Source: an uncultured Fimbriimonadaceae bacterium | Lineage (GTDB): Bacteria > Armatimonadota > Fimbriimonadia > Fimbriimonadales > Fimbriimonadaceae | Length of the DNA stretch: 41,477 nucleotides | Assembly (NCBI GenBank): GCA_937961665.1 | Contig: CALGMO010000105.1 | Coordinates: 1-41,477, forward strand | Direction of reading: 5' to 3' | Shown: positions 1-41,477 of the stretch, piece by piece | How positions within the stretch are numbered: the stretch's first letter is position 1 | Layout: every line of letters starts with the position of its first letter | Notes under the pieces: generated by a model | Told to the model about the DNA's origin: nothing | The model's database searches: none | What the model saw: only the letters and a program-made list of their open reading frames with translations | Made by a program: the position numbers and the translations under genes

Positions 1-43
1 CAACCCGTGCGGCGAGCAGCCTCTGCCAGAAGCGCTCGTCCAT
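1..43 (-). CDS. Partial CDS, N-terminal codons only
   Basis: On the minus strand an ATG at 43-41 opens a frame that begins MDERFWQRLLAARV and runs off the window edge. It lies 8 bases downstream of the stop of the PQQ-propeller gene, so it could be the next gene of the same transcript. Only 14 codons are visible, there is no clear ribosome binding site, and no function can be assigned. It could be a chance frame. Confidence 0.35.
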   Translation of the reverse strand, partial: MDERFWQRLLAARV

Positions 44-51
44 GGCGCGGC

Positions 52-1749
52 CTACAGTCCCATCGCAGGGCCGCCGCCCTTGCCTCCGCCGGGACCGCCC
101 ATCGGGCCGCCCGCCGGGTTGCGGGTGTTGCCGGTCGGCCGAGCCAGCGGCTTGAGGGTGTTGTCGATGAACAGCGTGTAGTTCTGCTTCACCTGGTTGC
201 CGAACCAGTCGGAGGCGACCACCGTGATCGTCCGGCGCCCGTTGCTCAGAGGCTTGTTTTTGCCCGCCGAGGAGATCTTGACGCTGACGAACCCCTCCCG
301 GTCATAGGTGTGCTCGTAGGCCACGCCGTCGATCAGCACCTGCACGGACTTCTGGTTGACTCCGGTGCCCTCATCCTCGATCCGGAAGATCAGGTCGAGC
401 GGCGGCTGGCCGGACACCTCGGCGCCCGGATCGGGCCAGACCATGCGCACGGTCGGCGGCGTCAGGTCCACGCCGGTCTGCGCGTCGAAGGCCAGCAGGC
501 TGCCGTCGCGGGCCAGCAGGAGCAGCGTCCCCCCGGCGACCACGGGAGCGCTGGCGGCCATCACCGCCACCGGACCCTCGGTCGTGCCGGCGGCTCCGCG
601 GGCGCCGCCCACGCCCGGCACACCCCCGCCCCGGTTGCCGCCTCCGGGACCCACGCCGCCTCCGGGGCCTCCACCCAGGCCGGGGATGCCTCCAGGGCCG
701 CCCATGCCGGGCATGCCGCCGGGTCCGCCCATCGGGTTCTCCGTGCGCCGGACCAAGGGCTGGACGATGAAGCTCCACCGAACGTCGCCCGTCTTGGGGT
801 CGACGAGGTTGATGGCTCCATCCGCCGTCGGGATCGAGACGAGCTGGCCGACGACCGTCGGCGCGGCCATCGGCGTGGAGTTCAGCGCGACCCCCTTCGG
901 GTTGAGCGGGCGGCCGGTGGCCGTCTCGAAGGCGAACAGCGTGCCCTCTCGGGTCACCACGGCCACCATGTCCGCCGTCACGCCGGCGGTGAAGGTGAGA
1001 TAGGAGCCGACGTTCCTCTGCCACTTGGGATTGCCGGTGACCGCGTTCAGCACCGAGAGCCACTGGCCGTTCAAAACGAACACGGAATCGCCGTACACGG
1101 CGGGAGTCACGTCGGTGGTCAGCACTCCGAAGCGCCGCTCCCACTGCGTGCGCTGGTTGGTGACGCTCTTGGCGATCAGCTTGTTGTCGCCCGTCTGGAT
1201 CAGGATGTTCGACCCGTGGCTGGCCATCCCGCCGACGATGCCCGCGAAGATCCTCTGGGGGTTCTCCCAGACGTTCTTGCCGGTGGCGGCCTCGAGGGCC
1301 ATCACGCTGTTGTCGCTCATCGCGAAGGCGACGAACTTACCCGCCACCGCGACCGGGTCCCCGATGATCCCCACGGGAGCGATGTACAGCCACTTCATCT
1401 CACCCGTGCCGGGGTCGATGCCGTAGACCTGCTTGTTGGTCGCGGCGGCAACGAGCACGCCGTCGACGAGGATCGGAGTCGTGCGGAAGTTGCCGTCGAT
1501 GGGGTCGGCCACGGGGAACCGCCAAACCTGGTTGCCCGACTCCCGGTCCACGGCGTACACGCGTCCGCCCACCGCGACGAACACCCGTTCGCCTTCCACC
1601 GTGGGCTTGCCCAGCGGCGCCACCTGCGTGGACTGAGCCCAACGCCAGGCAAGAGGCAACGGTCCATCGATCTGGGCGGCGCCGACGGCGGCCAGACCGG
1701 CCGCGACCAACGCGAATGCGACTCTCCGCAGCTTCCACATCGCCTTCAT
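52..1749 (-). CDS. Secreted PQQ-type beta-propeller protein with Gly-rich linker and C-terminal Ig-like domain
   Basis: The 565-residue product starts MKAMWKL and has a hydrophobic signal peptide ending near AAVGAAQ, so it is exported. Repeated blades such as VYAVDRESGNQVW, VYGIDPGTGEMKW and INLVDPKTGDVRW are the PQQ-like propeller repeats of BamB and quinoprotein dehydrogenases. A Gly/Pro/Met-rich linker (about residues 338-386) follows, then another propeller strand and a C-terminal Ig-like domain (about 430-545, containing TITVVASDWFGNQVKQNYTL), then a GGPGGGKGGG tail. I chose this start because AAGGAG lies just upstream. An upstream ATG at 1794 falls inside a likely -10 box. The next in-frame ATG (1740) is also possible. 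It may be a scaffold or BamB-like envelope protein, but catalytic activity cannot be shown and BamB does not normally carry an Ig-like domain. Confidence 0.85.
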   Translation of the reverse strand: MKAMWKLRRVAFALVAAGLAAVGAAQIDGPLPLAWRWAQSTQVAPLGKPTVEGERVFVAVGGRVYAVDRESGNQVWRFPVADPIDGNFRTTPILVDGVLVAAATNKQVYGIDPGTGEMKWLYIAPVGIIGDPVAVAGKFVAFAMSDNSVMALEAATGKNVWENPQRIFAGIVGGMASHGSNILIQTGDNKLIAKSVTNQRTQWERRFGVLTTDVTPAVYGDSVFVLNGQWLSVLNAVTGNPKWQRNVGSYLTFTAGVTADMVAVVTREGTLFAFETATGRPLNPKGVALNSTPMAAPTVVGQLVSIPTADGAINLVDPKTGDVRWSFIVQPLVRRTENPMGGPGGMPGMGGPGGIPGLGGGPGGGVGPGGGNRGGGVPGVGGARGAAGTTEGPVAVMAASAPVVAGGTLLLLARDGSLLAFDAQTGVDLTPPTVRMVWPDPGAEVSGQPPLDLIFRIEDEGTGVNQKSVQVLIDGVAYEHTYDREGFVSVKISSAGKNKPLSNGRRTITVVASDWFGNQVKQNYTLFIDNTLKPLARPTGNTRNPAGGPMGGPGGGKGGGPAMGL

Positions 1750-1792
1750 CCACTCCTTGGGCGCCGACGGGCGATCCGCCAGCTTCGGGTCC

Positions 1793-1798
1793 ATTCTA
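1793..1798 (-). promoter_or_regulatory. Putative -10 box TAGAAT for the PQQ-propeller gene
   Basis: TAGAAT on the minus strand places +1 near 1786, giving a leader of about 37 bases that contains AAGGAG before the ATG at 1749. The box overlaps an alternative ATG, which argues against that start. Confidence 0.35.
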
Positions 1799-1879
1799 GC
1801 CCCCGGGCTACCGCCGTGTCTAGGAACCCGCCAATCCTTCGGACGCTCGCTCGGCGATCCTCGTAACGCCGAAGCCGGA

Positions 1880-1885
1880 TACACT
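1880..1885 (+). promoter_or_regulatory. Putative -10 box TACACT for the polysaccharide deacetylase
   Basis: TACACT predicts +1 near 1892. The short leader then carries GAGGAA (1894-1899), 8 bases ahead of the ATG at 1908. No convincing -35 is visible. Confidence 0.35.
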
Positions 1886-1907
1886 GAGGCCACGAGGAAC
1901 CTTGCCG

Positions 1908-2624
1908 ATGCGTTCGAAGGCGCTGCCGATCCTCTGCTACCACAAGTGCGGCCCGGCCGATCAGGAGGGCCGGCGGCTCAATGTGGAGCCGCGCAGGTTG
2001 GCGGCGCACGCGCGCTTCTTCCTCCGCCGGGGCGCGGAGTTCGTGACCGCCGGGCGGCTCGCGGACGGCTGGCCGGACCGCGGCGTGTGCCTCACGTTCG
2101 ACGACGGTTACGTCTCGACCCTTCGGAACGCGTTCCCCGCCCTCGAAGCGCTCGGAGTCCGCGCGAGCGTGTACGTCGTGACGGACAAGGTGGGGTCCTC
2201 GGCGGACTGGGAGGGGGGCGACGGCGCGCCCCTTGCCGGTTGGGACGAGCTCCTGGACGCCCATCGTCGGGACTTCGAGGTCGGCTGCCACACGGCGACC
2301 CACGCGCGGATGGACGGGCTGGACCCCGACACCCAGCGCAGGGAGGTGCTGGACGCCCTGAACGCCCTGCGCGAGCGGGGCCTTGAGCCTCGGTCGTTCT
2401 GCCACCCCTACGGACGCTACGACTCCGCGACGCTGGAGATCCTCCAGGGCGCCGGCGTTCCGATCGGGCTGGCGCTGGGCAAGCGGCCGGCCCTGCCGAC
2501 CGATCCCCGGCTGGAGCTTCCCAGGATCGTCCTGGCCTACAGCGACGGCGTCGCCATGCTGCTCTATAGGATGCTGCTGCGACCCCGCTTGCGTCAGGCC
2601 TCCGGCGCGGCGAAGCGGCCCTGA
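1908..2624 (+). CDS. Polysaccharide deacetylase (NodB homology domain, carbohydrate esterase 4)
   Basis: The 238-residue protein hydrolyses N- or O-acetyl groups on a polysaccharide such as peptidoglycan or an exopolysaccharide. Family motifs are visible: TFDDGY (residues 63-68) supplies the catalytic base and a metal-ligand Asp, HTATH (128-132) gives the two metal histidines, and HPYGRYD matches motif 3. There is no signal peptide, so it may act in the cytoplasm or leave by another route. The ATG at 1908 has GAGGAA 8 bases upstream; a TTG two codons earlier is less likely. The last 31 bases overlap the convergent leuC gene. The natural substrate cannot be read from the sequence. Confidence 0.88.
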
Positions 2625-3973
2625 AGCGCCGTCGCGGCAGCGACCGCCGGGGAGCAGAGGTGGGTTCTGGACCTCGGGCCCTGCCTGCCCTCGTAGGGCC
2701 GGTTCGAAGTGGACGCGCTGCGCTGGAACGGACGCAGGATGTCGCCGTTCATACCCAGGCACATCGAGCAGCCCGAGCCGTGCCACTCGAACCCGGCCTC
2801 TCGGAACACGGCGTCCAGTCCCTCCTGTTCGGCCAGCCGCCGGACCCGCGTGCTGCCCGGCACCACCAGAGCCCTCACCCCCGGCGCGACCTTCCGGCCG
2901 CGGACGACTGCCGCCGCCTCGCGAAGGTCCTCGAGGCGACCGTTCGTGCAGGAGCCGACGAACACCACGTCGACCGGCACGTCGCACAGCCGTTGGCCGG
3001 GCTGCAGGCCCATGTAGCGGAGCGCCTTGGCCTCGGCCTCGGTGGAGGGCTCGGGAATCGGCTCGTCCAGTTCCACGGCCATCGCGGGGGTGGTCCCCCA
3101 CGTCGCGAGCGGCCGCAGGCCCTGCACGTCGATCTCGACCTCCCGGTCGAACACCGCGCCTTCGTCCGTTCGCAGGTCCGCGCACAGCCGCTCCAGCTCG
3201 CGAAGCTCCTCCCCCTTGGGAGCGAAGGGCCGATCGCCCTCCGCGACGTACGCGAGCGTCTTGTCGTCCGGGGCGACCATCCCGGCGCGCGCGCCCATCT
3301 CGATGCTCATGTTGCAGACGGTCATGCGCCCCGCCATACCCAGAGCTTGGATGGCCGGCCCGGCGTACTCCACGACGTAGCCGGTTCCGCCCCCCGCGCC
3401 CATCGTGCGGATCACCTTCAGGATGAGGTCCTTGGCTCCGGCAGCGGGCGAAGGCTCCCCGCGGAGCGTGATGCGCATCGACTTGGGTTTGCGGGGCACT
3501 CGGAGCGTCTGCGTGGCCAGCACGTGCTCCACCTCGGTGGTGCCGATGCCGAAGGCCAGGGCGCCGAACGCGCCGTGCGTCGCCGTGTGGCTGTCGCCGC
3601 ACACGATTGTGCGGCCCGGCAGCGTGATGCCGAGCTCCGGTCCCATCACGTGCACGATGCCTTGCCACTCGTGGCCGATGCCGAACAGCCGGATGCCGAA
3701 CTCCCGGCAGTTGCGCTCCAGGGCTTCGAGCTGCTGGGCGCTGAGCGACTTGGGGTCCGGCGGAAGCCCGTCCGTTCGGACGTTGTGGTCCGTCGTGGCG
3801 AACGTGAGATCGGGCCGGCGGACGCGCCGACCGGCCGCCCGGAGGCCGTCGAACGCCTGAGGCGAAGTGACCTCGTGCACGAGGTGCCGGTCGATGTAGA
3901 GTAGGATGCCGCCGCCCGGCAGCTCGGTCACCACGTGCGCGTCCCAGACCTTGTCGAACAGCGTCTCCGGCAT
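2594..3973 (-). CDS. leuC: 3-isopropylmalate dehydratase large subunit
   Basis: LeuC interconverts 2- and 3-isopropylmalate in leucine biosynthesis, using a 4Fe-4S cluster in the cytoplasm. The 459-residue length is typical. The aconitase-type cluster cysteines are C342 (in VGSCTNGR), C402 and C405 (in GCSMCLGMN). [19 protein letters not shown] and the C-terminal STSNR...GRQG stretch are also diagnostic. No leuD (small subunit) gene lies next to it, unlike in many leucine operons, so its partner must be elsewhere. The start has no Shine-Dalgarno sequence, but TAAAAT sits 7 bases upstream, consistent with a leaderless mRNA. It could be the related homoaconitase or citraconate-type enzyme, but leuC fits best. 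Confidence 0.93.
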
Positions 3974-3980
3974 CGGAACG

Positions 3981-3986
3981 ATTTTA
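3981..3986 (-). promoter_or_regulatory. -10 box TAAAAT placing +1 at the leuC start codon
   Basis: TAAAAT on the minus strand lies 7 bases from the leuC ATG (3973), so the predicted +1 falls within a base of the start codon. With no ribosome binding site present, this is a strong candidate for a leaderless transcript. Confidence 0.45.
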
Positions 3987-4015
3987 CAGCGTTCGTCCCG
4001 AGCGGGTCCGGGGGC

Positions 4016-4021
4016 TAAACT
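4016..4021 (+). promoter_or_regulatory. Putative -10 box TAAACT for the alpha-galactosidase
   Basis: TAAACT predicts +1 near 4028 and a leader of about 40 bases carrying GGAAGGAG, 8 bases before the ATG at 4069. The 95-base divergent gap also serves leuC. Confidence 0.35.
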
Positions 4022-4068
4022 GGGGACCCGACAGCGCGCTCCCGCGCGAACGGGGAAGGAGAGGACCG

Positions 4069-5232
4069 ATGAGCCAAGCCGACAAGCCGCTCGCCGCCAC
4101 CCCGCCGATGGGTTGGAACAGCTGGAACACCTTCGGGGAGAAGGTCGACGCCCGGGTCGTCTGCGAGACCGCCGACGCCATCGTTCGGACGGGCATGAAG
4201 GATCTCGGCTACGAGTACGTGGTCATCGACGACTGCTGGAGCGACAAGCGCGGCCGGGACTCGAACGGAGACCTCGTGCCCGATCCCGAACGGTTCCCCG
4301 ACGGCATCCGGGCCGTGGCCGACCACGTGCACTCCCTCGGGCTCAAGTTCGGCATCTACTCGGATGCGGCCCACCTGACCTGCGCCAAATGGCCGGGCAG
4401 CTATGAGCACGAGGAGCAGGACGCCGCGCTCTTCGCATCCTGGGGCGTGGACTTCCTGAAGTACGACTATTGCCACGCTCCGTCCGACCAGGCCTCGGCG
4501 ATCGACCGCTATGCACGCATGGGCCAGGCCCTGCGCGAGTGTGGCCGCGAGATCCTGTTTTCGCTCTGCGAGTGGGGCGGGCGCGCTCCGTGGCTGTGGG
4601 GAAGGAGGGTCGGCGGCCAGATGTGGCGCTGCACCGGCGACGTCGTGGACGCGTGGTACGAGACCGACCTCACCTGGGGCGGGTTGACGATCAACGCCGC
4701 CATCGACCACGCGGCGTACATCGCCGACTACACGGGTCCCGGCGGGTGGAACGACTTCGACATGCTGGTCGTGGGCATCCGGGGACGGGGGCACACGGGC
4801 AAGGGCAACTGCACGGACACCGACTACCGCACCCAGATGTCCATGTGGTGCCTGTTCGCCTCGCCGCTGATGGCGGGCTGCGACCTCCGGACGATGGACG
4901 AGGCCACCGCGGAGACGATGATGAACCCGGAGGTCCTGGCGGTCGACCAGGATCCGCTCGGAAAGGCCGCGAAGCGGGTCGCACAGCGCGGGCCCTTGGA
5001 GGTGTGGCAGAGGCCGCTGTCCGACGGATCGTTCGCCGTCGGGCTGCTGAACCGCGGAGAGGAGGCCGCGGAGATCGAGCTCCGCTGGCATCACCTCGGC
5101 TTGCTCGACTCCGAACCGGCTCTCGTGCGCGACCTGTGGCGTCGGCAGGACGTCGGCGAGTTTCGAGAGAAGGCCGCCGCGACGGTCCGGCCGCACGAGA
5201 CCGTGCTCTGGAGGGTCACGCTCCGACCTTGA
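4069..5232 (+). CDS. Alpha-galactosidase, glycoside hydrolase family 27
   Basis: This 387-residue enzyme should release terminal alpha-linked galactose (or alpha-N-acetylgalactosamine) with retention of configuration. GH27 landmarks are clear: MGWNSWN near the N terminus, IDDCW (residues 53-57), the nucleophile Asp133 in KYDYC, the acid/base region TGDVVDAW (about residues 189-196) and [11 protein letters not shown]-terminal beta-sandwich domain follows from about residue 300. There is no signal peptide, so it probably acts in the cytoplasm on imported oligosaccharides such as raffinose-type sugars. A good AAGGAG lies 8 bases before the ATG. The 3' end overlaps the convergent TerB-like gene by 17 bases. 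The GH27 assignment is firm; the exact substrate is inferred. Confidence 0.93.
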
Positions 5233-5740
5233 CGCGCTCTCCACGGGCCTGGGGGGACTCGCGTTCCCCCAGCGCCCCGTAGAGTCCGTCGACCCACCTC
5301 TGGAGCGAGTCCAGCTCCGCGAGGACGATCCTGCCGTCCGCGCCGACGACCGCGAACGCCAGCGACTCGAAGGCCTCGGCCGCCTCGCGGGCGAGGGAGG
5401 TGCCCTCCCTCGCGTCGAACTCCGTCGCGGCGCGCACGATGCTCGCCGAGCAGTCGGGGATCGCGTCGGCCGGGGCCTCGGCCAAGGCGGCCTCGAGCAG
5501 CCCGTCGTAGGTGCGATCCAAGCGGATGAGCGACGCGATCAGCTGGTGCTCGCACGGATCCAGGTTGCCGTCGGCGCCGCCGATCCTCACGAGCATCCTT
5601 GCCACCGTGCGGGCGAGCGCGCGACAAATCTCGTCCCGATCCCTCCAGCCGCCTTCGTCGCTGAGCGTGCGGCACGCCTCGACCAGGGTCGCGTAGCTGC
5701 GAAGGGCGATCGTCTCCTGACGCGCTCGCAGGTTCTCCAT
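5216..5740 (-). CDS. TerB-like domain protein
   Basis: A 174-residue soluble, acidic, mostly helical protein. Two segments, VRIGGADGNLDPCEHQLIAS (residues 51-70) and VVGADGRIVLAELDSLQ (131-147), resemble the ADG-(E/N)-(I/L)-xxxE motif of TerB/DjlA-type helical domains, which bind metals or act as scaffolds. I infer two TerB-like half-domains. No tellurite-resistance neighbours are present, so tellurite resistance should not be assumed. It lies 44 bases downstream of lipB on the same strand, and its tail overlaps the alpha-galactosidase gene. The function is unknown. Confidence 0.65.
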   Translation of the reverse strand: MENLRARQETIALRSYATLVEACRTLSDEGGWRDRDEICRALARTVARMLVRIGGADGNLDPCEHQLIASLIRLDRTYDGLLEAALAEAPADAIPDCSASIVRAATEFDAREGTSLAREAAEAFESLAFAVVGADGRIVLAELDSLQRWVDGLYGALGERESPQARGERVKVGA

Positions 5741-5784
5741 CTTGCCGGATAGAACGCAAAAACGGCCTCGCCGAGTTGCCGGTC

Positions 5785-6471
5785 CTAGGCCGGATCGTGC
5801 GGCGAGGGCAGCCTGTTCGCAGGCGCAGGACGCCACTCGAGCGAGAACACCTCCGCCATGGCGCCCAGGTAGGCGGGCAGGAGGTCCGACGGCGACAGGT
5901 CCCGGCGTGTTTCCTGGGCGACGGACGTCACGCCGTAGTCGCGGATGCCGCACGGCACGATCAGGCCGAACGGCCCCAGATCGTTGTTGCAGTTCAGCGC
6001 GATGCCGTGGTAGGAGACCCACTTCCGAACCTTGACCCCGATCGCGGCGATCTTCCGGTCCCCGACCCAGACGCCGGTGTGCGGCGGAAACCGCCTCGCC
6101 CCGACGCCGAGCGTTGCGAGCATTCGGATCAGCGCCTCCTCCAGCGACCGGAGCCAAGCGTGCAGGTCGCGGCCTACCAGGTCCAGGTGGAAGATCGGAT
6201 AGGCCACCAGCTGTCCCGGACCGTGGTAGGTCACGTCTCCTCCGCGGTCCGTCCGGCAGACCTCGATGCCGAGCTCCCGGTACCGATCCGGGCTCAGAAG
6301 CAGGTTCTCCTCGTGGAAGGAGGCTCCGAGCGTCAGGACGGGCGAATGCTCGACGACGAGCAGGGTATGCGGCCGCCTGCCCTCGGCGACCTCCGCGGCG
6401 ACCGACTGCTGGAGCCGGAAGCAGGCTTGGTAGGGCATCGCGCCGAGGTCGCACCATTCCGCTCGGGTCAT
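5785..6471 (-). CDS. lipB: Lipoyl(octanoyl) transferase
   Basis: LipB moves the octanoyl group from octanoyl-ACP to the lipoyl lysine of E2 and GcvH proteins; LipA then adds sulfur. The 228-residue product shows the family signature RGGDVTYHGPGQLVAYPI, the catalytic lysine K147 (in AIGVKVRK) and the catalytic cysteine C174 (in VPCGIRDYG). Its ATG overlaps the stop of the upstream cyclase gene (ATGA), indicating translational coupling. A lipoyl-dependent E2 gene, a likely client, lies about 30 kb away in this window. No lipA is visible here. Confidence 0.95.
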   Translation of the reverse strand: MTRAEWCDLGAMPYQACFRLQQSVAAEVAEGRRPHTLLVVEHSPVLTLGASFHEENLLLSPDRYRELGIEVCRTDRGGDVTYHGPGQLVAYPIFHLDLVGRDLHAWLRSLEEALIRMLATLGVGARRFPPHTGVWVGDRKIAAIGVKVRKWVSYHGIALNCNNDLGPFGLIVPCGIRDYGVTSVAQETRRDLSPSDLLPAYLGAMAEVFSLEWRPAPANRLPSPHDPA

Positions 6472-8276
6472 GCGTCCTCCGTCGGGTTGAGCACCACGAG
6501 CACCCGGTGCCCGTCCACCGGTTCCTTGAGCTCCGCCATCCGCTCATCGCCCAGGTCTTGGGCGACGGCCTCCGTGACCGCGATGCCGCCGACCGGCGCG
6601 ACCTCCTCGACGTGCGCGGCGATGTCGATCACCTCTGCGAATTGGACCTCGCTCAGCTCTCCGACGACGCTGCCCTGGTGCAGGCCGATGCGAAGGCGGA
6701 AGGGCGTGGCCAGCCGGTTGACCCTCCGGTTGAACTCCCCGATGCGCGTCTGGATCCGCTTGGCCGCCGCCAGCGCCTGAGCCGCGCTGGGGAAGCCGGC
6801 CACGGCCCCGTCGCCGGCGGTCGAGTGGATCGTTCCCCCGAACGACTCGCAGCATTCCCGGACGAGGCCCTGGTACTCCCGAAAGCAGTATTCGACCACG
6901 TAGGGATCCGCGTTGGCCTTCATCGCGGAGCTCTTGGCGACGTCCACCACCAGGATGCAGACGTTGGCGCGCGAGGGCGACAGCAGCCGCTGGACCTCGA
7001 TCAGCTCGGCGAGCAGGGCGCCGGGGTCGTTTCGGCGCAACAGGCTCTCCCGCCGAGCCCGCTCCTCCACGGCGGCCCCGAGGCTGCCCATCGCGGCGAT
7101 GGCGAGCGACGCTAGGAGGTGGGCGGCCTTCTCGGGATAGAGGCTCTCCAGCAGGCGGGAGACGCCGAAGTCGGTCACCGGCAGGGCCTCCGGTAGGAGG
7201 TAGCAGGCGGAGAACAGGGCGCAGGCGAGGAACGCCCGCCAGAACCTGCCCGCCAGAAAGGCCGCGGCGACCTGCGCCAGGAACCAACCGGCGAGGAACA
7301 CGAGGGCGACGACGATGTCGATCACCTCGGCGCCCGTCACGCCGCGGACGTTCCCCGCCGCCGTGCGGAGCCCCGAGGCCGCCGCCACGTAACCCAGCCC
7401 GAGCAGCAGGCCGGAGGAGGCCGAGAACAGCCACAGCCTCCGTCGCACGGCCTCGACCCAAGGCTGCTCGAGCAACGGTCTCGGCCCGGGCGCCGCGTCG
7501 GCGCCGAGGCGGAGCCTCTCCTCGATCTCGAACAGACGCTCCAGCAACTCTTGGCGGCTGAGCCGCTCCTTGCGCCGGTCGGCGCGCCGGATCGAGGCGT
7601 AGGCTCCCAGGATCGAAACCACCGACCCCAGCAGGCCGTAGAGGGCCGCGAGCAGCAGCAGCCCGATCGACAGCAGCACCAGCTCGGGAACGATGTTGCG
7701 GTCTGGGTTCGGGCCCGTGTGCTGGCGGTACCAGATCGCGGTGATCGAGAACGTCGAGAGGACCACCCAGTTGACCAGCGCTCCGAACAGCGCCTGACGG
7801 ACCATCGCGTGCCGCGCGAAGCACGCCATCTGCGCCACGAGCACCGCCAGGAACAGCACCACGAGGGCGCCTCCCTGGAGGCGCAGGACCGCGTCGCGGC
7901 CGGCCGTCGTGAGCGGCGCCGGGTTCTCGGCGACCCATCCCGCTGCCAGCGCCACACCGGTGGAGACGCCCACGAACAGGCTGGGACGGTTGGTGGCGCG
8001 CATCCAGCCGCGACGGAGGATTTCGGCCAGCGGTCGGCAGAACCGGTGGCAGAAGGCCCGCCAGCAGAGCGTCCAACGCCTGTCCTCCAACGGGAGGGGC
8101 GCCGTTGCGGAGGACACGGCCCGCACTGTCTCCAGGGCGCTGCGCACGCGGTCGACGGGCAACCCGAAGCGCTCCGCCAGCCTGTCCGGCGGCGAGTTCA
8201 CCGCCTCCGGGTGCTGCCGGAGGTGCTCCGCAAGTTTGAGGAAGCCTGCCGACTCCGAGCCGGCTGTCTGCGTCAT
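6468..8276 (-). CDS. Membrane-anchored class III adenylate/guanylate cyclase homologue
   Basis: The 602-residue protein has an N-terminal soluble part with a helix-turn-helix-like stretch (FGLPVDRVRSALETV), about eight hydrophobic membrane segments (roughly residues 95-410) and a C-terminal class III nucleotidyl cyclase domain (about 430-600). Metal-binding aspartates are visible in ILVVDVAKSS and TAGDGAVAGFP, and RIGLHQGSVVG matches the family core. In the usual NxxxR transition-state motif the segment reads IDIAAHV, so Asn and Arg appear replaced by Asp and His. Activity is therefore uncertain. I start at the ATG at 8276, which has a TATCAT box about 15 bases upstream; an ATG at 8300 is possible. 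Longer extensions would run through rnpB and are rejected. Confidence 0.85.
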   Translation of the reverse strand: MTQTAGSESAGFLKLAEHLRQHPEAVNSPPDRLAERFGLPVDRVRSALETVRAVSSATAPLPLEDRRWTLCWRAFCHRFCRPLAEILRRGWMRATNRPSLFVGVSTGVALAAGWVAENPAPLTTAGRDAVLRLQGGALVVLFLAVLVAQMACFARHAMVRQALFGALVNWVVLSTFSITAIWYRQHTGPNPDRNIVPELVLLSIGLLLLAALYGLLGSVVSILGAYASIRRADRRKERLSRQELLERLFEIEERLRLGADAAPGPRPLLEQPWVEAVRRRLWLFSASSGLLLGLGYVAAASGLRTAAGNVRGVTGAEVIDIVVALVFLAGWFLAQVAAAFLAGRFWRAFLACALFSACYLLPEALPVTDFGVSRLLESLYPEKAAHLLASLAIAAMGSLGAAVEERARRESLLRRNDPGALLAELIEVQRLLSPSRANVCILVVDVAKSSAMKANADPYVVEYCFREYQGLVRECCESFGGTIHSTAGDGAVAGFPSAAQALAAAKRIQTRIGEFNRRVNRLATPFRLRIGLHQGSVVGELSEVQFAEVIDIAAHVEEVAPVGGIAVTEAVAQDLGDERMAELKEPVDGHRVLVVLNPTEDA

Positions 8277-8291
8277 GTCGGGACCCAGACC

Positions 8292-8297
8292 ATGATA
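8292..8297 (-). promoter_or_regulatory. Putative -10 box TATCAT for the cyclase-lipB transcript
   Basis: TATCAT on the minus strand predicts +1 near 8285, about 9 bases before the ATG at 8276. It is arranged divergently from the rnpB promoter. Confidence 0.3.
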
Positions 8298-8323
8298 CAT
8301 CCCCCCGGCCGGGCCGGATGCTC

Positions 8324-8329
8324 CATAAT
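8324..8329 (+). promoter_or_regulatory. -10 box CATAAT of rnpB
   Basis: CATAAT matches TATAAT at five of six positions. Its expected +1 (near 8336) coincides with the first bases of the RNase P RNA helix P1. No clear -35 is visible. Confidence 0.5.
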
Positions 8330-8336
8330 TCGAGCG

Positions 8337-8663
8337 GGGAGCCGGCCGGGTGGCGGCGCCCGGCGATCTCGCGCCGGGTGAGGAAAGTCCGGACTTCGCA
8401 GGGCACGGCGCCCTGGGCAACCAGGGGCGGGGCGACCCGACGGAAAGTGCCACAGAAACCAAACCGCCCCGTCTGGCACGGGGTAAGGGTGAAACAGTGG
8501 GGTAAGAGCCCACTCCGGTCCGCCGCAAGGCGGGTCCGGGGGCAAACCCCGCCGGAAGCAAGGCCGAATAGGGAGGCGACGACGCTGCCCGCCGAGCCTC
8601 CGGGTTGGCCGCTCAGACAGATCGCCACACAAAGACAGAATCCGGCTTACAGGCCGACTCCCC
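8337..8663 (+). ncRNA. rnpB: RNase P RNA, bacterial type A-like
   Basis: This is the catalytic RNA that trims the 5' leader from tRNA precursors. Universally conserved blocks are present in order: GAGGAAAGTCCGGAC, ACAGAAACCAAACCGCC, GGTAAGGGTGAAACAGTGG with GGTAAGAGCCCAC, GGAAGCAAGGCCGAATAGG, and ACAGAATCCGGCTTACAGG. The ends pair as helix P1 (GGAGCCGGCC at 8338-8347 with GGCCGACTCC at 8652-8661, one G-U pair). At about 327 bases it is compact beside the roughly 377 bases of E. coli. The exact ends are inferred from P1. A long hairpin follows ten bases downstream. Confidence 0.95.
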
Positions 8664-8672
8664 AACTGGAAA

Positions 8673-8701
8673 GCCCGCGCCGCCACGAGGGCGGCGCGGG
8701 C
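8673..8701. terminator. Strong inverted repeat between rnpB and the small basic gene
   Basis: A perfect 12-base-pair GC stem (8673-8684 with 8690-8701, loop ACGAG) sits between two converging transcripts: rnpB on plus and the basic-protein gene on minus. On the minus side it is followed by TTTCC; on the plus side there is no T-run. It probably ends or protects both RNAs, perhaps with Rho. Confidence 0.55.
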
Positions 8702-8724
8702 CGAACGTCCTGCGCTGGAAACGC

Positions 8725-8976
8725 CTATTCCGGGGCTTCCTCGGTCTTCGGCTTGCGCGGAGCGCGCTTCGGCTTGGCCGCCGCCTCGCCCTCCGGCTTC
8801 GCCTTGGCGGCCGGGGCCTTCCGCGGCTTTGCCGGCGCGGCCGCGTCGGCCGTCTTGGCCGGCTTGGCGACCTTCGGCTTGGCGGCCTTCTGGCCTCGGA
8901 GCTCCTTCAGAATCTCCTTGATGCGCTGCTCCTTGCGATGGCGGCGCTGTCGCAGTTCCTTGTTTCGAATTCGCAT
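8725..8976 (-). CDS. Small highly basic protein with helical N terminus and Ala/Lys/Pro-rich tail
   Basis: An 83-residue protein. Residues 1-31 (starting MRIRNKELRQRRHRKEQRIK) form a charged probable helix or coiled coil. From about residue 32 the chain is almost wholly Ala, Lys and Pro (for example AKPRKAPAAKAKPEGEAAAK), like the tails of histone H1 and of some bacterial nucleoid proteins, and it ends acidic. This suggests RNA or DNA binding, perhaps on the ribosome or nucleoid, but I recognise no defined family. It has a TATAGT box overlapping the rfaE1 stop and a leader of about 32 bases with AGG 7 bases before the ATG. The clean start, promoter and flanking hairpin support a real gene. 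Confidence 0.75.
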   Translation of the reverse strand: MRIRNKELRQRRHRKEQRIKEILKELRGQKAAKPKVAKPAKTADAAAPAKPRKAPAAKAKPEGEAAAKPKRAPRKPKTEEAPE

Positions 8977-9014
8977 GGGAAAACCTGATCCTCCGCCTCA
9001 GGCGGGTTTGGGGA

Positions 9015-9020
9015 ACTATA
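9015..9020 (-). promoter_or_regulatory. -10 box TATAGT for the small basic protein
   Basis: TATAGT (five of six TATAAT positions) overlaps the TAG stop of rfaE1 on the minus strand. The predicted +1 is near 9008. The leader holds an inverted repeat, CCGCC-TGA-GGCGG (8993-9005). Confidence 0.45.
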
Positions 9021-9999
9021 CCTCAGGCCCGGTTCCCTCGCCGATGCTCCGAAGGTCCTGTTCGGTCGGGACGGCGACGCCGATGCGGCGGACCACGGCC
9101 GCCGAAGTCTGCACCGCCAGCCGGAACGCCTCCGCCCGCAGTCCCGCGGCCGCGATCGCCAGCGCCAGCGTGGCGATCACCGTGTCGCCGGCGCCCGCCG
9201 TGTCGTAGACCTCCACCTTCGGGGCGGGGAAGGCGCCGGTCGACCCGTTCCAGCACGCCACCATGCCGGATTCGCCGAGGGTGACCACCACGGCGCCCTC
9301 GAGGCGCTCGGAGAGGGCCCGGGCCGCCTCCGGCGCCTCGCCGTCGGTCAGCGCCGATGTCCGACCCAAGGCCTCGGCGGCCTCGGCGCGGTTGAGGCTG
9401 ACCAGCGTGAAGCCTCGGTACTGGTCCAAGCTCCGGGGCTTCGGGTTGGCGACGGCGGGCACACCCCTGGCGCGGGCCGCCTCCAAGGCCGCCCGGCAGA
9501 CCGATCGGGTCACGGCTCCCTTGCGGTAGTCGCTGACCAGCACGGCGTCCGCGTGCCGCGAGGCCTCCTCCACGGCCCGGATGAGCGCCTCCTCGACGCC
9601 AGCTCCGATGGGGCGGTCATCCTCGGCGTCGATGCGAAGCACCTGGTGCGCGTGGTCGGCCAGAACGCGGGTCTTCCTGGTCGTCGGCCGGCCCTCGTCC
9701 GTGCAGAGGCAGAGGGCTCCGAGTCCCGCGTTCTCCAGACAGGCGCGAAGCTCCCTGCCGCCCTCGTCGTCGCCCACAAGGCCCACCAGGCTCGCCCGGC
9801 CCCCGAGGGCCGCGACGTTTCTGGCGACGTTGGCCGCGCCGCCGGGCATCCGCCGCACCTCGCGCTGGCGCACGACCATCACCGGGGCCTCGGGACTGAT
9901 GCGCGTGGCGCTCCCCACGATGTACTCGTCGAGCATCAGGTCGCCCACAACTAGGACGGACTTGCCGCGCATGGACCGGAGCAGGTCGCCGAGGGTCAC
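9016..9999 (-). CDS. rfaE1: D-glycero-beta-D-manno-heptose-7-phosphate kinase (PfkB family, stand-alone)
   Basis: The 327-residue ribokinase-fold enzyme matches the kinase half of HldE, which phosphorylates heptose 7-phosphate at C1 on the way to ADP-heptose for outer-membrane glycolipid. Diagnostic stretches are VVGDLMLDEYIVGSATRISP near the N terminus, MPGGAANVARNVAALGG, and the PfkB signature DTAGAGDTV with its catalytic Asp. The adenylyltransferase half of HldE is absent here. The GTG start overlaps the lgt stop (GTGA), so the two are translationally coupled. The tag is well supported, though a related sugar kinase cannot be fully excluded. Such a gene implies LPS-like core heptose, or heptose in another glycan. 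Confidence 0.83.
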   Translation of the reverse strand: MTLGDLLRSMRGKSVLVVGDLMLDEYIVGSATRISPEAPVMVVRQREVRRMPGGAANVARNVAALGGRASLVGLVGDDEGGRELRACLENAGLGALCLCTDEGRPTTRKTRVLADHAHQVLRIDAEDDRPIGAGVEEALIRAVEEASRHADAVLVSDYRKGAVTRSVCRAALEAARARGVPAVANPKPRSLDQYRGFTLVSLNRAEAAEALGRTSALTDGEAPEAARALSERLEGAVVVTLGESGMVACWNGSTGAFPAPKVEVYDTAGAGDTVIATLALAIAAAGLRAEAFRLAVQTSAAVVRRIGVAVPTEQDLRSIGEGTGPEV

Positions 10000-10757
10000 G
10001 ACCGCGCCCCTCCCGCCGAACGACGTGCCGCCCAGAGCCACAGTCCCGCACCCAGCAAAACCACCAGCAGCGCGACGACGTGCGCCTGGGTCAGCGGGAG
10101 CCCCGGGATGGTGGTCGAGGTGGTGCCCGCCCGCCAGAACTCGTACAGGAACCGGGACGTGCCGTGCACCACGAAGAACAGCGCCGCCGATCGGCCCGGC
10201 AGCCGGCCTCTCCGCTCGAACGTGAGCAGGATCGGCAGGCCGGCGAGGTTCATCAGAGCGTCGTAGATCTGGGCCGGGTGGTAGAGGCCCTCCGCGCCGT
10301 GCACGCGGATCGCCCAGGGCAGGTAGCAGACCCCGCCGTAGCAGCAGCCGTTCAAAAGGCAGCCGACGCGGCCGATGGCGTGCGCCACGAGCACCGCCGG
10401 AGCCGCCATGTCCATGAAGTCGAGAAGGTTGACCCCGGCGCGCTTGGCGCACACCGCGATGGCGAGGAAGCCGAAGAGCAGGCCTCCGAAGCTCGTGAGC
10501 CCGGCGAACCGCAGGGAGAACAGCTCGTCCCGGTGCTCCAGATAGTAGGGAAGCTCCTGCAGGACGAACACCAGGCGCGCGCCCAGCACGCCGAACAGAA
10601 GCGCCCACGTGGCCGCGTGGGAGACGAAGTCCTTGGAGATCCCGTAAGCCGGCGCTCGGCGGTTGGCGATCCAGACGGCGGCCAGGACCGCCAGCAGGAT
10701 CATCACGCCGTAGCTGTAGATCGGGAAGCCGAAGATCTCGAAGAGGACGGGCCGCAT
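9996..10757 (-). CDS. lgt: Prolipoprotein diacylglyceryl transferase
   Basis: Lgt attaches diacylglycerol from phosphatidylglycerol to the lipobox cysteine of prelipoproteins in the inner membrane. The 253-residue product has about seven membrane segments, starts MRPVLFEIFGFPIYSYGVM (a typical Lgt N terminus with the conserved SYG), and contains the signature GRVGCLLNGCCYG. HPAQIYDALMNL and FLYEFWR-type sequences match the late conserved regions. It opens a two-gene unit with rfaE1. A TACACT box predicts a leader of only about 6 bases. Confidence 0.95.
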   Translation of the reverse strand: MRPVLFEIFGFPIYSYGVMILLAVLAAVWIANRRAPAYGISKDFVSHAATWALLFGVLGARLVFVLQELPYYLEHRDELFSLRFAGLTSFGGLLFGFLAIAVCAKRAGVNLLDFMDMAAPAVLVAHAIGRVGCLLNGCCYGGVCYLPWAIRVHGAEGLYHPAQIYDALMNLAGLPILLTFERRGRLPGRSAALFFVVHGTSRFLYEFWRAGTTSTTIPGLPLTQAHVVALLVVLLGAGLWLWAARRSAGGARS

Positions 10758-10769
10758 GACGCCGCGCGG

Positions 10770-10775
10770 AGTGTA
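10770..10775 (-). promoter_or_regulatory. Putative -10 box TACACT for lgt-rfaE1
   Basis: TACACT on the minus strand predicts +1 near 10763. An overlapping TACCTT (10774-10779) on the plus strand could serve argB, making this a compact divergent promoter. Confidence 0.35.
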
Positions 10776-10817
10776 CCTTTCGGGTTCCGGAGCCGCCGAG
10801 CGGGTAAAAGTCAGAGC

Positions 10818-11666
10818 GTGACGGACCCCCAGATCGCCGCGGAGATTCTGAACCAGGCCCTGCCCTACATCCAGCGCTACCACGGGCACACGTTCGTGGT
10901 GAAGTACGGAGGCAGCGCGATGTCCGACCCGGAGACCATCCGGGGCGTGATCCGCAACGTGCTCCTCCTGCGGCTGGTGGGCATCAGCGTGGTTCTGGTG
11001 CACGGCGGGGGCAAGGAGATCGACCGGTGGCTGGCCCGGCTCGGCATCGAGAAGAAGACGGCGCGGGGCCTGCGCGTCACCGACGACGCCACGATGGAGG
11101 TGGTCGAAATGGCCCTCGCCGGCCGGGCCAACAAGCTCCTGGTGTCGGAGATCCAGCAGGCGGGCGGCCGGGCCGTCGGGTTGAGCGGCCGGGACGGCGG
11201 GCTGCTGGTCGGCGAGCCGGTCAGCACGGACCTCGGCCGCGTCGGGAGGATCCGCAGCGTGGACCCGGACGTGCTCACGATGGCGATGGACCGGGGCTAC
11301 GTGCCCGTCGTCTGCTCGGTGGCCTCCGACGAGGACGGCGGCGCCCTGAACGTGAACGCCGACACCGCGGCGGCGGCGATCGCGGGCGCGCTGAAGGCCA
11401 CCAAGCTGATCCTGATGACCGACACGGACGGAGTGCTGGCCGACAAGGACGACCCCTCGACGCTGATCAGCCACCTGAGCCGCAGCCAAGCTCTGGAGAT
11501 GATCGCCTCCGGCAGGGCGGACAAGGGCATGATCCCGAAGCTCGAGGCCTGCCTGCACGCCCTGGAGGCTGGAGTGGGCCGCGTGCACCTCATCAACGGA
11601 GGTGTGCCCAACGCGCTGCTGGTGGAGGTGTTCACGGACGCCGGAATCGGCACGATGGTCGGATGA
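10818..11666 (+). CDS. argB: Acetylglutamate kinase
   Basis: ArgB phosphorylates N-acetylglutamate in the second step of arginine synthesis. The 282-residue protein shows the amino-acid kinase fold: VVKYGGSAM at the N terminus (phosphate-binding Lys), LVHGGGKEI (substrate and phosphate loop), RGLRVTD and the C-terminal KGMIPKLEAC, all typical of ArgB. The GTG at 10818 (MTDPQIAAEIL) is the natural start. No other arginine genes lie beside it. An inverted repeat follows its stop. Confidence 0.95.
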   Translation: MTDPQIAAEILNQALPYIQRYHGHTFVVKYGGSAMSDPETIRGVIRNVLLLRLVGISVVLVHGGGKEIDRWLARLGIEKKTARGLRVTDDATMEVVEMALAGRANKLLVSEIQQAGGRAVGLSGRDGGLLVGEPVSTDLGRVGRIRSVDPDVLTMAMDRGYVPVVCSVASDEDGGALNVNADTAAAAIAGALKATKLILMTDTDGVLADKDDPSTLISHLSRSQALEMIASGRADKGMIPKLEACLHALEAGVGRVHLINGGVPNALLVEVFTDAGIGTMVG

Positions 11667-11667
11667 C

Positions 11668-11690
11668 CCGCCGGGAACCGGTTCCGGCGG
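11668..11690. repeat. Inverted repeat after argB, containing the palindrome GGAACCGGTTCC
   Basis: CCGCCGGGAACCGGTTCCGG plus CGG folds into a near-perfect stem with one bulged G, starting two bases past the argB stop. Its centre (11674-11685) is a perfect 12-base palindrome. There is no T-run. It could end argB transcription or be an operator for the secretion operon. Confidence 0.5.
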
Positions 11691-11702
11691 ACCGCACGTA
11701 GA

Positions 11703-11726
11703 TAGGTTCCGAGTCCGGGAGTCCGG
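11703..11726 (+). promoter_or_regulatory. Putative promoter and tandem 8-base repeat ahead of gspE
   Basis: TAGGTT (11703-11708) fits TANNNT and predicts +1 near 11715, giving a leader of about 28 bases with GAGG 5 bases before the GTG at 11743. Within it GAGTCCGG occurs twice head-to-tail (11711-11718 and 11719-11726). A role in control is inference. Confidence 0.35.
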
Positions 11727-11742
11727 ACGAACCGAGGTTTCC

Positions 11743-13320
<1,578 letters not shown>

Positions 13321-14529
13321 GTGCCGTCCGCGTTCTCCTACACCGCGGTGGAGCCTTCGGGCAGGAGGACGTCGGGCGTGATCGAGGCCCAGGACCGGGA
13401 CGCCGCCGTGGCTCGGCTGGCGGCCGAGGGCCGGTTCGTCGTCGACATCCGCGAGCAGAAGACCGCGGCTCCCACGAGGCATCTCTCGGGGGGCAGGGTC
13501 ACGCGCTCGGACCTGGCGCTGTTCACGCGGCGGATGGCGGACCTGGCGGCCGCTGGCCTGCCGCTCGACCGCGTTCTGCAGGTCGTGGCCGAGCAGTCGG
13601 AGAGCCCGAAGCTCGCGGAGGTCGCCTTGGACGCGCTGGAGCAGGTCCGCGGAGGGGCCTCGGTGTCCGAGGCGCTCGCCCGGCACCCCATGCTGTTTCC
13701 AGAGGTGTACACGCAGACGCTCCTCGCCGGCGAGACGAGCGGGCAGTTTCCGGACGTGGCGTCCCGCCTCGCGGACTTCCAGGAGCGCGAGGCCACCCGC
13801 CGGAGCCAGATCGCCTCGGCGCTGGTGTACCCGACGGTGCTGCTGCTCACGGCCGTGTTCGTGGTCGTGTTCCTGCTCGCGTTCGTCGTGCCGCGGCTGA
13901 GCGGCGTGTTCCGCGACCTCGGCGACGAGCTGCCCGCCACGACCAGGATCCTGCTGTCGACGACCGGCTTCCTCACCTCCAACTGGGTCGTTCTCCTCGG
14001 CGCGATGGTCGGAGCGTTCGTGCTGTACAAGGGGTGGTCGAGCACGGAGGCCGGCGCCGTGGCCCGCGACACGATCCTGCTGAGGCTGCCGCTCGTGGGC
14101 AAGGTGGTCCAGAAGGCCGTCGTCAGCCGCTACGCCCGCGTGCTCGGAACGCTGGTGTACGGCGGCGTGCCGATCCTGCAGAGCCTGCGCCTGGCGGGCA
14201 TGGCCTCCGGCAACCGCCTCTTCCGCAGGTTCAGCGAGAAGGTGGAGGCCGACGTGCGCGAGGGCCGGTCGATCGCCGACGCGATGCGCGACACCGGGGT
14301 GTTCCCGCCGGTGCTCACGCACATGGTGGCGATCGGTGAGGAGACGGGCGACCTGCCCAAGATGCTGGGCCGAGTCGCCGACAGCCTGGATTTCGAGGTC
14401 GACAACGCCCTTCGGCGTCTGACTTCGCTCGTGGAGCCCGCGATCGTCCTCACCATGGGCGGGTTCGTCGGCTTCGTGGTTCTGTCGGTTCTGCTGCCGA
14501 TCTACCAGGCGCAGAACCTCGTGAAATGA
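13321..14529 (+). CDS. gspF: Type II secretion inner-membrane platform protein
   Basis: GspF is the polytopic platform protein that links the GspE motor to the pseudopilus. The 402-residue protein has the family's two repeated cytoplasmic T2SSF domains (about 60-185 and 265-390), each followed by membrane helices, with characteristic LFTRRMADLAAAGLPL and VLGTLVYGGVPILQSL. The GTG start directly abuts the gspE stop, so translation is coupled. The N-terminal sequence FSYTAVEPSGRRTSGVIEA is typical of GspF/PilC. Confidence 0.95.
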   Translation: MPSAFSYTAVEPSGRRTSGVIEAQDRDAAVARLAAEGRFVVDIREQKTAAPTRHLSGGRVTRSDLALFTRRMADLAAAGLPLDRVLQVVAEQSESPKLAEVALDALEQVRGGASVSEALARHPMLFPEVYTQTLLAGETSGQFPDVASRLADFQEREATRRSQIASALVYPTVLLLTAVFVVVFLLAFVVPRLSGVFRDLGDELPATTRILLSTTGFLTSNWVVLLGAMVGAFVLYKGWSSTEAGAVARDTILLRLPLVGKVVQKAVVSRYARVLGTLVYGGVPILQSLRLAGMASGNRLFRRFSEKVEADVREGRSIADAMRDTGVFPPVLTHMVAIGEETGDLPKMLGRVADSLDFEVDNALRRLTSLVEPAIVLTMGGFVGFVVLSVLLPIYQAQNLVK

Positions 14530-14554
14530 GGGAAACCCGAGGGGGAAACGGACC

Positions 14555-14998
14555 GTGATGAACAACTGGACGAACCGCAACCGAACCAGACGGGCGTTCA
14601 CGCTCATCGAGCTGCTCGTCGTGATCCTGATTCTGGCGATCCTCGCCTCGCTGATCGTGCCGAGGGTCGTCGGGAGAACCAGCGACGCCAAACGCGCCAA
14701 GGCGGCGAGCGACTTGAGGACGCTGTCGGACCTGCTGCAGCAGTACCGCCTGGACACCGACACCTATCCGACCACCGAGGAGGGTCTTCAGGCGCTGCGG
14801 GTGCAGCCTCCGGGCGTCAACAACTGGAGGGGGCCGTACACGACCAAGGAGATTCCGCTGGACCCCTGGGGCAACGAGTACGTGTACGAGTACCCCGGCC
14901 CGAACGGCGAGGACTCCTACCTGCTGATGTCGTACGGCGCCGACGGGGCTCCGGGCGGGGAGGGCGATGCCGCGGACGTTGTCGAGAGCTCGGAATAG
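14555..14998 (+). CDS. gspG: Major pseudopilin of type II secretion
   Basis: GspG is the main subunit of the pseudopilus that pushes substrates through the secretin. After a short basic leader the prepilin motif reads RRA then FTLIELLVVILILAIL, with the conserved Glu at +5. The residue before the cleavage site is Ala instead of the usual Gly. The body (ALRVQPPGVNNWRGPYTTK, then PLDPWGNEY) is classic GspG, with the calcium-site DPWGN region. Starts at GTG 14555 or ATG 14558 are both possible behind AGGGGG. Its end overlaps gspH by 32 bases. Confidence 0.94.
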   Translation: MMNNWTNRNRTRRAFTLIELLVVILILAILASLIVPRVVGRTSDAKRAKAASDLRTLSDLLQQYRLDTDTYPTTEEGLQALRVQPPGVNNWRGPYTTKEIPLDPWGNEYVYEYPGPNGEDSYLLMSYGADGAPGGEGDAADVVESSE

Positions 14999-15476
14999 CC
15001 GGGGGATGACGTTCATCGAGCTGGGAGCGCTGATCGCCCTCCTGGCTCTGTTCGCCGCGACGGTGTCCCCGGCGTTCGTGCGCCTCGCCGAGAACCAGCG
15101 CGCCTATCGGTTCCGGAGCGAGGCGCTGGCGCTGTGCGCGCAGGCCCGCGAGAGGGCTCTCGAGACCGGCGCGGACGTCACGGTGTCGTTCCAGGACGGC
15201 GAGGGCCCCATGGTGGCGACCGTGCTGGCCGACGGCGAGGACGAGGTTCTGGCCCAGGCGAGCGTGCCGGAGAGCGTCGTCCCCGAGAACGCCGGGACCT
15301 GGACGGCGGTGTTCCACCCGGACGGCACGGCCGAGGCCGAGCCGCTGGAGGTGTCGGACGGCGGAGGAGTGCGCTACCTCGTGGTGCGGGGCGACGGGCG
15401 GGTCGGATGGTTCGACGAGCCTCCCGAGGAGCAGGAGACGCGGTGGAGGGCCGGTGACTACGAGCAGAGGACGTAG
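14967..15476 (+). CDS. gspH: Minor pseudopilin, GspH-like
   Basis: A 169-residue protein with a short basic leader, the prepilin motif SRG then MTFIELGALIALLALFA (Glu at +5) and a beta-rich globular part (TWTAVFHPDGTAEAEPLEV) typical of GspH/FimT. It is predicted to sit at or near the pseudopilus tip. The start ATG lies inside the end of gspG, behind GGGGAGG. GspH is the best assignment by position and fold features; sequence identity in this family is always low. Confidence 0.82.
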   Translation: MPRTLSRARNSRGMTFIELGALIALLALFAATVSPAFVRLAENQRAYRFRSEALALCAQARERALETGADVTVSFQDGEGPMVATVLADGEDEVLAQASVPESVVPENAGTWTAVFHPDGTAEAEPLEVSDGGGVRYLVVRGDGRVGWFDEPPEEQETRWRAGDYEQRT

Positions 15477-15855
15477 GAGGGTCGGCTTCTCGCTGATCGA
15501 GGCGCTGCTGGCCGTGACTCTGCTGGGGGTGGGCATCGCGGCGGCGGTGGGATCCGCCGGAGCGGCGGCCGAAGCCCGCTGGAAGGTCCGGGACCGCGAG
15601 CTCCTGACGCGTCTCGCGGCCTCCATCGCGGACGACCTGCGGGCCAGCGGCGACGATCAGAACAACGGCCTCTCGGGCGACTTTTCCGACACCGGATACC
15701 CCGACATCGTGTGGAGCCTGGAGACTTCGCCAACCGGCATCGCCAACCTCGATTCGGTCTGGGTCACCGTCGAGAACCGGGCGAGCGGGCTCCAGCAGAC
15801 GCTCCAGTACCTCGTTTACCGGAGACCCGAGCAGTCGGAGGTGGCCGCGCCGTGA
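15454..15855 (+). CDS. gspI: Minor pseudopilin, GspI-like
   Basis: A 133-residue pseudopilin: leader ending RRRVG, then FSLIEALLAVTLLGVGIAAAV, with Glu at +5. The FSLIEALLA core is usual for GspI. It starts at a GTG 23 bases inside gspH, and its stop overlaps the next start as GTGA. GspI, J and K form the tip complex that starts pseudopilus assembly. Assignment rests on the N terminus and gene order. Confidence 0.82.
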   Translation: MTTSRGRRRVGFSLIEALLAVTLLGVGIAAAVGSAGAAAEARWKVRDRELLTRLAASIADDLRASGDDQNNGLSGDFSDTGYPDIVWSLETSPTGIANLDSVWVTVENRASGLQQTLQYLVYRRPEQSEVAAP

Positions 15856-16586
15856 GGAGCCGCGGCGTCACCCTCCTGGAGCTGCTGGTCGCCTCGGCGA
15901 TCGCGCTGCTGGTGTTCACCGCCGGATCCGCGGCCTTCGTGGCGGCGGTCGGCACCCAGCGCCGCCTGGCCGACGAGGAGGAGCGGTGGATCCGTCGGAT
16001 CCGGTTCGAGGATGCGGTGCGCTCGCTCCTGCGGTCCGCCTATCTGGCGGAGGGGGTGGACCGGACGGACACCTACTTCCTGGCCTACGCCGGATCGAAC
16101 GCCCTGGACGGCACGGTCGCGGACACGGTGACGTTCACGGCCCTGGGCCTGAGGGTGCCGTTCCGCGCGGCAACGAGCACCGACGACTTCGAAACCCGCA
16201 ACGAGCTGGTGGGGCCCGTCGGAGGGCTGCGGGAGGTCTCGATCAGCACGACCCCCGTCAACCCGCCCGGAAACGAGCAAGGGGCCTTCCTGCGCGAGCA
16301 GACCCCCGCGGACGGCCTTCCCGACGAGGGGGGCTACGAGAGGGTGCTGTGGGACGAGGTCGGGTCGCTCCGGTTCGAGATGTGGGACGGGGTGGAGTGG
16401 CGCACCGAGTGGGACACGACGGCCGACGACCAGCTCGGCCTGCCGCTCGAGGTCCGCGTCACCTACACGCTTCGGGACGAGCCGGACGCCGAGCGTTCGT
16501 TCACGGTCCGCCTGAGGAGCGCGGAAGCCCTCCAGGCGCGGATCGAGGCCCAGAACCAGGCCCAGTTGGGAGGAGTCCAGCCGTGA
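15852..16586 (+). CDS. gspJ: Minor pseudopilin, GspJ-like
   Basis: A 244-residue pseudopilin with leader MRSRG then VTLLELLVASAIALLVF (Glu at +5) and a larger beta-rich domain ending in VRVTYTLRDEPDAERSFTV, as in GspJ. The GTG start overlaps the gspI stop, and its own stop overlaps the gspK start in the same GTGA way. It is expected to bind GspI and GspK at the pseudopilus tip. Confidence 0.83.
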   Translation: MRSRGVTLLELLVASAIALLVFTAGSAAFVAAVGTQRRLADEEERWIRRIRFEDAVRSLLRSAYLAEGVDRTDTYFLAYAGSNALDGTVADTVTFTALGLRVPFRAATSTDDFETRNELVGPVGGLREVSISTTPVNPPGNEQGAFLREQTPADGLPDEGGYERVLWDEVGSLRFEMWDGVEWRTEWDTTADDQLGLPLEVRVTYTLRDEPDAERSFTVRLRSAEALQARIEAQNQAQLGGVQP

Positions 16587-17812
16587 GGCTCCGTGGTGGC
16601 GCGATGGTTCCGGCGCTCGCCCTGCTCAGCGCCATCGTCGCGGTGCTGGCCTCCATCGCCGCGATGCAGCGGGCCGCGATCGAGGCCGCCACCAACCGCG
16701 TGCAGACGGAGCGCGCCCGCATGGCCGCCGAGTCGGGCCTGGAGCGCGCCCTCGCCGCGTTGGAGAGCGTGCAGATGGGCCTGGTGCGCAGCGACGACGA
16801 GTGGGCCGCCTTCGGCCGCGGCGAGGAGACCTACCTGCTGGACGGCGGCTCCTTCCGCGTGGAGATCGTGGACGCCTGCTCCCGCATCGACGTGAACACG
16901 GTGGACCAGGCCCAGCTCGAGAACCTGGACCTGACGAACGAGCAGATCGAGTCGCTGCTCGACTGGAGGGAGCCGGAGCTCGTTCCGAGGCCCGAGGGAG
17001 GCAAGGACGAGTTCTACAACAACCTCGCGGAGCCGTACAACACGAAGCTCCGGGCGTTCGACAGCGTCGACGAGCTGCTGCTGGTCAAGGGGTGGGACGG
17101 CCCCACGCTCTACGAGCCTCTCGGCGCGTCGCAGGCGACCGGGCCGGTGTTCGGTTCCGGCACGGAGCAGCTGCCGCTCTGCGAGATGCTGACCGCGGAC
17201 GCATTCTGCAGGAACCTGGCGCCCGACGGCGAGGCCAAGCTGAACGCGAACACTGCGGACGCCAACCAGATGATCCAGCGGGGCGTGCCGACCCAGGTGG
17301 CGCAGGCGATCGTGCAGCGCCGCACGCAGCAGGGCACGTTCTCCACGATGTCGCAGGTGCTCGCGGTGCCGGGCGTGAACATGAGCAACGCGGGAACCAT
17401 CCTGGACGTCCTCACCGTAACCGGTGATGCGGAGATCCGCGGGAAGATCAACCTGAACACGGCCACCCAGGCGGTTCTGGAGACGATTCCCGACCTCGGT
17501 TCGGACGTGGCGCTGTCGATCGCCAACCAGGGTGGCTTCTCGTCGTACAGCGAGGTGGCGGCGATCTCGGGGGTGGATCTTCGGGTTCTGGGCATTCTGG
17601 CGGACCGAACCACGCTGGGATCGAGCTCGTTCTTGGTCCGCGTTCTAGGAACTGCGGGCAGGACGAGCGTCGCGCTGGAGGCGGTCGTCCGCAACCGCGC
17701 GGGACGATGGGTGGTGGAGAAGGTGTCCCAGCCTCCGTTCGGCGACATGCCCGCGAGGTGGGGTTGGGTGGAGGAGACGTCGAACGAGGTGGACTTGAGG
17801 AGCGGTCAATGA
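16583..17812 (+). CDS. gspK: Minor pseudopilin, GspK-like, with helix-hairpin-helix modules
   Basis: A 409-residue protein. The N terminus (MRLRGGAMVPALALLSAIVAVL) is a pseudopilin-like helix without Glu at +5, as is usual for GspK. The body carries three ComEA-like segments that begin with an N-T-(V/A) element: RIDVNTVDQAQL, KLNANTADANQM and KINLNTATQAVL, each with a following helix-hairpin-helix stretch. GspK caps the pseudopilus tip. GspK proteins normally hold an inserted SAM-like domain, so the three-part arrangement is notable. The start overlaps the gspJ stop (GTGA); the end overlaps gspL (ATGA). Confidence 0.85.
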   Translation: MRLRGGAMVPALALLSAIVAVLASIAAMQRAAIEAATNRVQTERARMAAESGLERALAALESVQMGLVRSDDEWAAFGRGEETYLLDGGSFRVEIVDACSRIDVNTVDQAQLENLDLTNEQIESLLDWREPELVPRPEGGKDEFYNNLAEPYNTKLRAFDSVDELLLVKGWDGPTLYEPLGASQATGPVFGSGTEQLPLCEMLTADAFCRNLAPDGEAKLNANTADANQMIQRGVPTQVAQAIVQRRTQQGTFSTMSQVLAVPGVNMSNAGTILDVLTVTGDAEIRGKINLNTATQAVLETIPDLGSDVALSIANQGGFSSYSEVAAISGVDLRVLGILADRTTLGSSSFLVRVLGTAGRTSVALEAVVRNRAGRWVVEKVSQPPFGDMPARWGWVEETSNEVDLRSGQ

Positions 17813-19071
17813 GTCGGGGCGGTGCGGCTAGGCCGGCGTCGGTCGCGGAGTGGTCGGCGGGCGGTCTGCGGAAGATCGACGGGAGGGTCGCGACGGTCGG
17901 TTCGGCGGGCTTGGCCTCGCCGATTCTGGTGGCGCTCTCGCGCCGGTCGGTGTTCGTTCGGGCCGTGCGGGTGCCCAACGTTTCGGAGGAGCTGGTCCGC
18001 CAGGCCCTGCAGTTCCAGGTCGGGCAGCTGTTCCCCGTGCCGGCCACCGAGCTGGCCTGGGACTTCGTGCTCGGCGCGCACCACGACGCCGAGGGGCGGG
18101 CCGCCTCGCTCTTCGCGGTGCCGAACTCCGTGCTGCAGCAGCTGACCGAGGACCTCCAGGGCCGCGGCCTCAAGCCGTACGCGATCGTGCCGGTCGCGGT
18201 CGGGTCGATGGTGCTCGCCCGCCGCCTGGGGTTGGAGACGTGCGCGGTGGTAGAGCGGCTGCCGGACGGCTACGGCATCGATCTGATCCACGAGGGCGTG
18301 GTCCGCGCCAGCAGGACTGTCGGAGACGATGCGGATCTCGCCGGGGAGGTCTCTCTGGCGATGGCGGCGGCCAACGTCCCCGCTGGGCCGGTGGTCGGCG
18401 CCGGAGGCCTCGAGGGGCCGGGGATCGACCGCACTTGCGAGGCCGGCGTGCTCGAGGCCCTCGCGTCGCCCGAGGGGCTCGAGCTGGACATCCACCTGGA
18501 GCATCCCGAGCGGGCAGCCGAGCGGGCCCGACGGAGGACCCGCACCCGGATTCGACAGGCGGCCCTCCTCGCCGCCGCGGCCTTGGTGCTCTGGGTGGCG
18601 ATCGGTCTGGACCTGTCGGACCGGGCGGCCGCGCGGCGACAGGCCGAGGCGAGGTGGAACGCCCGGCTGACCAAGCTGCGCAAGGAGCGGTCGCTCCTGG
18701 AGAGCCGCTACGCGGAAGCCCAGCGGCTGGAGACCGCGCTCGACCGTGCGTTCGAGCCTGGCCAGAGGGTTTCCGACGTCGCCCTGGTCGTCTCCGAGGC
18801 CGTTCCTCCGTCGGCTTGGCTGACCGGCTTCAGCGTGGAGCGGGGTCGCCCGGCGAGCCTGAGAGGCTCGGCGCTGGACAACGAGTCCGTAGGCCGCCTG
18901 GTGCAGACGCTGGCCGGCAACGGCCGCTTCCGGGACGTCAAGCTGCTGTTCGCGAACAAGATCGACGTGGAGGACACGCCCGTGGTCCAGTTCTCAGTCG
19001 GGGCACACGTGGTCGGCAACGTTCCGCTGCTGTCGGCCGAGAAGACGACGCGGAGGGGGGCGTCCCGATGA
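17809..19071 (+). CDS. gspL: Type II secretion assembly protein, GspL-like (PilM-PilN-type fusion)
   Basis: A 420-residue bitopic protein. The N-terminal 240 residues are a cytoplasmic actin-like (PilM/GspL) domain that should bind GspE. A membrane segment follows (AALLAAAALVLWVAIGL, about residues 247-263), then a coiled coil and a PilN-like ferredoxin-fold periplasmic domain (about 300-390, with PPSAWLTGFSV). This layout is that of GspL. AGGAG precedes the ATG, which overlaps the gspK stop. It pairs with GspM next door. Confidence 0.82.
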   Translation: MSRGGAARPASVAEWSAGGLRKIDGRVATVGSAGLASPILVALSRRSVFVRAVRVPNVSEELVRQALQFQVGQLFPVPATELAWDFVLGAHHDAEGRAASLFAVPNSVLQQLTEDLQGRGLKPYAIVPVAVGSMVLARRLGLETCAVVERLPDGYGIDLIHEGVVRASRTVGDDADLAGEVSLAMAAANVPAGPVVGAGGLEGPGIDRTCEAGVLEALASPEGLELDIHLEHPERAAERARRRTRTRIRQAALLAAAALVLWVAIGLDLSDRAAARRQAEARWNARLTKLRKERSLLESRYAEAQRLETALDRAFEPGQRVSDVALVVSEAVPPSAWLTGFSVERGRPASLRGSALDNESVGRLVQTLAGNGRFRDVKLLFANKIDVEDTPVVQFSVGAHVVGNVPLLSAEKTTRRGASR

Positions 19072-19661
19072 GCCCGAGGCTTTCGCCCGAAGGATGGGCG
19101 GTTCTGGTCAAGTGGGTCTCCGCGGCCGCGCTCCTGTTGGGCCTCGCGTACTTCTGGTGGCCGAGGGGAGACGCCTCGCTGGTGGACGCCGACGCGAAGA
19201 GGCGCCAGGAGCGCCAGCTGGAGAAGCAGATCGAGCTGACCAAGCGATCGTTGGCCGAGCTCGAGGCGAAGATCAACCGCCGGGTCTACGCCATGGCTCC
19301 GGACCAGGTGGGTCCCAAAGCTCTGGCGACCGTCGAGCAGCTCGCCAAGCGCTGCGGGCTGGCTCTGTCGTCCTTCCGGCCCCAGAAAGCCGTGCAGTCG
19401 GAGGGGCTGGAGCAGCTCGGCTTCGCGGCGAACGTGAGCGGGCCGTTCCCGGACGTGGTCCGCTTCATCCGGCTTCTGGAGGCAGAGGGCTCGAGGCTGG
19501 CGGTGGTGTCGGCGCAGTTCAACGCCGGCGACCAGGGGATTGGGGACGTCTCCGCCACGGTGGGAGTGGTCGCCTTCGCCCAGGCGCCGAACAACGGCGG
19601 CAAGGGCGAGGATCGTAAGGCGCGGCTTGCCGCAGGGAGGGTCGTCGGTGGCGGTCAGTAG
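19068..19661 (+). CDS. gspM: Type II secretion protein, GspM/PilO-like
   Basis: A 197-residue bitopic protein: one membrane helix (VLVKWVSAAALLLGLAYFW, about 12-30), a coiled coil (about 45-70), and a PilO-type periplasmic domain (PDVVRFIRLLEAEGSRLAVV). GspM contacts GspL and forms the inner-membrane platform. It is linked to gspL by an ATGA overlap. The assignment relies on architecture and gene order. Confidence 0.8.
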   Translation: MSPRLSPEGWAVLVKWVSAAALLLGLAYFWWPRGDASLVDADAKRRQERQLEKQIELTKRSLAELEAKINRRVYAMAPDQVGPKALATVEQLAKRCGLALSSFRPQKAVQSEGLEQLGFAANVSGPFPDVVRFIRLLEAEGSRLAVVSAQFNAGDQGIGDVSATVGVVAFAQAPNNGGKGEDRKARLAAGRVVGGGQ

Positions 19662-20343
19662 GAGACTCGTGTGGTCCCTGGTGGGGCTCGCGACCTTGGC
19701 GAGCGTGGTCTATCTGACTCAGGAGCCGGAGACTCCGAAGTCGTCCCGGCGCACGGCGCGGGCCAGCGCGGCCAAGGGTACGGACAGCTTCACCCAGGAG
19801 GACTACGAGGCGAAGTTCCCGCAGGTGGCGATGAAGCTGCGGAACCCGTTCGTGCCGCTGGTGGCCTCGAAGAGGGGCAAGGGCGGTCCGCTGGCTGGGG
19901 GTATCCCCGCGTCGCTGACCGGCGGCGACCCGAACTGGATGTACAAGGGCATGGCCGAGATCGACTCCGTGCCGATGGCCTTGGTCGAGAACCAGAAGTC
20001 GGGAGAAGGGGTCTTCCTGCGGCACGGCGAGGTGTGGAACGGCTCCAGGGTGGTCGCCATCACCCCCGAGTCGCTGACCCTCGCGGGTCCCGACGGCCTG
20101 CAGAGGACGATCGACGTCGCGAGCCAGGAGCCGCCGGCCCCTCCGACGGTCGCCTCGGGCGGCGCGACGGAGGTGAGGCCCGTGACTTTGGACCCAACAC
20201 TGCGGGGCCCGATCGGGCCTGGATTGAGCTTGCAGCCGGAACCGCCGGCTCCGACGCGCCCCAATCGCGGGCCTCGGAACCGAGAAGGCCGTTCGGAAGG
20301 TATGGGAGGACAGGGGGCGAACAATGGCGCACCGATTTTTTAG
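19648..20343 (+). CDS. Type II secretion protein, GspC/XpsN or PilP-like
   Basis: A 231-residue protein with an N-terminal membrane anchor (LVWSLVGLATLASVVYL), a Lys/Arg-rich linker, and a domain (about 85-160; MALVENQKSGEGVFLRHGE, then VVAITPESLTLAGPDG) that resembles the homology region of GspC or PilP, which connects the inner platform to the secretin. A Pro/Gly-rich tail follows. The GTG start lies inside the gspM end behind GGGAGGG. Its position next to gspD at the operon's end copies xpsN in Xanthomonas. The family call is moderate; the role as secretin link is inferred. Confidence 0.7.
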   Translation: MAVSRRLVWSLVGLATLASVVYLTQEPETPKSSRRTARASAAKGTDSFTQEDYEAKFPQVAMKLRNPFVPLVASKRGKGGPLAGGIPASLTGGDPNWMYKGMAEIDSVPMALVENQKSGEGVFLRHGEVWNGSRVVAITPESLTLAGPDGLQRTIDVASQEPPAPPTVASGGATEVRPVTLDPTLRGPIGPGLSLQPEPPAPTRPNRGPRNREGRSEGMGGQGANNGAPIF

Positions 20344-22816
20344 CAGACTTGCAGCGTGCCTGGCGGCTCTCGCCGTCGTGGGGGCGGCTCCGGCGCAGTT
20401 CGACTTCGGCAACTCGTTCGCGAGCACTCCACCCTGGGAGCAGTTCAAGCTGGACCCGAAGAAGACCCTCAAGCTCGAGTTCCGGGGCGCCAGCATCGAC
20501 ATGGTCGTCGCCCTCCTCAGCAAGGCCTCCGGTGTGACGATCGTGAAGGATCCCGGGCTGAGCGGCCAGCTGACGGTCAGCACCCCCAAGGCCGTGCCCC
20601 TCTCTGAAGCGTTCTCCATCGTCAACAGCGCTCTGGGCCTGAAGAACGCGGAGATCGTGAAGGAGGGGAACCACCTGGTCGTCCGACAGCGGCCGCAGCG
20701 CGGCGGACGGGGCGGCGGCCAGGATGCCGGAGGGATGCCCCAGGGGTTCGATTTCAGCCGGATGGCCGAGATGTTCCGCCAGCCGGAGCTGGAACTCAAG
20801 GTGTATCCGATCAAGTACGCCAACGCCGCCCAGGTGGCACGCGTGGTGAACGACGTGTTCGCGATGCAGGCCGGCAACCAGCCGAACCCGTTCCAGATGT
20901 TCATGCAGATGGGACAGCAGGGCCAGCAGGGCGGCCCGTTCGGCCGGGGCCGGTTCGGCGGCGGCGGTTTCCCCGGCTTCGGCGGGGGCCAACAGAGGGG
21001 CGGCACGGTGCGGGCCTCCTCAGACGACTACAGCAACTCGGTCATCGTGAACGCCACGAGGCGCGAGCACGAGCAGGTGGAGGAGATCATCAAACAGATC
21101 GACCAGCCCACCGAGGCTCCGATGCGCTCGCAGGTGTTCAAGCTGCAGTACGCCAACGCCCAGGACATCGCCCCGGTCGTTCAGAACGTGCTGATCAGCA
21201 ACGCCCCCAAGGGTCGAGGAGGCACGGGCACCCAGCAGGTGCCGTTCGAACAGCGGTTCGGTGCCTTCATGCGGCTCGGCGGCAACGCCCAGGCCGCGTT
21301 CGGTTCGGTCGTTGCCGAGACGCGCACCAACTCGGTGGTCGTGACGGCCACGGAGGAGAACCTGAAGCTGGTCGAGCTGCTCGTGAAGGAGCTGGACCAG
21401 CCGGTGGAGTACGCCGAGACCACCTTCGTCTTCCCGCTCCTGAACGCCCGCGCGGACCAGATCTCGACGATCCTGAACCAGACCTTCGGCGGTCGCGCGA
21501 CGGGAACGGGCAACTTCGGCCAGAGGGCCAACACCGGGATCACGCGGAACCAGACCACCAACCGCCGCACCAACAACACCGGCGGCGCTGGAGGGGCCGG
21601 AGGGCTGGGCGGCGGCGCGGGACGGGCGCCCCAGTCGAACAGCGAGGACCCCAACTTCCTCGAACTGGCGCTCCAAGATCCGGAGAGCGACGGAGGCGAG
21701 CTGCAGACGCAGATCGGCTTCCAGGGCGGGTTCTTCGGGGGACAGTTCGGCCAACGAACCGGGACTCAGACCCGGCAGCAGGGCCAAGGGACCGCCCGGG
21801 ACGAGGAGGGCCGCCTCATCAACGTGAGGGACCTCACGGGCCAGGTGTCCGTCATCCCCGATCCGAACACGAACAGCCTGATCGTGGTGACGAACCCGGA
21901 CAACGTGGACCTTCTCAAGCGGATCCTCGAGCAGCTCGACCGGATCCCGGAGCAGGTGATGATCGAGACGATCATCGTGGAGGCCTCGCTGGACACCGCG
22001 GACAAGCTCGGCGTGGAGTGGACGTTCACCGAGCGCAACGCGTTCGGGTCCGCGGGCCAGACGGCCGTGGGCCAGCAGCGCTTCGGCCTTCAGAACGCCA
22101 ACCCGCCGCTGGAGGGCCTTCGGTACACGATGACCGGCGGCAACCTCGAGGCGTTCCTGAACATGCTGAAGACCGACCAGCGGTTCGAGGTGCTGTCGAC
22201 GCCGCGCATCTTCACGTCGAACAACTCGACGGCGGAGATCAACATCAGCCAGAGCGTCCCCTACGTGCTGAGCTCGCGCGTCGACACCAACGGCAACATC
22301 TCGTACAACTACGCCTTCCAGGACGTCGGCATCATCCTGAACGTGACCCCGCGGATCACCGCCGACGGCTACGTCACGATGGACATCGTCCAAACGGCCA
22401 ACGACCTGCAGGGGTTCACCAGCTTCAACGCTCCGATCGTGAACCAGAGGCAGGCGAACACCACGGTCGCCGTCAAGGACGGGGAGACGGTGATCCTCGG
22501 CGGCATCATCCGCAGCACGGTCACCGCGACGACCAAGAAGATTCCGCTTCTCGGCGACATCCCGTTCCTCGGGAACCTGTTCCGGTCGACCGACCGTAGC
22601 AAGCAGAAGACCGAGCTGCTGGTGTTCCTCACTCCGCGCGTGGTTCGGAATCCCGAGGACGCCAAGAAGCTCCAGGAGCAGCAGCGCAGCGGGTTCAGCG
22701 AGCCCACGCGCAAGGCTCTGGACAAGATCGTGGGGCCGGCGCCGACGACCAACGGACCCGGCGGCGGAAACCAGACTCGGCAGAACAACGACTCCAACAA
22801 GGGGGGAACCAACTGA
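20324..22816 (+). CDS. gspD: Type II secretion outer-membrane secretin
   Basis: GspD forms the outer-membrane channel. The 830-residue protein has a signal peptide (to about residue 24), an N0 domain (about 45-115), N1 (about 150-200 then 225-260, split by a Gly/Gln-rich insert), N2 and N3 domains with long Asn/Gly/Arg-rich loops, and the secretin core (about 570-780) with VPYVLSSR, VGIILNVTPRI, VKDGETVILGG and the C-terminal LLGDIPFLGNLF and ELLVFLTPRVV. The Gly-rich insertions are unusual in extent. It overlaps the previous gene by 20 bases. No pilotin (GspS) is near. Confidence 0.95.
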   Translation: MAHRFFSRLAACLAALAVVGAAPAQFDFGNSFASTPPWEQFKLDPKKTLKLEFRGASIDMVVALLSKASGVTIVKDPGLSGQLTVSTPKAVPLSEAFSIVNSALGLKNAEIVKEGNHLVVRQRPQRGGRGGGQDAGGMPQGFDFSRMAEMFRQPELELKVYPIKYANAAQVARVVNDVFAMQAGNQPNPFQMFMQMGQQGQQGGPFGRGRFGGGGFPGFGGGQQRGGTVRASSDDYSNSVIVNATRREHEQVEEIIKQIDQPTEAPMRSQVFKLQYANAQDIAPVVQNVLISNAPKGRGGTGTQQVPFEQRFGAFMRLGGNAQAAFGSVVAETRTNSVVVTATEENLKLVELLVKELDQPVEYAETTFVFPLLNARADQISTILNQTFGGRATGTGNFGQRANTGITRNQTTNRRTNNTGGAGGAGGLGGGAGRAPQSNSEDPNFLELALQDPESDGGELQTQIGFQGGFFGGQFGQRTGTQTRQQGQGTARDEEGRLINVRDLTGQVSVIPDPNTNSLIVVTNPDNVDLLKRILEQLDRIPEQVMIETIIVEASLDTADKLGVEWTFTERNAFGSAGQTAVGQQRFGLQNANPPLEGLRYTMTGGNLEAFLNMLKTDQRFEVLSTPRIFTSNNSTAEINISQSVPYVLSSRVDTNGNISYNYAFQDVGIILNVTPRITADGYVTMDIVQTANDLQGFTSFNAPIVNQRQANTTVAVKDGETVILGGIIRSTVTATTKKIPLLGDIPFLGNLFRSTDRSKQKTELLVFLTPRVVRNPEDAKKLQEQQRSGFSEPTRKALDKIVGPAPTTNGPGGGNQTRQNNDSNKGGTN

Positions 22817-23583
22817 TGAACAAGTGGATGAAGACGCTCTTCGCGAGCACGATGTGCGTGGTGGCGGCGGTCGCCCTCGCCCAGGGTCCCGGCGGGCCCG
22901 GCGGGCAGGGAGGCATGCGCCGGGGCGGCATGTTCGGCGGCGGCATGGGCATGGGCATGGGCTCCGGGTTCATGCTGATGCGCCAGGACGTCCAGAACGA
23001 CCTGAAGCTCTCCGCCGACCAGAAGGCCAAGATCGAGGCGATCAGCCAGAAGTACCGCGAGCAGATGCGCAGCCGCATGGGCGGGCCCGGCGGCGGCCCC
23101 GGCGGTGGCCAGGGTGATTGGCAGGCTAGGATGGAGGAGATGCGCAAGATGATGGAGGCCCAGGACAAGGAGATCAACCAGGTCCTGACGCCCCAGCAGC
23201 AGAAGCGCATGAAGGAGATCCGCCTCCAGCTCATGGGACCCGCGGCGCTGATGGACAAGGAGATCCAGAAGGAGCTCGGTCTCAGCAGCCAGCAGGTCTC
23301 CAAGATTGAGGATCTTCAGCGCAAGGCCGGCGAGGCCAACATGTCGCTCTTCCAGAGGATGCGGGACGGCAGCGTCACCCGCGAGCAGGTTCAGCAGGCG
23401 ATGCAGAACAACCAGAAGGCTCTGGAGACCGAGACCATGAAGGTTCTCACCCCGGAGCAGCAGAGCAAGCTGAAGGCGATGCGCGGCGCCGAGTTCAAGC
23501 GGCAGGACCCGCCCGGCGGAGGCTTCGGCTTCGGCGGCGGGCGACAGCGCGGCGGCGGACCGGGAGGCCCCGGCCGGAACTGA
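22816..23583 (+). CDS. Exported Spy/CpxP-like protein with four LTxxQ-type segments
   Basis: A 255-residue protein with a signal peptide (cleaved near AVALAQ), a Gly/Met-rich stretch and four helical segments: LKLSADQKAKIEAI, VLTPQQQKRMKEI, LGLSSQQVSKIEDL and VLTPEQQSKLKAM. These match the LTxxQ motif of Spy and CpxP, periplasmic chaperones or stress sensors. It ends in a Gly-rich tail. The ATG overlaps the gspD stop and GGGGGGAA lies upstream, so it is the last gene of the secretion operon, ahead of a strong terminator. Its role could be chaperoning secreted substrates or reporting stress to the sigma operon downstream; that is inference. Confidence 0.8.
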   Translation: MNKWMKTLFASTMCVVAAVALAQGPGGPGGQGGMRRGGMFGGGMGMGMGSGFMLMRQDVQNDLKLSADQKAKIEAISQKYREQMRSRMGGPGGGPGGGQGDWQARMEEMRKMMEAQDKEINQVLTPQQQKRMKEIRLQLMGPAALMDKEIQKELGLSSQQVSKIEDLQRKAGEANMSLFQRMRDGSVTREQVQQAMQNNQKALETETMKVLTPEQQSKLKAMRGAEFKRQDPPGGGFGFGGGRQRGGGPGGPGRN

Positions 23584-23608
23584 GCCCCCGATCGATCGGC
23601 GATGCGTC

Positions 23609-23646
23609 GGGCCGCACCCTCTGGGAAGGGCGCGGCCCTTTTCTTT
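23609..23646 (+). terminator. Rho-independent terminator of the type II secretion operon
   Basis: GGGCCGC (23609-23615) pairs with GCGGCCC (23632-23638), and CCCT with AGGG inside, around a CTGGGA loop; the run TTTTCTTT follows (23639-23646). It is the clearest intrinsic terminator in the window. Confidence 0.85.
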
Positions 23647-23658
23647 CAGGAATTCGGC

Positions 23659-23684
23659 GGGAACGCGAGGGGCCGCCCGGCGTC
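23659..23684 (+). promoter_or_regulatory. Putative ECF-sigma promoter (GGGAAC, 16-base spacer, CGTC)
   Basis: GGGAAC (23659-23664), 16 bases, then CGTC (23681-23684) has the GGAAC/CGTC form of ECF sigma promoters such as those read by sigma-E. It lies between the terminator and the ECF sigma gene, with +1 expected near 23690, suggesting autoregulation. Confidence 0.5.
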
Positions 23685-23701
23685 CTTGTCTTCGGAGGCC
23701 T

Positions 23702-24292
23702 ATGGCACGCTCGCTGGAGACGACGATGACAGCTGGGGAGACCGTTCTGGACGCCGACGGCTACGACGTGCAGCGCGCCCGGGACGGCGACCCTTCGGCG
23801 TTCGACCGTCTCTTCTCGCGCCACTTCGCGCGCGTGTACCGGTTCGCCTATCGGATGTCCGGCGACGGGGACCTCGCGGAGGACGCCGCGCAGGGCGCGT
23901 TCGTCCGCACTTACCGAGCCTTGGGAGGCCTCCGCGACGGCCAGAGCTTCGTCAAGTACCTGTACCGCGCCGCGCTGAACCTGCTGAAGGACGAGGCGCG
24001 CCGCCGATCGCGCAAGCCGGAGGCGAGCATCGACGGGCTGGAGCGCGCCGGGAGCGGCGCGGAGGATCCCGCGGGGTCGTTGGCCGCTCGCGAGAGGGAC
24101 GCCGCACTGCACCGCGCCGTCCTGGCGCTTCCGGAGGAGTTTCGGACGGTGGTCGTGCTGCACCACTTCGAGGAGATGGACGTGACGGAGATCGGTCGAG
24201 TGCTGGGGATTCCGGAGGGCACGGTGAAGTCGAGGCTCGGTCGGGCCAGGGCGCGCCTGAGGGATCAGCTGAGGGAGTGGCTCGCGGGGTGA
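23702..24292 (+). CDS. ECF-family RNA polymerase sigma factor
   Basis: A 196-residue sigma-70-type factor. Region 2 (about 28-95) has AFDRLFSRHFARVYRFAYRM and DLAEDAAQGAFVRTYRAL; region 4 (about 137-190) has LPEEFRTVVVLHHFEEMDVT and IPEGTVKSRLGRARARL. This is the RpoE-like ECF layout with no region 1 or 3. It is followed 7 bases later by an anti-sigma gene, so it is likely held inactive at the membrane until a signal arrives. GGAGG lies close to the first ATG; an in-frame ATG at 23726 is also possible. Its targets are unknown, but its own promoter candidate is ECF-type. Confidence 0.93.
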   Translation: MARSLETTMTAGETVLDADGYDVQRARDGDPSAFDRLFSRHFARVYRFAYRMSGDGDLAEDAAQGAFVRTYRALGGLRDGQSFVKYLYRAALNLLKDEARRRSRKPEASIDGLERAGSGAEDPAGSLAARERDAALHRAVLALPEEFRTVVVLHHFEEMDVTEIGRVLGIPEGTVKSRLGRARARLRDQLREWLAG

Positions 24293-24299
24293 CGGAACC

Positions 24300-24755
24300 A
24301 TGAAGCGCGATTGTCGTTGGGTGAACGATCGGTTGGCGGGGTATCGCGAGGGTTGGCTCGGCTCCCGCGAGCGGGCGGAGGTCGAGGCGCACCTCTCCGG
24401 TTGCCAGGCTTGCCGGCGAGAGCTGGAGGCGGACGCCCTGCTGGCGGCCGCGCTGGCGGAGACCAAGCCTGTGGAGGCCCCGGATCGGAGTTGGGCGGAC
24501 GTGCGCCGCAGGGCCGGATTGGCCGATCGGCGGCCGTGGATGGGACGGCTCGCTTGGTTGGCGCCGGCGGCCCTGGCGGCGGCCCTGGTCGGGGTCTGGG
24601 TTTCGTCTCCTCGCGCTCCGAGCTCGAACCCCTCGGCGGTGGTGGCGGCGGACGACGCTCCGCACTTGGACGACGCGTTTCTGCTCTCGTCCTCGTCGGA
24701 CGCCGCGGGCGATCCGCACCGCGTGCTGCTCGCGTTCGGGGAGGCCGTGCGGTGA
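24300..24755 (+). CDS. Anti-sigma factor with zinc-binding ZAS domain
   Basis: A 151-residue single-pass membrane protein. The N-terminal cytoplasmic part carries the ZAS motif HLSGCQAC (His31, Cys35, Cys38) with another Cys at position 5, typical of anti-sigma factors that clamp ECF sigmas. One membrane helix follows (about 83-102, AWLAPAALAAALVGVWV) and a short Ser-rich periplasmic tail. It lies 7 bases after the sigma gene and overlaps the RseB-like gene (GTGA). It should release the sigma on envelope stress, probably after proteolysis. Confidence 0.87.
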   Translation: MKRDCRWVNDRLAGYREGWLGSRERAEVEAHLSGCQACRRELEADALLAAALAETKPVEAPDRSWADVRRRAGLADRRPWMGRLAWLAPAALAAALVGVWVSSPRAPSSNPSAVVAADDAPHLDDAFLLSSSSDAAGDPHRVLLAFGEAVR

Positions 24756-25747
24756 GACGCTTGGCCGGCCTCCTCGCTCTTCTGGCGCTCTGCGGCTTCG
24801 GCTATTGCAGCCCGGACCCCGAGCGGTTGCTGAAGTGGGTGGTGCTCGGCCCGGCAAAGCCCTACCACGCGGTGCAGAAGGTCGCCCTGAGCACGGGGGG
24901 ACGCGAGGTGGAGTCGGAAGTCGAAGTGTGGCACGTCGGCGAAGGCCGGGTTCGCCGCGCCTACGGGATCGGCGCCGGGAAGCTCGTGGTGCTCCAGCTG
25001 GAGGGCGAGAGCTGGCAGACCACCGACGGCGCGAAGTGGTATCGGCTGACGGAGGGCGGCCTCGACGGACGGGAGGCTCTGCGCAGGGCTTCGGCCAACT
25101 ACACCGTGCGGGGCGTCCGCTCGGGCACCCTTCTCGGGAGGTCCGCCGTGGGATTCGAAGTGCGGCCGAGGCACGAGGGCAACCCGTGGCGGGAGATCTG
25201 GCTCGACGCGGACAGCGGCTGGCCTCTGAGCGAGACGATCTTCGCGCCGGACGGCCGAGTGCGCTCGCGCGTGCGCACCACGCTCCTCGAGCCGTGGCGG
25301 CCCGTCCCGACCATGCTCGCCAGACCCGTCACGAGCGAGCCGATGGCTTCGAGCGGTCCGACCACCTTCGAGCCGGTCTCGAGCCGCGAGGAGGCCGAGC
25401 GCCTTTCCGGCCAGCCGGTGCCGACTCCGGCCTACGTGCCGCCCGGATACTCGGTGGTGCGGTACGGAGTGGTCCGCTCGCAGGCGGGGCGGATTCAGCC
25501 GGCGGTTCGCTACGGAGACGGACTCTCAAGCTTCACCATCTTCCGCAGGTTCGGCGGAGGGGGCAACGGATTCGGACCGGGCGGGCGCTTCCAGCGAGGG
25601 CGCGGGGCGGGCGGTCCCCAGGGGCCGAGCCTCCGCAGCGACGAGCAGAGGGCGGTGGTGCAGCACCGCTCCCGAAGCGGCCTCTACCTGTTGCTCGGCG
25701 ACCTCGCGGAGGGCGTGCTGAGGAGGGTGGCCGAGAGCCTGCCGTGA
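24752..25747 (+). CDS. RseB/MucB-like periplasmic regulator of sigma activity
   Basis: A 331-residue exported protein (hydrophobic signal peptide, residues 1-18). The N-terminal half (YHAVQKVALSTGGREVESEV, later REIWLDADSGWPLSETIF) resembles the LolA-like lipid-sensing fold of RseB. The C-terminal part, starting TPAYVPPGYSVVRYG, matches the second RseB/DUF4367-type domain and carries a Gly/Arg-rich insert (FGGGGNGFGPGGRFQRGRG). RseB binds the anti-sigma factor and shields it until lipid or envelope damage is sensed. The gene starts at GTG overlapping the anti-sigma stop, completing a sigma, anti-sigma and sensor operon. Homology is from pattern only, so moderate. Confidence 0.75.
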   Translation: MRRLAGLLALLALCGFGYCSPDPERLLKWVVLGPAKPYHAVQKVALSTGGREVESEVEVWHVGEGRVRRAYGIGAGKLVVLQLEGESWQTTDGAKWYRLTEGGLDGREALRRASANYTVRGVRSGTLLGRSAVGFEVRPRHEGNPWREIWLDADSGWPLSETIFAPDGRVRSRVRTTLLEPWRPVPTMLARPVTSEPMASSGPTTFEPVSSREEAERLSGQPVPTPAYVPPGYSVVRYGVVRSQAGRIQPAVRYGDGLSSFTIFRRFGGGGNGFGPGGRFQRGRGAGGPQGPSLRSDEQRAVVQHRSRSGLYLLLGDLAEGVLRRVAESLP

Positions 25748-25767
25748 AGCTCCCCGCGCCGAGGGTC

Positions 25768-25773
25768 CATAAT
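25768..25773 (+). promoter_or_regulatory. -10 box CATAAT for the metallophosphoesterase gene
   Basis: CATAAT predicts +1 near 25780, two bases before the TTG start at 25782. The gene has no ribosome binding site, so a leaderless mRNA is likely. Confidence 0.45.
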
Positions 25774-25781
25774 CCGGTGTC

Positions 25782-26594
25782 TTGAAACTCGGTTACCTCG
25801 TGGGCGGATTGGGCGTCGCCAGCGTGGCGACGCTCCTCTACGGCATGCTGGTCGAGGCGGAGCGGCTGACCTTGGAGCGCCCCGTCTTGCGCCTGCCGCG
25901 GTGGCCGGCCGCCCTAGCCGGGTTCCGCATCGGGCTGATCGCCGACTGCCACCTGAGGGACCGCTACACGGTGCGCCTCACCCAGCGGGCCGTCGAGGCG
26001 GTCGTGGCCGAGCGGCCGGACGTGGTGGTGCTGGCGGGCGATCTGATCGCCTACTGGCGCCCGGACGTTCCGTGGCTGATCGGGGAGGCGTTCGAGGGGT
26101 TGGAGCCCCTCGCGGGCGACGTCGTGGCGATCGCCGGGAACCACGAGTACTGGGGCGGAGGCGGACCGGATCTGATGCGGCCGATCCTGGAGACGCTCGG
26201 GTTCCGGTTCCTCGTGAACGAGGTCTGGCGCCACAAGGGGGTCGCTTGGGTGGGGCTCGATTCAGCGAACGCCGGTGCGCCGGATCCGGAAGGCGCCCTC
26301 GCGCGACTGGAGCCTGGAGAAGCGGCCGTGGTGCTGTGGCACGAGCCGGACTGCGCGGACCTGCTGCCGGAGGGCCCCGCCCTGATGCTGAGCGGTCACA
26401 GCCACGGCGGGCAGTTCACGTTTCCGTGGGGCTGGACGCCGATGCACACGCGGAACGGCGAGAAGTACGTGAGGGGATTCCACCCGGAGGCGCCGACCCC
26501 GGTGTACGTGAGCCGTGGGCTGGGCACCACGGGGTACCCGTCGAGGCTCGGCTGCAGCCCCGAGGCCACGGTTCTCACCCTGATGCCAGCCTGA
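25782..26594 (+). CDS. Membrane-anchored metallophosphoesterase (calcineurin-like)
   Basis: A 270-residue protein with an N-terminal membrane anchor ([20 protein letters not shown]) and the dinuclear-metal phosphoesterase motifs in order: DCHL, GDLI, GNHEYW, WHEPD and SGHSHGGQ. Architecture and size match the YkuE/YaeI group, some of which act on UDP-diacylglucosamine or other phosphoesters near the membrane. The substrate cannot be fixed here. The TTG start is set by frame and by the -10 box immediately upstream. Confidence 0.87.
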
Positions 26595-26623
26595 CCGGCC
26601 TCGGCCCGCACCGGCCGCGACGG

Positions 26624-26629
26624 TACAAT
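26624..26629 (+). promoter_or_regulatory. -10 box TACAAT for lepA
   Basis: TACAAT (five of six TATAAT positions) gives a predicted 15-base leader before the ATG at 26651. No clear ribosome binding site is seen in that leader. Confidence 0.45.
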
Positions 26630-26650
26630 CCGAAGCAGCATCCGGGCTCC

Positions 26651-28447
26651 ATGGACCAGTCCCACATCCGCAACTTCTGCATCATCGCGCACATCGACCA
26701 CGGCAAGTCGACGCTCGCCGATCGGCTGATCGAGCGCTGCGGCGCGGTGCGCGGCCAGGCCAAGGAGCAGATGCTGGATACGATGGACCTGGAGCGGGAG
26801 CGCGGCATCACCATCAAAATGACCGCCGTCCGCCTGCGCTACACGGCCAAGGACGGGCAGACGTACGACCTGAACCTGATCGACACGCCGGGCCACGTGG
26901 ACTTCACCTACGAGGTCAGCCGAAGCCTGGCGGCGTGCGAGGGCGCGCTGCTGGTGGTCGACGCCACGCAGGGAGTGGAGGCGCAGACCATCGCCAACGC
27001 AGCCATGGCGATGAACCAGAACCTGGAGATCGTCCCGGTCATCAACAAGATCGACCTTCCGCACGCCGACGTGGAGCGGGCTCGGGAGGAGATCGAGCAC
27101 GCCGTCGCGATCGACGCCTCCGACGCGATCTTGGCCTCGGCGAAGACCGGCGAGGGCATCGACGAGATTCTCGAGGCGATCGTGCACCGCATTCCGCCTC
27201 CCTCGGGCAGGCCGGAGGGCCCTCTGCGCGCGCTGATCTTCGACTCGCACTTCGACAGCTACCAAGGGGCGGTCGCCTACGTGCGGGTCGTGGACGGGTC
27301 GATCCGGCCGAAGGACCGCATCCGGATGATGTCGAGCGGAGCCGAGTTCGACGTGGACTCGGTGGGCATCTTCCGGCCCCAGCTCGAGGTGGGCCAGACG
27401 CTGGAGACCGGCCAGGTCGGCTTCGTGACCGCAGGGATGAAGAACATCGGCGATGCCCGCGTCGGCGACACCATCACCTCCGCCGACCGGCCCGCCGAGA
27501 CGCCGCTGCCCGGCTACCGCAAGGCCAAGCCGATGGTGTTCTGCGGGATGTATCCGGCGGACGGCGAGCAGTACGAGGACCTGCGCGACGCCTTGGAGAA
27601 GCTCAAGCTGAACGACGCGGCCCTCGACTTCGAGCCGGAGACGTCGGTCGCGCTGGGCTTCGGCTTCCGGTGCGGTTTCCTCGGCCTCCTGCACATGGAC
27701 ATCGCCCGAGAGAGGCTGGAGCGCGAGTTCGGCCTGGATCTGATCCTCACCTCGCCCAGCGTCGACTACACCGTGCACCTGACCGACGGGAGCGTGCTCC
27801 ACATCAGCAACCCGAGCGCCATGCCCGATCCGGTGCGCATCGCGTACATCGAGGAGCCGGCGGTCCACGCGACGGTCATGGTGCCCACGGAGTTCGTCGG
27901 GGCCGTGATGACGCTGTGCCAGGAGCGCCGCGGCGTCTACCTGCGGTCCGAATACCCCTCGCAGAGCCGGGTGATCCTGCACTACACCCTGCCGCTGGCG
28001 GAGATCCTGCTGGATTTCTTCGACAAGCTCAAGAGCGGCACCAAGGGCTACGCCAGCTTCGACTATGAGCTCACGGACAGCATCCGCAGCGACCTGGTGA
28101 AGGTCGACATCCTGCTGAACGGCGACCCCGTGGACGCCCTCTCGTTCATCGTGAACCGGCAGTTCGCCTACGCGCGGGGTCGGGCGATGGTCGAGCAGCT
28201 GCGCAAGGTCGTGCCGCGGCAGCAGTACGAGGTGCGGATCCAGGCCGCGATCGGCAGCAAGGTGATCGCAGCGGAGACCGTGAAGCCCTACCGCAAGAAC
28301 GTTCTGGCCAAGTGCTACGGCGGCGACGTGACGCGCAAGCGCAAGCTCCTGGAGAAGCAGAAGGAGGGCAAGAAGCGGATGAAGCAGATCGGCTCGGTGG
28401 AGCTTCCGCAGGAGGCGTTCCTCAGCGTGCTCAAAGTGGCCGAGTGA
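26651..28447 (+). CDS. lepA: Elongation factor 4 (ribosomal back-translocase GTPase)
   Basis: LepA is a ribosome-bound GTPase of the EF-G family that affects translation initiation and elongation under stress. The 598-residue length is standard. G1 AHIDHGKST, switch RGITIK, G3 [12 protein letters not shown]4 NKID and the LepA-specific C-terminal region ([35 protein letters not shown]) are all present. It stands alone with its own promoter. There is no odd feature. Confidence 0.97.
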
Positions 28448-28458
28448 GCGCGACGGAG

Positions 28459-28479
28459 CCGCTGGCCAGCGGGTAACGT
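28459..28479 (+). promoter_or_regulatory. Palindrome and -10 box upstream of the fucosidase
   Basis: A perfect 14-base palindrome, CCGCTGGCCAGCGG (28459-28472), is followed at once by TAACGT (28474-28479), a TANNNT -10 whose +1 falls exactly on the GTG start at 28486. The palindrome could be a repressor operator covering the promoter, or a terminator stem for lepA; it lacks a T-run. Confidence 0.4.
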
Positions 28480-28485
28480 GCGCGC

Positions 28486-29907
28486 GTGACCGTGTCGAAC
28501 CCGCCCGGCCCCTTCCGCCCGTCTTGGGACAGCCTCGAGAACTACGTCGTCCCCGAGTGGTACCTAGACGCCAAATTCGGGATCTTCCTCCACTGGGGCG
28601 TGTACAGCGTTCCCGCCTTCGGCAACGAGTGGTACCCGCGCAACATGTACGTGCGGGGGTCGGCCGAGTTCGAGCATCACGTGCGCACCTACGGGCCGCA
28701 GGACCGCTTCGGATACAAGGACTTCATTCCGATGTTCCGAGCGGAGCGGTTCGACCCAGACCAGTGGGCGGACCTCTTCCTGGAGGCCGGAGCGAAGTAC
28801 GTCGTGCCGGTCGCCGAGCACCACGACGGATTCGCCATGTACGCCAGCCGGCTGACCCGCTGGAACGCCGCGCAGATGGGCCCCTGCCGCGACGTGCTGG
28901 GCGAACTGGCCCGAGCCGTGCGCGAGAGGGGGATGGTGCTGGGCGTCTCCTCGCACCGAGCCGAGCACTGGTGGTTCATGAACGGCGGCCGGGAGTTCCC
29001 GTCGGACGTGCAGGACCCCGCGTTCCAGGACTTCTACGGGCCGGCGCATCCCGGCGGGTTCGACTTCGGACAGAACCAGCCGGACGAGGCGTTCTTGGAG
29101 GATTGGCTGCGGCGCTGCGCGGAGCTGATCGACTCGTACCGCCCGCAGCTGTTCTGGTTCGACTGGTGGATCGAGCAGCCGGCGTTCGCGCCGTACCTGC
29201 GGCGGTTCGCCAGCTACTACTACAACCGCGCGGCCGCGTGGGGGCAGGGGGTTGCCGTCAACTACAAGAACGAGGCGTTCCCTGAGAAGGCCGCGGTGTT
29301 CGACGTGGAGCGCGGGCAGCTCGCGGACATCCGGCCGCGCTTCTGGCAGACCGACACCGCCACGGCGAAGAACTCGTGGGGCTACGTCGAGGGTCTGGAC
29401 TACAAGCGGCCCACCGATCTGATCCACGACCTGGCCGACATCGTCAGCAAGAACGGCGCGCTGCTGCTGAACGTCGGGCCGAAGGCCGACGGGACGATCC
29501 CCGAGGGCGATCAGGAGATCCTCCGCGAGATCGGTGCTTGGCTTCGGGTCAACGGAGAGGCGATCTACGGCACGCGCCCTTGGAAGGTCTTCGGAGAGGG
29601 GCCGACGAGGGTGGTGGAGGGTGCGTTCCAAGACACGGCCCGCTCGCCGTTCACGTCCGAGGACATCCGCTTCACGACCAAGGGGGGTGCGCTCTACGCC
29701 ATCGTCTTGGCCGTGCCCGGCCCTCGGGTGGCGATCCGCTCCCTCGCATCAAGGATGCAGCTGGAACCGCGACCCGTCGAGCGGGTCGGCCTGTTGGGCG
29801 GTCCCGACTCTCTTCCGTTCCAGCAGACTGGGGAGGGTCTGGTCGTGAGCCTGCCCGAGGCGCCGTGCCGGCACGCCGTGGCGCTGCGGATCGGTTTCGG
29901 GAGCTAG
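28486..29907 (+). CDS. Alpha-L-fucosidase, glycoside hydrolase family 29
   Basis: A 473-residue retaining glycosidase expected to cleave terminal alpha-L-fucose from oligosaccharides. GH29 signs: WYLDAKFGIFLHWGVYSVPA, the EHHDGFAMY motif, and the nucleophile Asp226 in LFWFDWW, plus the late YVEGLDYKRPTDLIHDLADI region and a C-terminal beta domain. No signal peptide, so cytoplasmic. The GTG start lies exactly at the predicted +1 of a -10 box. With the alpha-galactosidase and the MFS transporter it suggests intracellular breakdown of imported glycans. Natural linkage preference is unknown. Confidence 0.92.
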   Translation: MTVSNPPGPFRPSWDSLENYVVPEWYLDAKFGIFLHWGVYSVPAFGNEWYPRNMYVRGSAEFEHHVRTYGPQDRFGYKDFIPMFRAERFDPDQWADLFLEAGAKYVVPVAEHHDGFAMYASRLTRWNAAQMGPCRDVLGELARAVRERGMVLGVSSHRAEHWWFMNGGREFPSDVQDPAFQDFYGPAHPGGFDFGQNQPDEAFLEDWLRRCAELIDSYRPQLFWFDWWIEQPAFAPYLRRFASYYYNRAAAWGQGVAVNYKNEAFPEKAAVFDVERGQLADIRPRFWQTDTATAKNSWGYVEGLDYKRPTDLIHDLADIVSKNGALLLNVGPKADGTIPEGDQEILREIGAWLRVNGEAIYGTRPWKVFGEGPTRVVEGAFQDTARSPFTSEDIRFTTKGGALYAIVLAVPGPRVAIRSLASRMQLEPRPVERVGLLGGPDSLPFQQTGEGLVVSLPEAPCRHAVALRIGFGS

Positions 29908-29925
29908 CCGCTCGGAGCCTTGTGC

Positions 29926-29931
29926 GATAAT
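29926..29931 (+). promoter_or_regulatory. -10 box GATAAT for the alkaline phosphatase
   Basis: GATAAT lies 5 bases before the ATG at 29937, so +1 must fall at or beside the start codon. No ribosome binding site is present. Confidence 0.45.
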
Positions 29932-29936
29932 CGGCC

Positions 29937-31280
29937 ATGGTCCGAAGGCTCCTGTCGGCTCTTCTGCTTCTGGCCGTCGCGGCGCTCGCCCCGGCCGGCG
30001 CCAAGAACGTGATCCTGATGATCGCCGACGGCAGCGGCTTCAACTCGTTCGACGCGGCTCGGATGTACTCGCAGGCGAAGCCCGTTTACGACGGACCCGA
30101 GTGGATCCGCCTGGCCTGCTCCACGCACCCGCTGAATCTCTCCTCGAAGCCCACCAACAGTGGGAAGCAAACGCGGAGCATCGTGTACGACCCCGCCAAG
30201 GCTTGGAGCCTGACCGAGGGCTACGCGTGGCTGAAGTCCGGCGCGACGGACTCCGCGGCGGCGGCCACGGCCCTGGCGACGGGGGTGAAGACCTACAACA
30301 ACTCGATCGGCATGTCCGACTTCGGCAAGCCGCTGACGAACCTGCACCAGCTCGCCAAGGCTTCGGGGCGATCGACAGGCGTGGTGACCACGGTGCCCTG
30401 GAGCCACGCGACCCCCGCGGGCATGGTCGCCCACAACCTGAGCCGCAACAACTACGCGGAGATCGCCAACGAGATGGTCTTCCGGTCCGGCGTGGACGTG
30501 ATCCTGGGCGCCGGGCACCCTTGGTACGACGCGAAGGCTGAGCGGAAGAAGGTTCCGACGGCGGACTTTGTGGGCGGACTCGAGACGTTCCGGCTGCTCG
30601 CGGGGCAGAAGACTCCCTTCCGGTACCTCGAGAGCCTCGAGGAGTTCGAGAAGCTGGCGAACGGGACGCTGGACCTGATGGGGAAGACCAGGGTGCTGGG
30701 CACGGCCCGCGTCGGCGAGACCCTGCAGCAGGGCCGGCCAGGGAAGGGCGACGTCAAGACGCGGCCGCCCTTCGCGGATCCGCTGAACCAGGGCGTGCCC
30801 AACCTCGCCACGATGGCCCGCGGCGCGCTCCAGGTGCTGGCCCGCAACCCGAAGGGGTTCTTCCTGATGATCGAGGGTGGGGCCGTGGATTGGGCGAACC
30901 ATGCCAACCAGATGGGGCGCATGATCGAGGAGCAGCTTGACTTCAACGACGCCGTCGCCACGGTCGTGCGTTGGATCGAGCGCAACGGCGGCTGGAGCAA
31001 GAACCTGCTGATCGTGACCGCCGACCACGAGACGGGCCTGCTGTGGGGTCCGAACTCCGCCACCAAGCCGTTCGATCCCCTGGTAGACAACGGACCGGGG
31101 AAGATGCCGGGGATGGCCTTCAACTACACCAGCCACACGAGGTCCTTGGTTCCGCTGTTCGCGAGGGGCGCCGGCGCGGTCCAGCTGCTGGAGTTCGCCA
31201 AGCGGACCGACCCAGTGCGCGGGCCGTACGTGGACAACACCGATGTTTTCCGCTTGATCGTCCACGCGGCGGAGCTGTGA
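29937..31280 (+). CDS. Alkaline phosphatase (PhoA family)
   Basis: A 447-residue secreted phosphomonoesterase. An N-terminal signal peptide (LLSALLLLAVAALAPAGA) directs export. The metal and catalytic motifs are IADGSG (Asp ligand), ATDSAAAATALATGVK (catalytic Ser about residue 103), MIEGGAVDWANHAN and TADHETG, with a late SHT histidine. It probably scavenges phosphate in the periplasm. It begins a three-gene run: the next start overlaps its stop by one base. The length is normal. The assignment is firm at family level. Confidence 0.93.
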   Translation: MVRRLLSALLLLAVAALAPAGAKNVILMIADGSGFNSFDAARMYSQAKPVYDGPEWIRLACSTHPLNLSSKPTNSGKQTRSIVYDPAKAWSLTEGYAWLKSGATDSAAAATALATGVKTYNNSIGMSDFGKPLTNLHQLAKASGRSTGVVTTVPWSHATPAGMVAHNLSRNNYAEIANEMVFRSGVDVILGAGHPWYDAKAERKKVPTADFVGGLETFRLLAGQKTPFRYLESLEEFEKLANGTLDLMGKTRVLGTARVGETLQQGRPGKGDVKTRPPFADPLNQGVPNLATMARGALQVLARNPKGFFLMIEGGAVDWANHANQMGRMIEEQLDFNDAVATVVRWIERNGGWSKNLLIVTADHETGLLWGPNSATKPFDPLVDNGPGKMPGMAFNYTSHTRSLVPLFARGAGAVQLLEFAKRTDPVRGPYVDNTDVFRLIVHAAEL

Positions 31281-32140
31281 TGGAACCCGAACAGGCCTCT
31301 GGCGAGGCCGCGCTGCGGACCGAAGACCTGCGGGCCTGCACCCTGCAGGAGATCCGCCGGGACCTGGCCTGGTCCTTCGAGGACTACTGCGTCCCGCTCC
31401 GCATCGGCGACCGGACCGTGGACCGGCTGCTGACGCAGGATGGCGCGTCGCTTCTGCTGAGTCGGAGGCTGTTCCTGGGGGATCGGTTCGCTGGACTGGC
31501 CCTCGTGGCGCATCGCGGCCGGTCGTGCCGGTTCCTGGCCATGGGGATCGTGCCGGAGCTTCGTGGCCGGGGGCTCGGGCGGTGGTTCATGCGCCGGCTG
31601 ATCACCGAGGCTCGCGAGCGCGGCGAACGGAACATCTGGCTGGAGGCCTTCGAATGCAACGAGACGGCGGTGCGCCTCCACGAGAGCCTGGGGTTCCGAA
31701 AGGTCCGTCGGCTGGTTGGGTGGCGGGCCGAGGAGGTTCTGGGCGCCAGGGGGCGCGCCGAGGAGATCGATCCGGCGGAGGCGGCCAGGCGGATCGCGCG
31801 CACGGCGGTGCCGGACGCCCCTTGGATGGTCACGGGCGAGGCCCTGTGCCACCTGGGCGCCGAATGCAGGGCCTTCGCTTGGGGCAACGCCGCGGCCATC
31901 CTCGAGTTCGCGGGCAGAGCCGTGCAGATCCACGGCCTCTCGCTCTCCCCCAGCCCGACCACCCTGCAGCAGCTCGCCGAGGTGATCCGGCACGCGGCGC
32001 ACGCGCTGCCCAAGGCGCCCTGGGTGGCCCCGCCCTGCTTCCCGGAGGAGATTCTGGGGCAGACGATGCTCCAGGTTGGCTTCGCCGTCGACCCGCACGC
32101 GCAGGGGCAGTATCTGCTGGAGCTCTCGGAGGAACCATGA
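31280..32140 (+). CDS. Tandem-GNAT N-acetyltransferase-like protein
   Basis: A 286-residue protein. The first half (to about residue 150) is a GNAT fold with motif A GIVPELRGRGLGRWFMRRLI (RGRGLG acetyl-CoA loop) and ETAVRLHESLGFRKVRRL. The second half (about 175-286) lacks the RxxGxG loop but ends with GFAVDPHAQGQYLLEL, like a GNAT C-terminal strand, so it may be a degenerate second GNAT domain. The substrate is unknown. It is coupled to the alkaline phosphatase (TGATG) with GGAG 5 bases upstream, and to the YhcH gene (ATGA). Confidence 0.78.
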   Translation: MEPEQASGEAALRTEDLRACTLQEIRRDLAWSFEDYCVPLRIGDRTVDRLLTQDGASLLLSRRLFLGDRFAGLALVAHRGRSCRFLAMGIVPELRGRGLGRWFMRRLITEARERGERNIWLEAFECNETAVRLHESLGFRKVRRLVGWRAEEVLGARGRAEEIDPAEAARRIARTAVPDAPWMVTGEALCHLGAECRAFAWGNAAAILEFAGRAVQIHGLSLSPSPTTLQQLAEVIRHAAHALPKAPWVAPPCFPEEILGQTMLQVGFAVDPHAQGQYLLELSEEP

Positions 32141-32586
32141 TTCTCGACCGATTGGAGAACCGCCGCGCCTACGGTCTTCCGGCCGCCTTCGACGTCGCCT
32201 TCCGGTGGCTGGAGGGGCGGGACTGGTCCGAAACCGCCTCCGGCCGGTGGGAGATCGACGGAGACAGGGTCTACGCGGTCGTCTCGGAGTACGCCACGAA
32301 AGCCCAGGGGCCCTTGGAATACCACCGGCGGTACGCCGACGTGCAGTTCGTCGCGATGGGCGAGGAGGAGATCGAGTGGTCTCCCGAGGCGGCGCCGAGC
32401 GACGACGCCGGTTTCGACGCCCAGCGCGACGTCGGCTTCGTCGAGGGACGGGGGTGGCGCCTGCCCCTTGCGGCCGGTTGGTTCGCGGTGCTGCTTCCGG
32501 GCGAGCTCCACGCGCCCGGCTTGGATCCGCAAGGGGGAACCGCCGCCGTGCTGAAGGCGGTGGTCAAGGTTCTGTGGGAGGACTGA
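32137..32586 (+). CDS. YhcH/YjgK/YiaL family protein
   Basis: A 149-residue cupin-like protein of the DUF386 family, which includes the sialic-acid anomerase NanQ/YhcH. The conserved segments are EYHRRYADVQFVAMGEEEIE and FAVLLPGELHAPGL, with histidines of the expected metal site. Members usually process sugars in open or anomeric form, often beside sugar catabolism genes. GGAGGAACC precedes the ATG. It ends only 7 bases from the convergent TolB-like gene. Exact substrate unknown. Confidence 0.85.
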   Translation: MILDRLENRRAYGLPAAFDVAFRWLEGRDWSETASGRWEIDGDRVYAVVSEYATKAQGPLEYHRRYADVQFVAMGEEEIEWSPEAAPSDDAGFDAQRDVGFVEGRGWRLPLAAGWFAVLLPGELHAPGLDPQGGTAAVLKAVVKVLWED

Positions 32587-32593
32587 CTCCCGC

Positions 32594-33616
32594 TCAGTCG
32601 ACCCAGTCCGCGACGAAGACGTTCGTCTCTCCCCGCACCTTGCCGTAGCGGTTGCTGGCGAACACCAGCCGCTTGCCGTCGCGGGTGAACATCGGGAAGC
32701 CGTCGAACTCGGGCGAGCGGGTGATCCTCTTCAGGCCGGTGCCGTCCACGTTGATCAGGAACAGATCGAACTCGCGCCCTTTGGGGTCTCCGTAGTTCGA
32801 GCAGAAGATGATGCGCTTGCCGTCCGGGTGAAGGAACGGTGCGAAGCTGGCTGCCCCCAGGCGCGTCACCTGCCGCTTGTTCCGGCCGTCGGAATCCATG
32901 ATCCAGATCTCCAGCCTGCCCGGCCGGACCAGGTTGCGCTTGAACAGCTCCTTGTAGTCCCTCCGCTCGGCGTCGCTCTCGATCTCGTCGCGGCGATAGA
33001 CGATCTTCTTGCCGTCCCACGACACGAACGGGCCTCCGTCGTAGCCGTACTCGCGGGTCAGCCTCTGGATGTTCGTGCCGTCCAGGTTCGCGCGATAGAT
33101 CTCGAGGTCTCCGTCGAAGCCGCCCGTGAAGGTGATGAAGTCGCCGTTCGGGCTGACCGTAGCCTCGGCGACGTACCCGCGCTTCTTGATGAGCGGCCTG
33201 AGGTTGCCACCATCCGGGTCCGCCCGATAGAGGGCGAAAAGCGGATTGACCACCCACACGTAGCCTTGGCTCATGTCGGCCGGGGCCTGCGGGCCGGGGT
33301 CCCGCTCGTGCGTGCTGCTGAAGATGATCCCGGATCCGTCGGGCAGGAAGTAGCTGCAGGTGCACCGGCCGAGCCCCGTGCTGACCAGGCGCTTGCCCGA
33401 ACCGTCCGCGTTCATCACGAAGATCTGCTCGTCGGGATAGCCGGGCTGCTTCGACTGATAGATCAGCTTGGTGCCGTCCACGTTCCAGTACGCCTCCGCG
33501 TTCTGCCCGCCGAACGTCAGCTGGCGGACGTTCCGCAGATGCGTCTCCCCCGGCACGGGAGCGACCGGGAGCGAATCGGGCTCCGCGAGGGCGGCGGCGA
33601 TCAACCATGCGACCAT
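32594..33616 (-). CDS. Exported TolB-like WD40/PD40 beta-propeller protein
   Basis: A 340-residue propeller with a very short signal sequence (MVAWLIAAALA). Blades repeat the PD40 pattern: DGTKLIYQSKQPG, DGSGIIFSSTHE, NGDFITFTGGFDGDLEIYRA, DGKKIVYRRDE, DGKRIIFCSNYGD and DGKRLVFASNRYG. Such propellers are periplasmic scaffolds (TolB) or peptidase-linked domains. No tol/pal genes are close, so TolB function is not claimed. TATCCT sits so that +1 falls exactly on the ATG, suggesting a leaderless mRNA. Confidence 0.82.
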   Translation of the reverse strand: MVAWLIAAALAEPDSLPVAPVPGETHLRNVRQLTFGGQNAEAYWNVDGTKLIYQSKQPGYPDEQIFVMNADGSGKRLVSTGLGRCTCSYFLPDGSGIIFSSTHERDPGPQAPADMSQGYVWVVNPLFALYRADPDGGNLRPLIKKRGYVAEATVSPNGDFITFTGGFDGDLEIYRANLDGTNIQRLTREYGYDGGPFVSWDGKKIVYRRDEIESDAERRDYKELFKRNLVRPGRLEIWIMDSDGRNKRQVTRLGAASFAPFLHPDGKRIIFCSNYGDPKGREFDLFLINVDGTGLKRITRSPEFDGFPMFTRDGKRLVFASNRYGKVRGETNVFVADWVD

Positions 33617-33622
33617 GGCCCA

Positions 33623-33628
33623 AGGATA
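33623..33628 (-). promoter_or_regulatory. -10 box TATCCT for the TolB-like gene
   Basis: TATCCT on the minus strand places +1 on the A of the ATG at 33616. Another TATCCT, on the plus strand, serves the tRNA about 50 bases away. Confidence 0.45.
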
Positions 33629-33669
33629 CGGCCCGCGGACCGGAGGCCATGGGACGATCCCGCTTCGGG

Positions 33670-33675
33670 TATCCT
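33670..33675 (+). promoter_or_regulatory. -10 box TATCCT for tRNA-Arg
   Basis: TATCCT predicts +1 near 33682, a 6-base leader before the tRNA. Confidence 0.45.
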
Positions 33676-33687
33676 GAAGGACAGCGC

Positions 33688-33763
33688 GCCCTCGTAGCTC
33701 AGCGGATAGAGCGCCTCCGTCCTAAGGAGGGCGTCGGGGGTTCGAGTCCCTCCGAGGGCGCCA
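33688..33763 (+). tRNA. tRNA-Arg (anticodon CCT), CCA encoded
   Basis: The acceptor arms GCCCTCG (33688-33694) and CGAGGGC (33753-33759) pair fully. The D arm GCTC-AGCGGATA-GAGC, anticodon stem CCTCC/GGAGG with loop GTCCTAA (anticodon CCT, 33721-33723, reads AGG) and T arm GGGGG-TTCGAGT-CCCTC are normal. The 3' CCA (33761-33763) is encoded. No attachment-site repeat is seen nearby. Confidence 0.97.
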
Positions 33764-33774
33764 CGCAGTCCCGC

Positions 33775-33780
33775 CATAAT
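33775..33780 (+). promoter_or_regulatory. -10 box CATAAT for the MFS transporter
   Basis: CATAAT begins 12 bases after the tRNA ends and predicts +1 near 33787, two bases before the ATG at 33789. There is no ribosome binding site. Confidence 0.45.
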
Positions 33781-33788
33781 GGGAAGCG

Positions 33789-35165
33789 ATGTCCCCCCAA
33801 GCCATGCCGGAGGTGCAGTCGCCCTACGCCGGCAAACGCCTGTCGGTCGGAACGCACCTCGCGCTGGCGGCCTATTGGTTCGGCTCGAACCTTCTCTGGG
33901 GGGCTCTGCTCGTCGTGCTGCTGCCCAAGCAGATCGAGGACATGGAGCCGACCCGGCGCGGCGAATACCTCGGTCTCGCGTTCAGCCTCGCGGCGATCGT
34001 CGCGCTCGTGGTTCCGCTGATCGCCGGCGGCGTGAGCGATCGCTGCGCCAGCCGATGGGGCAGGAGGAGGCCGTTTCTCTTCTGGGGCACGCTCGCCACT
34101 CTGGCGGGCCTGTGGGGGATGCTGCACTTCGCCCGGCAGATGGCCTTCTGGCCGTTCCTGGGAGCGTACTGCGTGGTGCAGCTGGGCAACAATGTGGCGA
34201 CGGCCGCCTACAGCGGGATGATCCCGGACCTGGTGCCGCAGGACCAGCGGGGCGTCGCCAGCGGCTACATGGCCCTCCTCTCGCAGCTCGGCACCCTGAC
34301 GGGGGCGCTTCTGTCCGGGCCGATGGCTCAGGCCGGTCGGTTGGAGGTGGCCTACCTGCTCGTGGGCTGCGGCCTCACGCTCGCGATGCTGGCCACGGTG
34401 CTGGGCGTCCGGGAGATCCCCTTGCCCTCCAGGCCTCCGCGGGTGACCGTGCTCGAGCACCTGCGGTCGCTGTGGATCGATCCCCGCAAGCACCCGGACT
34501 TCGCGTGGGTCTGGCTTACGCGCGCGCTGGTGATGACCGGCTTCTACGCCGTGCAGCCGTTCGTGCAGTACTACCTGCGCGACGTGATCGGGGTGGCGAC
34601 CCCGGCGACCACCGCCAGCGAGATGCTCGCGCTGATCCTGCTGGGGGCCACCGTGAGCTCCTTCGTCGGGGGCGCGCTTTCGGACCGCATCGGCCGCAAG
34701 CGGGTGGTGTATCTGGCGAACGGGACCATCGCGGCGATGGCCCTCCTGCTCGCCTTCTGCCATACCCTGGAGCAGGCGCTGGCCGTCGGGATCGTGTTCG
34801 GCCTGGGCTACGGCGCGTACATCAGCGTCGACTGGGCGCTCGGGACAGATGTGCTGCCGAGCAGGAAGGACGCCGGGAAGGACATGGCCGTGTGGCACGT
34901 CTCGATGGTTCTGCCGCAGACGATCGCTCCAGCGGCGGCGGGCTTCCTCCTCGGGGCGTTCGGCACTTCGCCGAACCTCGCGTCGGTGACCTCGATGGCC
35001 CTCGATCTGGTCGGTCGGACGTTGGGGTGGCTGCGCTGGATCGATCCCGGCTTCGGCGCCGTGCTGCAGTACCCGCCGGTCGCCTACGGCGCGGTGTTCG
35101 CCGTCGCTGCGTTCTGCCTCGGCCTGGGGGCGGTGCTGCTCAGGAACGTCCGGGGCGCGCGCTGA
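33789..35165 (+). CDS. Major facilitator superfamily transporter (sugar or GPH type)
   Basis: A 458-residue inner-membrane protein with about 12 membrane helices. The early loop GGVSDRCASRWGRRRPFLFW is the conserved motif of MFS and GPH-type sugar cotransporters (similar to sucrose and melibiose carriers), and a second copy, GGALSDRIGRKRVVYL, starts the second half. PDLVPQDQRGVASGYMAL is also typical of this subgroup. The substrate is unknown; oligosaccharides are likely given the glycosidases in the region. It ends 7 bases from the convergent hydrolase gene. Confidence 0.88.
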   Translation: MSPQAMPEVQSPYAGKRLSVGTHLALAAYWFGSNLLWGALLVVLLPKQIEDMEPTRRGEYLGLAFSLAAIVALVVPLIAGGVSDRCASRWGRRRPFLFWGTLATLAGLWGMLHFARQMAFWPFLGAYCVVQLGNNVATAAYSGMIPDLVPQDQRGVASGYMALLSQLGTLTGALLSGPMAQAGRLEVAYLLVGCGLTLAMLATVLGVREIPLPSRPPRVTVLEHLRSLWIDPRKHPDFAWVWLTRALVMTGFYAVQPFVQYYLRDVIGVATPATTASEMLALILLGATVSSFVGGALSDRIGRKRVVYLANGTIAAMALLLAFCHTLEQALAVGIVFGLGYGAYISVDWALGTDVLPSRKDAGKDMAVWHVSMVLPQTIAPAAAGFLLGAFGTSPNLASVTSMALDLVGRTLGWLRWIDPGFGAVLQYPPVAYGAVFAVAAFCLGLGAVLLRNVRGAR

Positions 35166-35172
35166 CGGGCTC

Positions 35173-35874
35173 TCACGCCCTCTGGGCGCGGTAGCGGGCC
35201 GCTTGCTCCACGAAAGCCCGGAACAGCCGGTCGCTGGTCGGCGAGCCGAGCGTCCGCTCGGGGTGCCACTGGATGCCCAGCCGGAACGGATGACGCGCCG
35301 ATTCGATGGCCTCGACCGTGCCGTCCTCGTGGCGCGCCGAGACGACGAACCCCTCGGCCAAGTCCCGGATCGCTTGGTGGTGGTAGCTTCGGCCCTCGGC
35401 CGTGTCGCCCAGAATCCCGTGCAGCCGTGTGCCGGGGACGACGTCGTAGGTCTGCATCGTTCCCCCGCTGTGCTCGCCGTGGCCGACCACGTCCGGGACG
35501 TGCTGGTGCAGCGTGCCCCCTGCCACGACGTTCAGCAGCTGGCACCCGTAGCAGATCCCGAGAATCGGCAGTTCCTTCGGCGCTCGGAGCACGTAGGCTC
35601 GGTCCGACTCGAAGCGCGCCGGGTCGATGAGCGAAGTCTTCTCGTGGCGCCTTTCGCCCCAGAGGCGGGGATCGATGTCGTCGCCGCCCGGCACCAGCAG
35701 GCCGTCCACCAGCGGCAGGACGTCGGCTGGGTCGGCGTTCGGCGGCAACAGGATCGGCGCCGCGCCCTCGCGCTCCACAGCCTCCGCGTAGTTCCAGTCG
35801 AGGCGAATGGTGCCCGTTCGCGTGCCTTCGGTCTTGCGCTCGGACGACGTGGTGATGCCGATGATCGGTTTCAT
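35173..35874 (-). CDS. Gamma-glutamyl-gamma-aminobutyrate hydrolase family protein (class I GATase-like)
   Basis: A 233-residue peptidase C26-type enzyme. It carries the nucleophile Cys108 in GICYGCQ, VPGGDDIDP, and the His/Glu pair in GIQWHPE. Relatives (PuuD) cut gamma-glutamyl-GABA in putrescine breakdown, but other members act on other gamma-glutamyl compounds. No other puu genes are present. Its ATG overlaps the stop of the upstream E2 gene (ATGA), an unusual pairing that implies joint translation. Confidence 0.88.
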   Translation of the reverse strand: MKPIIGITTSSERKTEGTRTGTIRLDWNYAEAVEREGAAPILLPPNADPADVLPLVDGLLVPGGDDIDPRLWGERRHEKTSLIDPARFESDRAYVLRAPKELPILGICYGCQLLNVVAGGTLHQHVPDVVGHGEHSGGTMQTYDVVPGTRLHGILGDTAEGRSYHHQAIRDLAEGFVVSARHEDGTVEAIESARHPFRLGIQWHPERTLGSPTSDRLFRAFVEQAARYRAQRA

Positions 35875-37046
35875 GGGATGGGGATGAGGGCTTCGATGTC
35901 CGCCAGGTTGGCCTTGACCTCGTTCACGAACGCGGCCGCGCCGACGCCGTTCATAAGGCGGTGGTCGAACGCCAGGGTGAGGTGGACGACCTTGGCGAGG
36001 ACGGGACCGTTCTCCGAATCGACCCAGCTCCAGTGCGGCTCGCCGAGCAGCAGAGTGGCCACGGCTGGCGGCACGACCACGGGGTAGCCGTCCCAGACAC
36101 CCTGCGACTGGAGGTTGGTGAGGGAGAGCGTGACGGCGTCGCTGGCTTGATCGGCTCCCTGCCGGGCCTGCAGGATCGCGCTGCGGACGGCCTCGGCGAA
36201 CGGCCGCCACTCCAGCTGGTCGGCGCCCGGCACGGCCGCGAGCACCAGCTCGTCCCCCTCTCGCGCCACCGCGATGCCGAGCGTCAAGGTCCGGTGGATT
36301 CGGAGGGTCGAGTCTCCCACGAGCTGGGTGCGCAGAGCCGGGTGGTTGCGCACCGCCTTGGCCGCGGCGAAGGCGAAGACGGTGAACGCCGAGGGCTGGA
36401 AGTCGCCGCCGGCGGCGGCCATGCGCGCCTTCAGCCGCTCGACGGGACCCCAAGGAGCCACGACGGTGAGCGCGCTCGGCACGGCGAGCTGATGGGCCCG
36501 AGAGAGGCGGCTGGCCAGCACCCGCTGCCGCTGGGGCATGGGCCGATCCTCATAGGCTTCGCCGGCGGGCGAGCGGGAGAGCAGGTAGGCGTCGACGTCG
36601 GCCTCCGTGAGGCGCCCGCCCGCCCTCGGGATGGATCGGATCTCCTCGTCCGTCAGGCCCTTCGACCGCGCGTAGGCCACGGTCCGGGGCGCGGCCTCCG
36701 CGTTGCGCAGGGGTCCCCCGGCCGGGACGGTCGGCGCTTCGGTTCGTGCCGGGGCGGTCTCTTGGGGTGCGGGCGCCGACGGAGCCGGTTCGGCGGTGGC
36801 CTCGTCCTCCGTCTCGATGCGGGCGATCTCGGCGCCGATGGGAAGGATGTCGTCTGGGCCGGCCGTCCACTCCAACAGCACACCGGAGAACGGAGACTCG
36901 ACGTCCAGCACGGCCTTGTCGGTCTCCATCTGATAGATCGGCTCGTCCCGGAGGACGAGATCGCCGGGCTGCTTGAGCAAGGCGACGACCCGGGCCTCCT
37001 GGAGGCCCTCGCCCATCTGGGGGATGCGGACGGACACGACTGCCAT
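35871..37046 (-). CDS. Lipoyl-dependent 2-oxoacid dehydrogenase E2 acyltransferase
   Basis: A 391-residue E2 subunit. Residues 1-80 form the lipoyl domain with the lipoyl lysine K44 in METDKAVLDVE; a Pro/Ala/Glu-rich linker follows; residues about 115-150 form the E1/E3-binding domain (AYARSKGLTDEEIRSIPRAG); the catalytic core (about 165-391) ends with AFDHRLMNGVGAAAFVNEV, containing the DHRxxxG active-site motif. The match is to pyruvate or branched-chain 2-oxoacid dehydrogenase E2; the substrate cannot be told. No E1 or E3 gene is adjacent, which is atypical. lipB elsewhere in the window could modify it. TAAACT predicts a near-leaderless start. Confidence 0.87.
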   Translation of the reverse strand: MAVVSVRIPQMGEGLQEARVVALLKQPGDLVLRDEPIYQMETDKAVLDVESPFSGVLLEWTAGPDDILPIGAEIARIETEDEATAEPAPSAPAPQETAPARTEAPTVPAGGPLRNAEAAPRTVAYARSKGLTDEEIRSIPRAGGRLTEADVDAYLLSRSPAGEAYEDRPMPQRQRVLASRLSRAHQLAVPSALTVVAPWGPVERLKARMAAAGGDFQPSAFTVFAFAAAKAVRNHPALRTQLVGDSTLRIHRTLTLGIAVAREGDELVLAAVPGADQLEWRPFAEAVRSAILQARQGADQASDAVTLSLTNLQSQGVWDGYPVVVPPAVATLLLGEPHWSWVDSENGPVLAKVVHLTLAFDHRLMNGVGAAAFVNEVKANLADIEALIPIP

Positions 37047-37229
37047 GGGTCGCGTCAGTTTACTTGCCGGAAGCCTTCGAACCGACGGACCACCGAAAGC
37101 GAGGCCGCCCCAAGGACCACACGCGGTGGCCCATGGGGCGACAACCATCATGATAGGACGCTTTCGGGCGTTTTGGAGGGATGATTTCCCCAGTATTGGT
37201 GCGGGTTTCTCCGCGGCCTCGCGGCGGAG
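37047..37229. other. Intergenic stretch between the E2 and tgt genes
   Basis: 183 bases with no gene I can support. It contains the E2 promoter (TAAACT) and, at the tgt end, an inverted repeat CTCCGC/GCGGAG (about 37210-37230) overlapping the tgt stop, which may be a weak terminator. The minus frame is open through it but starts no plausible protein. Confidence 0.6.
37057..37062 (-). promoter_or_regulatory. -10 box TAAACT for the E2-hydrolase unit
   Basis: TAAACT on the minus strand predicts +1 near 37050, about 4 bases before the ATG at 37046. Confidence 0.4.
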
Positions 37230-38342
37230 TCAGGCCCGCGCGTACCGCTCCATCAGCCGGGGCCAGGAGCCCTCCTCGATCGCCCCTCGGATCTCCTCCA
37301 TGAGTCGGGCGTAGAACGCCAGATTGTGCAGGCTGGCGATCCGGGCCCCCAAGTCCTCTCCGGCCTTGAAGAGGTGACGGACGTAGGCCGCGGAGTAGCG
37401 GCGGGTCTCCGGGAACACGCTGTCCGGGTCGAACGGACCGTCGTGGCGCTCCCACTTGGCGTTCAGAACGTTCACGCGGCCGTGGAGGGTGTAGAGGCAG
37501 TGGTGCCGAGCCATGCGAGTCGGCAGAACGCAGTCGAACAGGTCCACGCCGCACGACACGGCGTGCAGGATGTCCTGCGGATGGCCGACGCCCATCAGAT
37601 AGCGCGCCTTGTCCTCCGGCAGGAGCGGAGCCGTGTGGGCGACCACGGGCCTCTGGAGCTCGGTCGGTTCGCCGACGCTGACGCCACCGATCGCGAAGCC
37701 CTCGAAGGGCAACGAGGCGATCTGCCCGACGGAGCGCTCGCGCAGGTCGAGGTGCACGCCGCCCTGCACGATGCCGAAGACGGCCTGCCCCGCCGCGCGG
37801 GCCCTCACACTGCGCTCGGCCCAGCGCGCCGTGCGCTCCACCGCCTCCTCCGCGAGCGAGCGGGGGCACGGGTACGACGCGCAGTGGTCCAACACCATGC
37901 TGACATCGACGCCCAGCTCGGCTTGGATTTCGAGGGCCCGCTCGGGGGTCAGCTCCACGAGCGAGCCGTCGAGGTGGGAGCGGAAGACCACCCCGCGGTC
38001 GTCCATCCGGGCCATCTTGGACAGCGACATCGCCTGGAAGCCGCCGGAGTCGGTGAGGATGGCCCCCTGCCACGACGTGAACCGGTGCAACCCGCCCATC
38101 TCGCGGACCAGCGCGCTGCCAGGCCGCAGCGCCAAGTGGTAGGTGTTGGCCAGAACGAGCTGGTATCCGAGCCGCTCGAGGTCCTCGAAGCCGACCAGCC
38201 GCACCGCTCCCCGCGTGCCGACCGGCATGAACGCGGGCGTTTCGACGGTCCCATGGGGTGTGTGCAGCCTTCCGCGCCTCGCCCCGGTGTGGGGGCAGAC
38301 GGCCAGAAGCTCGAACCTCACGGTGGGAGTCACGGGGCTCAT
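37230..38342 (-). CDS. tgt: tRNA-guanine transglycosylase lacking the zinc cysteines
   Basis: Bacterial TGT swaps guanine 34 of GUN-anticodon tRNAs for preQ1 (queuosine pathway). The 370-residue protein has the TIM-barrel landmarks: TPAFMPVGTRGAVR, ILTDSGGFQAMSLSKM (catalytic Asp98), FGIVQGG, YLMGVGHPQDIL and the nucleophile Asp270 in LFDCVLPTRMARH. The structural zinc site normally reads CxCxxC plus His. Here S308, F310 and T313 stand in place of the cysteines, although the His-Asn-Leu (H339) remains. The reading frame is continuous. The start is ATG 38342 overlapping the flippase stop, or GTG 38333 seven bases after a CATAAT box. Confidence 0.9.
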   Translation of the reverse strand: MSPVTPTVRFELLAVCPHTGARRGRLHTPHGTVETPAFMPVGTRGAVRLVGFEDLERLGYQLVLANTYHLALRPGSALVREMGGLHRFTSWQGAILTDSGGFQAMSLSKMARMDDRGVVFRSHLDGSLVELTPERALEIQAELGVDVSMVLDHCASYPCPRSLAEEAVERTARWAERSVRARAAGQAVFGIVQGGVHLDLRERSVGQIASLPFEGFAIGGVSVGEPTELQRPVVAHTAPLLPEDKARYLMGVGHPQDILHAVSCGVDLFDCVLPTRMARHHCLYTLHGRVNVLNAKWERHDGPFDPDSVFPETRRYSAAYVRHLFKAGEDLGARIASLHNLAFYARLMEEIRGAIEEGSWPRLMERYARA

Positions 38343-38346
38343 TATG
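38341..38346 (-). promoter_or_regulatory. CATAAT box at the flippase/tgt junction
   Basis: CATAAT on the minus strand holds both the flippase stop (TAA) and the first tgt ATG. Its +1 would fall one base from the in-frame GTG at 38333, so tgt may have an internal leaderless promoter. Confidence 0.35.
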
Positions 38347-39814
38347 GGCGCGAGCGCCGCCACTCCGGCTTGTCGGCCAGCCGGAGGGCGATGCCCGAGG
38401 CCAAGAAGGCCAGCGACAGCGCCGCGCCGAGGCCCAGAGCCGCGACGGGGTGCCGAGCCGCCCATGGCGTTCGGCACCAGACGTGCGCCCCGACGGCGAG
38501 GGCGGCCCCCCCGGCCAGCAGCGGCAGGCAGCGCCTCAGGTGCTGCGCAAGCGGGAAGCCGGGGGCGACCGTCCGCCGCACGTAAACGAGGAAGACTCCG
38601 AACTGAGCCAGGTTGATCGCGGCGTTCATCCAGGCCACCCCTTGGATGCCGTGCGCGCGGGCGACCGGAACCGTGAGGGCCAGCGTCGCGACGGCATTGA
38701 ACAGCGAGAACGGCACCACCAGGTGCATCCGGCCTTGGGCCACGAACGCCTTCGCCATCAGGTTGTAGTAGTAGTTCAGCGCGAAGTAGAAGCCGATCGC
38801 GAGGACGATCGCCGCTCCCTCGCGCGGGGCTTGGTCCCCCAGCCAGAGCGCTAGGAACGGACCACCGAAGCCGGAGGGCACGAGGATCAGCGCGGAGGCC
38901 AGAAGCATCGACTGCAGGCCGTAGCGGTGGAGCTTCTCGGCGAAGCCCCGTGGATCGGTCGCGTTCTGCCGAGTGAGCTCGGGCACGACCGTGGCGAGGG
39001 CCGGGGAGAGGAGCCGGTTGAGCGTCTCGGGCAGCCTGTAGGGGATCGTATAGTCGGCGATCGCGGCCGAGCCGAGCCCTGCCGCGGGGAGGAGCATGCG
39101 GTCGGCGCTGCCGGACACCGCGAGCACCACCGCCTGGGGCCACCCCCGCACCGAGATCGCCCAGATCTCCCGCGCCGCCGCGCGATCGAACTTGGGGCGC
39201 AGACGGAATCCCGGAAAGCTCCGGCGAAGCGTCAGCGCGTTCAGGGCGAAACCGGTCAGCGAGCCGATCAGGCCGCCCGCCACCACGGCAATGGGTGTGC
39301 GCACGATGGCGGCGAGCGTCACCGCGACGATCGCCCCGGCGAGCGGCTCCATGGACTGGCGGACGGCGACGCTGCGGAACATCTCCCGCGCGGACAGCAC
39401 CGCCACCAGCGCACCGTTGACCAAGGCCAGCGCGTACGTGCAGGCGTAAATCGCGAACATCCAGACGAGCGTGCGTCTGTCGACGCCGTCGAGCCGTAGG
39501 ATGAGGCCGAGCGCAAAGAACGCCACCGCCGAGAGCGCGGCGAACGCCAGGGCCATGGCGAGCTGGGTCTGCTGGATTCTCCACGCGCCCTCCTCGTCCC
39601 CGGCGGCGAACCGCTCGGTGAGCAGCTTTTGGGCAGCGTTGTACAGGCCGGGCGTGGCGACACCCACGTAGACCGCGACCACGGCGACGTAGAGGTACAC
39701 GCCGTAGGCCGGCTTGCCGATCCAGCGCAGCAGCAGCGGCACCGACACGAACTGGATCGCCGTCGCCGCGGCGTTCGCCGCGATCAGGTAGGCGGAGTTG
39801 GCGACCTTCGACAA
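38342..39814 (-). CDS. Polysaccharide biosynthesis flippase (MATE/Wzx-like membrane protein)
   Basis: A 490-residue integral membrane protein with about 12-14 helices, opening with SKVANSAYLIAANAAATAIQ and containing FVSVPLLLRWIGKPAYGVY, the typical start of Wzx/RfbX-type lipid-linked oligosaccharide flippases. DYTIPYRLPETLNRLLSPAL is characteristic of the family's central loop. It should move undecaprenyl-linked glycans across the inner membrane. No glycosyltransferases or Wzy are adjacent, so the glycan is unknown. TTG is the start, near the +1 of a CATAAT box. It is linked to tgt by a TAATG overlap. Confidence 0.86.
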   Translation of the reverse strand: MSKVANSAYLIAANAAATAIQFVSVPLLLRWIGKPAYGVYLYVAVVAVYVGVATPGLYNAAQKLLTERFAAGDEEGAWRIQQTQLAMALAFAALSAVAFFALGLILRLDGVDRRTLVWMFAIYACTYALALVNGALVAVLSAREMFRSVAVRQSMEPLAGAIVAVTLAAIVRTPIAVVAGGLIGSLTGFALNALTLRRSFPGFRLRPKFDRAAAREIWAISVRGWPQAVVLAVSGSADRMLLPAAGLGSAAIADYTIPYRLPETLNRLLSPALATVVPELTRQNATDPRGFAEKLHRYGLQSMLLASALILVPSGFGGPFLALWLGDQAPREGAAIVLAIGFYFALNYYYNLMAKAFVAQGRMHLVVPFSLFNAVATLALTVPVARAHGIQGVAWMNAAINLAQFGVFLVYVRRTVAPGFPLAQHLRRCLPLLAGGAALAVGAHVWCRTPWAARHPVAALGLGAALSLAFLASGIALRLADKPEWRRSRP

Positions 39815-39823
39815 ACCGAGGCG

Positions 39824-39829
39824 ATTATG
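39824..39829 (-). promoter_or_regulatory. -10 box CATAAT for the flippase-tgt unit
   Basis: CATAAT on the minus strand predicts +1 near 39817, about 3 bases before the TTG start. Confidence 0.4.
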
Positions 39830-39854
39830 GGGGATGCGCCCGCGCCCGGCCGGG

Positions 39855-40235
39855 CTACTCCGGCTGCAGGTCGCCCCGGAGGATCAGATGCGCGGTGGCG
39901 GGGTTGGTCGCCAAGGGGACGTTGGAGATGTTGCACGCCCGCACGAGCGTCTTGATGTCGGGATCGTGCGGATGGACGTCCAGCTCCTCGACGAAGAAGA
40001 ACACGGCGGCGACCTCCCCGTCGATCACTCGGCACGCGATCTGGACGTCGCCGCCCTCGGGCCCGTGCCGCAGGCACTCGACCCGGAGACCGAGCCTCTC
40101 TTGCAGCAGTCGTCCGGTGGAGGCCGTCGCGACCAGGGGGAAGCGCTCGAGGAACTCCCGGTGCTCCGTCGCGAAGCGCACCATCTCGTCCTTCTTGCCG
40201 TCGTGAGCGATGAGTGCCAGCCACCGGAGCGCCAC
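39855..40235 (-). CDS. mgsA: Methylglyoxal synthase
   Basis: MgsA turns dihydroxyacetone phosphate into methylglyoxal and phosphate, a bypass of lower glycolysis. The 126-residue protein has the family residues: LIAHDGKKDEM with His11 and Asp12, STGRLL (phosphate loop), GPEGGDVQ with the catalytic Asp63, and HPHDPDIKTLVRACNISNVP with His90. ATNPATAHLIL ends the core. It is slightly shorter than the E. coli enzyme (152). The GTG start coincides with the +1 of a TAGAAT box. A perfect palindrome, GCCCGGCCGGGC (39842-39853), lies just past the stop. Confidence 0.95.
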   Translation of the reverse strand: MALRWLALIAHDGKKDEMVRFATEHREFLERFPLVATASTGRLLQERLGLRVECLRHGPEGGDVQIACRVIDGEVAAVFFFVEELDVHPHDPDIKTLVRACNISNVPLATNPATAHLILRGDLQPE

Positions 40236-40241
40236 GCCGGC

Positions 40242-40247
40242 ATTCTA
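40242..40247 (-). promoter_or_regulatory. -10 box TAGAAT for mgsA
   Basis: TAGAAT on the minus strand places +1 exactly on the GTG at 40235, a leaderless arrangement. No ribosome binding site is seen. Confidence 0.45.
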
Positions 40248-40277
40248 CCGCGCACCCTTTCCGCTGGGACTTTCGGG

Positions 40278-40283
40278 TACCCT
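40278..40283 (+). promoter_or_regulatory. Putative -10 box TACCCT for the proton-pump operon
   Basis: TACCCT fits TANNNT and predicts +1 near 40290. The resulting leader contains the 26-codon ORF at 40317-40397. Confidence 0.3.
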
Positions 40284-40316
40284 CCGTGAACGGTGCTTGG
40301 TAAGGGAGCCTCCGCC

Positions 40317-40397
40317 GTGAACGAGCCGGAATCTCCCGCCGGAGAGGGCGACCCGAGCTTGAGCTCGGGGGCGGGTGCCAACCGGAGGGAGCGATGA
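40317..40397 (+). CDS. Candidate 26-residue leader peptide with internal hairpin
   Basis: A GTG at 40317 preceded 8 bases earlier by AGGGAG opens a 26-codon frame (MNEPESPAGEGDPSLSSGAG...). Its TGA overlaps the ATG of the membrane subunit (ATGA). Within it, CCCGAGC (40352-40358) and GCTCGGG (40363-40369) form a perfect 7-base-pair hairpin with loop TTGA. This looks like a translated leader that couples or attenuates expression of the pump gene. The peptide is acidic and has no recognised family; it could be chance. Confidence 0.4.
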   Translation: MNEPESPAGEGDPSLSSGAGANRRER

Positions 40398-41477
40398 GGG
40401 ATCTGCTGATCCCGATTCTGGTGCTTGTCCCGATGTTGGCCGCGGGAGCGGCGCTGGTGCTGCGTGGCCGAGCCTGGCGCAGGGCGATCGTGGGAGTGGT
40501 GGCCGTGGTGCTGGTCGGCGCCTCCGCGGCGCTCGCCGCCAACGGACTTCTGAGGTACACGCCCGGTCCGCTCACCAACTTCGACTGGAACCGCGTCGTC
40601 GTTCTCGCGGACGGCGTTCTGCTGGTCTGGTTCCTTGCGCTGGCTTGGACGAGGTGGCACTGGGGTGCGCTGGCCTTGGCGGTGGCGCAGGCGGCCGGCT
40701 ACGTGTTCCTCGAGGCGAGGTTCGGGGAGCGGCTGCGGGTGCAGAGCAACTTCGCAGTGGACTGGCTGGCGATCGCCATGGTGCTGCTGGTGTCGGTGCT
40801 CGGCTCGGCGATCGCCCTGTACGCGCTGGAGTACATGGACGAGCACGAGAGGCACCACGGGGTGTCGCCGAGCCGGCAGCCCCGCTTCTTCGCCCTGATC
40901 CTCCTGTTCCTCGGGGCGATGAACGGGCTGGTCCTCTCCAACAACCTTGCTTGGACGTATCTCTTCTGGGAGATCACGACGCTCTGCTGCGTGCTGCTCA
41001 TCGGTCACGACGGCACGCCCGAGGCCGTGGCCAGCTCCAACCGGGCGCTGTGGATGAACCTCGTCGGCGGGTGCGCGTTCCTCGCCGCGATCCTGATGCT
41101 GGCGAGCGCCCAACCGGTCGGCGAGCCGATGTCGGTCGCGGAGCTGGTGCGCGGCCCGACGCCGTACCTGGTGCCGGTGGCGCTGCTCTGCCTCGCCGGC
41201 TTCACCAAGGCCGCCCAGATGCCGTTCCAAGGGTGGCTGCTGGGGGCCATGGTCGCCCCGACGCCCGTCTCGGCGCTGCTGCACAGCTCCACGATGGTCA
41301 AAGCCGGCGTGTACCTGGTGATCCGGCTCGCCCCGGCGATGCAGGACACCGGCCTGAGCAACGTCGTGGCGCTGGTCGGCGCGTTCACGTTCGTGGCCAC
41401 CGCGATGCTGGCGATCAGCCAGCGCAACGCCAAGCGGGTGTTGGCCTACTCCACGATCTCGAACCTCGGGCTGATCA
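40394..41477 (+). CDS. NuoL/HyfB-type proton-translocating membrane subunit, truncated by the window edge
   Basis: 361 codons are visible, all membrane-rich, with no stop before the end. Antiporter-like (Mrp/NuoL/HyfB) motifs are clear: YLFWEITTLCCVLLIGH, with a Glu in a membrane helix, FTKAAQMPFQGWLLGAM, with the pump Lys, and SALLHSSTMVKAGVYLVIRL, the family hallmark. It belongs to complex I or to a group 4 hydrogenase or related membrane complex; the downstream genes needed to decide lie outside the window. GGAGGGAG precedes the ATG, and a short upstream ORF is coupled to it. Confidence 0.88.
   Translation, partial: MRDLLIPILVLVPMLAAGAALVLRGRAWRRAIVGVVAVVLVGASAALAANGLLRYTPGPLTNFDWNRVVVLADGVLLVWFLALAWTRWHWGALALAVAQAAGYVFLEARFGERLRVQSNFAVDWLAIAMVLLVSVLGSAIALYALEYMDEHERHHGVSPSRQPRFFALILLFLGAMNGLVLSNNLAWTYLFWEITTLCCVLLIGHDGTPEAVASSNRALWMNLVGGCAFLAAILMLASAQPVGEPMSVAELVRGPTPYLVPVALLCLAGFTKAAQMPFQGWLLGAMVAPTPVSALLHSSTMVKAGVYLVIRLAPAMQDTGLSNVVALVGAFTFVATAMLAISQRNAKRVLAYSTISNLGLI

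Follow-up and report, generated by a model that had tools for sequence, protein, structure and literature searches.

The stretch of DNA analysed here (the window) comprises 41,477 nucleotides of an uncultured Fimbriimonadaceae bacterium and carries a tgt gene on its minus strand. The gene and the residues relevant to this study are the following:

37230..38342, minus strand: tgt, encoding tRNA-guanosine(34) preQ1 transglycosylase, 370 aa (ATG at 38342, stop at 37230; TIGR00430, PF01702)
38049..38051, minus strand: D98, second catalytic Asp (Z. mobilis D102), by alignment
37533..37535, minus strand: D270, catalytic nucleophile (Z. mobilis D280), by alignment
37404..37421, minus strand: degenerated zinc-ligand segment S308-V-F310-P-E-T313 replacing C-x-C-x-x-C, by alignment; conserved in the clade
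37374..37397, minus strand: Y316-S-A-A-Y320-V-R-H323, dimer hot-spot helix (Z. mobilis W326, Y330, H333), by alignment and PMC5395182
37326..37328, minus strand: H339, the kept fourth zinc-ligand position, by alignment; invariant in the clade

The frame is open from start to stop, and its product scores 442.4 bits against the TIGR00430 equivalog model (cut-off 306.75) and 452 bits against PF01702. It is the single PF01702 match in its own genome, a 142-contig draft. The protein carries the catalytic Asp pair and the preQ1 recognition residues, is predicted by AlphaFold to adopt the Tgt TIM-barrel fold, and is nested as an ortholog among bacterial Tgts in a tree of 83 sequences. From the ligand set of zinc-type Tgts it has the His (H339) and none of the three Cys; we therefore file it as a zinc-site-less Tgt variant and not as a zinc-type Tgt. 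At 35871-37151 on the same strand lies an acyltransferase (E2) with a lipoyl domain, whose catalytic motif DHRLMNG has Asn for the Asp of HxxxD.

Residues were assigned by aligning the window Tgt with the Tgts of E. coli and Z. mobilis, the latter being 43-44% identical to it. These reference proteins belong to TIGR00430 and PF01702 and are structurally represented by 1pud and related entries. Their zinc ligands (C302, C304, C307 and H333 in E. coli; C318, C320, C323 and H349 in Z. mobilis) fall on S308, F310, T313 and H339 of the window Tgt, which thus differs from them by the exchange of three of four ligands and resembles them in its whole fold, catalytic Asp pair, preQ1 pocket and dimer hot spot. 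An earlier note, made from the DNA letters, had placed the same three residues at the Cys positions and listed D98, D270 and the His as kept, and the alignment agrees with it on each of them. The motif DPDSVFPETRRYSAAYVRHLFKAGE likewise lies within 37356-37460, where that note had put it. The preQ1 pocket is intact (D152, C154, Q193, G220, V223 and M250), and the residues of the dimer hot spot defined in PMC5395182 are retained as F88, Y316, Y320 and H323. Two further differences were seen: L231 of the reference Tgt is V221 in the window Tgt, and beside the base-binding Asp, H153 (37884-37886, minus strand) gives Asp-His-Cys where E. coli and Z. mobilis have Asp-Glu-Cys.

We then sampled relatives outward from the window's own genus. 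CxCxxC is absent from all 61 Tgts read directly in the families f1 and f5 of Fimbriimonadales (Armatimonadota), the window included, and nearly all of them carry a segment like S-x-F-P-x-T with small variations. A DNA pattern for the canonical motif found no match in any of the 93 f1 and f5 genomes, bar one divergent second copy in a congener (G001, 73% complete). This second, zinc-type tgt (L032; G001:C25:7705-8823) lies on another contig, is 48% identical, has a GC content of 65% against 70%, and is perhaps a contamination or a transferred copy. In the sister families f2, f3 and f4 the motif is kept, as it is in nearly all further Armatimonadota Tgts read, with the exception of f27 and f28. 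Among metagenome-assembled Fimbriimonadales genomes, which are the nearest named relatives, a Tgt 68% identical to that of the window lacks the motif (L060) and one 55% identical has it (L061). In other Armatimonadota families the DNA pattern had at first suggested a missing motif, but their Tgts have CxCxxC with a different residue downstream of it. The f27 and f28 Tgts (L165 and L167) read C-x-x-x-C-C (CDAWCC and CPEWCC), the second Cys being gone and an extra one standing one place before the third. The f35 motif CDCWCC holds both cysteines and is a possible intermediate for such a shifted zinc ligand.

Within the clade, conservation reaches at least 90% at S308 and F310, with Phe at position 310 in 21 of 21 rows. 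Position 313 varies between T, L, V, N, S and C, whereas every one of the 33 zinc-site-less Fimbriimonadales Tgts in alignment A2 has H339. Since the whole clade carries the same change, a sequencing error or frameshift is excluded as its cause. The earlier claim that no frameshift lies behind the loss therefore holds, and so does the claim of the loss itself: close relatives with CxCxxC had been named as what would refute it, and the relatives share the loss.

To place the loss in the history of the family, we used the tree of 83 Tgts, from which the motif and His columns had been removed beforehand. This tree groups the zinc-site-less Tgts of Fimbriimonadales in a single clade (bootstrap 100, SH-aLRT 95, present in 100% of 200 bootstrap trees), which is nested among zinc-type Armatimonadota Tgts beside f3, f4 and f2. 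Such a clade among zinc-type relatives fits one vertically inherited loss of CxCxxC in Fimbriimonadales. The alphaproteobacterial Tgts form a clade of their own (100/98), so that their loss of the motif (see below) is independent, and horizontal transfer from Alphaproteobacteria is ruled out by the tree. The full three-cysteine state changes at least six times on the tree.

Several observations suggest a working enzyme. Comparison of the window tgt with those of two congeners gave dN/dS values of 0.10 and 0.13, indicating purifying selection. QueA, which acts downstream on the product of Tgt, is encoded in 60 of the 61 relatives, among them each of the 50 near-complete genomes; QueC scores over its cut-off in the own genome, and QueE adjoins it. 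A second, zinc-type tgt that might do the work was looked for in the own genome, and none was found. Judging from the purifying selection, the sole genomic Tgt and the presence of queA, queC and queE, the best reading is that the window Tgt is probably a working, preQ1-inserting enzyme. AlphaFold predicted a confident Tgt fold (mean pLDDT 90.8; 82-84 for residues 301-320, the motif region) that superposes on Z. mobilis TGT with a Z-score of 52 and 1.4-1.6 Å over 364 residues; since the input alignment of 44 sequences was mostly zinc-type and metals are not modelled, this match is weak evidence for the zinc-free loop, and the model may copy the zinc-type fold from its homologues.

With this information at hand, we consider it likely that the window encodes the only, and functional, Tgt of its genome, which has lost the structural zinc site and has a metal-free core instead. 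The enzyme would swap G34 of GUN tRNAs for preQ1 in the usual way, by a double displacement at D270. The zinc site would have been lost in the common ancestor of the two Fimbriimonadales families, the three cysteines giving way to Ser, Phe and mostly Thr while the His was retained. Most likely, the S-x-F-P-x-T loop or turn forms a small metal-free core in place of the metal, in which F310 would be packed where zinc and thiolates used to be, with S308 and T313 possibly forming hydrogen bonds with the turn and with H339. The dimer interface and the tRNA-binding surface are shaped by the C-terminal subdomain, which this core would keep in place. The invariance of H339 points to a second role of this residue or to its participation in the new core. 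We infer that zinc is absent, that F310, S308 and T313 pack as described and that the window Tgt is active; the simplest reading is that the structural metal was replaced by a hydrophobic and hydrogen-bonded core. Of the two alternatives offered in the earlier note, a fold stabilised without zinc is thus supported, the evidence being a conserved clade, purifying selection, an unchanged predicted fold, catalytic and preQ1-pocket residues that are all in place, and a genome with queA, queC and queE; for the other, an altered substrate or partner, we see no evidence.

This second alternative deserves a closer inspection, as the subdomain with the lost site provides the dimer interface and the scaffold for tRNA binding (PMC6165067, PMC4425180), and as the clade shows several specific changes elsewhere in the protein (M105, V145, Q230, W297, A318 and W360). 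The loss could accordingly go with a change of quaternary structure, of the partner protein or of the tRNA target, the protein then being something other than a plain homodimeric preQ1 Tgt. However, C154 and V223 are those of a preQ1-type pocket, the hot-spot residues are retained, the TIGR00430 score is well over its cut-off, and queA, acting after Tgt, accompanies the gene in all 50 near-complete relatives, which makes such a change of role improbable. Slightly better placed, if still unlikely, is a metal that continues to be bound at the site through other ligands, for instance H339 together with carboxylates, a backbone group or a His from another part of the protein, perhaps holding zinc weakly or holding another metal. 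As H339 is still invariant despite the lost cysteines, a partial or different metal site is conceivable, and H260 occurs in 21 of 21 clade Tgts against 10 of 45 zinc-type Tgts. Yet the clade has gained no cysteine: only C154 and C271 are invariant, and both are equally invariant in zinc-type relatives, which also answers the earlier suggestion that the ligands might be present elsewhere. A relocated zinc site is therefore unlikely. Moreover, an invariant Phe at position 310 and six different residues at position 313 make a poor ligand set, and in rhizobial Tgts the His is gone as well.

Under zinc shortage, zinc proteins are known to be replaced by zinc-free versions, and the site could have been lost within a general zinc-sparing adaptation of these bacteria. 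Within the queuosine pathway, queD2 is under Zur control in some bacteria (PMC9508795). Against this, the four cysteines of QueC, which is a zinc enzyme of queuosine synthesis, are present at 30 of 30 loci (a pattern recognised 28 of them; the own genome and G002, with CRRC spacing, were read by eye), the C-x2-C...C...H set of ribosomal protein L36 is complete in 30 of 30, and the own genome has no second tgt of the zinc type. Because QueC and L36 keep their cysteines, general zinc saving is unlikely to be the reason for the loss, and we give it distinctly less credit than either of the preceding explanations. An assembly error or a decaying pseudogene might be suspected in a 142-contig draft, but the change is common to 61 of 61 Tgts of f1 and f5, the frame is intact and dN/dS is near 0.1, so that practically no weight falls on this explanation.

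The earlier note had described Tgts as holding zinc almost universally and had implied that the loss is unique. The first statement goes too far, as the motif is also missing from Alphaproteobacteria and from single Verrucomicrobia and Pelagibacteraceae Tgts, and the second is wrong, as the rhizobia have independently arrived at the same state. In the family of Brucella rhizosphaerae, 101 genomes were sampled, and none of the 50 Tgts read from them has CxCxxC; the typical sequence is S-x-C-P-A-A/T, and in most the His is also gone. Rhizobiales Tgts with this second, independent loss are L108, L131, L119, L178-L227 and L339. Intermediates at the four ligand places occur in Alphaproteobacteria as CCSH, SCSH, SCAN and SWAI. 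The Tgt of Sinorhizobium meliloti (CP090106.1, annotated tgt) has S, C, T and N there, and a QueA-like ORF lies directly upstream of its gene. Compared with the window Tgt, those of Rhizobiales (S. meliloti P0003, Brucella L108, Bradyrhizobium L119) are orthologous and have likewise lost CxCxxC, with Ser for the first Cys in both groups and Ala, Thr or Ser for the third in rhizobia. Unlike the window Tgt, they are of independent origin, usually keep the second Cys, have C-P-A-C as the ancestral context, and have usually lost the His (N, I or A).

In S. meliloti the Tgt is functional in vivo, as judged by genetics: in strain 1021, tgt is required for a queuosine-dependent phenotype, and the tgt mutant was not rescued by preQ1, whereas queC and queF mutants were (PMC3568095); our sequence is that of strain Ak57, and we assume the same protein type in both. 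In addition, an E. coli strain mutated in tgt partly regains Q when given the Tgt of B. henselae, which is counted with this group here by its order (PMC11570991). Zinc is mentioned in neither of the two papers (PMC3568095, PMC11570991).

Together with the Fimbriimonadales clade, these cases make it likely that Tgt can do without its structural zinc and that, on at least two occasions in bacteria, different metal-free cores have taken the place of the metal with full preQ1 transglycosylase function. Probably, these cores are S-x-F-P-x-T with the His kept in Fimbriimonadales and S-x-C-P-x-[A/T] with the His lost in Rhizobiales, and alphaproteobacterial forms such as CCSH and SCSH are likely to be living intermediates. 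The zinc of Tgt thus seems replaceable. Zinc-ligand mutants of E. coli Tgt were reportedly found impaired by Chong in 1995, which speaks against a zinc-free, active enzyme. So does the description of TGT as needing zinc for activity (PMC9508795). The zinc-binding domain is described as a TGT hallmark (PMC6165067), and reviews and structures treat it as such. A variant of the reverse kind in the same superfamily is QTRT2, a eukaryotic Tgt subunit whose zinc ligands are preserved but which is no longer catalytic (PMC6165067, PMC4425180).

The window Tgt is thus an ordinary enzyme in a zinc-site-less form that is real, conserved and a product of convergent evolution. The surrounding biology, queuosine synthesis, is ordinary as well, and what is of interest is that a supposedly essential site has been lost. 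In the literature searched, which lay largely outside subscription journals, we found no published account of a zinc-free Tgt or of CxCxxC loss, which may nevertheless have been noted before. Two large bacterial groups, one of them including the model organism S. meliloti, have Tgts that lack the full ligand set, and it becomes directly testable how a structural zinc site can be lost while function is kept. The finding bears on Tgt as a drug target, its dimer interface lying within the zinc subdomain, and cautions against CxCxxC as a criterion for annotating Tgt.

Two further observations concern the wider sampling. Tgts lacking CxCxxC were also seen in Verrucomicrobiales (L106, TACH at the ligand places), Pelagibacteraceae (L113, SNCH) and a low-GC Alphaproteobacteria genome (L276, LCSH), and are perhaps separate losses. 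Finally, the S. meliloti record CP090106.1 (L339), taken from PLSDB and named pSymB, measures 3.7 Mb, carries tgt, the queA-like ORF and coaD, and by its size and content looks like the chromosome.
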